From Flavobacteria bacterium BBFL7 (GTDB lineage Bacteria; Bacteroidota; Bacteroidia; Flavobacteriales; Flavobacteriaceae): DNA of 64,000 bases. Of the stretch, positions 1 to 64,000 are shown piece after piece; position 1 is the first letter of the stretch; every line of letters begins with the position of its first letter. The stretch lies in contig CH672374.1 in NCBI GenBank assembly GCA_000153385.1, positions 1,366,544-1,430,543 of the forward strand, written 5' to 3'. Under the pieces are notes generated by a model that saw only the letters and a list, made by a program, of their open reading frames with translations, made no database searches and had not been told where the DNA came from. Made by a program: the position numbers and the translations under genes.

Positions 1-1071
1 TAGTACAGTAAGCCCAACACCAACTAATATTAAAAAATTAGATTGAGTTAAAAATGTTTCATATTGCTTCACAACAGTTCCATCTTCCCAAATTTTATAG
101 ATATTATTTTTAGGCAAATAGGAGTGAACAATCCCAACGGTTGAAATGACGGCAAATACTAAAACGCTATGGACTAACCATCGTTCGATTTTCCATGCGC
201 TAGTAGACTTATCAGACAGTTGACGGAAGGAATCTCCAGCAGTTTCTGCCAGACCACCACAACCACATACCCAACTACAATACCATCTTTTACCATATTT
301 ATAAGTTAATATAGGAGTTATTACTAGTATAGATGCAACGCCGAATAATAACATAGTCATCCCTAGACTTCCATTTACTAATAATGCATTTACATTCCAC
401 TGTTCAAATAAATAATAATTAAGAGGCCAGATATTTTTTAAATCATAGTATGGTAAGTCTTTGGTGCTATTTAATCCCGCCATAATCTCTGGAATTAGAA
501 ATGCAAATGTGGTCTGAAAAAACATCACACTACCAGTACGTATTACTTCATAACTATTATGGCGATACTTTAAAATAAACTTGATACCAAACGATAAAAT
601 GGCGACTGTATACAAAGTACCATAAACAAACCATTGACTCGCTGCTTGTCCTTTTAACAAATATGACAACGGATCGAATAAACCTATAAGACCGGTATTT
701 GCCGCTCCATCGGTCCCTTGACCTAGAGTTGCTGGAAAGAAATATAAAACGATATAAAAAGAGGTGAGGAAAATAGCGAGTACCCAACCCCAAAAACCAC
801 GACTAGATAAGTCTTTAAACCATACACCATCATTTTTAATACCTGCCTGTTTATGTCCATATTGTGCTTTTGCAAAGGCGATAATACCACCAGCAATTAA
901 TAATAATGCTGCGGTTAACCAAGCACCTTTCCACGGCAGGCTTACATTAAAAAAGGCAAGGACTAGAATAAAAAGACCTACTATACCTATGGCGCTAGCA
1001 ATCTTTTCTGTAGTACTTAAAGCTTTAGGAGGCTCGCCTGTTAAAGACATATTTCTTTGATAGATACTCAT
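1..1071 (-). CDS. membrane 4Fe-4S binding protein, polyferredoxin-like (3' end cut by window edge)
   Basis: The minus-strand frame is open from an ATG at 1071 to the first base of the window (357 codons), so the C-terminus is missing. The protein has several hydrophobic segments. A cysteine cluster, WYCSWVCGCGG, sits near residues 265-280 after GKR, in the manner of membrane ferredoxins of the NapH/CcoG/NosR type. Family knowledge: such proteins pass electrons between the quinone pool or a flavoprotein and a periplasmic acceptor. The gene lies 61 bp downstream of an FAD/NAD(P) oxidoreductase on the same strand, so the two may form one electron-transfer unit (inference). The physiological substrate is unknown. 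Confidence 0.75.
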   Translation of the reverse strand, partial: MSIYQRNMSLTGEPPKALSTTEKIASAIGIVGLFILVLAFFNVSLPWKGAWLTAALLLIAGGIIAFAKAQYGHKQAGIKNDGVWFKDLSSRGFWGWVLAIFLTSFYIVLYFFPATLGQGTDGAANTGLIGLFDPLSYLLKGQAASQWFVYGTLYTVAILSFGIKFILKYRHNSYEVIRTGSVMFFQTTFAFLIPEIMAGLNSTKDLPYYDLKNIWPLNYYLFEQWNVNALLVNGSLGMTMLLFGVASILVITPILTYKYGKRWYCSWVCGCGGLAETAGDSFRQLSDKSTSAWKIERWLVHSVLVFAVISTVGIVHSYLPKNNIYKIWEDGTVVKQYETFLTQSNFLILVGVGLTVL

Positions 1072-1132
1072 AGTTGTATATTTTCAATACTTAAATTCAA
1101 TTGAATTTAAAATTGTGAAATTGATAATGCGA

Positions 1133-2431
1133 TTAAGATTTTATTTGTTGATTAGATGAGAAAGCTCGCTTTATTTGCTCAAAAGGCTTATTAAAAAACT
1201 CTGGATTAAAGCAGGCTTTATCAAGGTTTTCAATTACTTCATCTATTGATTTGGATTGCGACAACCATAGATCAAAAACTTCGTGTTTCATACGAATTCC
1301 AAAGGTGTTGATTCCTATAAATTTTCTTGTAGAGATATCATACTCAATGGTAACGGCTCTTTTATCATCTTCATGCAGCCAGTGAAAATGATCATGCCCT
1401 TGTTTAGGTTTACTCCATACCCAACCGTAAGTTTGATATTCTATATCAAAGAATTTGGCACTATTGAACCAATGTCCCGGATTCCATTTTGTAGGATTAC
1501 CACATATGGTTTGTGCAAGTGCTTCACCCATCATTCTACCTGTATACCATACAGCTTCAATAGGCTTGCGCTCACCTACTGGATCTCTTTGCTGCGCACA
1601 ATCACCTATCGCATAAACGTCTTTTACACTAGTTTCTAGATGACGATTCACCATGATACCTCGCTGCAATTCAATACCAGAGTTTTTCAAAAAGCTTATT
1701 CGAGGTCTGACACCTGCACAAAGTCCAACGAAGTCACAAGGTATCGTTTGACCTTTCTTAGTAATGATTGCTTTTACCTTTCCAGAATCATCGGCAATGA
1801 TTTCTGCCATTTCTTCTTCTTCCTTTAAATCTATGTGGTGAGACTTTACGTGACGCGAGATCATATCAGCATTAGGCATAGGTAGTACACCACTCCAGAA
1901 GCCTTTTTCCCTTATTAAAAAAGTAACGGGTATCTGACGAGATGCCATCATCTCCGCAAGCTCTACTCCTATTAGTCCACCACCAATGATTACCGCTCTT
2001 TTACACACTTTATTATTAGGTGCACTTATCTCTAATTGTTCTAGATCTTGTCTAGATACCAGTCCTTGTACACCTTCTAAATCCTGACCTGGCCAGCCAA
2101 ATTTATTTGAGATAGAACCTGTGGCAAGAATGAGCTTATCATACATAATATCTCTACCAGAGTTAAGATGAACTTTTTTTGCATCTGTTTCTACCGTGTG
2201 CACATAGTCATGCACTAATTCAATACGGTTTTTTGCCCAGAAATCATTCTCATATGGTTGAGTGTGCTCAAATTTCATATGTCCCATGTAGACATACATC
2301 AATGCTGTACGAGAAAAGAAAAACTTAGACTCGGCACTGATGATTGTTATTCTTTTATCTGACAATTTACGGATATGTCTGGCAGCAGTAACGCCTGCAA
2401 TTCCATTTCCTATAATGACGATATGTTCCAT
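1133..2431 (-). CDS. NAD(P)/FAD-dependent oxidoreductase
   Basis: A 432-residue pyridine-nucleotide-disulfide-type flavoprotein. The N-terminal FAD dinucleotide fold shows IGNGIAGVTAARH at residues 6-18. A second Rossmann motif, IIGGGLIGVELAEMM, lies near residue 150 and binds NAD(P)H. The FAD-contacting motif VYAIGDCAQ lies near residue 270. No redox-active CxxC pair typical of disulfide reductases is seen, so it resembles the ferredoxin/rubredoxin or nitrite reductase-like group. The 4Fe-4S membrane protein follows on the same strand, which suggests that electrons from NAD(P)H pass to that protein. Confidence 0.85.
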   Translation of the reverse strand: MEHIVIIGNGIAGVTAARHIRKLSDKRITIISAESKFFFSRTALMYVYMGHMKFEHTQPYENDFWAKNRIELVHDYVHTVETDAKKVHLNSGRDIMYDKLILATGSISNKFGWPGQDLEGVQGLVSRQDLEQLEISAPNNKVCKRAVIIGGGLIGVELAEMMASRQIPVTFLIREKGFWSGVLPMPNADMISRHVKSHHIDLKEEEEMAEIIADDSGKVKAIITKKGQTIPCDFVGLCAGVRPRISFLKNSGIELQRGIMVNRHLETSVKDVYAIGDCAQQRDPVGERKPIEAVWYTGRMMGEALAQTICGNPTKWNPGHWFNSAKFFDIEYQTYGWVWSKPKQGHDHFHWLHEDDKRAVTIEYDISTRKFIGINTFGIRMKHEVFDLWLSQSKSIDEVIENLDKACFNPEFFNKPFEQIKRAFSSNQQIKS

Positions 2432-2650
2432 AAGAAGTTATATTAGTTGGTGGTTACAAATTAAAGACTTGTTATCAACCGTTGCTTTATGTATTTACCC
2501 TACATGATGATATATAATTCCCTTTTTAGAGTCTTCACATAGTTTTTAGTTTTGTATAGCTCTTAAGGTGTAACTTTAACTAGTTGGCTCAATTCTTGAT
2601 TTTTGCCTATACAGCACAATATTAAAGCAGACCTTTAAAGTAAAACAATA

Positions 2651-3370
2651 ATGCGTAAAAGAGTTCACATATTCATCACATTTCTCATTTTACTAACATC
2701 TTTAATGATGAGTGCACAACTAGATGCGTTTCAACAACAATCCCAATTTTTACTCAATTCATATGTGCGTGATGGTCTAGTGGATTATAAAAGTCTTCAA
2801 GAAAATCCTAAGACGATTACTGTTCTTAAAGAAAGCCTATCAAAAACTAAGGTTACTAAGCTTACAGCACAAGAATTAAAAGCTTTTTTAATCAATGCTT
2901 ATAATATGTCTGTTATTATTTCTATAACAGAACACTACCCAACATCATCAGTACTGGATATCGATGGTTTTTTTGATAAAATTAAACATCAGATAGCTGG
3001 AAAGTCGGTAACACTTAATGAACTAGAAAAAAACTGGCTGTTTAAAAAATATCCAGATGCAAGATTGCATTTTGCCCTCGTTTGTGGTGCTATTTCTTGT
3101 CCACCATTGAAAGACACTATTTTTGAAAGTCAGAATATAGAATCCAAATTAGAAAAGGTTACCAAAGCAACACTTAACAATCCTAAGTTTTTAACCATCG
3201 ATATGCATGAAAAATCTGCAAGTGTTTCTAAAATTTTTGACTGGTATCGAACCGATTTCAAAAAGGATAAATCAGTTATTAATTTTATAAATAAGTATAC
3301 CGATAAAACGATTCCCGATGGTTTCAGTTTAGAATTTAAAAATTATGACTGGAGCTTGAATCAAAAGTAG
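2651..3370 (+). CDS. DUF547 domain secreted protein
   Basis: A 239-residue protein with an N-terminal signal peptide (hydrophobic stretch 8-22, ending MSAQ). The DUF547 core is visible as LKAFLINAYNM, LNELEKNWL and FALVCGAISCPPL; it ends with the family's YDWSLN motif. Function of the family is unknown. It starts a plus-strand run with a GH113-like lipoprotein 34 bp downstream and an M1 peptidase after that. A second DUF547 gene is at 10939-11715 on the other strand. Confidence 0.85.
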   Translation: MRKRVHIFITFLILLTSLMMSAQLDAFQQQSQFLLNSYVRDGLVDYKSLQENPKTITVLKESLSKTKVTKLTAQELKAFLINAYNMSVIISITEHYPTSSVLDIDGFFDKIKHQIAGKSVTLNELEKNWLFKKYPDARLHFALVCGAISCPPLKDTIFESQNIESKLEKVTKATLNNPKFLTIDMHEKSASVSKIFDWYRTDFKKDKSVINFINKYTDKTIPDGFSLEFKNYDWSLNQK

Positions 3371-3404
3371 ATTCTATATTTACAAACCACAAAGAACAAG
3401 ATTA

Positions 3405-4418
3405 ATGAGATCCTTTTTATATCTTCTATTATTAGTAGCTATCTCTTCATGTACAGGCCAGGAACCAGTACAAGAGGAAAAAATAAATGGTATTACTCTA
3501 GTAGCAACTCGTAACCCGATAGACGCGACGGGAATTACACCTATTAAGAATTACAATGCAAACTATGCGGTGATTGTACCATATGCCTGGATGCGCAGTT
3601 TAGAAGAACCACAAGTGAACTATGAAGAAGAACGTGGTTGGTGGGGCGAGAAACCTACTGGTGTAAAAGCTACTATTAAGCATATGAATGAACAAGATCT
3701 AGACGTATTGCTTAAACCACAAATATGGATAGGTCGTGGATCTTATACTGGCGAAATCAATTTAAAGTCTGAAGAAGAATGGAAAATCCTAGAAAACAGC
3801 TACACTGATTATATTATGAAATTTGCTAACATAGCAGCTAGCGAAAATGTCGCAATGTTTTGTATAGGTACCGAATTAGATTCTTTTGTAGAACTAAGAC
3901 CCAAATATTGGGATCAACTGATTCAGAACATTCGCGACATCTACAAAGGAAAACTCACCTATGCAGGAAATTGGGATAGTTATAAAAATGTTCACTTTTG
4001 GGAGCAGCTAGACTACATAGGCGTTGACGCTTATTTCCCGGTAAGTAAAGAAAAAACACCTGATCCACTTACTATTCAAGAATCTTGGAAAAAATGGGTA
4101 GATGAATTGGGTACGCTTTCGCGAAAGCTAAATAAAAAAATTCTTTTTGCAGAGTATGGGTATATAAGTGCAGACTATGCTGGTCTTGAACCATGGAAAA
4201 ACGCAGGCGAAGATCGATTAGAAAATCAAAAAGCTCAAGCGATATTATTACAAGGTCTTTATGATGCCGTGTGGAAACAAGAGTGGTTTGCAGGTGGTTT
4301 TTTATGGAAACATCATGCGGAAGACAGTAGACATCGTGATTTTGCAAAACGTTTTACAACACAAGGAAAAGAAGGTGAAAAAGTAGTAGCAAAAAATTAT
4401 TTACAGACTAGAAATTAA
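3405..4418 (+). CDS. glycoside hydrolase family 113-like lipoprotein
   Basis: A 337-residue lipoprotein: the signal sequence ends in LVAISSC (cysteine 16). The rest has the look of a TIM-barrel glycosidase of the GH113 (beta-mannanase-like) group. IGTELDS puts a candidate acid/base glutamate at 157, and ILFAEYGY puts a candidate nucleophile at Glu250. The substrate cannot be read from the sequence. It sits 34 bp after a DUF547 gene and 4 bp before an M1 peptidase, so all three are probably co-transcribed. The 16-bp palindrome common in this window is inside the gene at 4114-4129, coding TLSRKL. Confidence 0.72.
   Translation: MRSFLYLLLLVAISSCTGQEPVQEEKINGITLVATRNPIDATGITPIKNYNANYAVIVPYAWMRSLEEPQVNYEEERGWWGEKPTGVKATIKHMNEQDLDVLLKPQIWIGRGSYTGEINLKSEEEWKILENSYTDYIMKFANIAASENVAMFCIGTELDSFVELRPKYWDQLIQNIRDIYKGKLTYAGNWDSYKNVHFWEQLDYIGVDAYFPVSKEKTPDPLTIQESWKKWVDELGTLSRKLNKKILFAEYGYISADYAGLEPWKNAGEDRLENQKAQAILLQGLYDAVWKQEWFAGGFLWKHHAEDSRHRDFAKRFTTQGKEGEKVVAKNYLQTRN
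4115..4128. repeat. dispersed palindrome, copy 1
   Basis: CGCTTTCGCGAAAGCT at 4114-4129, one mismatch to the 16-bp consensus. It lies within the GH113-like gene and is read as TLSRK. Confidence 0.85.
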
Positions 4419-4422
4419 AAAT

Positions 4423-6072
4423 ATGGGGCATTTAAAATCGGTTTTTACAGTATTTTTTATTGTTGCCATGGCTCAATTAAACCATGCTCAACTAGGTCAA
4501 GACAAAAAAAAATTCACACATCAGGATACTTTACGTGGATCAATAACACCAGAACGTGCCTGGTGGGACATTACCTATTATGACCTAGATATAAAAGTCA
4601 CGCCAGCAGATAAATATATTGCAGGTTCTAATACCATACATTATAAAGTATTGCAACCTAGTAATGTATTACAAGTCGATTTACAATCACCTATGAAAAT
4701 GACTAGAGCAGTGCAAGACGGTCGCGATCTAGAAATAAAACACGATGGAAATGCTCACTTTATAACCCTTACTAAAGAACAATTTCCTGGCATGATTAAT
4801 CAGGTTCAGGTTTTTTATGAAGGCAACCCACGTGAGGCCAAAAACGCACCATGGGATGGTGGAATATCTTGGAAAAAAGACAGAAACGGTAATGACTTTG
4901 TGGCTTCTTCTTGTCAGGGATTAGGCGCTAGTGTATGGTGGCCTAATAAAGACCATATGTATCAAGAAGTAGATAGTATGGCAATAAGTGTTAATGTACC
5001 TAATCCACTCATGAATGTTTCCAATGGTCGATTAATTAAAACAGAGCCCAAAGATGACGATACCACAACCTATCACTGGTTTGTAAAAAACCCTATTAAT
5101 AATTATGGGGTCAATATTAACATAGGTGACTATGTCAATTTTAGTGAAGTGTACGAAGGAGAAAATGGTGCGCTAGACATGAATTATTATGTATTGCGGG
5201 ATCATCTCGAGAAAGCTCAAAAACAATTTAAAGATGCTCCTAAAATGATGGAAGCGTTTGAGCACTGGTTTGGACCGTATCCATTTTATGAGGACAGCTT
5301 TAAATTAGTTGAAGTTCCTTATCTAGGCATGGAACATCAAAGCTCAGTGACCTATGGTAATCGATTTAAAAACGGTTATCTAGGCAGAGATTTATCTGGT
5401 ACAGGTTGGGGAATGAAATTTGACTTTATCATCATACATGAATCAGGTCATGAGTGGTTTGCAAATAATATTACCAATAAAGATATCGCAGACATGTGGA
5501 TTCATGAGAGCTTTACCGCTTATAGCGAGAGCTTATTCTTAGACTATCATTATGGAACTACAGCAGCAAATGAGTATGTTATAGGAACACGTCGCAGCAT
5601 TAGAAATGACAGGCCATTAATTGGTGAATATGGTGTTAATCATGAAGGATCTGGCGATATGTATTATAAAGGAGCTAACATGATACATACCTTAAGAATG
5701 TTAGTCAACGATAAAGATAAATGGCGCCGTATTTTAAGAAATATGAACAAGACTTTTTATCATCAAACTGTTACAACACAGGATATAGAAGATTTTTTAT
5801 CTCAATCCATAGGTCACGATTTAACTGGCTTTTTTAATCAATATCTAAGAGGTACAGAAATCCCTAAGCTAGTCCTTGATCAGAAAAAGAATAAGCTTAC
5901 TTATCATTGGGAAAATGTAGTTAATAATTTCAATTTACCTATTCGAATAGTAATTGATGATGAGGTCATTCTTTTACAACCATCTACTAGTAAACAAGTA
6001 ATAAAGTTGCAATCAAAAAAATCTGTTATACAGACTGATTCTTCATATTATGTACATTATAGAATTAAGTAA
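4423..6072 (+). CDS. M1 family zinc aminopeptidase
   Basis: A 549-residue secreted M1 metallopeptidase. A signal peptide covers the first 22 residues. The zinc site is complete: HESGH at 339-343, then 18 residues, then Glu362 in WIHESF. The family's GxMEN exopeptidase motif appears as LGMEHQ near 301-306. It is shorter than full aminopeptidase N because it lacks the large C-terminal helical domain, which is common among Bacteroidota periplasmic M1 enzymes. The 3' end overlaps the convergent TIGR01777 gene by 8 bp. Confidence 0.9.
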   Translation: MGHLKSVFTVFFIVAMAQLNHAQLGQDKKKFTHQDTLRGSITPERAWWDITYYDLDIKVTPADKYIAGSNTIHYKVLQPSNVLQVDLQSPMKMTRAVQDGRDLEIKHDGNAHFITLTKEQFPGMINQVQVFYEGNPREAKNAPWDGGISWKKDRNGNDFVASSCQGLGASVWWPNKDHMYQEVDSMAISVNVPNPLMNVSNGRLIKTEPKDDDTTTYHWFVKNPINNYGVNINIGDYVNFSEVYEGENGALDMNYYVLRDHLEKAQKQFKDAPKMMEAFEHWFGPYPFYEDSFKLVEVPYLGMEHQSSVTYGNRFKNGYLGRDLSGTGWGMKFDFIIIHESGHEWFANNITNKDIADMWIHESFTAYSESLFLDYHYGTTAANEYVIGTRRSIRNDRPLIGEYGVNHEGSGDMYYKGANMIHTLRMLVNDKDKWRRILRNMNKTFYHQTVTTQDIEDFLSQSIGHDLTGFFNQYLRGTEIPKLVLDQKKNKLTYHWENVVNNFNLPIRIVIDDEVILLQPSTSKQVIKLQSKKSVIQTDSSYYVHYRIK

Positions 6073-6952
6073 GCTCTTTTAAGCAACTTTCTAAATCCTT
6101 ATAATCAAACTGAAAACCAGCATCGAGCAAGCGTTGCGGATACACATTACGACTTTTTAAAAGGAGTTCTGTCTCTGTGCCTATAAGCGCTGTCCCAAGT
6201 TCTAATAACCATACAGGCTGAGAGATACCGAATGGTATATTCATAGATTCACGCAATTGTCTCATAAAATCTGCATTTGTTTCTGGCTTAGGTGCCGTGA
6301 TGTTTACTACACCTTCAAAATCAGATTGAATTAAGAATTCAATAGACCTACAAAAATCATTGATATGAATCCAGCTTACAAACTGATTACCACGACCATT
6401 TTTACCGCCCATTCCTACTCTAGTAATAGCTTTCATTTTAGGCAATGCACCACCATCATTTCCTAAAACGATTGAAGTTCTCAACGCTACTTTGCGCACA
6501 CCTTCAATTGTGGTTGAAAAGAATTCCTTTTCCCATGCCTTACCTATTCCCATAGAGAAATCGTCACCTATGACACCATATTCTTCAGTATTCATTTGCG
6601 TTTCAGAATGGATATAGATAGTTGCGGTACTTGCGTTTAAAAACACCTTTGGCTTGTTAATAGCATGAGCCATCGCTAAGTTCAAAACTCTAGTACTATC
6701 GACGCGCGAACTTAATATTGCTTTTTTATTAGCATTAGTATATCTGCAGTCTACTGATTTTCCCGAGAGGTTAATGAGTACATCTGCATTTTCTAAATGG
6801 GTAGTCCACTCTCCTAGATCTTTACCATTCCAGTAAGTAGTTTTAGGATCACGCTTTCGCGAAAGCGTAATCACCTCATCTCCTCTATTCTCAAAATATT
6901 GCGACAGTGAAATACCTAGAAATCCTGTGCCTCCTGCGATAACTATTTTCAT
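6065..6952 (-). CDS. TIGR01777 family NAD-dependent epimerase-like protein
   Basis: A short-chain dehydrogenase-type protein of about 295 residues with the nucleotide-binding motif GGTGFLG at its N-terminus. The C-terminal DUF1731-like region contains KSRNVYPQRLLDAGFQF, as expected of the TIGR01777/YfcH family, whose reaction is unknown. The ATG at 6952 was chosen over an upstream in-frame start because it opens directly on the Rossmann strand and forms an ATGA overlap with the stop of the preceding gene. That overlap suggests translational coupling. A palindrome copy at 6852-6867 codes TLSRKR. Confidence 0.88.
   Translation of the reverse strand: MKIVIAGGTGFLGISLSQYFENRGDEVITLSRKRDPKTTYWNGKDLGEWTTHLENADVLINLSGKSVDCRYTNANKKAILSSRVDSTRVLNLAMAHAINKPKVFLNASTATIYIHSETQMNTEEYGVIGDDFSMGIGKAWEKEFFSTTIEGVRKVALRTSIVLGNDGGALPKMKAITRVGMGGKNGRGNQFVSWIHINDFCRSIEFLIQSDFEGVVNITAPKPETNADFMRQLRESMNIPFGISQPVWLLELGTALIGTETELLLKSRNVYPQRLLDAGFQFDYKDLESCLKELT
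6852..6867. repeat. dispersed palindrome, copy 2
   Basis: Exact CGCTTTCGCGAAAGCG inside the TIGR01777 gene, read as TLSRKR. Confidence 0.9.
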
Positions 6953-7779
6953 GATAAGATCATTAAAGTAAAAAGGACGAGTATTAAATTGCGATACAAG
7001 ACCCAAGAAATAGTAGGCCACCAGCCTAGTTGCATAGATTTACAGCGACGCACGTGCTCCATTAACATCACACCTACTACCAGTCCAAATATACCTAGAA
7101 GCGCATAACCGCTTAAGGTTACAAAAGAAGTAAGCAACAGCACAGGCAATAATAATACACCACCTAAAGCAGATACCACACTCATGTTTCCTAAATAATC
7201 CCAACCGTTTTTAGGAGCGATGAACTGAATCATGATTCCTTGCCAAGCGATCTGTCCAAAACAGATAAAATACTCTACATACCACGGCGATTCAAAACCA
7301 AAATACTGACCTACCAGACTGAAATAGCTATTGAGAACCACAGCGGTAAACCAAGCACTCAATCCTATGAAAAGACTTCTATAAAATAAATTTCTATCTG
7401 GATTACAAGCGCGTTCTCCTTGATGAAAAGAAGTACCACCTACAATGACCTTGCGATTATAAGTAATGAGTTTATAGAGATATTTTAATGGTATAAAAAA
7501 CAGTGGAAAGTATAAAATATACTTAATCCATTGTTGTCCTTGAGACACTATATGAAACATTGCGTCCAGACCATATTTAGTTTCTTTAGTTTGTGTGTTA
7601 TGCAGTGCGATTTCGTTGATTGCTCTGTCCATATCTATATGCTGCGTGTGTTCTTCATCAATGATTTGATAAGGGTCAATCGTATTTCCATCTACCATGT
7701 TAAGTTTAGTAAAGGTGCTACCATAAGCCGCGCACATGGGACAATGTTGATCTATGAGAAGTTTGTGATTTTTAATCAT
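6949..7779 (-). CDS. DCC-like thiol oxidoreductase-type membrane protein
   Basis: A 276-residue protein. Residues 1-80 resemble the DCC/DUF393 thioredoxin-like family, with DQHCPMC at residues 10-16 supplying a CxxC pair. The remainder has about six hydrophobic segments. It is the middle gene of a minus-strand run: a small membrane protein lies 7 bp upstream and the TIGR01777 gene overlaps its stop by 4 bp. Function is not known. The arrangement suggests a membrane process under the GbsR-type regulator upstream (inference). Confidence 0.65.
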   Translation of the reverse strand: MIKNHKLLIDQHCPMCAAYGSTFTKLNMVDGNTIDPYQIIDEEHTQHIDMDRAINEIALHNTQTKETKYGLDAMFHIVSQGQQWIKYILYFPLFFIPLKYLYKLITYNRKVIVGGTSFHQGERACNPDRNLFYRSLFIGLSAWFTAVVLNSYFSLVGQYFGFESPWYVEYFICFGQIAWQGIMIQFIAPKNGWDYLGNMSVVSALGGVLLLPVLLLTSFVTLSGYALLGIFGLVVGVMLMEHVRRCKSMQLGWWPTISWVLYRNLILVLFTLMILS

Positions 7780-7786
7780 GATATAG

Positions 7787-8164
7787 CTATTTAGTGATTA
7801 GTGATAATTGTTCTTCATTCTCTATATAACATCTGTAAGAGATGTACATAAAGTAGATACCTAAAAGACCAGAAATTATCATCCCTAGAATAAATACCAT
7901 TTCTTCCATATTAGAACTGAAGTGCACATAGTCTTTACCTACTAAGAACATAGTACCTAATGTTAATGCGGCAAGTAATAAGTGAGATTTATTCATCCAT
8001 TGTATGGGTCTAGATGTTCTTTTATATTGACTGAGTAACCACAGACTGCATACCACCTGAACCATTCCCAGCGGTATCATAAATAACAATCCGAAAAATG
8101 GAATGATAAATAAAAATAAATTGAGGATTATTAAGACCAGATTTACTCGATACATTGTTTTCAT
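7787..8164 (-). CDS. small four-helix membrane protein
   Basis: A 125-residue protein with four hydrophobic segments and short polar loops. I do not recognise the family. It is the first gene of the three-gene run ending at 6065. Immediately upstream, at 8180-8205, lies a perfect-armed inverted repeat matching one at the regulator gene's own promoter. The gene is therefore a likely target of that regulator. Confidence 0.7.
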   Translation of the reverse strand: MKTMYRVNLVLIILNLFLFIIPFFGLLFMIPLGMVQVVCSLWLLSQYKRTSRPIQWMNKSHLLLAALTLGTMFLVGKDYVHFSSNMEEMVFILGMIISGLLGIYFMYISYRCYIENEEQLSLITK

Positions 8165-8179
8165 AATAGTATAGTTTTT

Positions 8180-8205
8180 AAACTTTCAGAAAAAACTGAA
8201 AGTTT
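8180..8205. promoter_or_regulatory. candidate operator of the GbsR-type regulator, box A
   Basis: AAACTTTC-N10-GAAAGTTT, with arms extending to 10 perfect base pairs (AAACTTTCAG/CTGAAAGTTT). It lies 16 bp upstream of the 8164 start and downstream of the regulator's stop. It has the same half-sites and the same 10-bp spacing as the element at 8754-8779. It could also fold as a weak terminator hairpin for the regulator gene. Confidence 0.6.
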
Positions 8206-8222
8206 TATTGAAATAAAAAAGG

Positions 8223-8729
8223 CTAGGAAATCGCCTTGATTAATTTTTTCATGTAATTATTGTTATTGATTTTAGTCATTAAATTGGTGAGGTTTTCCAT
8301 TTGGTGTACAAAATCTGCAAGATCTGCAAGTAGTGTTTGAAAATGAGCTACTTCTTTATCATCACCTTCAATTTTAGTGTTGATGAGTTCGTTGAGTAAT
8401 CGACGCACAGGTTCTAGCTCGCGTCTTTTGCGTTCTTCCATAATATTTTGTGCGATGGTATGCACATCGTGTATCGCAACAAAGAACTCTTTGCGTTCCC
8501 CTAGCACTGTTTCTTTGCGCACCAGTCTCCAATTGATAAGTTCACGTACGTTGGTGTTCACATTACCTCTAGAGAGTTGTACTTGCTCCATAATCTCGTC
8601 AGTACTTAATCCATCTTGAGAAGAAAGTAACAAGGCATGTATTTGCGCCATAGACTTTGAGATTCCCCAAGAACTACCTAAAGAGCCCCATGCCTGTATA
8701 AATTTATATTTTCCTTCTTCTAATTTCAT
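8223..8729 (-). CDS. GbsR/MarR-family transcriptional regulator
   Basis: A winged-helix regulator of about 168 residues. The N-terminal part reads GSLGSSWGISKSMAQIHALLL and is followed by a helix-turn-helix (STDEIMEQVQLSRGNVNTNVREL) and a wing, as in GbsR-type repressors. A helical C-terminus (residues 95-165) probably dimerises. The ATG at 8729 is preferred to an upstream GTG at 8744 because a near-ideal promoter ends just before it. An inverted repeat overlaps that promoter's -33 region, suggesting autoregulation. The effector is unknown. Confidence 0.82.
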   Translation of the reverse strand: MKLEEGKYKFIQAWGSLGSSWGISKSMAQIHALLLSSQDGLSTDEIMEQVQLSRGNVNTNVRELINWRLVRKETVLGERKEFFVAIHDVHTIAQNIMEERKRRELEPVRRLLNELINTKIEGDDKEVAHFQTLLADLADFVHQMENLTNLMTKINNNNYMKKLIKAIS

Positions 8730-8733
8730 ACGA

Positions 8734-8763
8734 CAAATATACACTTATATTTTAAACTTTCAA
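8734..8763 (-). promoter_or_regulatory. promoter of the GbsR-type regulator gene
   Basis: On the minus strand, TTG (8761-8763), 19 bases, then TATATTTG (8734-8741) match the Bacteroidota -33/-7 consensus exactly. The predicted transcription start falls at about 8728-8731, on or beside the ATG at 8729, so the mRNA may be leaderless. Confidence 0.7.
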
Positions 8764-8779
8764 TAATTATTAAAAGTTT
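8754..8779. promoter_or_regulatory. candidate operator of the GbsR-type regulator, box B
   Basis: A 26-bp near-perfect palindrome (one mismatched pair): AAACTTTC, ten bases that are themselves palindromic (AATAATTATT), then AAAAGTTT. It covers the -33 element of the regulator promoter and lies between the regulator and the divergent lipoprotein gene. The layout is the same as at 8180-8205. Confidence 0.65.
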
Positions 8780-8822
8780 AGTTTAGATAATTTATTTAAT
8801 GAGTTTTCGTTACTTTTATATG

Positions 8823-9491
8823 ATGAAGATTTTAGTTTCGGTTTTGCTTTGTTTATTGGCAGTTTCTTGTACTGAAAAGGTAGAAGAACCTAAACCGTTG
8901 ATTGAGATATATCAACTTAATAAGCGAATAGCTAGTTATGAAGGAGAAGCTGTTATATTCACGGATGAGATGACTAAAATGGATCCACAATTTACAGAAC
9001 GTTACAAAGACGTATTAAGGACAACCGAAGATGGAAATTGGACACCTAATGGCGCTTTTAAAGCTATTCAAAGTGATTTACAACAAACTCCGTTAATTAG
9101 TGATGATGAAATAATAGGATTTGATTTTACAACAAATCAATTATTATTAAATAAAAATGCTTGTTCTTATTTTGGAATGACAAAAAAAATCAAAGATTAT
9201 CATCAAGATTCACAATTAGTACTAACCATTGATAAAAAACCATTTCTTAGTTTTTATAAGCAAAGTACAATGACTAGATGGAAAGTAGGTAATGCCTTCT
9301 TGGTCTTAGAATGTGATATTATTTTTGCAGGCGAAGATGTTATGGAAAATCCGAAACTTTCAGATAAAAATACTCTGCGTTTTTTTAAAGGATCAAATGG
9401 CACAGATTGGTTTGATAAAAAACCCAATCTCAAAAAAGACACCGCATTTTACAATGCTTTTAAAAGAGCCGGAAAGATTATAGCTGAGTAG
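8823..9491 (+). CDS. lipoprotein of unknown function
   Basis: Starts at one of two adjacent ATGs (8820 or 8823); a further in-frame ATG at 8799 would lengthen the n-region. The signal sequence ends in LLAVSC, a lipobox, so the product is about 222 residues and membrane-anchored. No domain is recognised. It is divergent from the GbsR-type regulator, shares its intergenic region and may respond to the same operator. The HD hydrolase follows 12 bp later. Confidence 0.65.
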   Translation: MKILVSVLLCLLAVSCTEKVEEPKPLIEIYQLNKRIASYEGEAVIFTDEMTKMDPQFTERYKDVLRTTEDGNWTPNGAFKAIQSDLQQTPLISDDEIIGFDFTTNQLLLNKNACSYFGMTKKIKDYHQDSQLVLTIDKKPFLSFYKQSTMTRWKVGNAFLVLECDIIFAGEDVMENPKLSDKNTLRFFKGSNGTDWFDKKPNLKKDTAFYNAFKRAGKIIAE

Positions 9492-9503
9492 TATCTTTAC
9501 CGT

Positions 9504-10160
9504 ATGAATAAGCAGCAAATCATCCTCAACACCATCAATTTTGTAAAAGGACAACTTCACAATGCCGAAGGTGGACACGACTGGTTTCATATAGAACGAG
9601 TGTGGAAAAATGCTAAGCTCATCGCTGCTGGTGAAGAAAACGCAGATTTGTTTATCATAGAACTAGGTGCCCTACTCCACGACATTGCAGATTCCAAATT
9701 CCATGATGGAGATGATACGATAGGACCTCAAGTAGCTCGTAAATTTCTAGAAAAACAAAACCTATCTGAAGATGTCATTCTACATGTAGAGAATATTATT
9801 AAATACATTTCTTTTAAAGGTGGACATCAAGAACAAAAATTTAAAAGCAAAGAGCTGGATATTATTCAAGATGCTGATAGACTTGATGCGCTGGGCGCGA
9901 TAGGAATTGCACGCACCTTTAATTATGGTGGCTTTAAAAATAGAACAATCTATAATCCAGAGATTAAACCAGATTTGAACATGACTGTAGAGCAATACAA
10001 GAAAAGTACTGCTCCTACTCTCAACCATTTCTATGAAAAGCTATTGCTTTTAAAAGACCGCATGAATACCTCAACTGGAAAACAACTGGCACAAGAACGT
10101 CATAAATATATGGAAGGTTTCCTCAATCAGTTCTATGCAGAGTGGAATGGAGAGGCCTAG
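9504..10160 (+). CDS. HD-domain phosphohydrolase
   Basis: A 218-residue HD-superfamily protein. The metal-binding histidines and aspartates are visible: HDWFHIERV near residue 24, GALLHDIADSKFHDGDD near 50-65, and QDADRLDALGAIGIART near 118-134. The pattern fits the YedJ-like metal-dependent hydrolases, which probably act on a phosphate ester or nucleotide; the substrate is not known. The stop lies 2 bp from the end of the convergent glycosyltransferase. Confidence 0.82.
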   Translation: MNKQQIILNTINFVKGQLHNAEGGHDWFHIERVWKNAKLIAAGEENADLFIIELGALLHDIADSKFHDGDDTIGPQVARKFLEKQNLSEDVILHVENIIKYISFKGGHQEQKFKSKELDIIQDADRLDALGAIGIARTFNYGGFKNRTIYNPEIKPDLNMTVEQYKKSTAPTLNHFYEKLLLLKDRMNTSTGKQLAQERHKYMEGFLNQFYAEWNGEA

Positions 10161-10162
10161 AC

Positions 10163-10900
10163 CTAGTTCTGACTACTAGACTTTTGTAGCTGGCTGGTCT
10201 GGCACCACTTTAAATAATACTCATAGATCTCATCTATGGTAGCGCCATTACGTTTCTTCCAGTAAATAGTGATATAAAACCATTGCAGTTTATAAACGCC
10301 TATTTCTTCATAACGCCTAGCACTGGTTTTTAACCATTTAGGAATCACATAATAGGTTCTGTGATCGTATAATCTATGGATTAAATCATAGTCTTCATAG
10401 ATAGGAATCTCTGTATTATAGCCACCTATCTTTTCATATAACTCTTTAGTAATATACTGTGATTGATCACCACCACGACTGGCACGCCATGAGAATCTAG
10501 TAAACCACCCTATAATGATTAACCACCAATTCCAACTCATAAATCGCATACGGAAACAGCCTGCTGGATTTCCCTGAGAAATAGCTTGAATGATATACTT
10601 ATCATAATCTTGAGGCGGAAAAGAATCTGCATGAAGAAAATAAAGGATTTCACCATTTGAGATTTGCGATCCTGCATGCATTTGTGAGCCACGACCTTTT
10701 GAGGCTGTATGAAACTGTAGTGATAGTGATGGATACGCTTTCGCGAAAGCGGAAACCTGACCACCTGTATTGTCTATACTATGACCATCTACCACAATGA
10801 TTTCTATTGTATTGATACCACTTGATTTCTCAACCAAATGCGTCAATAACTGATAAATAGAATGTTCTTCATTAAGAACAGGTATAATAATGCTAATCAT
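10163..10900 (-). CDS. TIGR04283-type family 2 glycosyltransferase
   Basis: A 245-residue GT-A enzyme. It starts with ISIIIPVLNEE, followed by IIVVDGHSIDNT and the DxD-like FLHADSFPP near residue 93. KGRGSQMHAGS near 68-78 is typical of TIGR04283, a family named for its association with arsenosugar biosynthesis. Downstream in the same direction from the TIGR04282 enzyme, PNP and DUF547 gene, it completes a recurring neighbourhood. No arsM or arsS is seen here, so a role in arsenosugars is unproven. A palindrome copy at 10736-10751 codes AFAKA. Confidence 0.82.
   Translation of the reverse strand: MISIIIPVLNEEHSIYQLLTHLVEKSSGINTIEIIVVDGHSIDNTGGQVSAFAKAYPSLSLQFHTASKGRGSQMHAGSQISNGEILYFLHADSFPPQDYDKYIIQAISQGNPAGCFRMRFMSWNWWLIIIGWFTRFSWRASRGGDQSQYITKELYEKIGGYNTEIPIYEDYDLIHRLYDHRTYYVIPKWLKTSARRYEEIGVYKLQWFYITIYWKKRNGATIDEIYEYYLKWCQTSQLQKSSSQN
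10736..10751. repeat. dispersed palindrome, copy 3
   Basis: Exact CGCTTTCGCGAAAGCG in the TIGR04283-type gene, read as SAFAKAY. Confidence 0.9.
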
Positions 10901-10938
10901 ACTATAGCTACGATAAGGAAGTAAAAGTGGTTTTTATC

Positions 10939-11715
10939 TTATTGTTTATTTAAAGACCAATCATAATCCTTGTAAGATATGGAAGCATCTTTTAATATCT
11001 CACTATTTGCATATTTATTGATGTATTCGATAATGGTAACACCTGTGTCTGTAAAATCGCTTTTATACCAATCAAATATTTTGCTCAAACGTGGATTTGC
11101 CACATCAGACAAATCGTTTTTATCTGAGTTAATGAATTCTGCAGCGGCTTTATCCATTAAGGAGTTCAAATTTGCAGCTGTAAAAGCGGTGTTTTGAAGT
11201 TTAGGACAGGAGAAACTTGCACAATTGATCGCAAAGTGAATGCGAGGATCACCCATTTTTTGCAATACATTTTTTTCTACTGCGGCAAGAGAATAAGCTT
11301 TATCATTAATCATTACATGCTCTACTAGCCATACCTGACCTAGCGGTCCGCTAATGTCTTTAATACTTGCTGGCATGTCATTTTCTAAAATTAAATCTAC
11401 CGTTGCTGCGTTATATAAATTGATATAATAAGCAAACTGTTCATTAATACTGGTAGCCTTAGTAGGTGCGTTGTTATTAAGATATTGCAAGTATTCATTC
11501 AATGCATTATGATCTTTTTTAAAAGCTTTGTAATCTACAAACCCTTTATCGTCTACATATTTTATTAATAGATCATTCCATGGCTGGTGATCTAAAACGG
11601 TATTAGTAGCATCTGTAATTTGCTCATCATTACTTAAGCTGGTATAATTTAAATCCTTTCCTCCTATACAGGAAGAAAGGATGAATAATGATATGATACT
11701 GTATATAAATTTCAT
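10939..11715 (-). CDS. DUF547 domain lipoprotein
   Basis: A 258-residue lipoprotein (LFILSSC lipobox, cysteine 16). DUF547 core motifs: EQFAYYINLYNAATVDL, AVEKNVLQ and IHFAINCASFSCPKL, ending YKDYDWSLNKQ. It is a paralogue of the gene at 2651-3370, sharing the SCP and YDWSLN signatures, but carries about 30 extra N-terminal residues. It lies between the PNP and TIGR04283-type genes. Function unknown. Confidence 0.85.
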   Translation of the reverse strand: MKFIYSIISLFILSSCIGGKDLNYTSLSNDEQITDATNTVLDHQPWNDLLIKYVDDKGFVDYKAFKKDHNALNEYLQYLNNNAPTKATSINEQFAYYINLYNAATVDLILENDMPASIKDISGPLGQVWLVEHVMINDKAYSLAAVEKNVLQKMGDPRIHFAINCASFSCPKLQNTAFTAANLNSLMDKAAAEFINSDKNDLSDVANPRLSKIFDWYKSDFTDTGVTIIEYINKYANSEILKDASISYKDYDWSLNKQ

Positions 11716-11892
11716 GATGTTTTACTCTTTAAATGATTGTAATATGTACGATAAAAACTGGAATTGAGTTTTAAAAAGTATGCACAAAAGATGCATAACA
11801 ACCCTAGATTCTATCAAAAATAACCAGATTACATCACAAGAACATCACAATACAAGCATAACGTGAACTATATACCAACCATCAGGAAAGTT

Positions 11893-12711
11893 CTATAATC
11901 TCTCGATTAGACTTTGAAAAAGACGCACCATTTTAGGTTCTGCCTCGCCAGCTATAGCAATAATCTCTGCAATATCTACCGCTTTTAAATCATCTGGATC
12001 ACACTCATCAGTCAGCACTGACACAGCACAAACTGGTAAGTTCAAATGATTTGCAACTATAATTTCTGGCACGGTACTCATCCCTACGGCGTCTGCACCC
12101 ATAAGTTTCAACATTCTATACTCTGCTCTAGTTTCTAACTGTGGACCTACTACACTGGCATAAACTCCTTTATGCATATTGGTGCCATGTTCTTGTGCTA
12201 GTTCTAGCAATATGCTATTCATATTTGCATCATATGGAGCACTCATGTCCGTAAAACGCTCTCCAAATTCGCTCACGTTCTTAAATGCCAGCGGACTACC
12301 ACCTTGCAGATTGATATGATCATCGATAACCATCATATCACCTTTTTTCATATCCAGATTAACGGCACCAGCAGCATTAGAAACGAGTAAGTTTTTAATA
12401 CCTAAACCATGCATTACTCTTATAGGATAAGTGATGTCTATAAAATCATATCCTTCATAAAGATGGAAACGACCTTGCATCACGACCACTTTTTTACCAC
12501 CTAAATCACCATAGATCAATTTACCCGTATGAAATTCTACCGTAGCTAGCGGGAAAGATGGGATGTTGTTATAATGAGCTACCTTTTGATTTTCTATACT
12601 ATCGACCAGTTGACCTAGTCCGGTACCTAATACGATACCTACTTCTGGAGCATCAAATCCTTGATTAATTAAATATTCTATAGAGTCTGAAAGTTGTTTT
12701 TTACTAAGCAT
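11893..12711 (-). CDS. purine nucleoside phosphorylase
   Basis: A 272-residue trimeric-type PNP (PNP/MTAP family). VLGTGLGQL near residue 27, MQGRFHLYEGYD near 75-86 and NLLVSNAAGAVN near 108-119 are the phosphate- and base-binding signatures; GADAVGMSTVPE follows near 184. It cleaves purine ribonucleosides with phosphate to base and ribose-1-phosphate. The start overlaps the end of the TIGR04282-type gene by 8 bp, so translation is probably coupled. This pairing could mean the enzyme acts on an adenosylated intermediate rather than only in salvage (inference). Confidence 0.92.
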   Translation of the reverse strand: MLSKKQLSDSIEYLINQGFDAPEVGIVLGTGLGQLVDSIENQKVAHYNNIPSFPLATVEFHTGKLIYGDLGGKKVVVMQGRFHLYEGYDFIDITYPIRVMHGLGIKNLLVSNAAGAVNLDMKKGDMMVIDDHINLQGGSPLAFKNVSEFGERFTDMSAPYDANMNSILLELAQEHGTNMHKGVYASVVGPQLETRAEYRMLKLMGADAVGMSTVPEIIVANHLNLPVCAVSVLTDECDPDDLKAVDIAEIIAIAGEAEPKMVRLFQSLIERL

Positions 12712-13321
12712 TGATATGTTTTAAAAAGTGTTGAAATGCTGGAACGTCTTTAATATCTTCATAAAAATCGACATCATTACGTGGCTCGAGCAATGTGTAA
12801 TTTAAGTTTTTTAAATCTTTTAAAGTTTCTGCCTGTACAGTTTCTGTTCCCCATTCTTTATTTGAAAAGACATTTGCAGGCACTTGTTGTTTAAATCCTA
12901 ACAAATAATAACCACCATCTATAGCAGGTCCCATGACAGCATCATGACTGTCTAACAATTCAAACGCTTTATCTAGGTCTTGTGTTGTAAGGTCATGCAT
13001 GTCACTGCCTATGATAACAACCTTATCATGAGTCTTAAATGCTGTATCAAACGCCTGCTGCATGCGCACACCTAGATCTTCACCTTGCTGAACATATTTT
13101 TGGTAAACCTCATTATCCCAATCATCATTTTGATGGAGTTTTTCAGAATACCATACTTGCGGTTGCGCATTTACAGATTTTGTAATCTCACGGGTATGAC
13201 TTAAAAGAAATTTATAAATCTCAAAAGCTGCTTGATCACCTACAGTAGCCGCTAGACGACGTTTCCCTTTTCCTAATTCTGGATTACGAGTAAATATGAT
13301 TAAAGCGTTTGTATTAGACAT
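12704..13321 (-). CDS. TIGR04282-type glycosyltransferase (DUF2064)
   Basis: A 205-residue nucleotidyl/glycosyltransferase-fold protein. It opens with LIIFTRNPELGKGKRRLA, continues with VVIIGSDMHDLT near residue 106 and GPAIDGGYYLLGFK near 135, and ends with the DVDFYEDI region. These are the hallmarks of DUF2064/TIGR04282, annotated as arsenosugar-biosynthesis associated. It is first in the run TIGR04282-PNP-DUF547-TIGR04283. The substrate cannot be read here. Confidence 0.83.
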   Translation of the reverse strand: MSNTNALIIFTRNPELGKGKRRLAATVGDQAAFEIYKFLLSHTREITKSVNAQPQVWYSEKLHQNDDWDNEVYQKYVQQGEDLGVRMQQAFDTAFKTHDKVVIIGSDMHDLTTQDLDKAFELLDSHDAVMGPAIDGGYYLLGFKQQVPANVFSNKEWGTETVQAETLKDLKNLNYTLLEPRNDVDFYEDIKDVPAFQHFLKHINA

Positions 13322-13389
13322 AGGATTAATTATATATCAAAAATGCAATTCCTATCTCACAATTATGTTACAGAAATGGCAATTTTGTA

Positions 13390-13944
13390 TTATTTCTTAA
13401 TGCGCTTCTCGTTTTGCTTTACAAAAGCAGCCCAACCGGTATAACTTTTACCTACTTCTATCCTACCGCTGTTATAAAAATGACAAACCGCTGCCGCAAG
13501 TCCATCTGTCATGTCTAGATTTTTTGGCATTTCTTTAAAGCCTAGCAGATTTTGCAACATTTTTGCAACCTGTTCTTTACTAGCAGTTCCTTTACCGGTA
13601 ATGGATTGTTTGATCTTACGTGGCGCATACTCAGTTACAGGGATATCTCTAGATAATCCTGCAGCCATCGCCACACCTTGTGCACGACCTAATTTGAGCA
13701 TGGATTGCACATTTTTACCAAAGAAAGGTGCCTCTAGCGCGATTTCATCAGGATGATGCGTATCTATCAACTCAATAGTACGTTCAAAAATCTTACGCAA
13801 TTTCACATAATGATCTGTGTATTTGCGTAAATCCAACTCGTTCATTTGCAGGAAACTCATCTTATTTCCTACTACTTTTATAACTCCAAAACCCATTAAG
13901 GCGGTTCCAGGATCTATACCGAGAATGATTTTTTCTGTTGCCAA
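13390..13944 (-). CDS. ruvC: RuvC, crossover junction endodeoxyribonuclease
   Basis: The Holliday-junction resolvase of the RuvABC system. The RNase H-like core starts IILGIDPGTALMGFGVI with the first catalytic Asp. LEAPFFGKNVQSMLKLGRAQGVA supplies the glutamate, and the C-terminal MTDGLAAAVCHF gives the further acidic residues. A TTG at 13944 (then ATEKIILGIDPG) is proposed as the start because it gives the usual length of about 185 residues and leaves 19 bp to the divergent gene at 13964. A longer frame to 14028 would run into that gene. Confidence 0.88.
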   Translation of the reverse strand: MATEKIILGIDPGTALMGFGVIKVVGNKMSFLQMNELDLRKYTDHYVKLRKIFERTIELIDTHHPDEIALEAPFFGKNVQSMLKLGRAQGVAMAAGLSRDIPVTEYAPRKIKQSITGKGTASKEQVAKMLQNLLGFKEMPKNLDMTDGLAAAVCHFYNSGRIEVGKSYTGWAAFVKQNEKRIKK

Positions 13945-13963
13945 TTGTTGTATTTTTCGGGCT

Positions 13964-14863
13964 ATGACTAGCACCTGGCACAAAGCTAAGCAATTCCTCG
14001 CTCCATCTATTAAGATTCTGGTATTCATTGGCTGTACAACACTGCTCTATTTTCAGTGGACTGATAGACCGGTAAGAATGGATAGCATACTTTTTTATTT
14101 AAAAGAGATTCCATTTTATTCTATCGGATTAATGCTATTGTTAAGCCTTGCGAGCTGGCTAGTGGAAAGTAAAAAATGGCAAGTATTAGTTAAGGATATT
14201 GAAGAAATACGCTTTCGCGAAAGTGTAATACAAAGTCTCACTGCTCAAGCGGCAAGTTTTATCACACCATTAAGAGCAGGCGAATTTGCTTATAAAGCGT
14301 TGTTTTATGAGCGAGATGATCGAAAAACAATTTTGAGTAGAGTGTTTCTAGGTAATTTATGTCAGATGATAGTTACGGTATTTTTGGGGCTTATAGGATT
14401 GCTTTTTTATATCGATAAAGAATTTTATAGCACATTAACTTTAGCCATAACAGGCATAGTCTGTTTAGCTGTTATTTATGCTTTCTATCAATATTTGAGT
14501 GACCACTGGAATCTCAAGGAAGTGACATTTAAATTATGGAAGCAAACCATCGCCTTATCGCTATTAAGGTATTTGTTTTTTGCAAGTAATTGGTTAATTA
14601 TGTTACAACTCATTAAATCAGACATTGCATTACTGACATGGCTAGATAATATCGCACTAAATTATCTCGCAGTATCTATAATTCCCATGTTTCAAATATT
14701 TGATATCCCTGTAAAATGGGCCGTAGCAGATTTGATTTTTAACGGTGGTATTTTACAATCACCTATCGTTATTGCGACCACGTTAATATGGTTGACAAAC
14801 ACATTATTCCCAACTTTATTGGGCTGTATATTGATCCCATTTAAAAAATTTAAAGCTTTATGA
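13964..14863 (+). CDS. lysylphosphatidylglycerol synthase/flippase-type membrane protein
   Basis: About 299 residues with seven to eight hydrophobic segments. Features of the PF03706 (AglD/MprF membrane domain, UPF0104) family include LAQ-like AQAASFITPLRAGEFAYK. Such proteins are thought to move or modify lipid-linked molecules. The ATG at 13964 is chosen because everything upstream in frame overlaps ruvC. The stop overlaps the ATG of the next glycosyltransferase, so the two probably act together in lipid or glycolipid modification (inference). A palindrome copy at 14210-14225 codes RFRES. Confidence 0.8.
   Translation: MTSTWHKAKQFLAPSIKILVFIGCTTLLYFQWTDRPVRMDSILFYLKEIPFYSIGLMLLLSLASWLVESKKWQVLVKDIEEIRFRESVIQSLTAQAASFITPLRAGEFAYKALFYERDDRKTILSRVFLGNLCQMIVTVFLGLIGLLFYIDKEFYSTLTLAITGIVCLAVIYAFYQYLSDHWNLKEVTFKLWKQTIALSLLRYLFFASNWLIMLQLIKSDIALLTWLDNIALNYLAVSIIPMFQIFDIPVKWAVADLIFNGGILQSPIVIATTLIWLTNTLFPTLLGCILIPFKKFKAL
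14210..14225. repeat. dispersed palindrome, copy 4
   Basis: CGCTTTCGCGAAAGTG, one mismatch, inside the flippase-type gene, read as RFRES. Confidence 0.85.
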
Positions 14864-15999
14864 TGTTTATCATCATCGTGATATCGCTAGGTTATTTATT
14901 TGTGATTTTAGGACTAGTCCTAGAAGGTTTTACTTATAAAGCAAGACCTCATCGAGCTAATAAGCCTAGTGTGAGTAGTGATTATAGCTTCAGTATCATT
15001 ATCAATTATAGAAATGAGGCTCACAATTTACCTGCTTTATTATTAAGTATTTCCCAATTAAAATTTGATTTCAATCGCGTAGAGTTTCTATTCATCAACG
15101 ATGATTCAAGCGATTCGAGCCTTAGTATTTTAGAAAAATTCATTACTGACAATAATGACATTACTGTTCAATTATTGGAACGAATTCCTGTTTCTAAAAG
15201 CGCTAAAAAAGATGGCATCACCCAAGCTCTAGAAATTGCAAAGCATGAACATATCATTTGTACAGATGCAGATGTTATTCTACCTCAACGATGGTTAATA
15301 GCTTATGAAAAACATTATCAACTCTTGCCGGATCTTCACTTTATTGCTGGTCCTGTAGAAATGATTCATTCCAATAATGTTTTATCTCAATTACAACACA
15401 GTGAGATGGTTGCCTTACAAATGACAACCATAGGTGGTTTTTCAATAAGACAACCTTTTATGTGTAATGGTGCTAACATGTCGTTTACAAAAAGCGCTTT
15501 TAAAGAGGTAAATGGTTATTTAGGTAATGATCACATATCTAGTGGTGATGACATTTTTTTACTAGAAAAACTGGCTGCAGAAGATGTTTTAAAATGCTCT
15601 TATTTAAAATCACAAGACGCTGTCGTAAAAACATTTCCTAAATCTAGTTGGAAAGAAATGACCCATCAACGGGTACGATGGTCCCAAAAAGGAAAATCAA
15701 CAAAGAGCACCTTAAATAAATTAGTGAGTTTTCAAGTTTTGATGATGAACTTACTTTTTATACTTGCACCATTTTTATGGTTTTTAGACTCGCTAAATAA
15801 CGCTCAATTTTTTACCATTTTAATCATAAAAATAGTTGTGGACGTCATCGTCATATTTACAGGAAATAGGTTTTTTAGTAATAAAAAGTGGCCTATCTAC
15901 TTATTGCCACAGCTAGTCATCTATCCAATTGTAGTGATCTCGATAGCGCTTAAAAGTCTCAGTAAACCTAGTTGGAAAGACCGTCAGGTTGAACTGTAG
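14860..15999 (+). CDS. membrane-bound family 2 glycosyltransferase
   Basis: A 379-residue GT2 enzyme. An N-terminal membrane helix is followed by the GT-A domain: IINYRNEAHNLP near 45, FLFINDDSSD near 82, CTDADVILP near 135, and the QxxRW motif as QRVRW near 268. C-terminal hydrophobic segments (about 285-370) follow. The QxxRW motif is typical of processive or membrane-linked transferases. Translation is coupled to the flippase-type gene upstream. The end overlaps a convergent lipoprotein gene by 32 bp. Confidence 0.88.
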   Translation: MMFIIIVISLGYLFVILGLVLEGFTYKARPHRANKPSVSSDYSFSIIINYRNEAHNLPALLLSISQLKFDFNRVEFLFINDDSSDSSLSILEKFITDNNDITVQLLERIPVSKSAKKDGITQALEIAKHEHIICTDADVILPQRWLIAYEKHYQLLPDLHFIAGPVEMIHSNNVLSQLQHSEMVALQMTTIGGFSIRQPFMCNGANMSFTKSAFKEVNGYLGNDHISSGDDIFLLEKLAAEDVLKCSYLKSQDAVVKTFPKSSWKEMTHQRVRWSQKGKSTKSTLNKLVSFQVLMMNLLFILAPFLWFLDSLNNAQFFTILIIKIVVDVIVIFTGNRFFSNKKWPIYLLPQLVIYPIVVISIALKSLSKPSWKDRQVEL

Positions 16000-16468
16000 C
16001 TGGTTTTAAAATTACTGGAAGTAAGTATGAGGAATTAACGGGTACGTTTTGCTTATATGCAGGCTCTATTTTGCAGATATGCTTAAGCCTAACTCTTAAT
16101 AAAGAATCTATTTTTCTTTCTCTATCATTAACAGCGTCAGATTGCAGTCCTTGATAACTAATATTACCTTTCTTATCTACTAGCAATTGAACCATTACAC
16201 TATCCCGTTGACTCATCTCAAACTGTAAGTGATGGTCGTTTAATTTGAGTACTACTTGTTCTTGTAGTTTTTCAAAAAAGCAATTTGCGGCATTATCTAA
16301 CTCACCACAATCATCAAATAGCGGATATTTATCAGGTTGAGAAAGGTCTATTTCTTGAAATCTTTTTTGAGCAAGTTGAGAAGCTTCTTGCTTTTTTTGC
16401 ACTTCGGTGCGACAAGATGCTGTAATAGCACCTATCATGATTACCAGTAAGATAGTTAATCGCATCAT
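15968..16468 (-). CDS. lipoprotein with TonB C-terminal-like domain
   Basis: A 166-residue lipoprotein (signal ending GAITASC). The middle PLFDDCGELDNAANCF and the C-terminal part (VMVQLLVDKKGNISYQ, then SSYLLPVIL) resemble the TonB C-terminal/energy-transducer fold common in Bacteroidota. No transmembrane anchor or proline linker of a true TonB is present, so a role in outer-membrane energisation is uncertain. It lies 21 bp downstream of a TPR protein on the same strand. Confidence 0.6.
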   Translation of the reverse strand: MMRLTILLVIMIGAITASCRTEVQKKQEASQLAQKRFQEIDLSQPDKYPLFDDCGELDNAANCFFEKLQEQVVLKLNDHHLQFEMSQRDSVMVQLLVDKKGNISYQGLQSDAVNDRERKIDSLLRVRLKHICKIEPAYKQNVPVNSSYLLPVILKPATVQPDGLSN

Positions 16469-16489
16469 GGTTGTAAAAGTACCATTTTT

Positions 16490-17629
16490 CTAATCGTCGC
16501 CATCCATGAAAACAGCTTCCTTTAAATCTGCAAGTCGCTCTGCGGCTAAAGATCCGTATGGACTTTTCTTACCATGTATTTCTAGGTAGTTTTCATAATA
16601 CGGTATGATGCTGTTTTTATCTTTAAAATATCGATCTGCGGCGATGGCGAGCTGATAGTTGATCATTGCATCATCTGCTCGTTCTTTTTGGGCAGTTTTT
16701 AAGGCATAAAATGCATTCTTTATATCTTCATTGCGTGCATGGACTGCTGCAAGTTGCACATATTCTTTATCTAATAAAGGTCTTCTAATAGCAATTGCTT
16801 TTTCTATTGCTTCAATAGATTCAGTATATTTTTCAATTCTCATATAGGCTACTGACATATTGAAAAATACAGAAGCTTCTTTATCATTATACTCTTCAAC
16901 ATAGACTTTATAATTCTCAATAGACTTTTCATATTGTCTAGTGCTATAGTAAGAAAAAGCAAGCCCATTACGATTATACTCTGTATCATTACCAAGTTCA
17001 AATAACCTTTCAAATACAGGAATTGCCTTATCGTACCATTTTGAATTCATGTAAGCTTGTGCTAGATAACTATTCATTTTCACATCAGTGGAGTCTGCAG
17101 CGATGCCTTGCTTTGCAAATTTAACAGCCTTAGAAAATTCGCGCTTTTGAATTAAATTCTTTATTAAATCTAGTCTTGCGGCACGATAATCTTCATTTAA
17201 CAACAAGGCTTTTTGATAAGATGGTATAGCATTGTTTACCTGATTTAAACCAGACCATGCTTCACCTAAGTAATAATGGAAACTGGCATTTGTAGAATCT
17301 CGTTCTATCAGTAATGTAAATACCGGTATGGCATCAACGGATTGCTGACTATTAACTAGTAGTTTACCATAATCATACATAGGTTTTATAGCAGTGCTGT
17401 CTATAGCAAAACCAGCCCTATAGTGAGTAATCGCCTTTGCACTATTCCCTAATTGGGTATAAGCTTGAGCCAGTTTAAATTGCTGGGTCGCATCAGATGG
17501 CGCATTTCTATAAGCGTTTATAGCAGCTTTCCAGTTTCCCGTTTGTGCTAACTCATCACCTTTATCTATTTGAGCAACAGCCAGTACTGAGACTAAAAAG
17601 AAAACCATCATTGATAAAAAAATCTTCAT
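16490..17629 (-). CDS. secreted tetratricopeptide-repeat protein
   Basis: A 379-residue protein with an N-terminal signal peptide (ending AVAQ) and a long run of TPR-like helices. Recurrent motifs include AINAYRNAP, AITHYRAGF, AIPSYQKALLL, AIPVFERLFELG, SIENYKVYVEEY and SIEAIEKAIAI, about eight to nine repeats over residues 25-340. It is probably a periplasmic scaffold. The downstream TonB-like lipoprotein may be a partner. Confidence 0.85.
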   Translation of the reverse strand: MKIFLSMMVFFLVSVLAVAQIDKGDELAQTGNWKAAINAYRNAPSDATQQFKLAQAYTQLGNSAKAITHYRAGFAIDSTAIKPMYDYGKLLVNSQQSVDAIPVFTLLIERDSTNASFHYYLGEAWSGLNQVNNAIPSYQKALLLNEDYRAARLDLIKNLIQKREFSKAVKFAKQGIAADSTDVKMNSYLAQAYMNSKWYDKAIPVFERLFELGNDTEYNRNGLAFSYYSTRQYEKSIENYKVYVEEYNDKEASVFFNMSVAYMRIEKYTESIEAIEKAIAIRRPLLDKEYVQLAAVHARNEDIKNAFYALKTAQKERADDAMINYQLAIAADRYFKDKNSIIPYYENYLEIHGKKSPYGSLAAERLADLKEAVFMDGDD

Positions 17630-17679
17630 TCTCTAAAATTAGGCAAGGTTATTGAAAGAACAATAGAAATATTCTAATT

Positions 17680-18210
17680 ATGAAAAAACTAGCTTTACTT
17701 TTTACACTAGCCGTAATATTAATTTCTTGTGAAGGTCCACAAGGTCCTGCAGGATTTGATGGCCTAGATGGGACAAATATTGTTGCCCAATCCTTTGAAA
17801 TCACTACAAATTTTACAGCACCAGATTATGAAGAATTTGTTATCTACCCAAATAATATTGAGGTGTTTGATACAGATATGACATTAATTTATATCCTGTG
17901 GGACGAAGTTCCAGGAAATAACGGCGGTACGGTAGATGTGTGGAGACTATTACCACAAACAGTTTATACAGATTTTGGTGAATTTCAATATAATTATGAC
18001 GCCACTAATGGAGATGCAACCATTTTTTTAGATGCTCCTAGCACATTTGACTTTAATGATTTAGCTCCTGGAGATTTAGATAATCAAACTTTTAGAATTG
18101 TAATATTGCCTGTTGATCTTGCTCAAAATCCACTTTTAGACATTACAGATTACGACTCGGTAATGAATCTTGCCGGTTTGACAACTCAAGACATTATTAC
18201 TATAGAATAA
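17680..18210 (+). CDS. lipoprotein with short collagen-like segment
   Basis: A 176-residue lipoprotein (LAVILISC lipobox at cysteine 17). Directly after the cysteine comes a short Gly-x-y stretch, GPQGPAGFDGLDG, and then an acidic domain rich in Asp, Asn and aromatic residues with no family I recognise. Similar short collagen-like linkers follow lipidated cysteines in many Bacteroidota surface proteins. A strong terminator lies 45 bp after the stop. Confidence 0.7.
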   Translation: MKKLALLFTLAVILISCEGPQGPAGFDGLDGTNIVAQSFEITTNFTAPDYEEFVIYPNNIEVFDTDMTLIYILWDEVPGNNGGTVDVWRLLPQTVYTDFGEFQYNYDATNGDATIFLDAPSTFDFNDLAPGDLDNQTFRIVILPVDLAQNPLLDITDYDSVMNLAGLTTQDIITIE

Positions 18211-18229
18211 AATTATCCTGCTCAGGGAT

Positions 18230-18247
18230 TCAAATGTCATCATTTGA
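18230..18247. other. small hairpin before terminator
   Basis: TCAAATG-TCAT-CATTTGA, a perfect 7-bp stem just after the 17680 gene and upstream of its main terminator. It has no U tract, so its role is unclear. Confidence 0.4.
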
Positions 18248-18254
18248 GGTGGAG

Positions 18255-18295
18255 AAGGCGTTACTCTTTTAAAGAGTTTCGCCTTTTCTTTTTTT
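18255..18295 (+). terminator. intrinsic terminator after the collagen-like lipoprotein gene
   Basis: AAGGCG and ACTCTTT arms pair with AAAGAGT and CGCCTT, followed by a T-rich tract (18284-18295). It runs into the end of the convergent HAD gene. Confidence 0.8.
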
Positions 18296-19097
18296 ATATA
18301 AATTTCTCAATCCATTGTGCCACACCATCTTTTTTGTGATGGTCGGTATGATAGTTTGCAACAGCTTTTACCTCATCCCTTGCATTGTCTACAGCAACTC
18401 CGTACCCTACTCCAGCAATCATTTCTACATCATTATAATTATCGCCAAAGGCAGCAACATTCTCTACTTTTACTTCCGGAAAACATTCTTTAATTAGTAA
18501 TTCCAATGCAGATTTTTTGGAAATTTCAAGTGGTGAGATTTCTGTGTAGGTATCCTTAGATCGGTAAAGATGTAATTGAGATGGTAAATTTCCCGCTTTC
18601 GCGAAAGCGGAATCCATAGCATTACTATCGCCCATCAACATTATTTTATGCGCACCACCCAATTCCTGGGTTTCTTTAAAGTATGCTAAAGTTGTTTCTA
18701 TATTTTGTACTTGTGGAGTGACTCGAGTATTATTTACCTCACGATCTGCCCAGTAATCCATTTGAGGCACAAACCACTCATCATTTCTATACAAACTACA
18801 ATGAAGGTCGTGTTCAATGGCTATACGAGCTATGTTCTCAATATCGATGTAAGGAATTGTGGTACTATAAAGCTGTTTTTGTTGATCCAAAACTAGTGCA
18901 CCATTATAACAGACAATAGGCATTTCTCTCCTTTTCAAAGCATCTTGTAAATAGTACATAGCTTGCGGCATGCGAGCAGAAATAAGTATGACTGGTAATT
19001 GATTTGCCTTATCAAAAGCCTGTAAAGTGCGCGCTGATAGAAATCGATCGCTATCTAGTAGGGTTCCGTCTATATCTGAGGCAAGAAGTTGTATCAT
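18294..19097 (-). CDS. Cof-type HAD-IIB phosphatase
   Basis: About 267 residues from the ATG at 19097, chosen because the HAD motif I follows at once: LLASDIDGTLLDSD. Motif II is VILISARMP, and the C-terminal motifs III/IV are ISKKSALELL and VAAFGDNYNDVEMI. The arrangement, with a cap between motifs II and III, is that of Cof-type sugar-phosphate or nucleotide phosphatases; the substrate is not predictable. A palindrome copy at 18594-18609 codes SAFAKAG. Confidence 0.9.
   Translation of the reverse strand: MIQLLASDIDGTLLDSDRFLSARTLQAFDKANQLPVILISARMPQAMYYLQDALKRREMPIVCYNGALVLDQQKQLYSTTIPYIDIENIARIAIEHDLHCSLYRNDEWFVPQMDYWADREVNNTRVTPQVQNIETTLAYFKETQELGGAHKIMLMGDSNAMDSAFAKAGNLPSQLHLYRSKDTYTEISPLEISKKSALELLIKECFPEVKVENVAAFGDNYNDVEMIAGVGYGVAVDNARDEVKAVANYHTDHHKKDGVAQWIEKFI
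18594..18609. repeat. dispersed palindrome, copy 5
   Basis: Exact CGCTTTCGCGAAAGCG within the HAD gene; with flanking C and G the palindrome is 18 bp. Confidence 0.9.
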
Positions 19098-19178
19098 CGT
19101 ATGTAGTTGAAACACAAAGGTAAATCGTTCTATTTTAAACAAGGTCAAAAAAAAATTGAAATATTTTTCAAAAAGTAC

Positions 19179-19208
19179 TTGTGGTTGTTAAAAGTAAAAG
19201 TATATTTG
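19179..19208 (+). promoter_or_regulatory. promoter of tRNA-Asp
   Basis: TTG (19179-19181), 19 bases, TATATTTG (19201-19208): an exact match to the Bacteroidota housekeeping promoter, about 46 bp upstream of the mature tRNA. Confidence 0.8.
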
Positions 19209-19254
19209 CATCCGCTAACGCAGAAATGTGGAAGCGACGTTCAACAAGGAACAC

Positions 19255-19328
19255 GGTCTGGTAGTTCAGCTGGTTAGAATACATGCCTGTCACGCATGGG
19301 GTCGCGGGTTCGAATCCCGTCCAGACCG
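19255..19328 (+). tRNA. tRNA-Asp (anticodon GTC)
   Basis: A full cloverleaf: acceptor arms GGTCTGG/CCAGACC with discriminator G, T-arm GCGGGTTCGAATCCCGT, and anticodon loop CTGTCAC giving GTC. The 3' CCA is not encoded. Confidence 0.97.
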
Positions 19329-19604
19329 CTTTTTTTCAACAACTGTTGAGAATAACAATTCAAGTTGTGTGTCCTCTAAAATAATTGAGGACTTGAGAAG
19401 GTGTCAACAGACACTTTTTGAGAAGCTTTTCCGAACAGGAGAGGCTTTTTTGTTTTACAGATGTTTTATCTACATCAACTCTACTCTTTTTCTTTTTTTT
19501 ACAAACAAGCATCTTACTAATCCTTATTTATTAACTTAATATTTTACATTTTATAGATTAAAACTATTAATTTAATTTATGATAACGATTAAAATTAAAC
19601 TATT

Positions 19605-19835
19605 ATGAAAAATCCTATTCAAAAGATCTTATTCATATTACTATGTTCTATTTCTTTAATAGCTTGTAGAAAAGAAGCTGAAACTGCTGAAGAAAAAGCG
19701 GAAAATCTCATCGAGAATGCTGATGACACCAAAGTAAAAGAGAATAAAGTTAAAATAGAAAATGAAGATGGCAGTGAGGCAAAAATAAAATACGATGAAA
19801 ACGGTAATGTAGAAAAAGTCAAAACCGACAACTAG
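19605..19835 (+). CDS. small charged lipoprotein
   Basis: A 76-residue protein. The signal ends with SLIAC (cysteine 21) and the mature part is almost entirely Glu, Lys, Asp and Asn, with no recognisable family. A strong hairpin terminator follows 21 bp after the stop. The gene stands alone between tRNA-Asp and the acyltransferase-like gene. Confidence 0.65.
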   Translation: MKNPIQKILFILLCSISLIACRKEAETAEEKAENLIENADDTKVKENKVKIENEDGSEAKIKYDENGNVEKVKTDN

Positions 19836-19856
19836 TAATTACATCATATCATTTTG

Positions 19857-19885
19857 AAAAGCAGCTATCACAGCTGCTTTTTTTT
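19857..19885 (+). terminator. intrinsic terminator after the small lipoprotein gene
   Basis: GCAGCT-ATCAC-AGCTGC flanked by AAAA and eight T. Confidence 0.85.
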
Positions 19886-19924
19886 ATGAAATAAAACCTA
19901 GTTTTACATGACCAACCAACTAGA

Positions 19925-21001
19925 TTGAAAACAAACCGCCTTTTTTTTATAGATGCTGTACGTGCATTTGCTATAATAATGATGTTGCAAGGTCATTTTA
20001 TAGACACCTTACTTGCGCCAGAATACCGTGATACAGACAGTACTATATTTCAAATATGGAGTTATTTCAGAGGTATTACAGCACCCACTTTCTTTACGAT
20101 ATCTGGAATAATTTTCACCTACTTATTGATGAAATCCAAAAAAAAAGGTCAAGCACCAGAACGTATACGTAAGGGATTACTACGTGGATTATTGCTTATT
20201 GCTATAGGTTATGGTTTAAGAGCTCCAGTTTTTGAATGGATTACTGGTACTTTTAGAACTTATTTTTTAGTGATTGATGTCTTACAATGCATAGGTCTCT
20301 CGATAATTATCACCGTCGGTATTTACTATCTAACATTTAAAAAATCTTTAATCTTCTCTATTCTTATGCTTATTTTGGGGATTTCTATATTTATGATGGA
20401 ACCATGGTATAGAGAACTAGACACTACAGGTATACCATTAGTGTTTGCAAACTATTTAAGCAAGTCTAATGGATCTATCTTCACCATTTTACCATGGCTA
20501 GGATACATGTCTATAGGAGCCTTTATAGCGTCTTTATTTTATAGATATGTAGGAAATGAGAAGTTCAAACCCATTTTAGTATCTGGCCTTATCATCATAG
20601 GGTCGTTATTGATTTATAATTCATCTCAATTCTTGATGTGGATGCATCGATGGAGCGATATAAAGATTTTAAAAGATGTAGCTTATTATAATTACCTATT
20701 TACACGTTTAGGCAATGTGCTTATCTTACTCGGTATTTTTTATGCACTAGAACGATTTGTGAAAAACCAAATGATTTTTAAGATAGGCCAAAAGACCTTA
20801 TCTATATATATCGTACACTTTGTAATAATCTATGGAAGTCTTACGGGAATCGGACTGTCGCAAATTATAGGAAAAACACTTAACCCATATCAAGCAGCCA
20901 TGGGCGCCATACTTTTTATAATCATAGTATGTCTAATCTCTTTATACGGTATTAAGACCAATGCTTTTATCTATAAAAAGCTGAGAGGATTCATAAAGTA
21001 G
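19925..21001 (+). CDS. DUF1624/acyltransferase-like multi-pass membrane protein
   Basis: A 358-residue protein with about ten hydrophobic segments. The N-terminus, FFIDAVRAFAIIMMLQGHF, has the R/D plus H arrangement of the heparan-alpha-glucosaminide N-acetyltransferase-like (DUF1624) and acyltransferase-3-like families. The start is a TTG at 19925: a TAG immediately precedes it in frame, and the next ATG would remove the conserved first motif. It is probably an integral-membrane acyltransferase; the substrate is unknown. Confidence 0.75.
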   Translation: MKTNRLFFIDAVRAFAIIMMLQGHFIDTLLAPEYRDTDSTIFQIWSYFRGITAPTFFTISGIIFTYLLMKSKKKGQAPERIRKGLLRGLLLIAIGYGLRAPVFEWITGTFRTYFLVIDVLQCIGLSIIITVGIYYLTFKKSLIFSILMLILGISIFMMEPWYRELDTTGIPLVFANYLSKSNGSIFTILPWLGYMSIGAFIASLFYRYVGNEKFKPILVSGLIIIGSLLIYNSSQFLMWMHRWSDIKILKDVAYYNYLFTRLGNVLILLGIFYALERFVKNQMIFKIGQKTLSIYIVHFVIIYGSLTGIGLSQIIGKTLNPYQAAMGAILFIIIVCLISLYGIKTNAFIYKKLRGFIK

Positions 21002-21007
21002 AAGCCA

Positions 21008-21040
21008 TAAAAAAAGCCCTTCATTTCTGAAGAGCTTTTT
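21008..21040. terminator. bidirectional terminator between the acyltransferase gene and tRNA-Leu
   Basis: AAAAAGCCCTTC-ATTTCT-GAAGAGCTTTTT, with A and T tracts on both sides, serving the plus-strand gene and the minus-strand tRNA. Confidence 0.8.
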
Positions 21041-21043
21041 ATG

Positions 21044-21125
21044 TGCGGATGACAGGAATCGAACCTGCACGCCGTGAAGCACTAGATCCTAAGTCTAGCA
21101 TGTCTACCAGTTCCATCACATCCGC
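21044..21125 (-). tRNA. tRNA-Leu (anticodon TAG)
   Basis: Minus-strand acceptor arms GCGGATG/CATCCGC with discriminator A; anticodon stem CTAGA/TCTAG with loop CTTAGGA gives TAG. A variable arm is present, as expected for leucine. Confidence 0.95.
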
Positions 21126-21151
21126 ATTCTGGTAATCGCTATTTGGGACGG

Positions 21152-21180
21152 CAAATATACACACTTTTCAGATATTACAA
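21152..21180 (-). promoter_or_regulatory. promoter of tRNA-Leu
   Basis: Minus strand: TTG (21178-21180), 18 bases, TATATTTG (21152-21159). Confidence 0.75.
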
Positions 21181-21236
21181 ATTCTTTCTGAAATAAAAAT
21201 TACACCTTTCTTATCTTTACCTAAAATTTGCAACAC

Positions 21237-22622
21237 ATGAATACTAAAACTTATGTTGATCAACACAAAGATCGATTCATAAATGAACTGATAGATTTAC
21301 TTAAAATCCCTTCTATCAGTGCTGATCCGGCTTATAAGAAGGATGTTATTAAAACCAGTGAGGCTATTAAAACCTCTTTAGAAAAAGCTGGCTGCGATCA
21401 TGTTGAAATTTGTGAAATTCCTGGATATCCTATTGTTTATGGAGAAAAAATAATTGATAAAAATCTACCTACTGTTCTAGTTTACGGTCATTACGACGTT
21501 CAGCCGCCGGATCCAGTAGAGCTTTGGGACAGTCCTCCATTTGAACCAGTTATTAAAAATACAGAACTACATCCAGATGGTGCCATCTTTGCGCGTGGTG
21601 CTTGTGATGATAAAGGTCAAATGTACATGCATGTTAAGGCCATGGAATATATGACAGCCAATAACGAGCTACCATGTAACGTGAAATTTATGATCGAAGG
21701 TGAAGAAGAAGTTGGTAGCGAGTCTTTAGGTTGGTTTTTAGAACGTAATCGTGAAAAGCTAGCAAACGACGTGATTCTAATCTCTGATACAGGAATGATT
21801 TCCAAAGATGTCCCTAGTATTACAACTGGTTTACGTGGCTTAAGCTATGTAGAAGTAGAAGTTACTGGACCTAATCGTGATTTACACTCAGGCCTTTATG
21901 GTGGCGCTGTTGCAAACCCTATCAATATATTATGTGATATGATTGCTCAGCTTCATGATGAAAATAATCATATTACCATTCCTGGATTTTATGATAAGGT
22001 AGAAGAATTAAGCACAGAAGAGCGTGCCGAAATGGCTAAAGCTCCATTCTCTCAAGAAGCTTACAACAAAGCCTTAAACATTGCAGCAGAGCATGGAGAG
22101 AAAGGATATACCACTAATGAGCGTAACAGTATACGCCCTACATTAGACGTTAACGGAATTTGGGGTGGATATACTGGTGAAGGTGCAAAAACAGTAATTG
22201 CTAGTAAAGCATTTGCAAAAATATCAATGCGACTTGTACCGGATCAAAACTGGCATGAAATAACAGAATTATTTCAGAAGCACTTTGAAAGTATTGCTCC
22301 AGCAAGTGTAAAGGTTAAAGTAAATCCGCATCACGGTGGTACTGCTTATGTAACACCTATCGATTCATTAGGTTATCGCGCTGCCAGTGCAGCATACGAA
22401 GATACATTCGGCAAAACACCTATACCGCAACGCAGTGGTGGTTCTATTCCTATTGTCGCTCTTTTTGAGAAAGAATTAAATTCAAAATCTATACTTATGG
22501 GCTTTGGGCTGGACAGTGATGCCATACATTCGCCTAATGAGCATTTTGGTGTATGGAATTACCTCAAGGGCATCGAGACTATTCCTCATTTCTACAAACA
22601 TTTTACAAAAATGAGTAAATAA
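21237..22622 (+). CDS. M20 family dipeptidase
   Basis: About 461 residues from the ATG at 21237 (an in-frame TTG nine bases upstream is less likely). Metal-site motifs are clear: VYGHYDVQPPD near 85, ARGACDDKGQ near 120, and EGEEEVGS near 150. PHHGGTAY and RSGGSIPI lie in the C-terminal lobe. It hydrolyses di- or small peptides with two zinc ions in the cytoplasm. A strong terminator follows. Confidence 0.92.
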   Translation: MNTKTYVDQHKDRFINELIDLLKIPSISADPAYKKDVIKTSEAIKTSLEKAGCDHVEICEIPGYPIVYGEKIIDKNLPTVLVYGHYDVQPPDPVELWDSPPFEPVIKNTELHPDGAIFARGACDDKGQMYMHVKAMEYMTANNELPCNVKFMIEGEEEVGSESLGWFLERNREKLANDVILISDTGMISKDVPSITTGLRGLSYVEVEVTGPNRDLHSGLYGGAVANPINILCDMIAQLHDENNHITIPGFYDKVEELSTEERAEMAKAPFSQEAYNKALNIAAEHGEKGYTTNERNSIRPTLDVNGIWGGYTGEGAKTVIASKAFAKISMRLVPDQNWHEITELFQKHFESIAPASVKVKVNPHHGGTAYVTPIDSLGYRAASAAYEDTFGKTPIPQRSGGSIPIVALFEKELNSKSILMGFGLDSDAIHSPNEHFGVWNYLKGIETIPHFYKHFTKMSK

Positions 22623-22633
22623 TTAAGATTCCA

Positions 22634-22671
22634 TAAAAAAATCCCATTCAATAGTTGAATGGGATTTTTTT
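22634..22671. terminator. bidirectional terminator
   Basis: AAAAAATCCCATTCA-ATAG-TTGAATGGGATTTTTT between convergent genes, followed by a palindrome copy at 22677. Confidence 0.88.
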
Positions 22672-22676
22672 TAACT

Positions 22677-22692
22677 CGCTTCCGCGAAAGCG
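22677..22692. repeat. dispersed palindrome, copy 6
   Basis: CGCTTCCGCGAAAGCG, one mismatch, intergenic between the terminator and the stop of the 22701 gene. Confidence 0.8.
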
Positions 22693-22700
22693 TACTATGA

Positions 22701-24182
22701 TTAATTTAAAGCTAGATTTAAAGCTACAGTAAATATCTGTCCTGTACCACTGAACCGTTCTACCCAAACCTCTATATAATCATTAGGTTCTAAATCAAAA
22801 ACGCCTACAATAGGCACTGCACTAATATCCCTAATAGTCGTAGCACCAACGGTCGCTCCGTCAGGCACAACTTTCCACACACCTGTTTGGTCTATCACAG
22901 TCGGCGTAGCAGCTCCAGATCTACCTCTCGCAATATAAAATATGTATCTATCTCCTGGTGTATTACCTTCAAAAGACACACTAGCCGAAACATTAAAGAA
23001 TCGTTTTTTCTTACCTTCATATACAACTCTATTATCACTCGAACTTGAAAAACGGAACAAATTATTTGATGTGGTAACTCCTGCTAATTTTTTAGGGACA
23101 CCATTAGAAGAAAAAGTAGTTGACGCACCGCCACCAGCAGTAAAATTAAAATTGATATCACCTACTGCTTGCGCGTCTGTTTCTAATGGAATACCGGAAC
23201 AATTTACATTCCAATTCTTAGTAAAATTAAATCCAGAATAAGTACCAGTAGTATAAGGATCAATTAATGTTCCAGCACCCACAAAACTAAGTTGAGATAG
23301 CGTGGCATCATTTACAATCGCAGGATTTGCACTTACATCAATACCTGTTTCCATATTATCTGCCTCGATACGTCCACCATTCATTTGAAGATTTGTAAAC
23401 GAACCTAACAGCTCCATAAAAGTTCCCGTATTTGATGATGTCCAAAAGATATTACTCACAAAAAAACTATTAATATCATTTATAGTGAATCCATCATCAT
23501 TATTTACATATTGTGTGACACTCAAAAACACGGTACTTACACCGTCTAAAGTCCCTACTTTACTAGCGTTTGCGACAATTGTATTATTGATAAGTAACAA
23601 TTCTCCACTTGCCGTAGCGTTGATGTCAAACAATTGTTTTTTTGTCCCCATAGGAATGCTACCGGACAAAGTTAAATTACGTAAACCACCACCTTTAGAA
23701 CCTTCAAAAAGACTACCCGTAGAATTGTTAATTAAGATATCTTCAGATGAATCTACACCTTCTACATAGGCACCATTTAAATCAATAGGAAAATCGAACA
23801 CTATCGTTCCATTAATTTCGTAGAGATAATCAGTATTTAATACATACTTTATACCACTACCGGTATTGAGCTCATCAGCGAGATCTGAAATATCTTTAAC
23901 TAATTTATAATTATCCCTACGTTTACTATTGGCAATGTAAACCCATTCCGTTCCATCATAAAATTGGAAGGCATTAAGAGTGGTATCAAAAATAATTAGC
24001 CCTGTAGCAGGACTGGCGATTGCCATTTTTTGTGTAGTGTTCATTCTGGGCATCAGTAAACCTTCAGATTCAGAAAAAACGTGCAAAATGGAACTCGGAT
24101 CTGGTAAGTCTGTATTAATTCCAACCTGGGAGCCGGCGAAATATACACTTAACAGCAAAAATGTTGTAAATATAGCTTTCAT
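22701..24182 (-). CDS. secreted protein of tail-fibre/adhesin-like type
   Basis: A 493-residue protein with a signal peptide (to about residue 19). It opens with a motif series common in Bacteroidota surface proteins: VGINTDLPDPSSILHV, GLLMPRMNTTQ, then FDTTLNAFQFYDGTEWV. The centre looks like beta-strand repeats rich in Asn, Thr, Gly and Ser. No T9SS sorting domain is evident. Function unknown; attachment or structural roles are guesses. Confidence 0.7.
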   Translation of the reverse strand: MKAIFTTFLLLSVYFAGSQVGINTDLPDPSSILHVFSESEGLLMPRMNTTQKMAIASPATGLIIFDTTLNAFQFYDGTEWVYIANSKRRDNYKLVKDISDLADELNTGSGIKYVLNTDYLYEINGTIVFDFPIDLNGAYVEGVDSSEDILINNSTGSLFEGSKGGGLRNLTLSGSIPMGTKKQLFDINATASGELLLINNTIVANASKVGTLDGVSTVFLSVTQYVNNDDGFTINDINSFFVSNIFWTSSNTGTFMELLGSFTNLQMNGGRIEADNMETGIDVSANPAIVNDATLSQLSFVGAGTLIDPYTTGTYSGFNFTKNWNVNCSGIPLETDAQAVGDINFNFTAGGGASTTFSSNGVPKKLAGVTTSNNLFRFSSSSDNRVVYEGKKKRFFNVSASVSFEGNTPGDRYIFYIARGRSGAATPTVIDQTGVWKVVPDGATVGATTIRDISAVPIVGVFDLEPNDYIEVWVERFSGTGQIFTVALNLALN

Positions 24183-24514
24183 AATAACAGTATGTTATAT
24201 AAAAGTACCACTATGATAATTACTTAAAATGCATTCGATTACCTATGGTTAAATAAACACATTAATTTAGTAAAACATTACATATTTTAACATTTACTAC
24301 TGACTTACTACCGCATTTCAACGATGAAAATAACAAATGTTACATTAAATTTTAATTATAAATTAATAGTAAAATATTTATTAATACTATAGCGGATTCT
24401 AGTCTGAAAACAATTAGAAACACTACTGTTAAAGCGCAACTCCAAAATATAAATAGTTGATATAAAAGCGAATAAGTCTTGATCAAAAAATAAACGAACA
24501 GAAAAAAAAGACAC

Positions 24515-24575
24515 TCTACACTTGTAGAACTGAATTAATACTCTACATTTGTAGAATCAATTCTAATATTGTAGA
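24515..24575 (+). promoter_or_regulatory. triple BlaI-type operator
   Basis: Two perfect dyads TCTACA-N2-TGTAGA at 24515-24528 and 24542-24555, and a degenerate third, TCTAATATTGTAGA, at 24562-24575, only 2 bp before the ATG. TACA/TGTA dyads are the known recognition form of BlaI/MecI repressors. Centre spacings are 27 and 20 bp. Confidence 0.88.
24522..24551 (+). promoter_or_regulatory. promoter of the BlaI-M56 operon
   Basis: TTG (24522-24524), 19 bases, TACATTTG (24544-24551). The -33 lies in operator box 1 and the -7 in box 2, so repressor binding would block polymerase directly. Confidence 0.82.
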
Positions 24576-24577
24576 AC

Positions 24578-24943
24578 ATGAAATTATCTAAAACCGAAGA
24601 AGAGTTAATGAGTCATTTATGGAAGTTAGACAAAGCTTTTATGAAGGACTTATTAGAAGAATACTCAGAACCTAAACCTGCAACCACTACAGTCGCTACT
24701 TTATTAAAAAGAATGACAGATAAAGGTTTTGTAGGATATGAACTTTTTGGTAAGAGTAGACAGTATTTCCCACTAGTCGAAAAAACAGCTTACTTCTCAA
24801 AGCATGTAAACGGTTTAATTAAAAATTTCTTTAATGATAGTTCTTCACAATTTGCTTCTTTTTTTACCAAAGAAACAGATTTGACTAAAAAAGAACTTGA
24901 GGAATTGCGAGCCATTATAGATCAGCAAATTAAAAACAAATAA
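24578..24943 (+). CDS. BlaI/MecI-family repressor
   Basis: A 121-residue winged-helix protein: MKLSKTEEELMSHLWKL, then TVATLLKRMTDKGFVGYE and a C-terminal dimerisation helix rich in Phe and Glu. It is of usual length for the family. The gene is 2 bp upstream of an M56 membrane peptidase, the normal partner that would inactivate it. No beta-lactamase is nearby, so the regulated process is probably something else. It is probably autoregulated through the operators just upstream. Confidence 0.92.
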   Translation: MKLSKTEEELMSHLWKLDKAFMKDLLEEYSEPKPATTTVATLLKRMTDKGFVGYELFGKSRQYFPLVEKTAYFSKHVNGLIKNFFNDSSSQFASFFTKETDLTKKELEELRAIIDQQIKNK

Positions 24944-24945
24944 TC

Positions 24946-26796
24946 ATGGAACATTTTTTAATTAATAGTACAGCTTGTTTATTGATCCTTTGGTTATTCT
25001 ATAAATTACTGCTTGAAAATACTTCTTGGCATAAGTGGAAAAGGTATTATCTAATCCTATCTATTGTAACCGCACTAGCTATACCATTCATAGTAGTAAA
25101 AACAGTTATAATTCCTCTAGATCATAATCCCGTTATTGATTTTACAAATACCCAAGTCTTCTCAGAAATGGTAACCGAACAAAAGTTTCAATTTAACTGG
25201 ACTGTTATTTTCTGGAGCTGTTATGGTATAGGAGTCTTAATTATGTCGTGGCGTTTTGTAAAAAATTTAAAAACGTTTCGTATTCAGGAAGAAGATGAAG
25301 TTAGAACTTACAGTAAATACCAACTTGTACTACGCAACGTACTCACTGTACCTCATTCCTTTTATCAGAGCATATTTGTCTCGCATACAGAATATACAAA
25401 TGCACAAATACCAAGTACAGTCTTAGAACATGAGAAAGCACATTTGGACCAGAAGCATTCCCTCGATATTCTATTTCTGGAAATATTGTTAATTCTATTA
25501 TGGTTTAATCCGCTATTCTATATAATGAAGTATTCCATAAAATTGAATCACGAGTTTCTTGCAGATCAAGCAGTAATTCAAAAAGGTATAGACACAGTCA
25601 CCTATCAAGAAACTCTCTTACACTACACACAAAACAGTCATAGCAAAGGACTGGCTAACACTTTTAACTTTCCTATTATTAAAAAAAGATTCCACATTAT
25701 GAAAACTAATACCTCACAAACCAGTTTGATATTGCGAACACTAATATTGATACCAATCCTAACGCTTTTAGTGATTAGCTGCGGGAAAGAAGAAACAGAA
25801 TTTCAAGAAATTGAAGAGATTTTAGAAATTGAAGAAGTAGTAGATGATAATCATAAAACAGAAATTATTGAGATTTATGAAGTATTAGAAAATTTAACTC
25901 CAGAACACATTGAAGAATACAATCGTCTGGCCCTAAAGCACAAAAACTACATGAATGAAAATAATAATTTAATTGTTTTTAAGGATGAAACCCAGCATAT
26001 GCAAACCATATTTCATTCCATGAGTAAAGAACAACAATCTTCTAATGAACCATGGCCATATCTAGGAAGAGATAATGATTTAAAAGCAGGACAAATTCCA
26101 CCACCGCCACCACCAGCACCTAGTGCCATTGAATATATAAATGAACACAAAGACGAATTAAATTATTATCTCAGAGAAGATCAAATCCCTGCAGACATAG
26201 CCATAAAAATTATTAATGAAGTAGGACAGGCAGGCGTAGAAATAAGTCCAGACGATAAAGGTGTAATGTCTATTAAAATTCTGGAAACTGATAACAACAA
26301 AGGAACATTGCCACCACCGCCACCACCAGTAAAATCTAAGTCCGTGAGTGAAAAAGAATTTACTGAATATAATGAATGGGCAAAAAAAAATAATGAGCAA
26401 AATAGAGCCGCAAAGCTAAATAATAACCATAGGTATGCGATTATTAAACAAAAAGACTTTGAAAAGTACCGCTCAATCTACGGTAGAATGAGTACATCTC
26501 AAAAAAGTGAAGCACAACCATTACCTACTTTACCACCACCACCGCCACCTGCTAAAGACAAAAAACAGATATCAATTAAAGAAGTAGAGGAATACAACTG
26601 GCTTTTAAACAGACACAAAGAGTTCTTAAAAAATGAAAAAAGAATAGTCGTTTTTAAAGAAGATACTAATAGAATGATTCAACTATACACATCAATGAGT
26701 GTAGAACAACAATCAAAAAATCAGGCTTGGCATTACTTATATAAAGAAAATAGAGAAAAAGCTGCCGAAATCTTACCACCACCACCAGCTCAATAA
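24946..26796 (+). CDS. BlaR1-like M56 peptidase with repeat-polyproline tail
   Basis: A 616-residue protein. N-terminal helices (residues 5-50, 85-105) precede an M56 zinc protease core with HEKAH at 162-166 and NHEFLADQ near 201-208. A hydrophobic segment near 250-270 is followed by an unusual tail of about 345 residues. In the tail a unit of roughly 70 residues (EEYNxL...HKxxx...VFKxDxxxM...SMSxEQQSxNxxWxYL) appears twice clearly and once degenerately. Each copy ends in a run of four to six prolines. The tail replaces the penicillin-binding sensor of BlaR1. Ligand unknown. Confidence 0.85.
   Translation: MEHFLINSTACLLILWLFYKLLLENTSWHKWKRYYLILSIVTALAIPFIVVKTVIIPLDHNPVIDFTNTQVFSEMVTEQKFQFNWTVIFWSCYGIGVLIMSWRFVKNLKTFRIQEEDEVRTYSKYQLVLRNVLTVPHSFYQSIFVSHTEYTNAQIPSTVLEHEKAHLDQKHSLDILFLEILLILLWFNPLFYIMKYSIKLNHEFLADQAVIQKGIDTVTYQETLLHYTQNSHSKGLANTFNFPIIKKRFHIMKTNTSQTSLILRTLILIPILTLLVISCGKEETEFQEIEEILEIEEVVDDNHKTEIIEIYEVLENLTPEHIEEYNRLALKHKNYMNENNNLIVFKDETQHMQTIFHSMSKEQQSSNEPWPYLGRDNDLKAGQIPPPPPPAPSAIEYINEHKDELNYYLREDQIPADIAIKIINEVGQAGVEISPDDKGVMSIKILETDNNKGTLPPPPPPVKSKSVSEKEFTEYNEWAKKNNEQNRAAKLNNNHRYAIIKQKDFEKYRSIYGRMSTSQKSEAQPLPTLPPPPPPAKDKKQISIKEVEEYNWLLNRHKEFLKNEKRIVVFKEDTNRMIQLYTSMSVEQQSKNQAWHYLYKENREKAAEILPPPPAQ
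25896..26793 (+). repeat. three degenerate repeat units with polyproline ends inside the M56 gene
   Basis: Unit 1 at about 25896-26130, unit 2 (most diverged) at about 26341-26560, unit 3 at about 26565-26793. Each carries an EYN start and ends with CCACCACCACC-like DNA coding four to six prolines; a further proline run is at about 26311-26329. Confidence 0.75.
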
Positions 26797-27048
26797 TTAA
26801 ATGGTGGTAATTATATTTCTCTAACCATAATTATAGCGTTATAATAAAAAAGCTGGAATAGATGTATTCTATTTTCAAAGATTGAAAACCATAAAAAATA
26901 CTGGTTGTAATAGGTCAAATAAATAAAAATTTGCCTAGCAAATTAGTATCAGAAGACAATTAAAACATTGATGGTTCCATAAATACACATCATACCGTAA
27001 CAATCTGTAAATTATTACGTTATTAGAGAGAACCTTAATCGATCTATT

Positions 27049-28149
27049 ATGCAATCCTTCTTCATCACCTGCAGCGGTGCAGACACAGATATACTCGACA
27101 ATTGTAGCGCTGGTGAGCGTACAAAATATGCAGGTATAGGTGCCACGGTATTTTTTACCGCACTTATGGCATTTTTTGCAGCCAGTTATGCGCTGTATAC
27201 GGTTTTTGATAGTTATTTAATTGCTACTGCCTTTGGATTTGTTTGGGGTTTATTGATATTTAATCTAGACCGCTACATCGTTTCTACACTTAAGAAAAGT
27301 GATAAAAAAATAAATGAAATATGGCAAGCAACACCTCGTATTATTCTTGCGATTATCATAGCTGTAGTGATTTCAAAACCACTTGAACTAAAGATATTTG
27401 AGAAGGAAATTGATCAAGTTCTGCTAGAGGAAAAGAACCAGTTAACTCTTGAAAATCAGGAACAGGTTGCACAATTATATGTTGTGGAAGAAGCCGCTTT
27501 CGCGAAAGCGATACAAGAACTAAAAACAGAGATTCAAAATAAAGAAGCCGAAGTCAATGCGCTTTACAACATTTACATCACCGAAGCCGAGGGAACATCT
27601 GGCACCAATAAATTAGGAAAAGGTCCTGTCTATAAAGAAAAACGCGAAAAACATGACGCAGCGCTATCCGACCTCAACACCTTAAAAATTACGAATGCTG
27701 AAAAAATAGCTACCATAGAATCACAAATAGCAACACTACAGGAAAATGAAGCGACTCAATTAGCCTCTTCTCAACCTATCATTGACAACTTTGATGGATT
27801 AATGGCACGTATAGAAGCTTTAAACAAATTACCATTCCTCACTTCATTCTTTATATTCTTGTTATTTCTAGCTGTAGAAACCTCTCCTATTATTGCCAAA
27901 GTACTGGCACCACGTGGCGAGTACGACTTTAAACTTGCCGAGCGTGAAGACCTGGTAAAATCTTGGGTTACCCAACAAAGACTTCAACAAGAAATTCTAG
28001 TTCAAACCGACAAAACACTCAACAACAGAGTCTATGCCGATATTGCTGAAGAGGAAGCCCTCTATGCTTACAAGAAAAAAATGGCTAGGGAATTAATGCA
28101 AGAACAAGCCGATGCGTTTTATAAAAAGCAGAAAGGGATTTTGGGGTAG
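27049..28149 (+). CDS. DUF4407 membrane protein
   Basis: A 366-residue protein of the DUF4407 family. The N-terminus is FFITCSGADTDIL, then two adjacent helices (about 30-80) and FNLDRYIVSTLKK. A long charged coiled-coil (about 120-250), a third helix near 265-285 (FLTSFFIFLLFLAVETSPI) and a charged C-terminus follow. Function unknown. A palindrome copy at 27495-27510 lies in the coiled coil and codes AAFAKAI. Long repeat-bearing DNA follows it. Confidence 0.85.
   Translation: MQSFFITCSGADTDILDNCSAGERTKYAGIGATVFFTALMAFFAASYALYTVFDSYLIATAFGFVWGLLIFNLDRYIVSTLKKSDKKINEIWQATPRIILAIIIAVVISKPLELKIFEKEIDQVLLEEKNQLTLENQEQVAQLYVVEEAAFAKAIQELKTEIQNKEAEVNALYNIYITEAEGTSGTNKLGKGPVYKEKREKHDAALSDLNTLKITNAEKIATIESQIATLQENEATQLASSQPIIDNFDGLMARIEALNKLPFLTSFFIFLLFLAVETSPIIAKVLAPRGEYDFKLAEREDLVKSWVTQQRLQQEILVQTDKTLNNRVYADIAEEEALYAYKKKMARELMQEQADAFYKKQKGILG
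27495..27510. repeat. dispersed palindrome, copy 7
   Basis: Exact CGCTTTCGCGAAAGCG in the DUF4407 gene, read as AFAKA. Confidence 0.9.
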
Positions 28150-28636
28150 ATTTTTAGTCCTTGAGCTATGAGTCTTTGAGTAAGTGAAATGTCAGTTCGA
28201 GCTCAACCTGCCTGCCGGCAAAAGGCAGGTGGAGAACAGTTTATTTTATGCAAAATATTTCATTTACAATACGCAAAAAGCCGACTTCAGTCGGCGTAAT
28301 AAAAAGAACGCCGTAGGCGACAGCATAAATTCCTACCGGCAGACTTCAGTCTGCCCACAAATGGGAAACAATAAAAAAAGCCTTTCCCTTCAGCCGAAGG
28401 GAAAACAGGTGGGCGACGAAATCGGCAACGCCGATGAAGCCACCAAAAGGGTTTGGCTGCACATTTGTCTATAGAAACTTGTTTTCCATCAATAGGAGAT
28501 GCTGAAACGTAGTTCAGCATGACAGGTAATTTCAATGACAAGCCGAAACCTTTTCCCTAGCCCTAAAGGGTAGGTTTCTAGTTGGGCTATTAAAAATCTA
28601 CAGACCGAGGACTTAAAATCTAAAAACCTATTAAAC
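28150..28636. repeat. intergenic hairpin-rich repeat region, left copy
   Basis: 487 bp without a convincing gene, and more GC-rich than its surroundings. It holds a series of perfect hairpins: CCTGCC/GGCAGG at 28211-28229, GCCGAC-TTCA-GTCGGC at 28280-28295, GGCAGAC-TTCA-GTCTGCC at 28338-28355, TTTCCCTTC-AGCC-GAAGGGAAA at 28383-28404, and ATGCTGAA-N6-TTCAGCAT at 28499-28520. Two blocks (28305-28350 and 28483-28527) recur downstream of 31550 in the same orientation. Confidence 0.8.
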
Positions 28637-31342
28637 TTACTCCACTATTAATCGCTGCGTTATACTGCCTTGACTATTATTAATCTGAATCATGTACATA
28701 CCAGATGCTAATGAATCGATATTGAATTTATATTGATCATCAGGTTGTTGTAACTTTTTGGAGCTGATTAGCATACCACGTAAATCATAAATGGTACATG
28801 AATCAAACAAAACGTTGCTTGTGATGGTGACCGTATCATTAGCTGGATTAGGAAACAAGCTCATTGTTAGGCTAGTGATATCATTATTGCTTAATGTTAC
28901 TGCCACAGTGGTAGTTTCTAAATTAGTAATGATTGGGAAGTTGAAATCAAAATATATCCCAGCTTGATTTGAAAAGGTATCTCCTAGAACTAAAGTATCT
29001 ACAGTTTTAATTTTGAACAAAATATAACCTTGGCTGGCTGGAGCCGTATTAGGTAGGTTGATATTATCAAAAATAAATTCAAGTTTATTCCCATCAGTTA
29101 TTTGAGCTAGGTAATCGTGACTACTACTAACTGGTGTTAACGTTGAAATATCAAAAACAGAAGTATCTATATAATCCACGATACGCACATTAATAGCACT
29201 AGCAGTTCCTTCATTTTCAAAACGGATACGGTAATGAACAAACTCACCTACCATACTAGGTTCTATAGTTTCACCTTGTAAACAGGTTTTATCATTTGGA
29301 TCATAAGAATTTACTACCGTTTGGTCTAAATTAAAAACATTATCTATAGGTGTAGCATCATTTGCACTAGGCGTTATAGATGCTGTAAAACTTATAATAT
29401 CATTACTATTTAACGGAAAATTTGAGTCTGTAGGCGTGTTCATATTTAATGTAAAGTCAATTTCTCTAGTTTCAAACGGATCAAGATTTGAAAAACTCCA
29501 ATTGAGATTACCAACACTACTAGATGATACCACAGGATTTGCACTTACAAAATCCATAAAATCATCATCATAAGTAAAAGCAATATTTCCTGTTAGTTGT
29601 GTATTTCCTTTGTTCTTATAAACCAACTTATAATTAGTATCAAAACCAGGACGTGCTTCTTCTAATGGTATAATAGTGATTTCTAAATCATCAGTTGGTG
29701 TTGTTGCAGTAAGACAAAAATCTTGCGTCGTTATATTTTGATTTGCTGCTGTAAAGGTTGCACTTGCTGGTGTTGTTGTGAAAAGATTCGTGTCGATTAT
29801 CGGAGTTACCGTATAAGTGTTATCTGATAAAGGAATTGAATAATCACCGTTTATATCCGTATACAATGTGAAGGCAGTAGTTCCATTTGAAATTTCAATT
29901 CCAACATTAGAAAAAATTAAATCATTTGGGTCACAACCATTATTATCGAAATCATAAGTGATTGAACCTTGAAGTTGATTATCTAGAGCAGAACAACCAA
30001 GGTCTAATGAATCGCCATTAATCGACCATCCATTTTGTAGAAGGATATTTCTTGAAAATGAATCGCAATAAGTTAAACCAAAAGAATTCAGTGTTTTATA
30101 TTGCATGCCTAGATTAACAAATCTTTGTAACAATTTATCATAATTATTGGTATCCAACCCTGAAAAAGCGACAAATCTACGAGGATTTAAATACTGGTTA
30201 AAATCCCAATTATTTAATGGTTGATTAAAAGAAGTGGCGTTATAAAACATATCATCCATGTCAGTAACATTTGACACATCCCAGCTTGATATATTTTGAT
30301 TGAAAGAGGTTGCGTGAACAAACATATCTTGCATAATAGTTACATTCGACACATCCCAATTGTCTATGGGTTGATTAAAAGAAGTGGCGTATTCGAACAT
30401 CTCTATCATAGAAGTTACATTAGAAACATCCCAGCTTGATATATTTTGATTGAAAGAACTGGCAATAGTAAACATACGATCCATATTAGTGATATTAGAA
30501 ACATCCCAGTTTGATATATTTTGATTGAAAGAAGTAGCACGATAAAACAAGTAATCTATTGCATTCACATTAGAAACATCCCAATTTGAAATATCTTGAT
30601 TAAAGGAATTTGCATTATAAAACATATGACTAATATTTGAAACATTAGAAACATCCCAATTATTAATATTAGAATTAAAAGAACTAGCAGCTTGAAACAT
30701 ACTACCCATATTTATAACATTTGCAGTGTCCCAATTACTCAGTGGTTGATTGAAATTACTAGCATACAAAAACATCCTAGACATATCTGTAACACTAGAA
30801 ACATCCCAATTATTTAGCGCTTGATTAAAACTATACACACCATAAAACAAATCACTCATATCAGTAATATTTGAAACATCCCAATTATTAATATCATCAT
30901 TAAATTGACCGGCATTATGAAACATATGCGCCATCGAATTGCAGAGACTTAAGTCTGGAGTGTCTGAAGCATTTATATCTAAATACAAACAATCAAAAAA
31001 CATCCACTCTGTTGTTTTCCATTGTGAACTACCCCATTGAGTAATACGAGGATTATTATTTGAGGATGAAGATAGATTAAAAACTATAGAGTCTATTGAA
31101 CCTGATATAATGACTGTTCTAGTTGTAGAACTGAAAGAATGTGCTGGTACAGTTTGATTATTACCCATAGGAACATTAGTAGTCGTTCCATCACCCCAAT
31201 CTATAGTAACACCGGTTGATGATGATATACTGAATGGCCACATATTGGCTAGTATTGAGTCAAACACAAAATCGTTAGCAGTCTGAGCAATTGATAAGAA
31301 TCCAACGAAAAGAAAAGAAATAAGTAGTAACGGTTTTTTCAT
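28637..31342 (-). CDS. DUF285-repeat surface protein with T9SS sorting domain
   Basis: A 901-residue secreted protein. A signal peptide (to about 20) is followed by a short domain and about ten 25-residue DUF285/BspA-type repeats (about 145-395) with the motif FNQxIxxWDVSNVTxMxxMF. A carboxypeptidase-regulatory/SdrD-B-like domain lies at about 450-530. Beta-sandwich repeats, including the DUF7619 signature SYDPNDKTCLQGE near 670, come next, and a type A T9SS sorting domain (SLFPNPANDTVTI to RLIVE, about 830-901) ends the protein. It is therefore exported to the cell surface. Repeat sequences bracket the gene on both sides. Confidence 0.9.
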   Translation of the reverse strand: MKKPLLLISFLFVGFLSIAQTANDFVFDSILANMWPFSISSSTGVTIDWGDGTTTNVPMGNNQTVPAHSFSSTTRTVIISGSIDSIVFNLSSSSNNNPRITQWGSSQWKTTEWMFFDCLYLDINASDTPDLSLCNSMAHMFHNAGQFNDDINNWDVSNITDMSDLFYGVYSFNQALNNWDVSSVTDMSRMFLYASNFNQPLSNWDTANVINMGSMFQAASSFNSNINNWDVSNVSNISHMFYNANSFNQDISNWDVSNVNAIDYLFYRATSFNQNISNWDVSNITNMDRMFTIASSFNQNISSWDVSNVTSMIEMFEYATSFNQPIDNWDVSNVTIMQDMFVHATSFNQNISSWDVSNVTDMDDMFYNATSFNQPLNNWDFNQYLNPRRFVAFSGLDTNNYDKLLQRFVNLGMQYKTLNSFGLTYCDSFSRNILLQNGWSINGDSLDLGCSALDNQLQGSITYDFDNNGCDPNDLIFSNVGIEISNGTTAFTLYTDINGDYSIPLSDNTYTVTPIIDTNLFTTTPASATFTAANQNITTQDFCLTATTPTDDLEITIIPLEEARPGFDTNYKLVYKNKGNTQLTGNIAFTYDDDFMDFVSANPVVSSSSVGNLNWSFSNLDPFETREIDFTLNMNTPTDSNFPLNSNDIISFTASITPSANDATPIDNVFNLDQTVVNSYDPNDKTCLQGETIEPSMVGEFVHYRIRFENEGTASAINVRIVDYIDTSVFDISTLTPVSSSHDYLAQITDGNKLEFIFDNINLPNTAPASQGYILFKIKTVDTLVLGDTFSNQAGIYFDFNFPIITNLETTTVAVTLSNNDITSLTMSLFPNPANDTVTITSNVLFDSCTIYDLRGMLISSKKLQQPDDQYKFNIDSLASGMYMIQINNSQGSITQRLIVE
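30154..30910 (-). repeat. tandem 75-bp coding repeats (DUF285)
   Basis: About ten in-frame units of 75 bp; stretches such as ACATCCCAATTATTAAT and TTTTGATTGAAAGA recur. This is protein repeat structure, not CRISPR: there are no fixed unique spacers. Confidence 0.85.
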
Positions 31343-31805
31343 GGTAGATATTTGAATGTTACGAAAATAAGGTTTTTACTTACAAATAGATGATGAGGTT
31401 ACTATTTTCTGACAAGAAATAGGAATAATCTGTTGAATAGCTGTTTTTTATGTCATTTGATATTAGATCTATTCAATGGTTATGGCTTCTACTATTTTCA
31501 TTGAGCAAGATTTTCGGTTAAAAAAAATGCGTAAATCATTAAGAAAAATAAGAACGCCGCAGGCGACAGAATAAATTCCCAGCGGCAGACTTTAGTAAAT
31601 GGGAAAATAGGTTTGTGGAAAATGAGGTAAAATAATCATTGCTTTCCATCACCAGCAGATGCTGAAACGTTGTTCAGCATGACAGGTTAAAAGCTACTTA
31701 CTAATAAAGCCGCATTTCGAGAGCCTCAATGCTCGAAATTGCATCAAATCGAGGACTGAGACTCTCGAAGTCCGTTCATAAAATTACTTTTCAATTACAA
31801 GTTCA
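31343..31805. repeat. intergenic hairpin-rich repeat region, right copy
   Basis: 463 bp with no gene seen. Block 31551-31596 matches 28305-28350 at 41 of 46 positions, and 31643-31687 matches 28483-28527 at 41 of 45, in the same order and orientation. The second hairpin of the left copy is degraded here. An extra hairpin, ATTTCGAG-N10-CTCGAAAT, is at 31714-31739. Confidence 0.78.
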
Positions 31806-33584
31806 TCAGTCATCCACAATTCCCATCTTCCTCAACAGAAAACTAGCATTCATATTTGTGGCAATTCCGTCTTTAAAGGTATAGTCAAAGGTAAGCTCAT
31901 CGTTAGTGATGTCTGCATCAAAAAAGTAGTTAGAGATACTATCATACTCATTGGCAACCTCGGTAAGACTTAAATCATGTGTAGCAATAATTCCTGTAGC
32001 GTGTTTTCTAGAAAGTTTCTCGATCAGTTTTCTAGATCCGTTTGCCTTATCCTGACTGTTAGTTCCTTTTAAGATTTCGTCCAGGACAATAAAATACCGT
32101 TCGGTTTCTATTTTATCAACGATATATTTTAAGCGTTTTAATTCACTAAAGAAGTAACTCTCATCATCAGTTAAAGAATCGCTAGTTCTCATACTGGTAA
32201 TGAGTTTAATTGGACTATAAATCATAGATTGTGCACATACAGGTAGTCCAGCATTTGCCATTACGATCTTCATAGAGACCGTTCTTAAAAATGTACTTTT
32301 ACCGGCCATATTTGCACCCGTGATGATGAAGAATTCACCGCTTGATATTTGAATATCATTTCCTATTGCTTTTGCAGGATCCAGTAAAGGATGTCTTGCA
32401 TTACTAACTTGCATTTTAAAGTCTCCAGTCTCAATGATAGGATAGACATAATCTTTATGGTTATAAGCAAAATTACCTAAGGAGTTTAAAGCATCTATTT
32501 GAGCAACTGTGTCCAACCAGTTTTCTATATGGATCGCATTAGTTTCCAACCATATCTCAATGGTATGAACTTGTTTTAAATCCCATAAACCAAAACCATT
32601 TGCTAATACTCCAAAAAGCATATTATTACGTTGATCTAATCGTCCTATAGCTACCGCTAACTCTTTAAATCTGATAGAGGCTGGTACATCACCTACCATT
32701 ATTCTAGATTTTAATCCTATAAGCAAATCGCTTTTAAAACTTTCTTTTTCTATAGCAAGTATTAACTGACTATACTGCTTAAAAAACAGCTCTAATGAAC
32801 TAATGTTTGCACTAAATGCGGTAATACGTTTGATATATTTACCAGTAATCCCTAATCCACCAAAAAAGGCAATTGAAAAAATGTATCCATTTATCCAATC
32901 ATTAAAGTAAGCTACTCCTAACGCGATAGATGCTATAAACCATATCCATGGCAACCATGAGAATAATGGCGGTACAAATGACGTATAACTATTTATCCAA
33001 TCCAGCATGTCCTTAGGATCCTTTTCATTGTTGAGCAGTGTAGCTGTTGCTCCATAGTTATGTCTGAAATCTATCTTCTCTGATAGTTCTTTTATTGCCT
33101 CTTGCTTTCTGGTAATATCAAATATATCATTAGATAAAAACTGATTTGCAAGAGTTGCCACGCCGTCTTTAGTAACACTTCTATTTAAATATTGAAAGAA
33201 AGAACCTGGACCTAATAAATCTATATCCCGACTAAACTCATGATCATCTTTTAAATACTCTGATCCATCTGGCCTACCAGTATAATTACGATCTAGCATC
33301 ATTAATTCTAGCTCATTGCGATCCAGTAACGCCTGTTGAAAATCCCTTTTTCTTCTTAAATTCTCATGCCTAGAAACTAGAAACAAAAAAAGGATAAAAG
33401 TGCCTACTGCAATGATAATAGCTACTTGCCATTGCGACCATAGAAAATAAACACCAGCAGCTCCAGCAATAAATATCAATAGTCTTATGGTACTAGATAC
33501 CCTTAATTGATTCTTAATGGAATCTCGTTTTTCTTTAAATTGAGCAATACGCTCTTTATAAAATGATTGTAAAGTCTCTTTCAA
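31806..33584 (-). CDS. membrane-associated MutS-family ATPase
   Basis: A 592-residue protein. Two hydrophobic segments near residues 30-70 and another pair near 210-250 are followed by a MutS core helical region and ATPase domain. Walker A is TGANMAGKSTFLRT near 420; Walker B is YFIVLDEILKGTNSQDK near 497-513. The mismatch-recognition domain of MutS and the Smr domain of MutS2 are both absent. It is last of six closely packed genes. A role in DNA repair is uncertain given the membrane helices. Confidence 0.85.
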   Translation of the reverse strand: MKETLQSFYKERIAQFKEKRDSIKNQLRVSSTIRLLIFIAGAAGVYFLWSQWQVAIIIAVGTFILFLFLVSRHENLRRKRDFQQALLDRNELELMMLDRNYTGRPDGSEYLKDDHEFSRDIDLLGPGSFFQYLNRSVTKDGVATLANQFLSNDIFDITRKQEAIKELSEKIDFRHNYGATATLLNNEKDPKDMLDWINSYTSFVPPLFSWLPWIWFIASIALGVAYFNDWINGYIFSIAFFGGLGITGKYIKRITAFSANISSLELFFKQYSQLILAIEKESFKSDLLIGLKSRIMVGDVPASIRFKELAVAIGRLDQRNNMLFGVLANGFGLWDLKQVHTIEIWLETNAIHIENWLDTVAQIDALNSLGNFAYNHKDYVYPIIETGDFKMQVSNARHPLLDPAKAIGNDIQISSGEFFIITGANMAGKSTFLRTVSMKIVMANAGLPVCAQSMIYSPIKLITSMRTSDSLTDDESYFFSELKRLKYIVDKIETERYFIVLDEILKGTNSQDKANGSRKLIEKLSRKHATGIIATHDLSLTEVANEYDSISNYFFDADITNDELTFDYTFKDGIATNMNASFLLRKMGIVDD

Positions 33585-33953
33585 TTATAAATTTTTAAGG
33601 TCTTCTTTTTGAGCGCGTGTTAACTTTGCTACCACTAACTCATAACTATGATCTATCCATTTTTTAAGCTCTATAGCTTCCATGGCTTTATCAGTAAAAA
33701 TAGTGTTCCAGTGTTTTTTATTACTATGATAACCACCTATAACTGTGCCATCATACTCTTCTCTTAATGCAATTGCTGTTTCTGGATCGCATTTTAAATT
33801 AATAGCTGGTTCACCACGTTCCCAGCGGTCTAATCCTGTAAGACAAAACATTTTGCCCATAACTTTAAACACTAATGTAGATTCATCAAAGGGAAACTCT
33901 TCAGTTACCGCTTTTTTAGCCATGCAATAATCACGCAACTCATCAATATGCAT
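33585..33953 (-). CDS. MmcQ/YjbR-family protein
   Basis: A 122-residue protein starting with HIDELRDYCMAKKAVTEEFPF, with KVMGKMFCL and a C-terminal HWNTIF region as in MmcQ/YjbR (double-wing DNA-binding-like) proteins. It shares one base with the preceding DUF4230 gene and abuts the MutS-like gene, so the three are almost certainly co-translated. Confidence 0.88.
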   Translation of the reverse strand: MHIDELRDYCMAKKAVTEEFPFDESTLVFKVMGKMFCLTGLDRWERGEPAINLKCDPETAIALREEYDGTVIGGYHSNKKHWNTIFTDKAMEAIELKKWIDHSYELVVAKLTRAQKEDLKNL

Positions 33954-34573
33954 TAGGATTCTATTTTCTTTTGTGTTTCAATGTCATTAAGAATAAGGGT
34001 AGTATAATCTAGCTTCCAGCCTATAGTTGCCGCAAGTCCTTCCATAAGTTGAATAGTTTGCATGGCTTCTTTTCGAGCTTGATCTAATAAACCACTTTCA
34101 GGAATTTTATCAATGATATGCTGCTTTGCATTGCGCGAAATCTCAGTTAAATCTTCGCTAGTAAAGTAATTTGCCCAGCCTTCTTTTTTATCATAGTAAT
34201 TAAAATCAGTTTCTATACTTAACACTTGTGGTTGTGGAAAGTTAGTAAGTCTTATGGTTTTAGTACTAGGGTCACTATCCATTACTATTTTAGTAAGATC
34301 AAAACCTATATGTGCTTTTGCATTAATAAGTATTATTGCCTTCTTTTTACCTAGCAAAAGGCTCATCAATTTTTCTTTGACATTTTCGTAGTGATATATC
34401 TCGGCAAAATCTCCTTCTACAGTAATGAATTTACATACCGAGCGTATTTTCTCCATAAGAACCACACTTTGCTCTCGAGTATTTTCTTTTTTGCCCATCT
34501 TGCCCATAAGCATTTTGAATACAAAAAAGGCCACTACAGCTCCTACGGCAAGTCCTATAAATAGTAATTCCAT
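33953..34573 (-). CDS. DUF4230 membrane-anchored protein
   Basis: About 206 residues. An N-terminal helix (ELLFIGLAVGAVVAFFVF) is followed by a DUF4230 body with FAEIYHYENV, KKAIILINAKAHIGFDLTKI and the C-terminal GWKLDYTTLIL. Function unknown. The ATG at 34573 is used; the in-frame TTG at 34579 is less likely. Confidence 0.8.
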   Translation of the reverse strand: MELLFIGLAVGAVVAFFVFKMLMGKMGKKENTREQSVVLMEKIRSVCKFITVEGDFAEIYHYENVKEKLMSLLLGKKKAIILINAKAHIGFDLTKIVMDSDPSTKTIRLTNFPQPQVLSIETDFNYYDKKEGWANYFTSEDLTEISRNAKQHIIDKIPESGLLDQARKEAMQTIQLMEGLAATIGWKLDYTTLILNDIETQKKIES

Positions 34574-34581
34574 ATTCAAAT

Positions 34582-35382
34582 TTACAATATCTTATACAGA
34601 ATGGGACGCGATGGAGCCGCATCATTTTCTAAAGGTGCTACTTGTAAATCGATCATATACAGTCCATCTTCTACAGTGTCGGGAACATATATAAATTCAG
34701 TGATGGTTGCATCTAATCTTGGCTCACCATTAAAATTCCAAAATTCTTTATGTGCAAGTAAAGCTCCATTATCTTTTTCTTTATCCACACTAGGTAAATC
34801 TATTAGGACATGTTTAATTCCGCTTTCGCGAAAGCGTGACATCGTTTCTTCTAGAATATAAGGAGGATTTGTATTGCTGTAATTTTTTGCCTTTTTTTCT
34901 TCTAAATTAGGTAGTGTACGAATGATAACAGCTTCAATACCGGATTGTAAATCGGCAAAATGACGTGGCGATATTTGCTGGTCATCTCCCATCATAGTAG
35001 GAGTAACCGAAAACAACTGAGCTTTAAAAAATGTTTTTTCTAGCGCTTTATTTACACTATGAAACTCTTTAGTAATATGCCCTATACATTCTGTATGTGT
35101 ACCATGACTATGAGGATTAAAGTGAATGTTATTAAAGTTAGTTGAGCCACCTAAAGAAACCTTACCTACATAACCATCTACCTCTACATGAGTAATGTCT
35201 GGCTGGTTTATATACCATGCACCTACACCTGCGTTATCTCGTACTGCTAGACTAATGTCGATAGGTTGTGATAAATCAATAGATATGTTTTCATTTTCTA
35301 ATTGAATTGTGGTATGCATGTTAGTAGGCTTTATAGTGCAAGAGGTAATTGATAACAAGAATAAAAATAATAGATATTTCAT
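34582..35382 (-). CDS. cyclase-family lipoprotein (kynurenine formamidase-like)
   Basis: About 266 residues from the ATG at 35382, which opens on a lipoprotein signal (LFLLSITSC). An upstream in-frame ATG would place the start inside the previous gene. The PF04199 cyclase motif HFNPHSHGTHTECIGH supplies the metal histidines, and DLPSVDKEKDNG follows later. The substrate is unknown. A palindrome copy at 34821-34836 codes SRFRES. Confidence 0.85.
   Translation of the reverse strand: MKYLLFLFLLSITSCTIKPTNMHTTIQLENENISIDLSQPIDISLAVRDNAGVGAWYINQPDITHVEVDGYVGKVSLGGSTNFNNIHFNPHSHGTHTECIGHITKEFHSVNKALEKTFFKAQLFSVTPTMMGDDQQISPRHFADLQSGIEAVIIRTLPNLEEKKAKNYSNTNPPYILEETMSRFRESGIKHVLIDLPSVDKEKDNGALLAHKEFWNFNGEPRLDATITEFIYVPDTVEDGLYMIDLQVAPLENDAAPSRPILYKIL
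34821..34836. repeat. dispersed palindrome, copy 8
   Basis: Exact CGCTTTCGCGAAAGCG in the cyclase-family gene, read as RFRES. Confidence 0.9.
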
Positions 35383-35383
35383 T

Positions 35384-36205
35384 TTATTCTTGTTGAGGGA
35401 TATTAAATTCAATGTTAAAGAAACTAAGGTATCCTGCGAGAGGTCCCATTCCCATTGCTTTACGTCGGGCATCAACAGTTTCCGGGTCTTGCAATTCATA
35501 GAATTCATAAGAGCCATCTGCATTCATTAATACTTGCGATCCATATAATTGTGGCAACCCGTCGTCCATAAGCATGCGATCTTCCATAAGTGCGACATCC
35601 TGTTTTTCAAAAAGCCCATCTTCCATTCCTATTTTAATCATAGGAAAGTATTTCTTGCGCTCTTCTGCACCGGCGTGTTGTATGACTAGCCATATGGCAG
35701 AATAGCCCAATTTACCAACACTTTCTGGTGCAGGTATACCACATTTACCTAAGATTTGTTCTACGGCTGTTAGGTTATTTTGATCAATAGATTCTACATT
35801 TAAATTGTCTGCACGTGCGTCCTGATCTCTTAAATAAATACTTTTTAATAAACCTCCTAAATTATTACAATTAATATCCCTTGCACCATTCTTTAATAAA
35901 GGAGTAGATTTTTGAGCGATACGGACTTTATCAGAATCCTGTAATTGTACTTTAACTAGAACACTATCAGAATCAATCATCCAGTCTGCAAATGGTAAAT
36001 CATTTGAGAGTGATTTTCTTTGTTCCTTAGATAATTGTTTTCCATCGAGACTATAATAAATCACATCATTAGGAATAGTAATTTGGTTCTTCTCTACCAT
36101 TTCCATCATTTGATCATAAGTAATTGCGGTAAGCTTAGGATCTTGCTCACAGCTGATTATGCTTGTAGTAAAAAGTAAGAATATAATAAATTGATAACAC
36201 TTCAT
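35384..36205 (-). CDS. DUF6624-like lipoprotein
   Basis: A 273-residue lipoprotein (LLFTTSIISC). The C-terminal half shows AIWLVIQHAGAEERKKYFP, EDRMLMDDGLPQLYGSQ and RRKAMGMGPLAGY, the pattern of DUF6624 proteins, whose function is unknown. It sits 10 bp after hemW and 1 bp before the cyclase gene, inside the same operon. Confidence 0.72.
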   Translation of the reverse strand: MKCYQFIIFLLFTTSIISCEQDPKLTAITYDQMMEMVEKNQITIPNDVIYYSLDGKQLSKEQRKSLSNDLPFADWMIDSDSVLVKVQLQDSDKVRIAQKSTPLLKNGARDINCNNLGGLLKSIYLRDQDARADNLNVESIDQNNLTAVEQILGKCGIPAPESVGKLGYSAIWLVIQHAGAEERKKYFPMIKIGMEDGLFEKQDVALMEDRMLMDDGLPQLYGSQVLMNADGSYEFYELQDPETVDARRKAMGMGPLAGYLSFFNIEFNIPQQE

Positions 36206-36215
36206 AGTTTATATA

Positions 36216-37349
36216 TTAATTCAAATTGAGCATGAATAACTCACTAGCGATTCCATCACTTAAAAACTTACCCTTACGAGTTACTATTAATGTATCGCCA
36301 TCTAAATATAGTAAATGGTCTTTTAAAAAATCAGATGCTTGATCTAATAAGTAATCTTTAAAATTTGCACCATATTCCTGTTCTATTTTATTTAATGAAA
36401 CACCATATATAGTACGTAATCCAGTCATAACATATTCATTATAACGATCTACAGTTGTCAGTTCTTCTATCTCGATAGGTAATTCACTAGCTTGAATAGA
36501 TTTAAGATACTTTACATTATTATTAATGTTCCAGCCGCGTCTTTTCCCATCAAAACTGTGTGCACTTGGTCCTATACCTATATAACTTTTACCGGTCCAG
36601 TATGCGGTATTATTTTTTGAAAAATAGCCTTCTTTACCAAAGTTTGAAAACTCATAATTGCTATAACCGTGCAGTTGCATCGCATCAAGAAGTATATGGA
36701 AATGCTCTTGGGCGAGTTCATCATCTACCTTAGGAATGAGCCCTTTTTCAATGAATGATTTGAGTGCTGTATTATCTTCTACAGTTAAAGCATAACTGGA
36801 TATATGTGGAACACCTAGTTCTATTGCTTTATAGATATTTTCTCTCCATCGATCCACCGTCATGTCGGGAATACCATAAATGAGGTCTATAGATATATTA
36901 TCAAAATAAATTTGTGCTTGAACTATACAAGACAGTGCTTCTTGAGCATTGTGAGCACGGTTCATTAACTTTAAATCTTCTTCAAAAAAGGATTGAATTC
37001 CTATACTCAAACGATTTACTGGTGATTCATTTAGTTGTTCTAGTTTTTCACTAGTTATATCATCGGGATTTGCCTCTAGTGTGATTTCTGGATTGTCGCT
37101 AACTCGATAATTTTGATACACTGTATCAATGATTTGATTGATTTGAGATAGCTCAAGCACACTAGGCGTTCCACCACCGAAGTAGATAGTTTGCACAGTG
37201 GTATCTTCATATTCGTTTTTGCGTAAGCGTATTTCTTCACATAGTGCGGCAACCATATCATTTTTATACTTCATGTTAGTACTAAAATGAAAATCGCAAT
37301 AGTGACAGGCTTGTTTGCAAAAAGGAATATGGATATATATACCACTCAT
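36216..37349 (-). CDS. hemW: HemW, radical SAM heme chaperone
   Basis: A 377-residue HemN-like radical SAM protein starting SGIYIHIPFCKQACHYCDFHF, with the CxxxCxxC cluster. IYFGGGTPSVLEL and LSIGIQSFFEEDLKLMNRAH follow, and the C-terminal HemN domain contains YEFSNFGKEGYFSKNN. The second cysteine residue typical of true HemN is absent, so HemW (heme delivery) is the better name. It heads a six-gene minus-strand operon running to 31806. Confidence 0.92.
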   Translation of the reverse strand: MSGIYIHIPFCKQACHYCDFHFSTNMKYKNDMVAALCEEIRLRKNEYEDTTVQTIYFGGGTPSVLELSQINQIIDTVYQNYRVSDNPEITLEANPDDITSEKLEQLNESPVNRLSIGIQSFFEEDLKLMNRAHNAQEALSCIVQAQIYFDNISIDLIYGIPDMTVDRWRENIYKAIELGVPHISSYALTVEDNTALKSFIEKGLIPKVDDELAQEHFHILLDAMQLHGYSNYEFSNFGKEGYFSKNNTAYWTGKSYIGIGPSAHSFDGKRRGWNINNNVKYLKSIQASELPIEIEELTTVDRYNEYVMTGLRTIYGVSLNKIEQEYGANFKDYLLDQASDFLKDHLLYLDGDTLIVTRKGKFLSDGIASELFMLNLN

Positions 37350-37384
37350 GATGGTAAAGGTAAGTTCAATTAAGATAAAGACAT

Positions 37385-37415
37385 GAAAAAAGCAGCTCGT
37401 TATTGAGCTGCTTTT
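37385..37415 (-). terminator. terminator of the outer-membrane barrel gene
   Basis: On the minus strand, AAAAGCAGCTCA-ATAAC-GAGCTGCTTTTTT about 25 bp after the stop at 37437. Confidence 0.85.
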
Positions 37416-37436
37416 GTCATTTTTAAAAAGTACTGA

Positions 37437-40142
37437 TTACAGATCAAATCTCATCTGAAAATAAATGTAACGTGGTAATACAAATGTTTGAGTTGTTGAA
37501 GTTGCAATCTGACCGAAGTTGTTATTGACATTTACCTCAGCATTTAAAAGATTTGATGCGATAAGAGAATATTGCCATCTAGAAGATGGCTTTTGGTATC
37601 GTATAGAAGCATCTAAAAATTCATATGTATTTTCTTGACCGTTATCTGATGAGAAGTCATTTAAATCATAATCTGCTCTTAACAACCATCTTTTACCTAG
37701 TTGCCAATCAATACCTGCACTATATACGTTAGTAGTTGAATTATTTTCAAATCCACCATTGTCACTATCGTTTAGGTTAAGTCTATATCCAACGTCAAAA
37801 TTGAGTCCTTTTTGAAAATTGGACCTTGCGGTAGCACCATAAGTCTGATTAATATTAATAGACTCTTGTTCTACATTATTAATAATATTATTACGACTAG
37901 ACCAGCTTCCACTCGCTGATACACCAAATTGAATCTTTCTTATTTCTTTCCCATAAGATAAACTACCATTTAAAGATTCATTAGGTAATCCAAAGTTAAT
38001 AGGAGCACTAATCTGGTTGATACCATCTAACTGAGTCTGTGACTGAATTGCATCACGCTGCTTAGTATAGGTGATATTCCCAAAAATAGTCGTGTAATTA
38101 AACATATTAAAGTTATTATATCTTAAAGAAACACGATCATTTAATGAACCTTCTAATTGATTATTACCGCTACGTAAACTGTTATAGTTAGTGAAGATGA
38201 TTCCTTCAGCGTAATTATCAATATCTGTAAATGTCACTGTTTGATCATAAGATAACCTTAAGGATTGAGAACTCTTAATATCATAACGTACTTCAAGATC
38301 TGGAACTAGACGTTGTGATTCAATGACATTCTCCTCATCATTTTGGAAATCTAGTGTTCTAAAACTATGAGCTGTTACACCTGGAGTAAATGTAAATTTT
38401 CCAGTGATGAACTTATAATGTACCGCTGCATATAAATCGGTAAAATTATATTGTACATTATCGTTACGTAGAGTTGGATCTTGCAGTTCATTTCTCTCAT
38501 CAGTATCTGTTATTTGAAAAATATCAGAACTAAAGTTTTGTTGAGAAATCGTTGATCCTAAAGTAAAGTTGATGTTACTAGTTTTATTTAAAACATAGAA
38601 GTAATCTAATTTTGCATCTATTTTATTTGTGTTTACAAAGCGCTCTTGATTGATATTATAAGGATCTGCAGATTCTAATCCTAGGGCTCCATTAAATGGT
38701 TCTGGATCCTGTTGGTCTCTTATATTACGTATTGCGTTATAAAAAGGATCCTCTTCTTGATTTAAGAATTGAGACTCTAGTGCAAATATGTGTCTATCTC
38801 CTGCAGTATAATACGCATTTAATGACTGGTTATATGAAATAGGTTTCTGACTATTTACTTGATCGATATCTTCTACTACACCAGATCGACTAGATGTAAA
38901 ATCTGTAACCTGACTTTGATCTGATATATTAATACGACCATCATAATTAATAGATAAATCAGAATTAGGATTATAGTTCGCACCTAATTTAAAAAGTCCC
39001 ACTTGATTACGTTCTAAAGCTCTATCATCAGTTTCTTCTACTAATCCACTATCGATAAAGGTATTGCTATTCAATACTTTTGTTCTAGTGTCTGTACTAG
39101 ATAAAATAGCAAAGGCACTCATATCTAATTTATCACTTACTTTCCATGAGGCGTTACCTGCAAGAAATTTACTATCGATGGAAAGGGCTCTATTAGTTGC
39201 AAAAGCATTAAATGTACTAGCTGCATTAACGTTAATCGAAGCATTATTTTGTCGAGTATCCCGACGGTTAAAACCGATAAATCTGAAATAATCTCTACCT
39301 GTAAACGCTGGTGTACCTAAATTGTTAAAGTCTGTCAAAATATTTACAGAGAAATCTTCACTATAATAGAATGCTTTAGGTTGTATTAAATAACGCTCAG
39401 CTTCGCCACCATATCCGGCACCAACTGTGGCTTCTCCAAACCAAAATTTCTTTTTACCTTCTTTAAGTTTGATATTAATTACATAACGATCTTGATCATT
39501 ACCTAATCCTTTTAACTGTGATTGATTGTTATAATTTTTAAGTACTTGTACTTTACTTACTGCATCTGCAGGAATGTTTTTTGTAGCTAGTCTAGAATCT
39601 CCTTCAAAAAAGTCTTTCCCTTCTACTTGAACTTTCTCAACGACTTGTCCTTCTACAGTAATATCTCCGTCATCATTTACTTCAACACCTGGCAGTTTTT
39701 GAAGAACATCACCCAATTTATCTTCAGTACCGTTTGTAAAACTGTCTGCGTCATACACGATAGTATCTCCCTTTATAGATACAGGCATTTGATAAGTTAG
39801 ATTGATAGCATCCAACTCATCTGCACCAGCCATCATTATAAAGTTTTTCACAAGATCACCTTGTAAATTTTCTACCTTTTCCTCGATTTGTTTTAAACCT
39901 AGAAATGAAACCTTTATCGTATAAGTGCTATCCTGTTTAAGACCTTCTAATTTATATTTACCTTGTTGATTAGTAATACCAAAAGCTCCTAAGTTTTTAT
40001 CCTGTTGATAAGCTATTACGTTTGCCATTTGTAATGGAACACCTAGACTATCCACAACAGTTCCGGTGATTTTATAATTTTGTGCTATGGCAGTACTCAA
40101 ACAAAGTAATGCTACACACATTAAGAGTATATTTTTTTTCAT
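37437..40142 (-). CDS. outer-membrane beta-barrel protein with CarboxypepD_reg domain (TonB receptor-like)
   Basis: A 901-residue protein with a signal peptide (to about 20). The N-terminal carboxypeptidase-regulatory-like domain (YKITGTVVDSLGVPLQ...) occupies about 22-105. A plug-like region (DKLGDVLQKLPGVEVNDDGDITVEG) follows near 135-200, then a long series of amphipathic strands ends in IYFQMRFDL with the terminal aromatic of outer-membrane barrels. It belongs to the OMP_b-brl_3-type group rather than classic siderophore receptors. It is third in a run with two GLPGLI proteins, opposite a two-component system. Confidence 0.88.
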   Translation of the reverse strand: MKKNILLMCVALLCLSTAIAQNYKITGTVVDSLGVPLQMANVIAYQQDKNLGAFGITNQQGKYKLEGLKQDSTYTIKVSFLGLKQIEEKVENLQGDLVKNFIMMAGADELDAINLTYQMPVSIKGDTIVYDADSFTNGTEDKLGDVLQKLPGVEVNDDGDITVEGQVVEKVQVEGKDFFEGDSRLATKNIPADAVSKVQVLKNYNNQSQLKGLGNDQDRYVINIKLKEGKKKFWFGEATVGAGYGGEAERYLIQPKAFYYSEDFSVNILTDFNNLGTPAFTGRDYFRFIGFNRRDTRQNNASINVNAASTFNAFATNRALSIDSKFLAGNASWKVSDKLDMSAFAILSSTDTRTKVLNSNTFIDSGLVEETDDRALERNQVGLFKLGANYNPNSDLSINYDGRINISDQSQVTDFTSSRSGVVEDIDQVNSQKPISYNQSLNAYYTAGDRHIFALESQFLNQEEDPFYNAIRNIRDQQDPEPFNGALGLESADPYNINQERFVNTNKIDAKLDYFYVLNKTSNINFTLGSTISQQNFSSDIFQITDTDERNELQDPTLRNDNVQYNFTDLYAAVHYKFITGKFTFTPGVTAHSFRTLDFQNDEENVIESQRLVPDLEVRYDIKSSQSLRLSYDQTVTFTDIDNYAEGIIFTNYNSLRSGNNQLEGSLNDRVSLRYNNFNMFNYTTIFGNITYTKQRDAIQSQTQLDGINQISAPINFGLPNESLNGSLSYGKEIRKIQFGVSASGSWSSRNNIINNVEQESININQTYGATARSNFQKGLNFDVGYRLNLNDSDNGGFENNSTTNVYSAGIDWQLGKRWLLRADYDLNDFSSDNGQENTYEFLDASIRYQKPSSRWQYSLIASNLLNAEVNVNNNFGQIATSTTQTFVLPRYIYFQMRFDL

Positions 40143-40186
40143 ATCAATTCAATGCTCAATGACATTCTGTTTTTTTTTGGTTAAAG

Positions 40187-40213
40187 AAATGCGAGAAAGT
40201 TAATCTCGCATTT
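40187..40213 (-). other. intercistronic hairpin between GLPGLI and barrel genes
   Basis: AAATGCGAGA-N7-TCTCGCATTT, a perfect 10-bp stem with a poor T tract. It may be a processing site or attenuator, reducing downstream expression. Confidence 0.55.
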
Positions 40214-40238
40214 ATAGAAAGGTATTTGATGAAATAGC

Positions 40239-41117
40239 TTATCGACCACCACGACCGCCACGACCACCACGACCACGTTGCCTAAAAGCTTCCATTTTTT
40301 CTTTTAATATAGCATCATACTCTGCCTGCGTAACTTCTTCTCCTTTTTTTTCTGGCTTGATTTCATCACGCTCTTCAGGATTAATAGTGATTTGAGAACA
40401 TAGTAAAGTTGTATTCCCTGCGTTAACTTCTAGAATTAAGCCAGGCAAACCGCCATACACATCAGGTCCATGTTGCACTGGTATTTCTGGAGTAAACCAT
40501 GCTGTCACCACTATTTCATCAGGCTTTTCAAACATAGCCTCAATATCTCCATCTGCTCTGGCAATACTATCTTTTTTCTTCTGTGCAGCTTCTTCTTCGG
40601 CATTTCCACCACGTCTTCTTCTAAAGTTTGCCCAGTCAAATTCGCCGCTAGGCATTGTGGCGGTTGCCTTCATCGCGTTATAATTACCTATTTTTCTAGA
40701 TTCTCCTGTTATTTTCCATTCTAGTTGTGGCAAGGAATCTTGAATTAAAAACGTTTTTCCCATCATATCGCGTTGCTCAGTATACATACCTTCATTGATA
40801 TTTTTATACTTTTCACCAGCCATCATTGTTCCCATCATGCCGCCCCAACCGCGGCCTTGACCAGGCGCTTCAAGTGCTACTTCTTCTTTATAAGTAGACT
40901 CTGTACGATTAAATTTGAGAACATATGTCTTTTCAGTCATTCTTTTCATGTTCTCCTCAATACGCTTGCGACGTTCTGGAGTCATCTCACGATCTCCTTC
41001 CATCCAGCTATTATCCATTTTAACTTTAGACATGTAGGTTGCCTCACCATACATCTCTTGTGCATTCATCGTAGTAGCACCTAGTACTACAGCAATAAGA
41101 AGTAATATTTTTTTCAT
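40239..41117 (-). CDS. GLPGLI family secreted protein, RGG-tailed
   Basis: A 292-residue protein with a signal peptide (to about 19). The family motif YGGLPGLILEV is near residue 225. Earlier are YVLKFNRTES and FLIQDSLPQLEWKITGE, shared with the paralogue upstream. The C-terminus ends in RGRGGRGGRGGR, an arginine-glycine tail coded by tandem 9-bp units. Family function is unknown; the members are often found with TonB-type receptors. It lies between the second GLPGLI gene and the barrel gene. Confidence 0.88.
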   Translation of the reverse strand: MKKILLLIAVVLGATTMNAQEMYGEATYMSKVKMDNSWMEGDREMTPERRKRIEENMKRMTEKTYVLKFNRTESTYKEEVALEAPGQGRGWGGMMGTMMAGEKYKNINEGMYTEQRDMMGKTFLIQDSLPQLEWKITGESRKIGNYNAMKATATMPSGEFDWANFRRRRGGNAEEEAAQKKKDSIARADGDIEAMFEKPDEIVVTAWFTPEIPVQHGPDVYGGLPGLILEVNAGNTTLLCSQITINPEERDEIKPEKKGEEVTQAEYDAILKEKMEAFRQRGRGGRGGRGGR

Positions 41118-41199
41118 AGTCTTGTCAATATAATCTGGTTAAAATTACCCAGATGCTTTCTTTTAAAAGTTAAGACTATCAAAAAGTATAAAGGTTTAA

Positions 41200-42069
41200 T
41201 TATCCTCCAATAGATATAACTCTGAAACTACCATTTCCAGAACCTCTATTTTTCATCATCTCCTCAGATTTCTTTTTTTGTAAGGTATCAAAGTCCTCTT
41301 GATTGATTTTTTTACCACTTCTAGGCTTTTTTAAATCCAGTTTTTCATCAGGATTTAGAACAATCTCTTTTAATAATATGGTGGTTTCCTGTTGCTGTAC
41401 CTCGACAATTAGACCAGGCAGGCCATGATATTCTCCTGGACCATTACTTACAGGTATGTCTGGCGTGTACCATGCTGTGATAGTAGGGTCCGATTCTACA
41501 ACCATTGCAGTAATAATAGTATTCACCTCTTCGTTTTCTTCCTCTACTTCTTCTTCAACTTCATCTTCTACAGGTACATATACAGCCTTAAAACAATTGT
41601 ACTGCCCTATTTTTTTAGTCTCACTTAATAGCTTCCATTCATAAGTAGGCAACTCATCTTCTATCACAAAGTCTTTACCCATTATGTTACCTTGTTTAAT
41701 ATAGCTATTTTCTTCAATGTTTTTATATATAGTACTACCTACACCACCACTAGCAGAAAAGGAAATAGAGATCCCATTAACAGGTTTACCAGGTGTGGCT
41801 AGCTCCTTAACTTTATCATATGATGATTCTGTTCTTGTAAATTCTAGTGTATATTCCTGTTTACTTCCTTTTTTCAACTGTTCCATCATCGCTTTTACAA
41901 TTGGATCGCTTTCCGCTTTCTTATTCATCGTGGAATCTTCGGGAAGATCAAATTTTGTGTAAGCGATATAAGTAGCTTTAGCTTTAAAATCTTGCTGGGC
42001 TTGTGCTGTGTACGCTTTCGCGAAAGCGAGAATAAAAAAACTGATCAGAGTAATTTGTATAGTTTTCAT
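41200..42069 (-). CDS. GLPGLI family secreted protein
   Basis: A 289-residue paralogue of the next gene, with YHGLPGLIVEV near residue 220. An acidic stretch (EDEVEEEVEEENEE, about 170-185) replaces a basic one. The signal peptide contains AFAKAYTAQA, which is encoded by an exact palindrome copy at 42013-42028. It is the first gene of the three-gene run divergent from the histidine kinase. Three GTTAAC hexamers lie 51-76 bp upstream. Confidence 0.88.
   Translation of the reverse strand: MKTIQITLISFFILAFAKAYTAQAQQDFKAKATYIAYTKFDLPEDSTMNKKAESDPIVKAMMEQLKKGSKQEYTLEFTRTESSYDKVKELATPGKPVNGISISFSASGGVGSTIYKNIEENSYIKQGNIMGKDFVIEDELPTYEWKLLSETKKIGQYNCFKAVYVPVEDEVEEEVEEENEEVNTIITAMVVESDPTITAWYTPDIPVSNGPGEYHGLPGLIVEVQQQETTILLKEIVLNPDEKLDLKKPRSGKKINQEDFDTLQKKKSEEMMKNRGSGNGSFRVISIGG
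42013..42028. repeat. dispersed palindrome, copy 9
   Basis: Exact CGCTTTCGCGAAAGCG inside the signal-peptide coding region of the first GLPGLI gene. Confidence 0.9.
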
Positions 42070-42119
42070 AATAGTTGTTTTTGATACTTCAAAGATGTAG
42101 TAATTAACTCAAATACAGC

Positions 42120-42145
42120 GTTAACCAACGTTAACGAGTGTTAAC
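42120..42145. promoter_or_regulatory. three GTTAAC hexamers at 10-bp spacing
   Basis: GTTAAC at 42120-42125, 42130-42135 and 42140-42145: exactly one helical turn apart, in the divergent region between the GLPGLI gene (start 42069) and the kinase gene (start 42186). OmpR-type response regulators bind direct repeats on this spacing, and one is encoded 1.5 kb away. Regulation by it is an inference. Confidence 0.65.
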
Positions 42146-42185
42146 CAGCTTTTTTACAAGGCTTTATTATTGCACCTTTGATATT

Positions 42186-43688
42186 ATGAATGAAAGATCT
42201 TATAGATATATACTTTATTTAATTAGTGCTGTAATTGCCATCACACTAGCTATCCAGGTGTACTGGAATTATAAAAATTATAAAGAAAGTGAGCGACAGT
42301 TAAAAATTGACCTTCAGACTACACTGGATCAAAGTGTTGAGGATTATTTTACATTACGTGCAAAAAATAATACGATAAGTTTTATTAATAATGGTGAGAA
42401 TGATTTTGGCATCACCGAGGTATTTGAACAAATTAATTTTGAAAACCTAGATGAAAATGATGAATTAAGATTTCCAGATAGTGTCGATATTAAAGGGATT
42501 ACAATCTTAAAAGGTGTTCATGCCGACACCTTGCCTGAGTTTCAAGTTAAAGGAGATAATCGATTGCCTGATATGCACATCACAGATAAAAAAGGTAATG
42601 ATTCTACGTCTCTAAAAATTTCTAATTTAAGATTCACTGATGATCAATCAGAAACTGAAATTGAAGAACTTACTAATCGAATTGTGTTTTCTATAAAGTC
42701 CAATAAATTAAAGGTCCATAAGGTAGACAGCCTTTTTAAAAACCAGCTACAAGCCAAAAATATTTCTATTAATCATCAACTAATTTACACAACACCAGAC
42801 ACAACATTTCATACAGTGCCACACTCTTTTCCAGGTACAGCGCTGGTAAGTTTATCAGAATTAATTGATGATGAGAATAAGTTAGAATTATATTATAGTG
42901 GCTTAAACATAAACGTATTAAAGCGTAATCTGACTGGAATTATTCTTTCTACATTACTAATAGCTAGTATCATTTTATCGTTGTTTTATTTATTAAACAT
43001 CATTAAAAGTCAAAAGAATTTGAACGCCATGAAAAACGATTTGATCTCAAACATCACTCATGAATTTAAAACTCCTATAGCAACTACTAGCGCTGCTCTA
43101 GAAGGTGTTCAAAATTTTACAAATAATGGTGACACTGAAAAAACCCATCGATATTTAAACATGGGAAGAGAGCAACTGAACAAGCTTAATCATATGGTAG
43201 AAAAATTATTAGAAACCGCAAGTCTAGACGGTAAAGAGCTTGATTTACAAAAAGGAGAAATTAATCTAGACCAGATCATTACATCCTTAGTGACCAAATT
43301 TCAAACACAGACTTCCAATAGCATCACTTTTATAAATCATTCCAGTGATAGTTTATTTATGGGAGATGGATTTCATCTTGAAAATGCAATCAATAATCTT
43401 ATTGATAATGCCATTAAATATGGTGGTGAGACCATTACTATTGAACTGTTTAAAACTACACAACAGTTTGAATTACTGGTTACTGACTCTGGTACTGGAC
43501 TTAAACCTAAAGATGCAAAAAATATTTTCAATCAGTTCTATAGAGTTCCCAAAGGAAATGTGCACGATGTGAAAGGTTTTGGTATTGGGTTATATTATAC
43601 AAAATCTATAGTAGAGAAACATAATGGCACAATTGACGTACAAACTAAACCATTTACCTCATTTAAAATAGTCTTGCCATATGATTAA
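42186..43688 (+). CDS. sensor histidine kinase
   Basis: About 500 residues from the ATG at 42186. Transmembrane helix 1 spans about 6-26, a periplasmic sensor of about 220 residues follows, and helix 2 lies near 252-275. HisKA contains SNITHEFKTPIAT with the phosphorylated histidine. The HATPase has NAINNLIDNAIKYGG and GFGIGLYYTKSIVEKHNG. The sensor domain is not recognised. It overlaps the response regulator gene by 8 bp. Confidence 0.93.
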   Translation: MNERSYRYILYLISAVIAITLAIQVYWNYKNYKESERQLKIDLQTTLDQSVEDYFTLRAKNNTISFINNGENDFGITEVFEQINFENLDENDELRFPDSVDIKGITILKGVHADTLPEFQVKGDNRLPDMHITDKKGNDSTSLKISNLRFTDDQSETEIEELTNRIVFSIKSNKLKVHKVDSLFKNQLQAKNISINHQLIYTTPDTTFHTVPHSFPGTALVSLSELIDDENKLELYYSGLNINVLKRNLTGIILSTLLIASIILSLFYLLNIIKSQKNLNAMKNDLISNITHEFKTPIATTSAALEGVQNFTNNGDTEKTHRYLNMGREQLNKLNHMVEKLLETASLDGKELDLQKGEINLDQIITSLVTKFQTQTSNSITFINHSSDSLFMGDGFHLENAINNLIDNAIKYGGETITIELFKTTQQFELLVTDSGTGLKPKDAKNIFNQFYRVPKGNVHDVKGFGIGLYYTKSIVEKHNGTIDVQTKPFTSFKIVLPYD

Positions 43689-44370
43689 TGAAAAGATCAA
43701 CATACTATTAGCCGAGGATGAGCCTGCTCTAGGTTTAATCGTTAAAGAAAGTCTAGAAACCAGAGGTTATGAAGTAAATCACTGTCATAATGGAATAGAG
43801 GCTTATCAGTCTTTTGAACAACAAACACCAGACATAGCAGTACTAGATGTCATGATGCCCGAGTTAGATGGTTTCTCTCTAGCTAAAAAAATAAGAACCG
43901 TTAATGAACAAATGCCCATTATTTTTTTAACTGCAAAATCACAAACCGAAGATGTTCTAGAAGGTTTTCATGTAGGTGGTAATGATTATCTCAAAAAGCC
44001 TTTTTCTATGGAAGAATTGATTGTGCGTATTAAAAATTTACTATCCAGACAGCAAACGCAACAAACAGCTGCTAGTTATGAATTAGGTAAATACAATTTC
44101 AATTTCCCACAACAAAAACTGAGTTTCTCCACTGAAAACCCTGTAAAACTGACTCATAGAGAAGCACATCTTCTTTATCATTTAATTCAAAAGAAAAACC
44201 AAGTTCTAGACCGCACTTTTATTCTTAAAAAACTATGGGGTAATGATGATTTTTTCTCTGGCCGTAGTATGGATGTTTTCATTTCAAAATTGCGTAAAAA
44301 ACTGTCCCGAGACTCGCAAATAGAAATCATAAATGTGCGCGGCTATGGTTATAAGCTTATTGCGCCATAA
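43681..44370 (+). CDS. OmpR-family response regulator
   Basis: A 229-residue protein. The receiver domain has the acidic pair in LLAEDEP, the phosphoacceptor in VLDVMMPELDG and lysine in DYLKKPFS. A winged-helix DNA-binding domain ends NVRGYGYKLIAP. It is translationally coupled to the kinase. Probable target: the divergent GLPGLI/barrel run through the GTTAAC repeats. Confidence 0.93.
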   Translation: MINEKINILLAEDEPALGLIVKESLETRGYEVNHCHNGIEAYQSFEQQTPDIAVLDVMMPELDGFSLAKKIRTVNEQMPIIFLTAKSQTEDVLEGFHVGGNDYLKKPFSMEELIVRIKNLLSRQQTQQTAASYELGKYNFNFPQQKLSFSTENPVKLTHREAHLLYHLIQKKNQVLDRTFILKKLWGNDDFFSGRSMDVFISKLRKKLSRDSQIEIINVRGYGYKLIAP

Positions 44371-44427
44371 CAGATATAGATACTGTTCCAGACCTTATTA
44401 TTGAAAAATTGTTTGTATTTTCCAATT

Positions 44428-45225
44428 ATGAAATGGATGTATCTTTTCTTTTTAATATGCTCGTACCATATATCTGTATTTGCTCAAGTACCTTTAAAAG
44501 AAAGTATACCACTATCCTGTGATACCTTCTATGGTGTCGACGACTTTGAGAATCTATATTATAGCACAGAAAATGTACTCTATAAAAAATCAAAGTCGGA
44601 CAGATTAGAGTTTTACGACATTCAACTGGGTGATGTGACCAGTGTGGATATTATAAATCCGCTTAAGGTGTTAGTCTTTTATAGAGACACGCAAACTCTA
44701 GTCATTTTAGATAACCGTTTGAATGAACAACAACGTCTCAATTTTAATTCACTAAAACCTCAACGTTTCATAGATCATGTACGACTAGCAGGTGAACGTC
44801 GCTTGTGGCTATACAATCTAGACCTCTCTAGACTAGAGCTTTATGACTATGCAAATCAAAAATTGGTAATCAGCACTTCGCCTATAAAAGATCAAGTTCT
44901 AGGATTACAAAGCGATTATAATTTTTGCCACCTTATTACAGAGAATGGCATCATTACTTTTAATTCTTATGGTAGTGAAACAGACCGAATTAATGAGAAA
45001 ATAAAATTACCAGTTGCCTTTGATTTTGAGCATTTAGGCTTTCAAACGGTAGATGGTTGGAAATGGTATCAATTTGATAAAGAATTTCGCTTTCGCGAAA
45101 GCGAACTTATAACTCCATTTTCTCAAGAATACTCACCAGAATCACTTTATCTAAAGGGTGGAAAACTTTATCTTTACCACCAGAAACGCTTGCACGTTCA
45201 AACTATCAACCTGAATAAATCTTAA
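44428..45225 (+). CDS. secreted protein of unknown function next to the nucleoside kinase
   Basis: About 265 residues from the ATG at 44428 (an upstream in-frame TTG is weaker). A signal peptide ends near ISVFAQ. The body has short repeated beta-type segments (LEFYDIQLGDVTSV, LVILDNRLNEQ, LELYDYANQKLVIST), possibly a small propeller, but no family is recognised. It is 1 bp before the deoxynucleoside kinase, so co-transcribed. A palindrome copy at 45088-45103 codes FRFRES. Confidence 0.7.
   Translation: MKWMYLFFLICSYHISVFAQVPLKESIPLSCDTFYGVDDFENLYYSTENVLYKKSKSDRLEFYDIQLGDVTSVDIINPLKVLVFYRDTQTLVILDNRLNEQQRLNFNSLKPQRFIDHVRLAGERRLWLYNLDLSRLELYDYANQKLVISTSPIKDQVLGLQSDYNFCHLITENGIITFNSYGSETDRINEKIKLPVAFDFEHLGFQTVDGWKWYQFDKEFRFRESELITPFSQEYSPESLYLKGGKLYLYHQKRLHVQTINLNKS
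45088..45103. repeat. dispersed palindrome, copy 10
   Basis: Exact CGCTTTCGCGAAAGCG, read as RFRES in the 44428 gene. Confidence 0.9.
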
Positions 45226-45226
45226 T

Positions 45227-45844
45227 ATGCACATTGCTGTCGCCGGAAATATAGGAGCTGGAAAAACTACGCTTACAAAACTACTTGCAAAACATTATAA
45301 ATGGACACCTCAATTTGAGGACGTTTTAGAAAATCCATATCTAGAAGATTTCTATACAGACATGGAGCGATGGTCATTTAATTTACAAGTGTATTTCTTA
45401 AATAGCCGTTTCCGTCAGGTATTAGAAATACGTGAGAGCGGTCAGAAGATCATTCAGGACCGTACGATATATGAAGATGCGAGCATCTTTGCGCCTAATT
45501 TACACGCAATGGGCTTATTATCTCAACGTGATTTTGACAACTATTCCTCTCTATTTGATTTAATGGAGAAACTAGTTGCTGCTCCAGATTTATTAATCTA
45601 TTTACGCAGTTCTATTCCTAATCTGGTAAGCCAAATTCACAAACGTGGACGTGATTATGAAAATACCATCTCGATTGATTATCTAAGTCGTCTTAATGAG
45701 CGTTATGAAGCTTGGATCCACGGCTATGACAAAGGAAATCTTTTAATCATAGATGTAGACAATATTGATTTTGTAAATAATCCTGAAGATTTAGGTGATA
45801 TTATCAATAAAATTGATGCAGAGCTTACTGGGCTTTTTGCTTAG
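45227..45844 (+). CDS. deoxynucleoside kinase
   Basis: A 205-residue dNK-family enzyme. The P-loop is GNIGAGKTTLTKLLA. FEDVLENPYLEDFY, QVYFLNSRFRQ, and the DRS-like QDRTIYEDASIF follow, with the lid RGRDYENTI near 143. It phosphorylates deoxynucleosides for salvage. The nucleoside specificity is not readable. Confidence 0.92.
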   Translation: MHIAVAGNIGAGKTTLTKLLAKHYKWTPQFEDVLENPYLEDFYTDMERWSFNLQVYFLNSRFRQVLEIRESGQKIIQDRTIYEDASIFAPNLHAMGLLSQRDFDNYSSLFDLMEKLVAAPDLLIYLRSSIPNLVSQIHKRGRDYENTISIDYLSRLNERYEAWIHGYDKGNLLIIDVDNIDFVNNPEDLGDIINKIDAELTGLFA

Positions 45845-45870
45845 CACCTATAGATTAGCAAACGTTTCAG

Positions 45871-46899
45871 TTAGATAATCCATCCCTTTTCACGAGCGTG
45901 AATAACAGCTTCTTTAGATTCTTGAACCAGTAGCATAGGACATATGGTGAACGAGTCTGCAATAGATTTTACGCGAGCCATTTTCTTATCATGATTGACA
46001 GATCTTAAATAGATGGCCATGATACGTTCAGGATATTGCTGTGCTACATCTTTATAATAATCAACATCATGCTCGCCACTATCGCCTATGAGAATAAAAT
46101 TCATGTTTGGATAGTGCTTTATAATATTGAGTAATTCGTGTACTTTATGAGGCCTTTTTAATTTAGGTGTTCTATCCCATGGAGTTGGGAAGTCTCTAAG
46201 AAGAATCGGGCCTTTAGGAAAACCATGAAAATCTAAAAACTTCTCGAGGTACTTATATAAGTTCCATGGACTATTACTTAAATAAAACATCGGATTCTGA
46301 TCGTTACCCGATGGTCCTCGATGTAACAATTGATATAAACTTGCAGCACCCTTTAAAGGTAATCTACGATCATAGTTTTTAAAAAATGTATTGAAAGCGA
46401 CACGTAATTTTAGAAAACTGGTCACTCCAGTATGCATTATAGTATCGTCTATATCACTGATCACACCATAGACAGAACTGTATGGAGGAATCAGCGTTTC
46501 ACCTTTAAAACTATTCTTGGTTAGTCGTTTTTGTTTTTTCGCTTTAGCAAAAGCAGCATTATCTTCATCAAACTTCACATCCAGACTCAAATAACCTTCA
46601 TCATCAGACAGTTCATCTAAATCTGTATCCACTTTTATATCAAATAAAAAATAGCCTTCATGATCTGCCTTGGTTTCAAACTGTGTGCCATTAGGCAGCG
46701 TTAATCCTACTGATGCATTACGTATCTCATCAGTCTTAAATGTACGCCAGGTGTTGCGCAGTGTCTGGTAAAAGGTTTGCTGCTCATAATGTTTAAGAGG
46801 TTGATCTTCTAGCGCACGACCACGTATATACAGGTGGTTTTTACCGCTATAAGTGCGGTATATATCTAGAATCCATGGATCTCTTTTGAACAGTGCCAT
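45871..46899 (-). CDS. APP1-type (DUF2183) phosphatase-like protein
   Basis: About 342 residues from the ATG at 46899, chosen over an upstream ATG because the preceding residues are poorly conserved in character. The DUF2183/APP1 catalytic domain has the HAD-like YGVISDIDDTIMHTGVTS near 165, YLSNSPWNLY near 230 and FILIGDSGEHDVDYY near 285. In yeast, App1 is a phosphatidate phosphatase; the bacterial role is unknown. A degenerate palindrome lies at 46541-46558. Confidence 0.85.
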   Translation of the reverse strand: MALFKRDPWILDIYRTYSGKNHLYIRGRALEDQPLKHYEQQTFYQTLRNTWRTFKTDEIRNASVGLTLPNGTQFETKADHEGYFLFDIKVDTDLDELSDDEGYLSLDVKFDEDNAAFAKAKKQKRLTKNSFKGETLIPPYSSVYGVISDIDDTIMHTGVTSFLKLRVAFNTFFKNYDRRLPLKGAASLYQLLHRGPSGNDQNPMFYLSNSPWNLYKYLEKFLDFHGFPKGPILLRDFPTPWDRTPKLKRPHKVHELLNIIKHYPNMNFILIGDSGEHDVDYYKDVAQQYPERIMAIYLRSVNHDKKMARVKSIADSFTICPMLLVQESKEAVIHAREKGWII

Positions 46900-46930
46900 G
46901 ACGTGAAAATAAGTAATAAAAGCTTTATAT

Positions 46931-46963
46931 AAAAAATCCCATTCTAGCAATGCCAGAATGGGA
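46931..46963 (-). terminator. terminator of hppA
   Basis: TCCCATTCT-N9-AGAATGGGA at 46937-46963 with six T on the minus strand (46931-46936). Confidence 0.85.
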
Positions 46964-46985
46964 CTTAGTTACTTGTATCCTAAAA

Positions 46986-49421
46986 CTATTTAAAGTTAAT
47001 AACCTCTTGATTAAGAGCCTTAATTTTTGCCTCTACTTGTGCCTCAGTTCCAACATACTTATGAGACTTAGTTATCGTCGCACCATTTGCAGATGATTGA
47101 TAAGTAACATTTGCTGTAACAATACCTGTTTCTGCATCTACAGATTTTTGAATATCCATATTTTTATATAGTGATGTAGCTTCATTTTCATTTTGAACAA
47201 CTTCTTGCTCAATTTCCTGAGTGACTACATTAGCCTGTCCTTCTACCATATGACTACCTAATATAGGTGCTATAACTAGACCTATTAAACAGGTTAGTTT
47301 AATTAAAATATTCATCGATGGACCTGAAGTGTCTTTAAATGGATCACCAACAGTATCTCCAGTCACTGCTGCCTTATGTGCATCAGAACCTTTATAAGTC
47401 ATCTCACCATTAATTTCAACACCAGCTTCAAAAGATTTTTTGGCATTATCCCAAGCTCCACCTGCATTGTTTTGGAAAATAGCCCATAGTACGCCACTAA
47501 CCGTAACACCAGCCATATATCCACCTAACATCTCAGCAATAGCTAATTTTTCCATTCCAAATAACAGCGGTAAAAATGCTATTACTAGAGGAAACCCTAT
47601 AGTTAATAATCCTGGTAAAACCATTTGCTTTAAAGAAGCTTCGGTAGAAATAGCAACACACTTATCGTATTCCGGCTTACCGGTTCCTTCCATGATACCT
47701 GGAATCTCTTTAAACTGCCTTCTTACTTCATAAACCATTTCCATCGCGGCCTTACCTACAGCATTCATGGCTAATGCACTAAACACGACAGGCACCATTC
47801 CACCAACGAATAACATAGCAAGAACTGGAGCTTTAAAAATATTAATTCCTTCAATTCCTGTAAATGTTACATATGCAGCAAATAATGCAAGAGATGTTAA
47901 TGCCGCACTTGCAATCGCAAATCCTTTACCTGTTGCAGCTGTTGTATTTCCTACAGAATCTAAAATATCTGTACGTTCACGTACAATTGGCTCTTGTTCG
48001 CTCATTTCTGCGATTCCTCCAGCATTATCTGCAATCGGTCCAAATGCATCAATGGCTAATTGCATGGCTGTTGTTGCCATCATAGCACTAGCAGCAAGTG
48101 CTACACCGTAAAAACCTGCAAATGCGTAAGACGCCCAAATCGCTCCTGCAAATAAAAGTACTGATGGGAACGTAGAGATCATACCTGTCGCAAGACCTGC
48201 AATGATGTTTGTTCCTGCTCCAGTAGATGATTGTTGTACAATTTTAAGAATAGGTGATTTCCCTAGTCCTGTATAATACTCTGTTACAGATGATATAACT
48301 GCTCCTACTACTAAACCTACTAAGGTAGCAAAGAACACATTCATAGAAGAGATCTCTATCAATCCTTCACCAAAAAATTCCATTTGCATGGTTTCTGGAA
48401 GCATCCACATGCATAGTCCATAACAAGCAATTGCTACTAAAATAATTGAAGTCCAATTACCAATATTTAATGCTCCCATTACCTGAGACTCTTTAGCATC
48501 ATTACTTTTAATTTTAACAAGTAATGTTCCTATAACAGATATTATGATACCGACACCAGCAATAGCCATAGGTAATAATATAGGTCCTATACCACCAAAT
48601 CCTTCATTAACAATATCACCACCCATATCGCGTATAACATAGTTTCCTAATACCATAGCCGCCAGAACGGTAGCTACGTAAGAACCGAAAAGGTCTGCAC
48701 CCATTCCTGCTACATCACCTACATTATCTCCAACATTATCAGCAATGGTTGCTGGATTACGAGGATCATCTTCTGGAATTCCTGCTTCCACTTTACCAAC
48801 TAAATCGGCACCTACATCTGCAGCCTTAGTATAAATTCCTCCACCTACACGTGCAAATAGGGCAATAGACTCAGCTCCTAAAGAAAATCCAGCAAGTGTT
48901 TCTAAAACCACAGTCATCGCATCGGTATCTGTCCATGTACCATTCATAAAGAAGTGATAAAACAGAATGAAAAAGCCAGTTAAACCTAATACTGCTAAAC
49001 CAGCTACTCCTAATCCCATAACGGTTCCTCCACCAAAAGAGATACCCAACGCCTTAGGTAAACTTGTACGAGCTGCTTGTGTCGTTCTCACGTTAGTTTT
49101 TGTAGCAATTTTCATCCCTATATTCCCTGCATATGCTGAAAAAACAGCACCACAAATAAAGGCAATTACAATCATCCAATGAGTAGTAGGAACTACTAAG
49201 GACACTATAAACAGTAGTATACTGACTACTACTACAAAAATGGCAAGTAATTTATATTCTGCTTTCAAAAAGGCGAGTGCACCTTCATAGATGTGATCTG
49301 AAATCTCTTTCATTTTCCCATCGCCTGCATCTTGTTTCAGGACCCAAGACTTCTTGGTAAACATGTAAAGTAATCCTAGAGCTGCCATTAATAATGGCAT
49401 GTAAATCATGTATGATTCCAT
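46986..49421 (-). CDS. hppA: membrane-bound pyrophosphatase, ion-pumping
   Basis: An 811-residue M-PPase with about 16 membrane segments. It carries [22 protein letters not shown], the [21 protein letters not shown] substrate site, and [12 protein letters not shown] near the end. [10 protein letters not shown] near 490 has alanine where potassium-independent enzymes have lysine, so a K+-dependent (Na+- or H+-pumping) type is expected. About 85 residues after the last helix ([15 protein letters not shown] to the end) form a polar tail beyond the usual length. The ion pumped is not certain. Confidence 0.95.
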
Positions 49422-49461
49422 ATGTTTTGTTTTGATTGGTTTTTAAATCTCGCTAATGTAA

Positions 49462-49469
49462 CAAAATTA
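49462..49469 (-). promoter_or_regulatory. candidate -7 element of hppA
   Basis: TAATTTTG on the minus strand, 41 bp upstream of the ATG; a well-placed -33 TTG was not found. Confidence 0.4.
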
Positions 49470-49479
49470 TGTTAACAAA

Positions 49480-49495
49480 ACTATAACGTTATAGT
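49480..49495. promoter_or_regulatory. 16-bp perfect palindrome upstream of hppA
   Basis: ACTATAACGTTATAGT, about 60 bp upstream of the hppA start and just upstream of its candidate -7 element. A possible operator; the binding protein is unknown. Confidence 0.45.
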
Positions 49496-49542
49496 ACTAA
49501 GATTATTAAGAACTCAACCAATCAAATACAAATATGAAAATA

Positions 49543-52062
49543 CTAAAAACTAAACCCAAAACTACCCGTTATCGCCATAGATCGAGCGTCAGGTAAATAG
49601 TTGTAGCCACCTCTAAAACTTACGTCTAGTCTGAATACTTTGAAGATATTACCTATTCCAGCACTGTATTCCCAGTAAACATCTTCGGGAGCGAGATAAG
49701 TTAAACCGCTTGCATTTAAAGCTATATTTTCATCACTAATCTTTCCATAAACAGCGCGTACTCCTACAAGCTCTCTAAGATTCAAATCACGTAAATATGG
49801 AACACGTGAAAAGAGTCTACCATTAAAATTATGATTTAAGTGAAGTGTCACATATTCATCAGTTACAAATTCATAAAAGTTCATGGTATTAAATGCTCCT
49901 GTGATATTAAAATAAGTCTGATTACCAGGAACTACATTTAAGAGTGCTAAGGGCACTTCACCAAACGTCTTACCAGCTTCCACACGTGCAGTTAACCTAC
50001 CAAAAGCGCCTATCTGTAAAGGATGACTATAATAGAACTGTACCTTGTCAAAGTTAAAATCACTTTCTAGTAAACCTTCAAAGCCTCGAGTATAGCTAGC
50101 AAAAAGAATAGGATACTCACCACTATTAATGATTGTCCTATCTACTCCATAGTTAGAAGTTTTACGGCCAGGTGTATAAGTCATTGTCAGACTAGCATCT
50201 GCTTGTCTAGTTTCTGTCTCTATTCCACCTGGCGCATCTGCATCAAAATAATCTAGACTAAAAACATCAGGATTACCACTCTTAATGGTACGATAACTGG
50301 TACCTAATCTAAACTCTAGATTATACTTAGGCTCAAAACTCAAAGCTAGAGTGGATAAATTGATACTAGATAAACTGGAGTTATTTCCTGAGGTGATCAA
50401 GGCACTTGATGCAAGACTACGCCCTAGCACATCATTTGTATTGGTCAAGCTAGCGCCTAATTGTTCTATATCACGTCTGTTTCCACCAGAAATGGTTAAT
50501 CTACTTTTTTTATCCATCAACCATTTTCCAGCGATACCATATTTAAACTGGTTATCTCTAAATCCATATGCACCATAGCCTTCTAATCTCCACATATCAT
50601 TTGCAGAAAAATAAGTTCTTCCACCACCACGCAACCTTAAGCCTTCTACGTCATTAAAACCAAAAACACTAAAGACAGGTCCTATATCAAAATTGTCTAT
50701 CTCATAGTATCCCGATGCTAGAATGGTCCCGATATTATATAAACGCTTGAATTTCTTATTGGTCTTAAGAGTGTCCAGCATGGTATAGATTTGTTTCTCA
50801 TCTTTATTGAGTTTTTCTAATCTATTTTCATCCCAGTAAGCCTCATCACGATTATAGATTTCTGGATCATAATCATTAACTCTGCGCTTATAAAAATCTT
50901 TATCTTTAGGAATATCAAATTGATAATTATTGAACAGTGTCGTTCTTTTTCCATACATACCTTTAGACTCTTCTTTTTTATTAAGCGCAAAATCGCTCAT
51001 AAAGTAATCTCTAGTAATCAGGAAAAGGCTATCATTTAAAACGTCATACTCTTGCTCTATATAAATTTCTTTAACCCAGTTAACATTGGCACTTTTTGTT
51101 GCTTGCAGGTTGATTTCCTTAATCGCATAAGAATCTGCCGCTACCCAAAAATCTCCTTTAAATGTTAACTCACCTTTCCTACGTGGATAATAAATAATAT
51201 TATATGCTTCAACTCCATCAATAATGGCCGTATCTCTTAAAATATAATTATAAGTATCAATACCGCTTTTACCTACTGGACTAGTAAAACTCTTATCAAA
51301 AAATTTAAGATATCTCTCATACACATCAATGTCTGCATACAGGTCCTTTACAAAAGCTATAATCGTTTGATTGTTTGAAAATCCCGAGTTCTTATTAGCT
51401 TTTATGTTTTCCTTTTCTTTATTCATCTCATTATCTCCATATACAGTAGATAAGGACTCGTTAATAAAAATAGGTAGATACGTTTTACCTGTAACGTTAC
51501 TCGTATCTGCATAGTCAAATATGAATTCCATACCACGGAAAAGCTTTGAATTTACCATCTGACTATCGATGGTGTTCATATCAAACTCAAGTTTTTCATA
51601 CTTATCATATTGATACTGATCGAATTGAGAAAGTCCATTTTTACGACGATTTTCCCATACTTTACGTAAGATGTCAAGCGCTGGGTTATTCTTTTTAGAT
51701 GTTTTACCGGTATAAATCACAACAGCATCTAGTGCTGCAGCTTCAGTCTTTAAGGTTAAATTGAGCTCAAGATTAACAGGGGATTCTAATGTATAGGTAA
51801 GCGTTTCATAACCTATAAATGATATTTGGATCGTGTCGTAATTAGCATCAGACTGCAAGTAAAAACGGCCATTATCATTAGTGATAGTTCCTTCACTTGA
51901 ACCTGGAAAAAAGACATTTGCAAATGGTACTCCATCACCAAATTCGTCATATACCACACCACCTACTTTAGTTTGAGCCATGATTGTACTACAACTAAGT
52001 ACTAAAAGTAGCAGCAATAATTTTATTGAGTTTGCTTTCGCGAAAGCGTATTTATTTATCAT
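49543..52062 (-). CDS. DUF5686 outer-membrane protein with CarboxypepD_reg domain
   Basis: About 839 residues from the ATG at 52062. Residues 1-30 are signal-like (LLLLLLVLSCSTIMAQ) but begin with an insert, NKYAFAKAN, coded by a palindrome copy. A carboxypeptidase-regulatory-like domain (VGGVVYDEFGDGVPFANVFFPG) follows, then DUF5686 with a long barrel-like C-terminus ending GSFGFSF. The terminal Phe suggests outer-membrane insertion. Role unknown. Confidence 0.85.
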   Translation of the reverse strand: MINKYAFAKANSIKLLLLLLVLSCSTIMAQTKVGGVVYDEFGDGVPFANVFFPGSSEGTITNDNGRFYLQSDANYDTIQISFIGYETLTYTLESPVNLELNLTLKTEAAALDAVVIYTGKTSKKNNPALDILRKVWENRRKNGLSQFDQYQYDKYEKLEFDMNTIDSQMVNSKLFRGMEFIFDYADTSNVTGKTYLPIFINESLSTVYGDNEMNKEKENIKANKNSGFSNNQTIIAFVKDLYADIDVYERYLKFFDKSFTSPVGKSGIDTYNYILRDTAIIDGVEAYNIIYYPRRKGELTFKGDFWVAADSYAIKEINLQATKSANVNWVKEIYIEQEYDVLNDSLFLITRDYFMSDFALNKKEESKGMYGKRTTLFNNYQFDIPKDKDFYKRRVNDYDPEIYNRDEAYWDENRLEKLNKDEKQIYTMLDTLKTNKKFKRLYNIGTILASGYYEIDNFDIGPVFSVFGFNDVEGLRLRGGGRTYFSANDMWRLEGYGAYGFRDNQFKYGIAGKWLMDKKSRLTISGGNRRDIEQLGASLTNTNDVLGRSLASSALITSGNNSSLSSINLSTLALSFEPKYNLEFRLGTSYRTIKSGNPDVFSLDYFDADAPGGIETETRQADASLTMTYTPGRKTSNYGVDRTIINSGEYPILFASYTRGFEGLLESDFNFDKVQFYYSHPLQIGAFGRLTARVEAGKTFGEVPLALLNVVPGNQTYFNITGAFNTMNFYEFVTDEYVTLHLNHNFNGRLFSRVPYLRDLNLRELVGVRAVYGKISDENIALNASGLTYLAPEDVYWEYSAGIGNIFKVFRLDVSFRGGYNYLPDARSMAITGSFGFSF
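52034..52048. repeat. dispersed palindrome, copy 11
   Basis: TGCTTTCGCGAAAGCG at 52033-52048, one mismatch, within the first ten codons of the DUF5686 gene. Confidence 0.85.
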
Positions 52063-52135
52063 CTCTTTAATTATGAATCTTAATCGAATATATAACGACT
52101 TATTGAATTGGGTATTATTCCAAAGTATTTTAAAC

Positions 52136-52166
52136 AAAAAACCCATGAACGATGTCCATGGGTTTT
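52136..52166 (-). terminator. terminator of pdhB
   Basis: AAAACCCATG-N9-CATGGGTTTTTT on the minus strand (ACCCATG 52141-52147; CATGGGT 52157-52163). Confidence 0.8.
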
Positions 52167-52185
52167 ATAATTATTGATTTACAAA

Positions 52186-53166
52186 TTACTTTTTGTACAT
52201 CACTTTCTTAACACCATCAACCACATGAGTATGATTAGGCAACCATTCAGCAAAAAGTACTGGAGAATAAGGTGCTGGAGTATCTTGTGTATTTATTTTA
52301 TAGATAGGTGCGTCTAGGTAATCAAATGCTTCTGCCTGTACCATGTGAGAAATCTCAGTCGACACGTTACCAAAAGGCCACGCTTCTTCAAGAATCACCA
52401 ATCGATTGGTTTTCTTTACAGACTTTAATATAGCCTCTTTATCATATGGACGTACAGTTCTTAAGTCTATAATCTCACAAGAAATACCATCTTTCTCAAG
52501 TTCATCTGCAGCTTTATATGCTTCTTTTATAATTTTACCAAAAGAAACGATGGTCACGTCAGTTCCTTCTCTTTTAATTTCAGCAACACCTATAGGTAGG
52601 ATATATTCACCTTCTGGCACTTCTCCTTTATCACCATACATTTGCTCTGACTCCATAAAAATAACTGGATCATCATCACGTATCGCTGCTTTTAAAAGAC
52701 CTTTTGCATCATATGGATTAGAAGGTACAATTACCTTAAGACCTGGTGTGTTTGCAAACCAGTTTTCAAAAGCCTGTGAGTGTGTCGCCGCTAATTGACC
52801 AGCACTTGCTGTAGGACCACGGAAAACGATAGGACAAGGAAATTGTCCACCACTCATCTGACGGATTTTTGCAGCATTATTAATAATCTGATCAATTCCT
52901 ACTAGCGAGAAGTTAAAAGTCATATATTCAACGATAGGTCTATTACCGGTCATGGTACTTCCTATAGCTATTCCAGCAAAGCCCAATTCTGCAATAGGTG
53001 TGTCGATAACACGTTTTGCACCAAATTCGTCTAGCATTCCTTTTGAAGCCTTGTAAGCTCCATTATATTCTGCAACCTCTTCACCCATTAAATAAACGGA
53101 CTCATCACGGCGCATTTCTTCACTCATTGCTTCGGCTATTGCCTCGCGGAATTGAATAGTCTTCAT
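52186..53166 (-). CDS. pdhB: pyruvate dehydrogenase E1 component, beta subunit
   Basis: A 326-residue E1-beta. The N-terminal MKTIQFREAIAEAMSEEMRRDESVYLMGEEV holds the ThDP-pocket glutamate. PIAELGFAGIAIGSTMTG, FRGPTASAGQLAATHSQ and EEAWPFGNVSTEI follow. Together with an alpha subunit (not in this window) it decarboxylates pyruvate and passes the acetyl group to E2. It is encoded alone here, with its own terminator. Confidence 0.93.
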   Translation of the reverse strand: MKTIQFREAIAEAMSEEMRRDESVYLMGEEVAEYNGAYKASKGMLDEFGAKRVIDTPIAELGFAGIAIGSTMTGNRPIVEYMTFNFSLVGIDQIINNAAKIRQMSGGQFPCPIVFRGPTASAGQLAATHSQAFENWFANTPGLKVIVPSNPYDAKGLLKAAIRDDDPVIFMESEQMYGDKGEVPEGEYILPIGVAEIKREGTDVTIVSFGKIIKEAYKAADELEKDGISCEIIDLRTVRPYDKEAILKSVKKTNRLVILEEAWPFGNVSTEISHMVQAEAFDYLDAPIYKINTQDTPAPYSPVLFAEWLPNHTHVVDGVKKVMYKK

Positions 53167-53195
53167 AAATACTACTGTTTATAACAAAAGAACAA

Positions 53196-53203
53196 CAAAA
53201 ATA
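53196..53203 (-). promoter_or_regulatory. candidate -7 element of pdhB
   Basis: TATTTTTG on the minus strand 30 bp upstream of the ATG; no matching -33 seen. Confidence 0.4.
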
Positions 53204-53463
53204 GTTTACCCAACCTTAGCACACCACATTTTTAAGATAAAAAATGTCCCCAATAGGCTATAAAAAAGTGTATAACATCAGTGAAATCGTTTTCGTAACC
53301 ACGTTATAAACACCATGTAAATGCACACTTATTATTCTTTTTATTATTTCAATTGCTGATTCTGAGTACCAAACACAATAAATTTATTATGCACGCATAG
53401 TTTTTTTACTCTTTTTTACGTACTTTCGCAAACGTTTGAAAACTCATAATAAAACCGTGAAAT

Positions 53464-54210
53464 ATGAAGATTTTAGTTTGTATCAGCCACGTGCCAGATA
53501 CCACTTCAAAGATTAATTTTACTGATAACAATACTCAGTTTGACACAAATGGTGTACAATATGTCATTAACCCAAATGATGAATTTGGATTAACAAGAGC
53601 CATGTGGTTTAAAGAAAAGCAAGGTGCAAGTGTAGAAGTTGTTACCGTAGGTGGTGCCGAGGTAGAACCTACTCTTAGAAAAGCCCTAGCCATAGGTGCA
53701 GATAGCGCAACGCGTGTTGACGCTCCAGCATTAGATGGTTATGCAGTTGCTCAAGAACTAGCGGCAGTTGTAAAAAATGGCGGTTATGATCTAGTGATCG
53801 CTGGACGTGAATCGATAGACTATAATGGTGGTATGGTGCCAGGTATGGTAGCTGCTATGACAGGATCTAGTTTTGTTAACACTTGTATTTCTTTAGAAGT
53901 TGATGGTAATACAGCTACTGCAGTAAGAGAGATCGATGGTGGTAAAGAAACGGTAAGCGCTACATTACCTCTTATTATAGGTGGCCAGAAAGGTCTAGTT
54001 GAAGAAAGCGACTTAAGAATCCCTAACATGCGTGGAATTATGATGGCTCGTAAAAAGCCATTGAATGTAACTCCATCTGTTGCTACAGCTACAGAAACTA
54101 AAACAGTTTCTTTTGAAAAGCCAGCACCTAAAGGAGATGTAAAATTAGTAGCCGCAGATAATTTAGATCAACTTATTGACTTGTTACATAACGAGGCAAA
54201 AGCGATTTAA
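53464..54210 (+). CDS. etfB: electron transfer flavoprotein, beta subunit
   Basis: A 248-residue ETF-beta opening MKILVCISHVPDTTSKINF. It has the GAD-type AIGADSATRV segment near 76-85, the GRESIDYNGGMVPGMVA signature near 118-134 and the loop IPNMRGIMMARKKPL. It carries electrons from acyl-CoA dehydrogenases to the quinone pool with EtfA, whose gene follows 91 bp later. Confidence 0.95.
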   Translation: MKILVCISHVPDTTSKINFTDNNTQFDTNGVQYVINPNDEFGLTRAMWFKEKQGASVEVVTVGGAEVEPTLRKALAIGADSATRVDAPALDGYAVAQELAAVVKNGGYDLVIAGRESIDYNGGMVPGMVAAMTGSSFVNTCISLEVDGNTATAVREIDGGKETVSATLPLIIGGQKGLVEESDLRIPNMRGIMMARKKPLNVTPSVATATETKTVSFEKPAPKGDVKLVAADNLDQLIDLLHNEAKAI

Positions 54211-54227
54211 CAAGGTTACTTTAATTA

Positions 54228-54243
54228 CGCTTTCGCGAAAGCG
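54228..54243. repeat. dispersed palindrome, copy 12
   Basis: Exact CGCTTTCGCGAAAGCG in the 91-bp gap between etfB and etfA; one of three non-coding copies. Confidence 0.9.
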
Positions 54244-54301
54244 AAATCACAAAATCAATAACAAGTAAAGAGCATCACGCTCTACTTAAAATATTATAAC
54301 T

Positions 54302-55270
54302 ATGTCAGTATTAGTATATACAGAATCAGAAGCAGGCTCTTTTAAAAAGGCAGCTTATGAAGTTGCGAGCTACGGAAAAGGCATCGCAGACCAGTTAGGA
54401 ACAGGAGTTACAGCTATTTCATTTAATGCAAATGGAGCTGGTGATTTAGGAAACTATGGAGTTTCTAAACAACTTAATGTATCGGACTCAAAATTAGAGA
54501 AATTTAATGCATCGGCTTATGCAGATGCTATTGCACAGGCTGCAAAAGCAGAAGGTGCTACCACGGTAATCATAAGTTCTAGTGCAAATTCTAAGTACTT
54601 AGGCGCATTACTTTGTGTACATCTAGAAGCTGGATATGCGACTAACGTAATGGAATTACCAGCATCAACTAGCCCTTTTACAGTTAAAAGATCTGTTTTC
54701 ACAAATAAGGCATTTGCCATGACAGAGATTTCTACAACTAATAAGTTAGTAGGTCTGGCAAATAATTCTTACGGATTAAAAGAGAATTCAACAGATTGTT
54801 CCACAGAGGCTTTTACACCTACTTTAAATGAAGGTGATTTTAAAGTTCAAGTACAGTCAGTAGACAAGGCTAGCGATAAAGTAAGTATAGCCGATGCAGA
54901 TGTAGTAGTAAGTGCTGGTCGTGGTCTTAAAGGTCCAGAGAACTGGGGAATGATAGAAGAGTTAGCTGAAATTTTAGGAGCAGCAACTGCTTGTTCTAAA
55001 CCTGTAAGTGATATGGGTTGGAGACCGCACGGTGAACACGTAGGACAAACTGGTAAGCCAGTTGCCACTAATTTATACATTGCTATAGGTATATCTGGAG
55101 CTATACAGCACCTTGCAGGAGTAAGTTCTTCAAAGGTCAAAGTAGTTATCAACACAGACCCAGAAGCGCCATTTTTCAAAGCCGCAGACTATGGTGTAGT
55201 AGGTGACGCATTTGAAGTTGTACCTGCATTAATTGAAAAATTAAAAGCATTCAAAGCAGCAAATGCTTAA
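54302..55270 (+). CDS. etfA: electron transfer flavoprotein, alpha subunit
   Basis: A 322-residue ETF-alpha. The FAD-binding C-terminal domain has VVVSAGRGLKGPENW near 200, PVSDMGWRPHGEHVGQTGK near 238, YIAIGISGAIQHLAGV near 260-275 and VVINTDPEAPFFKAADYGVVGD near 283-304. It pairs with EtfB upstream. A terminator follows. Confidence 0.95.
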   Translation: MSVLVYTESEAGSFKKAAYEVASYGKGIADQLGTGVTAISFNANGAGDLGNYGVSKQLNVSDSKLEKFNASAYADAIAQAAKAEGATTVIISSSANSKYLGALLCVHLEAGYATNVMELPASTSPFTVKRSVFTNKAFAMTEISTTNKLVGLANNSYGLKENSTDCSTEAFTPTLNEGDFKVQVQSVDKASDKVSIADADVVVSAGRGLKGPENWGMIEELAEILGAATACSKPVSDMGWRPHGEHVGQTGKPVATNLYIAIGISGAIQHLAGVSSSKVKVVINTDPEAPFFKAADYGVVGDAFEVVPALIEKLKAFKAANA

Positions 55271-55292
55271 TTCTTAATAATTTGTTAGCTTT

Positions 55293-55339
55293 AAGGCTGT
55301 GCATTATGAGAAAAACACTCATTTTTGCACAGCTTTTTT
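55293..55339 (+). terminator. terminator after etfA
   Basis: AAGGCTGTGCA pairs with TGCACAGCTTTTTT around a partly paired loop, ending in a T tract 23 bp before the next ATG. Confidence 0.75.
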
Positions 55340-55361
55340 CATTTATAATGAGTGTAACTCT

Positions 55362-55979
55362 ATGAGTCTAAAACGACTTAACATACGCGGAATATCATAC
55401 AGTGAGACCCAAAACGGAGCTTATGCTCTAGTTCTCAAAGAAGTAGGTGGCAACAGACAGCTCCCTATAGTCATAGGCGCATTTGAAGCTCAGAGCATTG
55501 CTATAGCCCTTGAAAAAGAGATCAGTCCACCGAGACCTCTTACACATGATCTTTTTAAGACTTTTGGAGAGCGTTTTGGTATCGTCGTAAAGCAAGTCAT
55601 AATTCACAAGTTAGTGGATGGTGTCTTTTTCTCAAGTCTGATTTGTGAAAGGGATAAGATAGAAGAAATTATAGATGCTAGAACAAGTGATGCTATTGCA
55701 CTTGCCGTGAGGTTTAAGGCTCCTGTTTTCACCTATGAGAATATATTAGATGAAGCAGGCGTACAATCACATATCAGACCAGATAAAGAATTACAGGAAG
55801 ACCCTTTGGACTTAAGCAATGATGAATTTATTGAAGAATTAATCAATACAGATCATAACGAAGAAGACAATTATAGTCATTTAAGCATCAAAGAACTTCA
55901 CAAAATGTTAGACGAAGCTGTGTCTAATGAAAATTATGAACTAGCCGCGCGTTTGCGTGATGAAATATCAAAACGATAA
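55362..55979 (+). CDS. bifunctional nuclease (DUF151) with UVR motif
   Basis: About 205 residues from the ATG at 55362, chosen because earlier in-frame residues lie in the etfA terminator. The BFN domain has KRLNIRGISYSETQNGAYALVL and a GAFEAQSIAIALEK core, with SDAIALAVRFKAPVF. A C-terminal UVR-like coiled segment (KELHKMLDEAVSNENYELAARLRDEI) resembles the UvrB/UvrC link. The stop overlaps the start of the transporter gene (TAATG). Confidence 0.88.
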   Translation: MSLKRLNIRGISYSETQNGAYALVLKEVGGNRQLPIVIGAFEAQSIAIALEKEISPPRPLTHDLFKTFGERFGIVVKQVIIHKLVDGVFFSSLICERDKIEEIIDARTSDAIALAVRFKAPVFTYENILDEAGVQSHIRPDKELQEDPLDLSNDEFIEELINTDHNEEDNYSHLSIKELHKMLDEAVSNENYELAARLRDEISKR

Positions 55980-57445
55980 TGAAACTGCCTACCATACTTT
56001 CTCAACGCAATGTGTGTTTGAGTATTTTATTGCTATTCTTCTCACTTATAGCACAAGCGGTTCTTCCGGCGTCCAGTAACACTGCCATTCAAGAAATCAC
56101 AACTAATAATATCGCCATTTCTAATGTAACTGAACCTAATGTTACATTTGAAAGTATCTATCGAAGCCTTATAGGTATCGCCTTTCTATTAGGAATAGGT
56201 TTTGCCTTTAGCGCTAATCGAAAAAAAATAGACTGGCGATTAGTTATTATTGGCATCAGTTTACAAATTGTTTTTGCGACCTTATTTTTATTGGTTGAAG
56301 AAGTTGCTGCTGTTTTTCAGTGGATAGCAGAAAAAGTAGTTGAATTTCTAGCAGTTGCAGAGGAAGGTGCTCAATTTGTATTTGGTAATCTCGTTGATCC
56401 ATCACAAAGTATGGGCTACATTTTTGCCTTTAAAGTATTGCCCACCATAGTTTTCTTTTCTGCATTTACTTCATTACTATATTACTTAGGAATTTTACAA
56501 AAAATCGTGTATGTATTTGCTTGGGTTATGAGCAAAACCATGCGTTTAAGTGGAGCAGAATCACTAGCTGCTGCCGCAAATATTTTTATAGGTCAGACGG
56601 AAGCACCTCTGGTAGTAAAGCCATACCTAGACAAAATGACCAAGTCAGAAATCCTATGCCTTATGGTAGGTGGAATGGCAACAATAGCTGGTGGAGTTCT
56701 AGCAGCCTTTATTGAATTTCTAGGAGGAACAGATCCAATTGCTAAAGCAGAATTTGCTCGACACTTGATTACAGCCTCTATAATGAGTGCGCCTGCAGCG
56801 ATAGTAATGGCAAAAATGCTTTTCCCTGAAACAGACACAGATAAAATAGACCGCAAACTGGACATATCTAAAGAAAAAATAGGATCAAATGTTCTTGATG
56901 CGATCTCTAGAGGTACAACAGACGGTCTTAAATTAGCGGTTAACGTTGGTGCTATGTTGTTAGTTTTTACAGCAATAATAGCTGTGGTGAATTGGTTTCT
57001 AGGAGACTTAATAGGTGCACCTAGCGGCCTGAATGATTTAATTACAGATGCTACAGATGGACGTTATCAAAAATTTTCTATGCAATACATTTTAGGTAAT
57101 TTATTTGCTCCGATTGCTTGGATTATAGGCGTTCCTGCTTCTGATATTGTTGCGGTAGGTCAATTACTAGGAGAGAAAACAATATTAAATGAGTTCTTTG
57201 CTTATGCTTCTTTAAGTAAATTAAAAGCAGCTGGTGTCTTAACTAACTATAGGTCTATTGTTATATCTACCTATGCACTTTGTGGATTTGCTAACTTTGC
57301 TTCTATCGGTATTCAAATAGGCGGAATAGGTGTGTTAGCTCCTAGCCAACGTAAAACCCTAGCAGCTTTTGGAATCAAAGCTTTAATAGGTGGTACTTGT
57401 GCAGCATTACTTACTGCTACTATAGCCGGTATGCTTTTTGGGTAA
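55979..57445 (+). CDS. NupC-type concentrative nucleoside transporter
   Basis: A 488-residue CNT-family transporter with about ten hydrophobic segments. NIFIGQTEAPLVVKPYL near 196-212 and GGMATIAGGVLAAFIEFLGG near 228-250 are the substrate and ion-binding regions. NYRSIVISTYALCGFANFASIGIQIGG near 420-450 completes the family pattern. It is about 70 residues longer than Escherichia coli NupC because of an N-terminal signal-like extension. It is coupled to the bifunctional nuclease gene. Confidence 0.92.
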   Translation: MKLPTILSQRNVCLSILLLFFSLIAQAVLPASSNTAIQEITTNNIAISNVTEPNVTFESIYRSLIGIAFLLGIGFAFSANRKKIDWRLVIIGISLQIVFATLFLLVEEVAAVFQWIAEKVVEFLAVAEEGAQFVFGNLVDPSQSMGYIFAFKVLPTIVFFSAFTSLLYYLGILQKIVYVFAWVMSKTMRLSGAESLAAAANIFIGQTEAPLVVKPYLDKMTKSEILCLMVGGMATIAGGVLAAFIEFLGGTDPIAKAEFARHLITASIMSAPAAIVMAKMLFPETDTDKIDRKLDISKEKIGSNVLDAISRGTTDGLKLAVNVGAMLLVFTAIIAVVNWFLGDLIGAPSGLNDLITDATDGRYQKFSMQYILGNLFAPIAWIIGVPASDIVAVGQLLGEKTILNEFFAYASLSKLKAAGVLTNYRSIVISTYALCGFANFASIGIQIGGIGVLAPSQRKTLAAFGIKALIGGTCAALLTATIAGMLFG

Positions 57446-57525
57446 AATAATGTTTTTATCGACTACCTACTTTAAATAACTTCTAGGCCTAACAAACAAT
57501 TTAGTTTTTTTTAAGAAAATTTTAA

Positions 57526-57533
57526 TAACTTTG
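57526..57533 (+). promoter_or_regulatory. candidate -7 element of the 57559 gene
   Basis: TAACTTTG 25 bp upstream of the ATG; the -33 region is not clear. Confidence 0.45.
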
Positions 57534-57558
57534 CTGCTTTAAATTTTGGTCCAAAGTT

Positions 57559-57957
57559 ATGTTACCTACTGATCATATTGCACGTGCAAATCACCATTTT
57601 CAATATGAATTTGGTAATCTTTATTGTTTTGACCATTATGTTATTGGTATTATAAATGATCAAATCAATATAGGCACTATAGAAGCTAAGACTATACTTA
57701 ATGATTTGAATAAATACTTTTCAAATAAACAATTTGTATACATTGCTAATCGTGCTTTTGCGCACAACATCGACCTATCCGTATATAAATTGGTCAACCC
57801 TAAAAAGCTTGTCGGTATAGCAATTGTTTCTCCTCACGAAAATGAAATCGAGCGAGCTGTTGAAGAACAACAATTGTATTCTGGTTCTTTTGGATTATTT
57901 AAGAACGTAGAAAGTGCAATTGCATGGGCAAATACTTTTCAAAAAGTTGAAGGCTAA
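57559..57957 (+). CDS. conserved-looking protein of unknown function, SpoIIAA/STAS-like
   Basis: A 132-residue soluble protein. The pattern IGIINDQINIGTIEAKTILNDLNKYF, then FVYIANRAF and IAIVSPHENEIERAVEEQQLYSGSFGLFKNVESAIAWAN, resembles SpoIIAA/STAS-fold proteins. The match is from memory of the fold, so the name is tentative. It stands alone after the transporter. Confidence 0.6.
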   Translation: MLPTDHIARANHHFQYEFGNLYCFDHYVIGIINDQINIGTIEAKTILNDLNKYFSNKQFVYIANRAFAHNIDLSVYKLVNPKKLVGIAIVSPHENEIERAVEEQQLYSGSFGLFKNVESAIAWANTFQKVEG

Positions 57958-58077
57958 TTGTAAACACAAATCAAAATAGTCCTTATTTTTACTTACGATT
58001 TGTGCATGATAGAATAATATTTCTTCTATTTTGTGTGCCGTTACAGTAATTTTTTAATTAATATCTCAAGCATAAAT

Positions 58078-58902
58078 ATGAAACAGTATCACGATTTACT
58101 ACAACATATTCTAGACCATGGAACTGATAAAGGTGATCGAACAGGAACTGGAACGAGAAGTATTTTTGGTTACCAGATGAGATTTAATTTGGAAGAAGGC
58201 TTCCCTATGGTTACTACAAAGAAGCTTCATCTTAAATCTATAATACACGAATTGTTATGGTTTCTTACCGGAGACACTAATGTAAAATATTTACAAGACA
58301 ATGGTGTACGCATATGGAATGAATGGGCAAATGATAATGGAGATTTAGGACCGGTATACGGTCACCAATGGCGCAACTGGAATAATGAAGATATTGATCA
58401 AATTAAAGACATCGTAAAAACCCTTAAAGATAATCCTAATAGCCGTCGCATGATGGTAAGCGCATGGAACCCTAGTGTCATGCCAGATACGAGTATTAGT
58501 TTTTCAGAAAATGTGGCTAACGGAAAGGCAGCCCTACCACCATGTCACGCTTTTTTTCAGTTTTATGTTTCAGACAACAAACTGAGCTGCCAACTCTATC
58601 AACGTAGTGCAGATGTTTTTCTAGGAGTACCTTTTAATATTGCCAGTTATGCTCTATTTACAATGATGATGGCACAAGTTTGTGGTTTTGAGTACGGTGA
58701 CTTCATTCACACATTTGGCGATGTCCATATATACTCAAACCATATGGAACAAGTCGCATTGCAACTATCTCGAGAAACACGTCCTTTACCAACGATGAAA
58801 ATTAATCCTGATGTAAAAGATATTTTCAACTTTAAATTTGAAGATTTTACATTAGACAATTACAATCCTCACCCAGCTATTAAAGGTGCCGTTGCTATAT
58901 AA
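58078..58902 (+). CDS. thyA: thymidylate synthase
   Basis: A 274-residue ThyA. It shows [17 protein letters not shown], the catalytic cysteine in [12 protein letters not shown] and [20 protein letters not shown], as expected. The ATG at 58078 gives the usual length; an earlier in-frame ATG lies in poorly conserved sequence. It makes dTMP from dUMP with methylene-tetrahydrofolate. A small membrane protein follows after 3 bp; no folA (DHFR) is adjacent in this window. Confidence 0.95.
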
Positions 58903-58905
58903 AAA

Positions 58906-59478
58906 ATGAGATTTTTATTACTTATATTACTTCTAGTTTCGAACCTTAATTATGCACAAGATAATGATCCTGCATATGTAGATTTTTTAGAAATTGACGA
59001 TACAGAATTTAAAGATTCTCCCAGTTTCTATGTAGTTGACTTGAAAATGACTGCCTCAGATCCAGGCATGGCGTTGGCGAGTTGGGACGCTCATAAATCA
59101 CTGACTAAATTCTTAGTAGAGCTTTACGACCCTACCACTAATAAGCTATTTCATCGCAAGGTATATAGAGATAAATCTATAAGCATTCCCGCAAGCGCAA
59201 AATTAGTTGTTTCTCCAATCCATCTAAATCTAAAAGGAAAATCAAAAACAACAACGCTATCTCAATCTAATTACCAGCACAAGAGAGAACAACGTAAAAA
59301 CATGGAGAAGCTCTTGAAAGAGATGCAAGAGCAAGATTATCAATCTTCTAAAGAAATCCCATGGCGATGGATTTTAAGAGGCATCGGTTTACTTGCGCTA
59401 GTTGTTGGTTTGATTGCTAAATTTGCTGGCAACAAGGCTGAGTTTAAAGACTATGATAGACGCAATAGAAAGCCTTGA
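58906..59478 (+). CDS. single-pass membrane protein of unknown function
   Basis: A 190-residue protein with an N-terminal signal (to NYAQ), a beta-rich external part, a charged Lys/Glu/Gln region (about 120-145) and a helix near 155-175 (WRWILRGIGLLALVVGLIAKF) before a short basic tail. No family recognised. It is 3 bp after thyA, so co-transcribed. Confidence 0.65.
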   Translation: MRFLLLILLLVSNLNYAQDNDPAYVDFLEIDDTEFKDSPSFYVVDLKMTASDPGMALASWDAHKSLTKFLVELYDPTTNKLFHRKVYRDKSISIPASAKLVVSPIHLNLKGKSKTTTLSQSNYQHKREQRKNMEKLLKEMQEQDYQSSKEIPWRWILRGIGLLALVVGLIAKFAGNKAEFKDYDRRNRKP

Positions 59479-59486
59479 TCAGTATA

Positions 59487-59502
59487 CGCTTACGCGAAAG
59501 CG
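59487..59502. repeat. dispersed palindrome, copy 13
   Basis: CGCTTACGCGAAAGCG, one mismatch, intergenic, 9 bp after the stop of the preceding gene. Confidence 0.8.
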
Positions 59503-59581
59503 ACACCTAAAACGTCCTAACTATTTCACAAAATCCTATAAGAGTGCTAGACTTTTGTAAATTCCTTTTAACTTTGAGAAG

Positions 59582-60748
59582 ATGAATACAAAAGAAACAC
59601 TTCTTAATCTGTTTTTGGACACCCGAAAACACTCTGAGGCTATATGTAAGCCTTTACAAAAAGAAGATTATGTGGTGCAACCTATAGTCGATGTATCACC
59701 GCCTAAATGGCACCTAGGACATACGACATGGTTTTTTGAAGAATTCTTGCTAGACAGTTATCTTCCGGGATATAAAAGATTCCATGATCAATATGCATAT
59801 GTTTTTAATAGCTATTATGAAAGCATAGGTGCTCGAGTAGTGCGCACAGATCGAGGAAATCTTTCAAGACCAAGTGTTGATGAAATTTATGAATATCGAG
59901 CGTATGTTACTCAACACATGGCACAACTCATAGAAAACCATTGGAAAGCAGAATTGACTCCTATATTAGAAATAGGCATTCATCACGAGAAACAACATCA
60001 AGAATTATTACTCACTGACATTAAATATATATTAGGCAACAATCCATTGTTGCCCGTTTATAATCAGATAAATGACGAAGTATTTGTAAGCAACAATACG
60101 TCAAAATGGATTAAGATGCCCGCGCAAATTTATGAAGTAGGTCATAAAGGAGAAGGTTTTAGTTATGATAACGAACAACCACGCCACCGTGTTTTTTTAG
60201 AGGCATATGAGATATCTAGTGAACTAGTCACTTGTGGAGAATGGATAGACTTTATTAATGATGGCGGCTATACTAATGTGATGCTATGGCATACAGAAGG
60301 CTGGGATTGGGTTCAAAAAAATAACATATGCGCACCTATGTATTGGTTTGAAGAAAATAATCAATGGAATCAATACACTTTGAATGGTGTCACTGGTATT
60401 AATAAATCTAGCGGCATTACTCATGTATCCTATTATGAAGCTTTTGCTTTTGCACAATGGAAAGGTTTGCGCTTACCTACCGAGTTTGAATGGGAAGCTG
60501 CACAAGAGAGTTTTAACTGGGGTAAAAGATGGGAATGGACAGAAAGCGCTTACTTACCTTACCCTAATTATCAAAAACCTGATGGCGCCCTAGGCGAATA
60601 CAATGGTAAATTTATGGTTAATCAAAAAGTCTTAAGAGGCAGTTCCATTGCTACTCCAACACAACACGCCAGAACCACTTACAGAAACTTTTTTCATCCT
60701 TATTTAAGATGGCAATTTACGAGTTTAAGGCTCGCACAATCTATATGA
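59582..60748 (+). CDS. egtB: EgtB-type ergothioneine sulfoxide synthase
   Basis: A 388-residue non-heme iron enzyme. The DinB-like N-terminal domain has WHLGHTTWFFEEF (His47) near 43-55 and HHEKQHQE with His135, His139 and Glu141. Together they match the three-histidine iron site of EgtB. A FGE/SUMF1-like C-terminal domain (about 165-385) contains RLPTEFEWEAA and LRGSSIATP. It joins hercynine to a cysteine thiol with oxygen. Neither egtA nor egtC is present nearby, so free cysteine may be the donor (inference). It overlaps egtD by 4 bp. Confidence 0.88.
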   Translation: MNTKETLLNLFLDTRKHSEAICKPLQKEDYVVQPIVDVSPPKWHLGHTTWFFEEFLLDSYLPGYKRFHDQYAYVFNSYYESIGARVVRTDRGNLSRPSVDEIYEYRAYVTQHMAQLIENHWKAELTPILEIGIHHEKQHQELLLTDIKYILGNNPLLPVYNQINDEVFVSNNTSKWIKMPAQIYEVGHKGEGFSYDNEQPRHRVFLEAYEISSELVTCGEWIDFINDGGYTNVMLWHTEGWDWVQKNNICAPMYWFEENNQWNQYTLNGVTGINKSSGITHVSYYEAFAFAQWKGLRLPTEFEWEAAQESFNWGKRWEWTESAYLPYPNYQKPDGALGEYNGKFMVNQKVLRGSSIATPTQHARTTYRNFFHPYLRWQFTSLRLAQSI

Positions 60749-61710
60749 CAAAGCAAGAAACATTTCAATTAGAATTTGAAAATCACGTAAAAGAAGGTCT
60801 TAGTACATTTCCCAAATTTTTAAGTTCAAAATATATTTACGACGATCGTGGTGATGAGTTATTTCAACAAATAATGGCTTTACCAGAGTACTATCTTACT
60901 GAAGCCGAATTTAATATTGTAGACACCTACAAGAGTAATTTAAGAGAAGTCTTTAATGAGCATGGTGCTTTTGATCTTATTGAATTAGGTGCCGGTGATG
61001 GTAAAAAAACTAAGGTTCTATTGAAAGAATTAGTACATAACAATGTACAGTTTACTTATATACCTATCGACATAAGTCAACATGCGATAGATGATTTAAC
61101 TATGTCTCTCACTTCTATTTTACCAGAATTAGAGGTTCAAGGAGAACAAGGCACATATTTCAAAGTACTAGAAAGATTAGCTACCTATAACAAAAGACCT
61201 AAAGTCATTATAGTTCTAGGATCTAATATTGGCAATCTCGAGCATCCACAAGCCATTAATTTCCTAAAAAAAATAAAGGAAGTAATGTCCCATAACGACT
61301 TATTATTTATGGGATTTGATCAAAAGAAAAATCCTTTAACCATTCAAAATGCATATGCAGATTCTAAAGGCGTAACGCAAGAGTTCAACCGCAATTTATT
61401 ACATAGAATTAATAAAGAAATGAACGCTGATTTCCCTGTTGACAGTTTTGAGCATTGGGAATCATACGACCCAGAAACGGGTACCGCAAAAAGCTTTCTT
61501 ATCGCAACCGAACCATGCGAAGTTGAAATTAAAAAACTAGGCTTTAAAACCACGTTTAAAAAATGGGAGACTATACATTGTGAAATCTCTCAAAAATATG
61601 ACGACGAAACAGTAGAATGGCTAGCAAATCAATCTGGTTTAGAAATTGAAAAAATTTATGAGGACCAACAAAAGCTATTCAAAGATTATTTATTTAAAGT
61701 ATTAAAATAA
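60745..61710 (+). CDS. egtD: EgtD, L-histidine N-alpha-methyltransferase
   Basis: About 321 residues from the ATG at 60745, supported by the ATGA overlap with egtB. The family start FQLEFENHVKEGLSTFPKFLSSKYIYDDRGDELF is followed by the SAM site IELGAGDGKKTKVLL, YIPIDISQHAIDDL and LGSNIGNLEHPQAINFL. It trimethylates histidine to hercynine, the EgtB substrate. Confidence 0.92.
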   Translation: MTKQETFQLEFENHVKEGLSTFPKFLSSKYIYDDRGDELFQQIMALPEYYLTEAEFNIVDTYKSNLREVFNEHGAFDLIELGAGDGKKTKVLLKELVHNNVQFTYIPIDISQHAIDDLTMSLTSILPELEVQGEQGTYFKVLERLATYNKRPKVIIVLGSNIGNLEHPQAINFLKKIKEVMSHNDLLFMGFDQKKNPLTIQNAYADSKGVTQEFNRNLLHRINKEMNADFPVDSFEHWESYDPETGTAKSFLIATEPCEVEIKKLGFKTTFKKWETIHCEISQKYDDETVEWLANQSGLEIEKIYEDQQKLFKDYLFKVLK

Positions 61711-61716
61711 AAGCAC

Positions 61717-61998
61717 ATGAAAGCGATATGGAATAATCAAGTCCTTGCAGAAAGCAATGACACTAAAGTTATAGAGAATAATCATTATTTCCCTGCCGAC
61801 AGCATAAAAAAAGAATTCTTTAAAGAAAGTAAAACACAATCAAACTGTCCATGGAAAGGAGTTGCAAGCTACTATACAGTAGAGGTAAACGGAGAACAAA
61901 ATACAGATGCCGCCTGGTACTATCCAGACACTAAACATGCAGCCAAAGAGATTGAAGGTTACGTAGCATTTTGGAAAGGCGTATCTATTAAAGAGTAA
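61717..61998 (+). CDS. DUF427 protein
   Basis: A 93-residue DUF427 protein: WNNQVLAESNDTKVIENNHYFP, then CPWKGVASYYTV and AAWYYPDTKHAAKEIEGYVAFW. It is 6 bp after egtD, so a member of the same transcript. DUF427 genes recur beside egtD in other genomes by family knowledge, but the role is unknown. Confidence 0.88.
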   Translation: MKAIWNNQVLAESNDTKVIENNHYFPADSIKKEFFKESKTQSNCPWKGVASYYTVEVNGEQNTDAAWYYPDTKHAAKEIEGYVAFWKGVSIKE

Positions 61999-62016
61999 AG
62001 CCAGAGATTTTCAAAA

Positions 62017-62055
62017 AAAACCACCTTATTAAAATAACAGTAATACGGTGGTTTT
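62017..62055. terminator. bidirectional terminator after the ergothioneine genes
   Basis: AAAACCACC...GGTGGTTTT with A and T tracts on both sides, between convergent genes. Confidence 0.8.
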
Positions 62056-62077
62056 TAAATATTGATTGTAAGAAATA

Positions 62078-62593
62078 TTAAATCTTATTATATACAAAAT
62101 CTAAGCTGGTAATCCCACTGGCAGGTGTGCCTGATGCGCCACTAAAATATTGCGCTACATCATTATCATCAACATTAAAGGATAGAGATGTAGGTGTCAA
62201 CAAAACTTGTTGAGACTCAGTGGCCGTTCCACCATTTACACTAATAGTAATAGTCAACACTCCATTAACATATGAATAAGTGCCACTTTCAACACTAGTA
62301 TTACATATCAAATTGTTTGCTGCATCAAAACTAACCTCAGCAACAGTTGAGGAAAAGGTACCATCTGCATTAAAAGCAATAGCCATCGTATCAAAACAAC
62401 TGGTCTCATCAGTCAACTCAATATTCGTAATCATGTCTTGATTTAAATCTACTGCTACATCTGCTGTAAGCGTACTAAGGACATAGTTACCTACTAACGC
62501 TGTATTATTATTAATAGATTGATTATCATCGTCAGAACAGGCTGTAAAAACAAATAGCAAAGCAATTAAAGGGTAGAATATATTTTTCATCAT
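62078..62593 (-). CDS. lipocalin-like lipoprotein
   Basis: About 171 residues from one of two adjacent ATGs (62593 or 62590). A lipobox is seen in LFVFTAC, followed by DDDNQ. The body, with VGNYVLSTLTADVAVDLN, FNADGTFSSTV and SGTYSYVNGVLTITI, is the eight-strand lipocalin-like pattern common in flavobacterial lipoproteins. Ligand unknown. An upstream in-frame ATG would give a non-signal N-terminus. Confidence 0.75.
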   Translation of the reverse strand: MMKNIFYPLIALLFVFTACSDDDNQSINNNTALVGNYVLSTLTADVAVDLNQDMITNIELTDETSCFDTMAIAFNADGTFSSTVAEVSFDAANNLICNTSVESGTYSYVNGVLTITISVNGGTATESQQVLLTPTSLSFNVDDNDVAQYFSGASGTPASGITSLDFVYNKI

Positions 62594-62782
62594 TGTTAAT
62601 TTTGTTAAAGATAAGAAATTATAATAAGGTACTATTTTTGAAGCAATTAGAATCCCAAAACCCTTACAGCTGTTGGACTTCCGAATCATTCAGAACACCA
62701 TGTAAGCATATTAAAATATGGAAAAAACAGATTAAAAGTCCTAAAAGTGAAGAACAACTTTATTTTTTTTGAATCTCACTGC

Positions 62783-62812
62783 TTGTCAATCAAATATAAA
62801 ATCATACATTTG
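62783..62812 (+). promoter_or_regulatory. promoter of rplM-rpsI
   Basis: TTG (62783-62785), 19 bases, TACATTTG (62805-62812): exact consensus, leaving a leader of about 42 bases before the GTG start. Confidence 0.82.
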
Positions 62813-62817
62813 CAGCC

Positions 62818-62838
62818 CGATTTTAACCATTGAAATCG
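62818..62838 (+). promoter_or_regulatory. small hairpin in the rplM leader
   Basis: CGATTT-N9-AAATCG near the predicted 5' end of the transcript. It could be a site of autogenous control by the ribosomal protein or only a stabilising stem. Confidence 0.35.
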
Positions 62839-62861
62839 TTACAATTTAAAACAGGTTCAAA

Positions 62862-63317
62862 GTGAATACGTTAAGTTACAAAACAGTTTCTGCTAATAGC
62901 GCTACAGTAAACAAAGAATGGGTACTTGTAGATGCAGCAGACCAGCCACTAGGTCGTATGTCTTCAATAGTTGCAAAACTATTAAGAGGAAAATATAAGA
63001 CAAATTTCACTCCACACGTAGATTGTGGAGATAATGTAATTGTGATTAATGCTGACAAGGTGAAGCTTTCTGGTAATAAGTGGTCTGAGAAGACTTACAT
63101 ACGCCACACAGGTTATCCAGGTGGGCAACGCAGTCTTACTGCTCAGGAGCTTTACGATAAAGACCCAACAAGAGTAGTTGAAAAAGCTGTGAAAGGAATG
63201 TTACCTAAAAACAAATTAGGATCAGCTATATTCCGTAACCTTAAAGTGTACAGCGGTGCTGAACACGGTCACGATGCACAACAACCTACGACTATCAACT
63301 TAAACGAGATCAAGTAA
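62862..63317 (+). CDS. rplM: 50S ribosomal protein L13
   Basis: A 151-residue L13: [36 protein letters not shown] and the C-terminal [19 protein letters not shown]. The start is a GTG, as no ATG lies in frame before the conserved region. It is transcribed with rpsI, 1 bp downstream, from the promoter at 62783. Confidence 0.96.
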
Positions 63318-63318
63318 G

Positions 63319-63705
63319 ATGGAAACATTACACAAAATAGGTAGAAGAAAGACTGCCGTAGCTCGTGTATACCTTAGCGATGGAGAAGGTAATATCACTA
63401 TAAACAACAAAGACCTTAAAGATTACTTCACAACTGGTACTCTTCAATATAAAGTAAACCAACCGTTTGCCTTAACTGAAACTACTGGTACATATGACGT
63501 TAAAGTTAACGTATATGGTGGTGGAATTACTGGACAAGCAGAGGCGATACGTCTTGCACTTTCAAGAGCTCTAGTAGAGATCGACGAAGAAAATCGTCTA
63601 GTATTAAAGCCAGAAGGCCTTATGACACGTGACCCTAGAATGGTTGAACGTAAGAAATTTGGTCAGAAGAAAGCAAGGAAGAAATTCCAATTCTCTAAGC
63701 GTTAA
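63319..63705 (+). CDS. rpsI: 30S ribosomal protein S9
   Basis: A 128-residue S9: [37 protein letters not shown], and the basic tail [26 protein letters not shown] strong terminator follows. Confidence 0.97.
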
Positions 63706-63723
63706 TACTGCAAAGAAATTATC

Positions 63724-63765
63724 ATCCCATTTGGTTTCACAATCAAATGGGATTTGTTCTTATAT
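63724..63765 (+). terminator. terminator after rpsI
   Basis: ATCCCATTTG-N10-CAAATGGGAT with a T-rich tail, isolating rpsB from the rplM-rpsI transcript. Confidence 0.8.
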
Positions 63766-63784
63766 TTTTTTAATTTTTAATTTG

Positions 63785-63900
63785 CTGTCATCCCGATTGC
63801 CGTCGGGACCTAGTTTAGCATCTAAATGGTTATGGCGATTTTCAATTTTATTGAAATGACCACTTAATCATTGCTATCTGACAGAACGTAAACTATCTAA
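63785..63900. repeat. intergenic repeat-like segment between rpsI and rpsB
   Basis: Contains TCCCGA-TTGCCG-TCGGGA (63791-63808), locally GC-rich, and an ATTTCAAT-like stem further on. It resembles the dispersed intergenic elements of Bacteroidota and the hairpin regions at 28150-28636, though it is not a clear copy. Confidence 0.5.
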
Positions 63901-63902
63901 AC

Positions 63903-64000
63903 ATGGCAAATAACACAGAAGTCAAGAATTTACTTGACGCAGGTGTCCACTTCGGTCACCTTACACGCAAATGGGATCCAAACATGGCGCCATATATCTA
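63903..64000 (+). CDS. rpsB: 30S ribosomal protein S2 (partial, cut by window edge)
   Basis: The first 32 codons are visible: [20 protein letters not shown], then [12 protein letters not shown]. This is the conserved N-terminus of S2. The rest lies beyond the window. Confidence 0.95.

Follow-up and report, generated by a model that had tools for sequence, protein, structure and literature searches.

A BlaR1-type M56 metallopeptidase of Nonlabens whose last transmembrane helix reads as an internal lipoprotein signal peptide

The window, the whole stretch of 64,000 nucleotides analysed here, comes from a genome that belongs to Nonlabens, the closest named loci being those of N. ulvanivorans and N. 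xylanidelens. The locus under study is composed of an M20 peptidase gene, paired predicted BlaI operators, a BlaI-type repressor gene, an M56 metallopeptidase gene and a gene for a DUF4407 membrane protein (Table 1), and the M56 start codon lies 2 bases past the blaI stop codon. This order is a conserved block that is near-constant across the Flavobacteriaceae, with DUF4407 and BlaI each present in 33 of 34 loci and M20 in 32 of 34. No beta-lactamase was found among the neighbouring genes scanned, as the original prediction had said. A role in anti-phage defence was considered and dropped, as PADLOC gave no match. On the minus strand, positions 28637-31342 of the window encode a protein of 901 aa that has DUF285 repeats, DUF7619 and a sorting tail for type IX secretion.

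Table 1. Features of the BlaI-M56 locus (window coordinates; residues are those of the M56 protein)
Feature	Position	Strand	Evidence
M20 peptidase, conserved upstream neighbour	21228..22622	+	PF01546; in 32/34 loci
Predicted BlaI operator 1, TCTACACTTGTAGA, perfect dyad	24515..24528	.	exact match
Predicted BlaI operator 2, TCTACATTTGTAGA	24542..24555	.	27 bp from operator 1
BlaI/MecI-family repressor, 121 aa	24578..24943	+	PF03965 95.1 bits; alignment to MecI 1okr, E 8e-10
M56 (BlaR1-type) metallopeptidase with tail, 616 aa	24946..26796	+	PF05569 38.8 bits; BlaR1 structures 8exp/8exq
HEKAH zinc motif, residues 162-166	25429..25443	+	invariant columns
Second zinc ligand motif NHEFLAD	25546..25566	+	invariant columns
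T239-F240, putative counterpart of BlaR1 autocleavage site Ser283-Phe284	25660..25665	+	profile alignment to 8exp; site position from PMC9834060
TM4, residues 258-278, reads as internal lipoprotein signal peptide	25717..25779	+	R264, uncharged run of 14, Cys; AF2 helix 258-279
Cys279 (25780-25782) and GKEE, predicted lipidation site and possible export signal C-X-K-(D/E)2	25780..25794	+	29/29 Nonlabens TM4s
Module A copy 1, residues 320-371	25903..26058	+	profile; AF2 helices 319-339, 346-358, 361-366
Proline run 1 (PPPPPP)	26098..26115	+	sequence
Module B, residues 394-447, predicted alpha-beta-beta-alpha-beta-beta	26125..26286	+	independent profile weak
Proline run 2 (PPPPPP), after module B	26311..26328	+	sequence
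Module A copy 2, residues 470-527	26353..26526	+	profile
Proline run 3 (PPPPPP)	26533..26550	+	sequence
Module A copy 3, residues 545-596	26578..26733	+	profile
Proline run 4 (PPPP)	26776..26787	+	sequence
DUF4407 membrane protein, conserved downstream neighbour	27049..28149	+	PF14362 336 bits; in 33/34 loci

The original prediction had assumed a BlaI partner, and a repressor of this family is indeed encoded directly upstream of the M56 gene. Both this partner and a TACA-TGTA dyad operator are present at the locus, as in BlaR1/MecR1 systems; TACA-TGTA is the known BlaI/MecI operator core. At least one TCTACANNTGTAGA was found upstream of the blaI-M56 genes in 34/34 Flavobacteriaceae loci, and a spacing of 27-28 bp recurs in relatives' loci having two sites. 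Upon searching the genome for CTACANNTGTAG, we found 13 sites, 11 inside genes and 2 intergenic, both before blaI; this survey counted exact matches, and a wider regulon could still act through mismatched sites. Because its two operators are the sole intergenic exact CTACANNTGTAG sites, BlaI most likely controls its own operon, which is the outcome of the check on BlaI-controlled genes that the original prediction had proposed. A wide regulon built on exact sites was rejected, considering the 11 intragenic positions and the different flanks of the tandem TACANNTGTA sites on contig 1. Elsewhere in the genome (L083-L085, C1:111346-111437), four to five clustered TTTACANNTGTAAA-like dyads lie near a small helix-turn-helix gene and an Lrp-like gene, and this cluster probably belongs to another regulator. 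The cleavage site within BlaI is predicted at F95-F96, which align with Asn101-Phe102.

The M56 protein, proposed earlier as a sensor-type protein, was confirmed over its full frame as a member of Peptidase_M56, its PF05569 score exceeding the curated cut-off of 31 bits. All catalytic residues are kept, and H162, E163, H166, E203 and D207 are invariant among 33 proteins. A profile of 33 relatives matched S. aureus BlaR1 (8exp) with an E value of 3.4e-7, and Foldseek matched 8exq with an E value of 2e-5, indicating the architecture of a BlaR1-type M56 membrane protease. The NCBIfam blaR1 model gave only 26.9 of 400 bits, confined to the M56 part. No penicillin-binding sensor domain was recognised at the C-terminus by Pfam or NCBIfam, as predicted; any ligand is thus unlikely to be a beta-lactam.

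The tail behind the protease consists of three copies of a helical module, A, one differing module, B, located between A copies 1 and 2, and four proline runs. The repeat had been described as three units of about 70 residues, each ending in a proline run. The number of copies and the proline runs held, whereas the conserved unit (pattern EYN...MS..Q...P) is about 52 residues long (50-58) and one of the four runs follows module B. With an independent profile, built from non-Nonlabens proteins only, A copies 1-3 scored 36, 51 and 31 bits, compared to at most 5.0 bits in 300 shuffled tails. Module B scored a weak 7.1 bits against a best shuffle of 4.9, and is tied to the family via Nonlabens intermediates and its predicted alpha-beta fold. 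In the AlphaFold2 model, A forms a helical hairpin and B has the order alpha-beta-beta-alpha-beta-beta, and confidence in the proline runs is low. The role suggested for these runs in the original prediction, spanning the periplasm or binding the cell wall, found no support. The repeat motif had been put forward as one without known identity, and neither module matched an entry of Pfam, NCBIfam or the PDB by sequence, so that a known sensor domain was ruled out at this level. A fold search of the PDB with A1-B returned nothing reliable (best Foldseek E 1.2). VIA placed module B nearest to an S-layer self-assembly domain at Z 4.3, which is neither a reliable match nor proof of a new fold. Our literature search found no paper on these tails, nor any that deals with BlaR1, signal peptidase, sensor domain and lipoprotein together.

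To see how far the tail extends, we searched it as a single-sequence query, and it matched in 65 of 199 Flavobacteriaceae genomes, the loci that we read being M56 proteins; it is thus far from absent in orthologues. In a sample of 395 Bacteroidota genomes, module A was found in 8, each with a single open frame and all in the same family. The possibility that the modules also occur apart from M56 was considered and set aside, module A being confined to this family in that sample, with M56 identity re-checked in less than the full set of hits. Judged from these comparisons, the tail is nothing unusual within the family, a rapidly shuffled module set that is not special to the window protein, and in some Nonlabens M56 paralogues neither A nor B can be recognised. 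Tandem arrays of two to three M56 paralogues with different tails and one BlaI occur at L151, L152, L155, L156, L160 and L128, which suggests an expansion of the repertoire. One Nonlabens genome encodes a TlpA-like thioredoxin lipoprotein between the M56 genes and DUF4407 (ORF L156_7). The window genome itself has a second BlaI-M56 pair (L035, C2:825616-828912), whose tail is of another kind, with a plug-like stretch NPLVIIDGKES...IDSMNVLKGESATEQYG and a TM4 ending in YSFN, without a lipobox or matching cysteine. A C-terminal cysteine was found in 10 of 64 M56 proteins of this type (L018, L020, L027, L033, L134, L137, L148, L149, L154 and L157; seven end in GC), compared to 4 of 311 other neighbourhood ORFs (Fisher p = 6e-6).

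The junction between protease and tail lies upstream of the interval first described, which began at position 25896, 114 bases past the Cys279 codon. It reads R264-TLILIPILTLLVIS-C279-GKEE, and its end, VISC/GKEE, is a lipobox. By sequence, a signal for SPase II is complete, with basic R264, a hydrophobic run of 14 residues and V-I-S-C279 with a small -1 residue; it sits inside the chain and not at the N-terminus, where lipoproteins carry such a signal. A lipoprotein signal within a polytopic protein is unusual. A lipobox, its cysteine continuing as CG[KQE]E, was present in all 29 distinct Nonlabens TM4s. Among the 27 full-length Nonlabens proteins the uncharged run before the cysteine is always 14 residues, and the tails behind TM4 share a median identity of just 23%. 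The AF2 helix is unbroken up to Cys279, in a model that is blind to cleavage, and the genome has an LspA gene. Outside Nonlabens, 37 of 38 relatives with the same modules carry [SG]F[SA] at the site, which is weakly signal-peptidase-like, and a lipobox as a family-wide trait was therefore rejected. The same comparison places the origin of the cysteine in or before the Nonlabens ancestor, and the 29 lipoboxes may reflect a single gain. It likewise implies that the -1 serine is largely inherited from an [SG]F[SA] ancestor and hence is not independent evidence for a lipobox. GKEE fits the Capnocytophaga lipoprotein export consensus, whose optimum is C-X-K-(D/E)2-X (PMC5080379), and differs from the SusD-type lipoproteins of Nonlabens, which are acidic at +2/+3 (+3 in 34 of 39).

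In Flavobacterium, the TM4s of the M56 proteins end in one of two ways, either in AxA/Q-type SPase I sites (VVA/QE, TVA/QE, SVA/Q, AYA/G) or in lipoboxes (LISC, LVSC, FFSC, FISC, LLSC, LFSC). By inspection, 41 of 42 TM4s have one or the other. Since a loose AxA search accepted 39% of shuffles, we turned to a strict motif, which was found in 33 of 42 TM4s and in 3 of 40 TM2 controls (p = 2e-11). On a protease-domain tree that excluded TM4, the change between SPase II sites and the rest required six steps, at least three of them forced by well-supported branches. The type of site varies among near relatives that share a TonB_C-like tail, L171 and L176 having TVA/QE and L177 and L180 having LLSC and LFSC. 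Read from motifs and tree, Flavobacterium has swapped SPase I site and lipobox several times. Flavobacterium L128 also encodes a secreted TonB_C-like protein between blaI and the first M56 gene, its likeness to TonB_C being our reading of the sequence and not a profile match.

A tail-only ORF of 292 aa was found in Nonlabens (L160, 9283-10161), located 96 bp downstream of a complete M56 gene in the same operon. It starts exactly at the MKT of the TM4 helix, has its own lipobox, IIVSC/SQE, here in an N-terminal signal peptide, and carries two B-like modules without a protease domain. Over its whole length it can be aligned, at 48% identity, to residues 256-543 of a different M56 protein. Upstream, the frame still resembles an M56 end, with NTNFHIIKH for NTFNFPIIKKR. 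This ORF could be a functional tail-only lipoprotein or a young remnant.

The closest characterised systems are BlaR1/BlaI and MecR1/MecI of S. aureus, which share the M56 gluzincin domain with its helices and the MecI-like repressor. The autocleavage region aligns as well, and a cut after the last TM helix of BlaR1 is documented: the type I signal peptidase SpsB cleaves Gly331/Gln332 in the linker, G331K blocks this cleavage, and the cleavage has been proposed to control BlaR1 turnover (PMC9834060). Unlike BlaR1 and MecR1, the window protein has neither a penicillin-binding sensor domain nor a nearby beta-lactamase, and it differs from BlaR1 further in its modular proline-rich tail, in an SPase II lipobox in place of the SPase I site and in a Gram-negative host. 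The flavobacterial M56 proteins with TonB_C-like tails agree with it in gene block, operator, helix position and a processing-type motif; they differ in having TonB_C-like sequence instead of A/B modules and mostly SPase I sites, with some lipoboxes. Bacteroidota LES surface lipoproteins share the C-X-K-(D/E)2-X behind the lipobox, the optimum in Capnocytophaga (PMC5080379); the predicted signal peptide of the window protein is internal, with its Cys at residue 279, and the SusD-type lipoproteins of Nonlabens have acidic residues at +2/+3 instead.

Taken together, we assign a probability of about 0.6 to the reading that the locus encodes a self-regulated BlaR1-type BlaI-M56 unit whose TM4 also serves as a lipoprotein signal peptide within the chain. 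In the simplest reading, TM4 is processed as a signal peptide, as it is in BlaR1, and Nonlabens switched from release to lipid anchoring. Because TM4 reads as a lipoprotein signal peptide, the Nonlabens tail probably does not stay on the protease but is cleaved and held by a lipid anchor; a lipobox at the junction argues against a permanent union of the two. What appears new here is the internal lipoprotein signal, the tail itself being ordinary. The sequence supports paired BlaI operators before BlaI's own operon, an M56 domain with a full catalytic set, an invariant lipobox at the end of TM4 and modules strung on proline runs. Lgt and LspA would then process Cys279, the counterpart of the cut by which signal peptidase I trims the BlaR1 sensor in staphylococci, and the modular tail would part from the protease to become a lipid-anchored envelope protein, perhaps of the outer membrane. 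Only when cleavage is prevented, whether through a tail-bound ligand or through failed lipoprotein processing, would the protease remain whole and able to act on BlaI. Loss of BlaI would release the operon, that is BlaI, M56 and perhaps DUF4407.

An unlikely rival is a classical BlaR1-like transducer, in which TM4 is a plain helix and the tail remains on the protease, sensing a ligand other than a beta-lactam or a mechanical state in the periplasm, with the proline runs as spacers and the cysteine in a structural role. The M56 fold, the BlaI partner and the operators all match BlaR1/MecI systems, the tail is extracytoplasmic by homology, and BlaR1 itself acts as an intact receptor before its turnover by signal peptidase (PMC9834060). 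A plain helix, however, would lead one to expect neither CG[KQE]E that is invariant despite diverged tails, nor the exchange of AxA sites and lipoboxes in Flavobacterium, nor a tail-only lipoprotein such as that of L160.

Two further readings seem still less probable. One is a sub-case of the preferred internal-signal reading, with the tail as dummy cargo that is cut as long as lipoprotein maturation and export work; upon failure of Lgt, LspA or export, uncut M56 would accumulate, BlaI would be cleaved and the envelope operon would be turned on. NlpE and RcsF of E. coli report trafficking faults in an analogous way. Such a sentinel would fit a processing site exactly between protease and tail, a signal that is fixed while the tails vary freely and the place of the system within a conserved gene block, and signal peptidase cleavage has already been proposed for the control of BlaR1 turnover (PMC9834060). 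We regard it as doubtful, since exact operator sites in the genome revealed no response gene beyond the operon and most of the family lacks a lipobox at the site. Equally doubtful is that the tail is the effector, the operon making an autoregulated A/B-module envelope protein with the M56 part merely as a regulated carrier. The tail-only ORF, the free TonB_C-like secreted protein of L128, intergenic exact operators only before the own operon and tandem copies with differing tails (e.g. L151, L152) are in line with this, but the invariant protease residues imply that proteolysis matters, and some Nonlabens paralogues have neither module in recognisable form.

BlaR1-type proteins have mostly been described as sensors of antibiotics, and the shed sensor domain has been treated as turnover. 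If TM4 is processed across flavobacteria, and in the lipoprotein manner in Nonlabens, cleavage at the junction would be conserved and its outcome, release or lipid anchoring, would be evolvable. Many uncharacterised M56 proteins would then become testable as reporters of the envelope or of lipoprotein processing, and proteins filed as polytopic could yield lipoproteins that predictors of N-terminal signal peptides miss.
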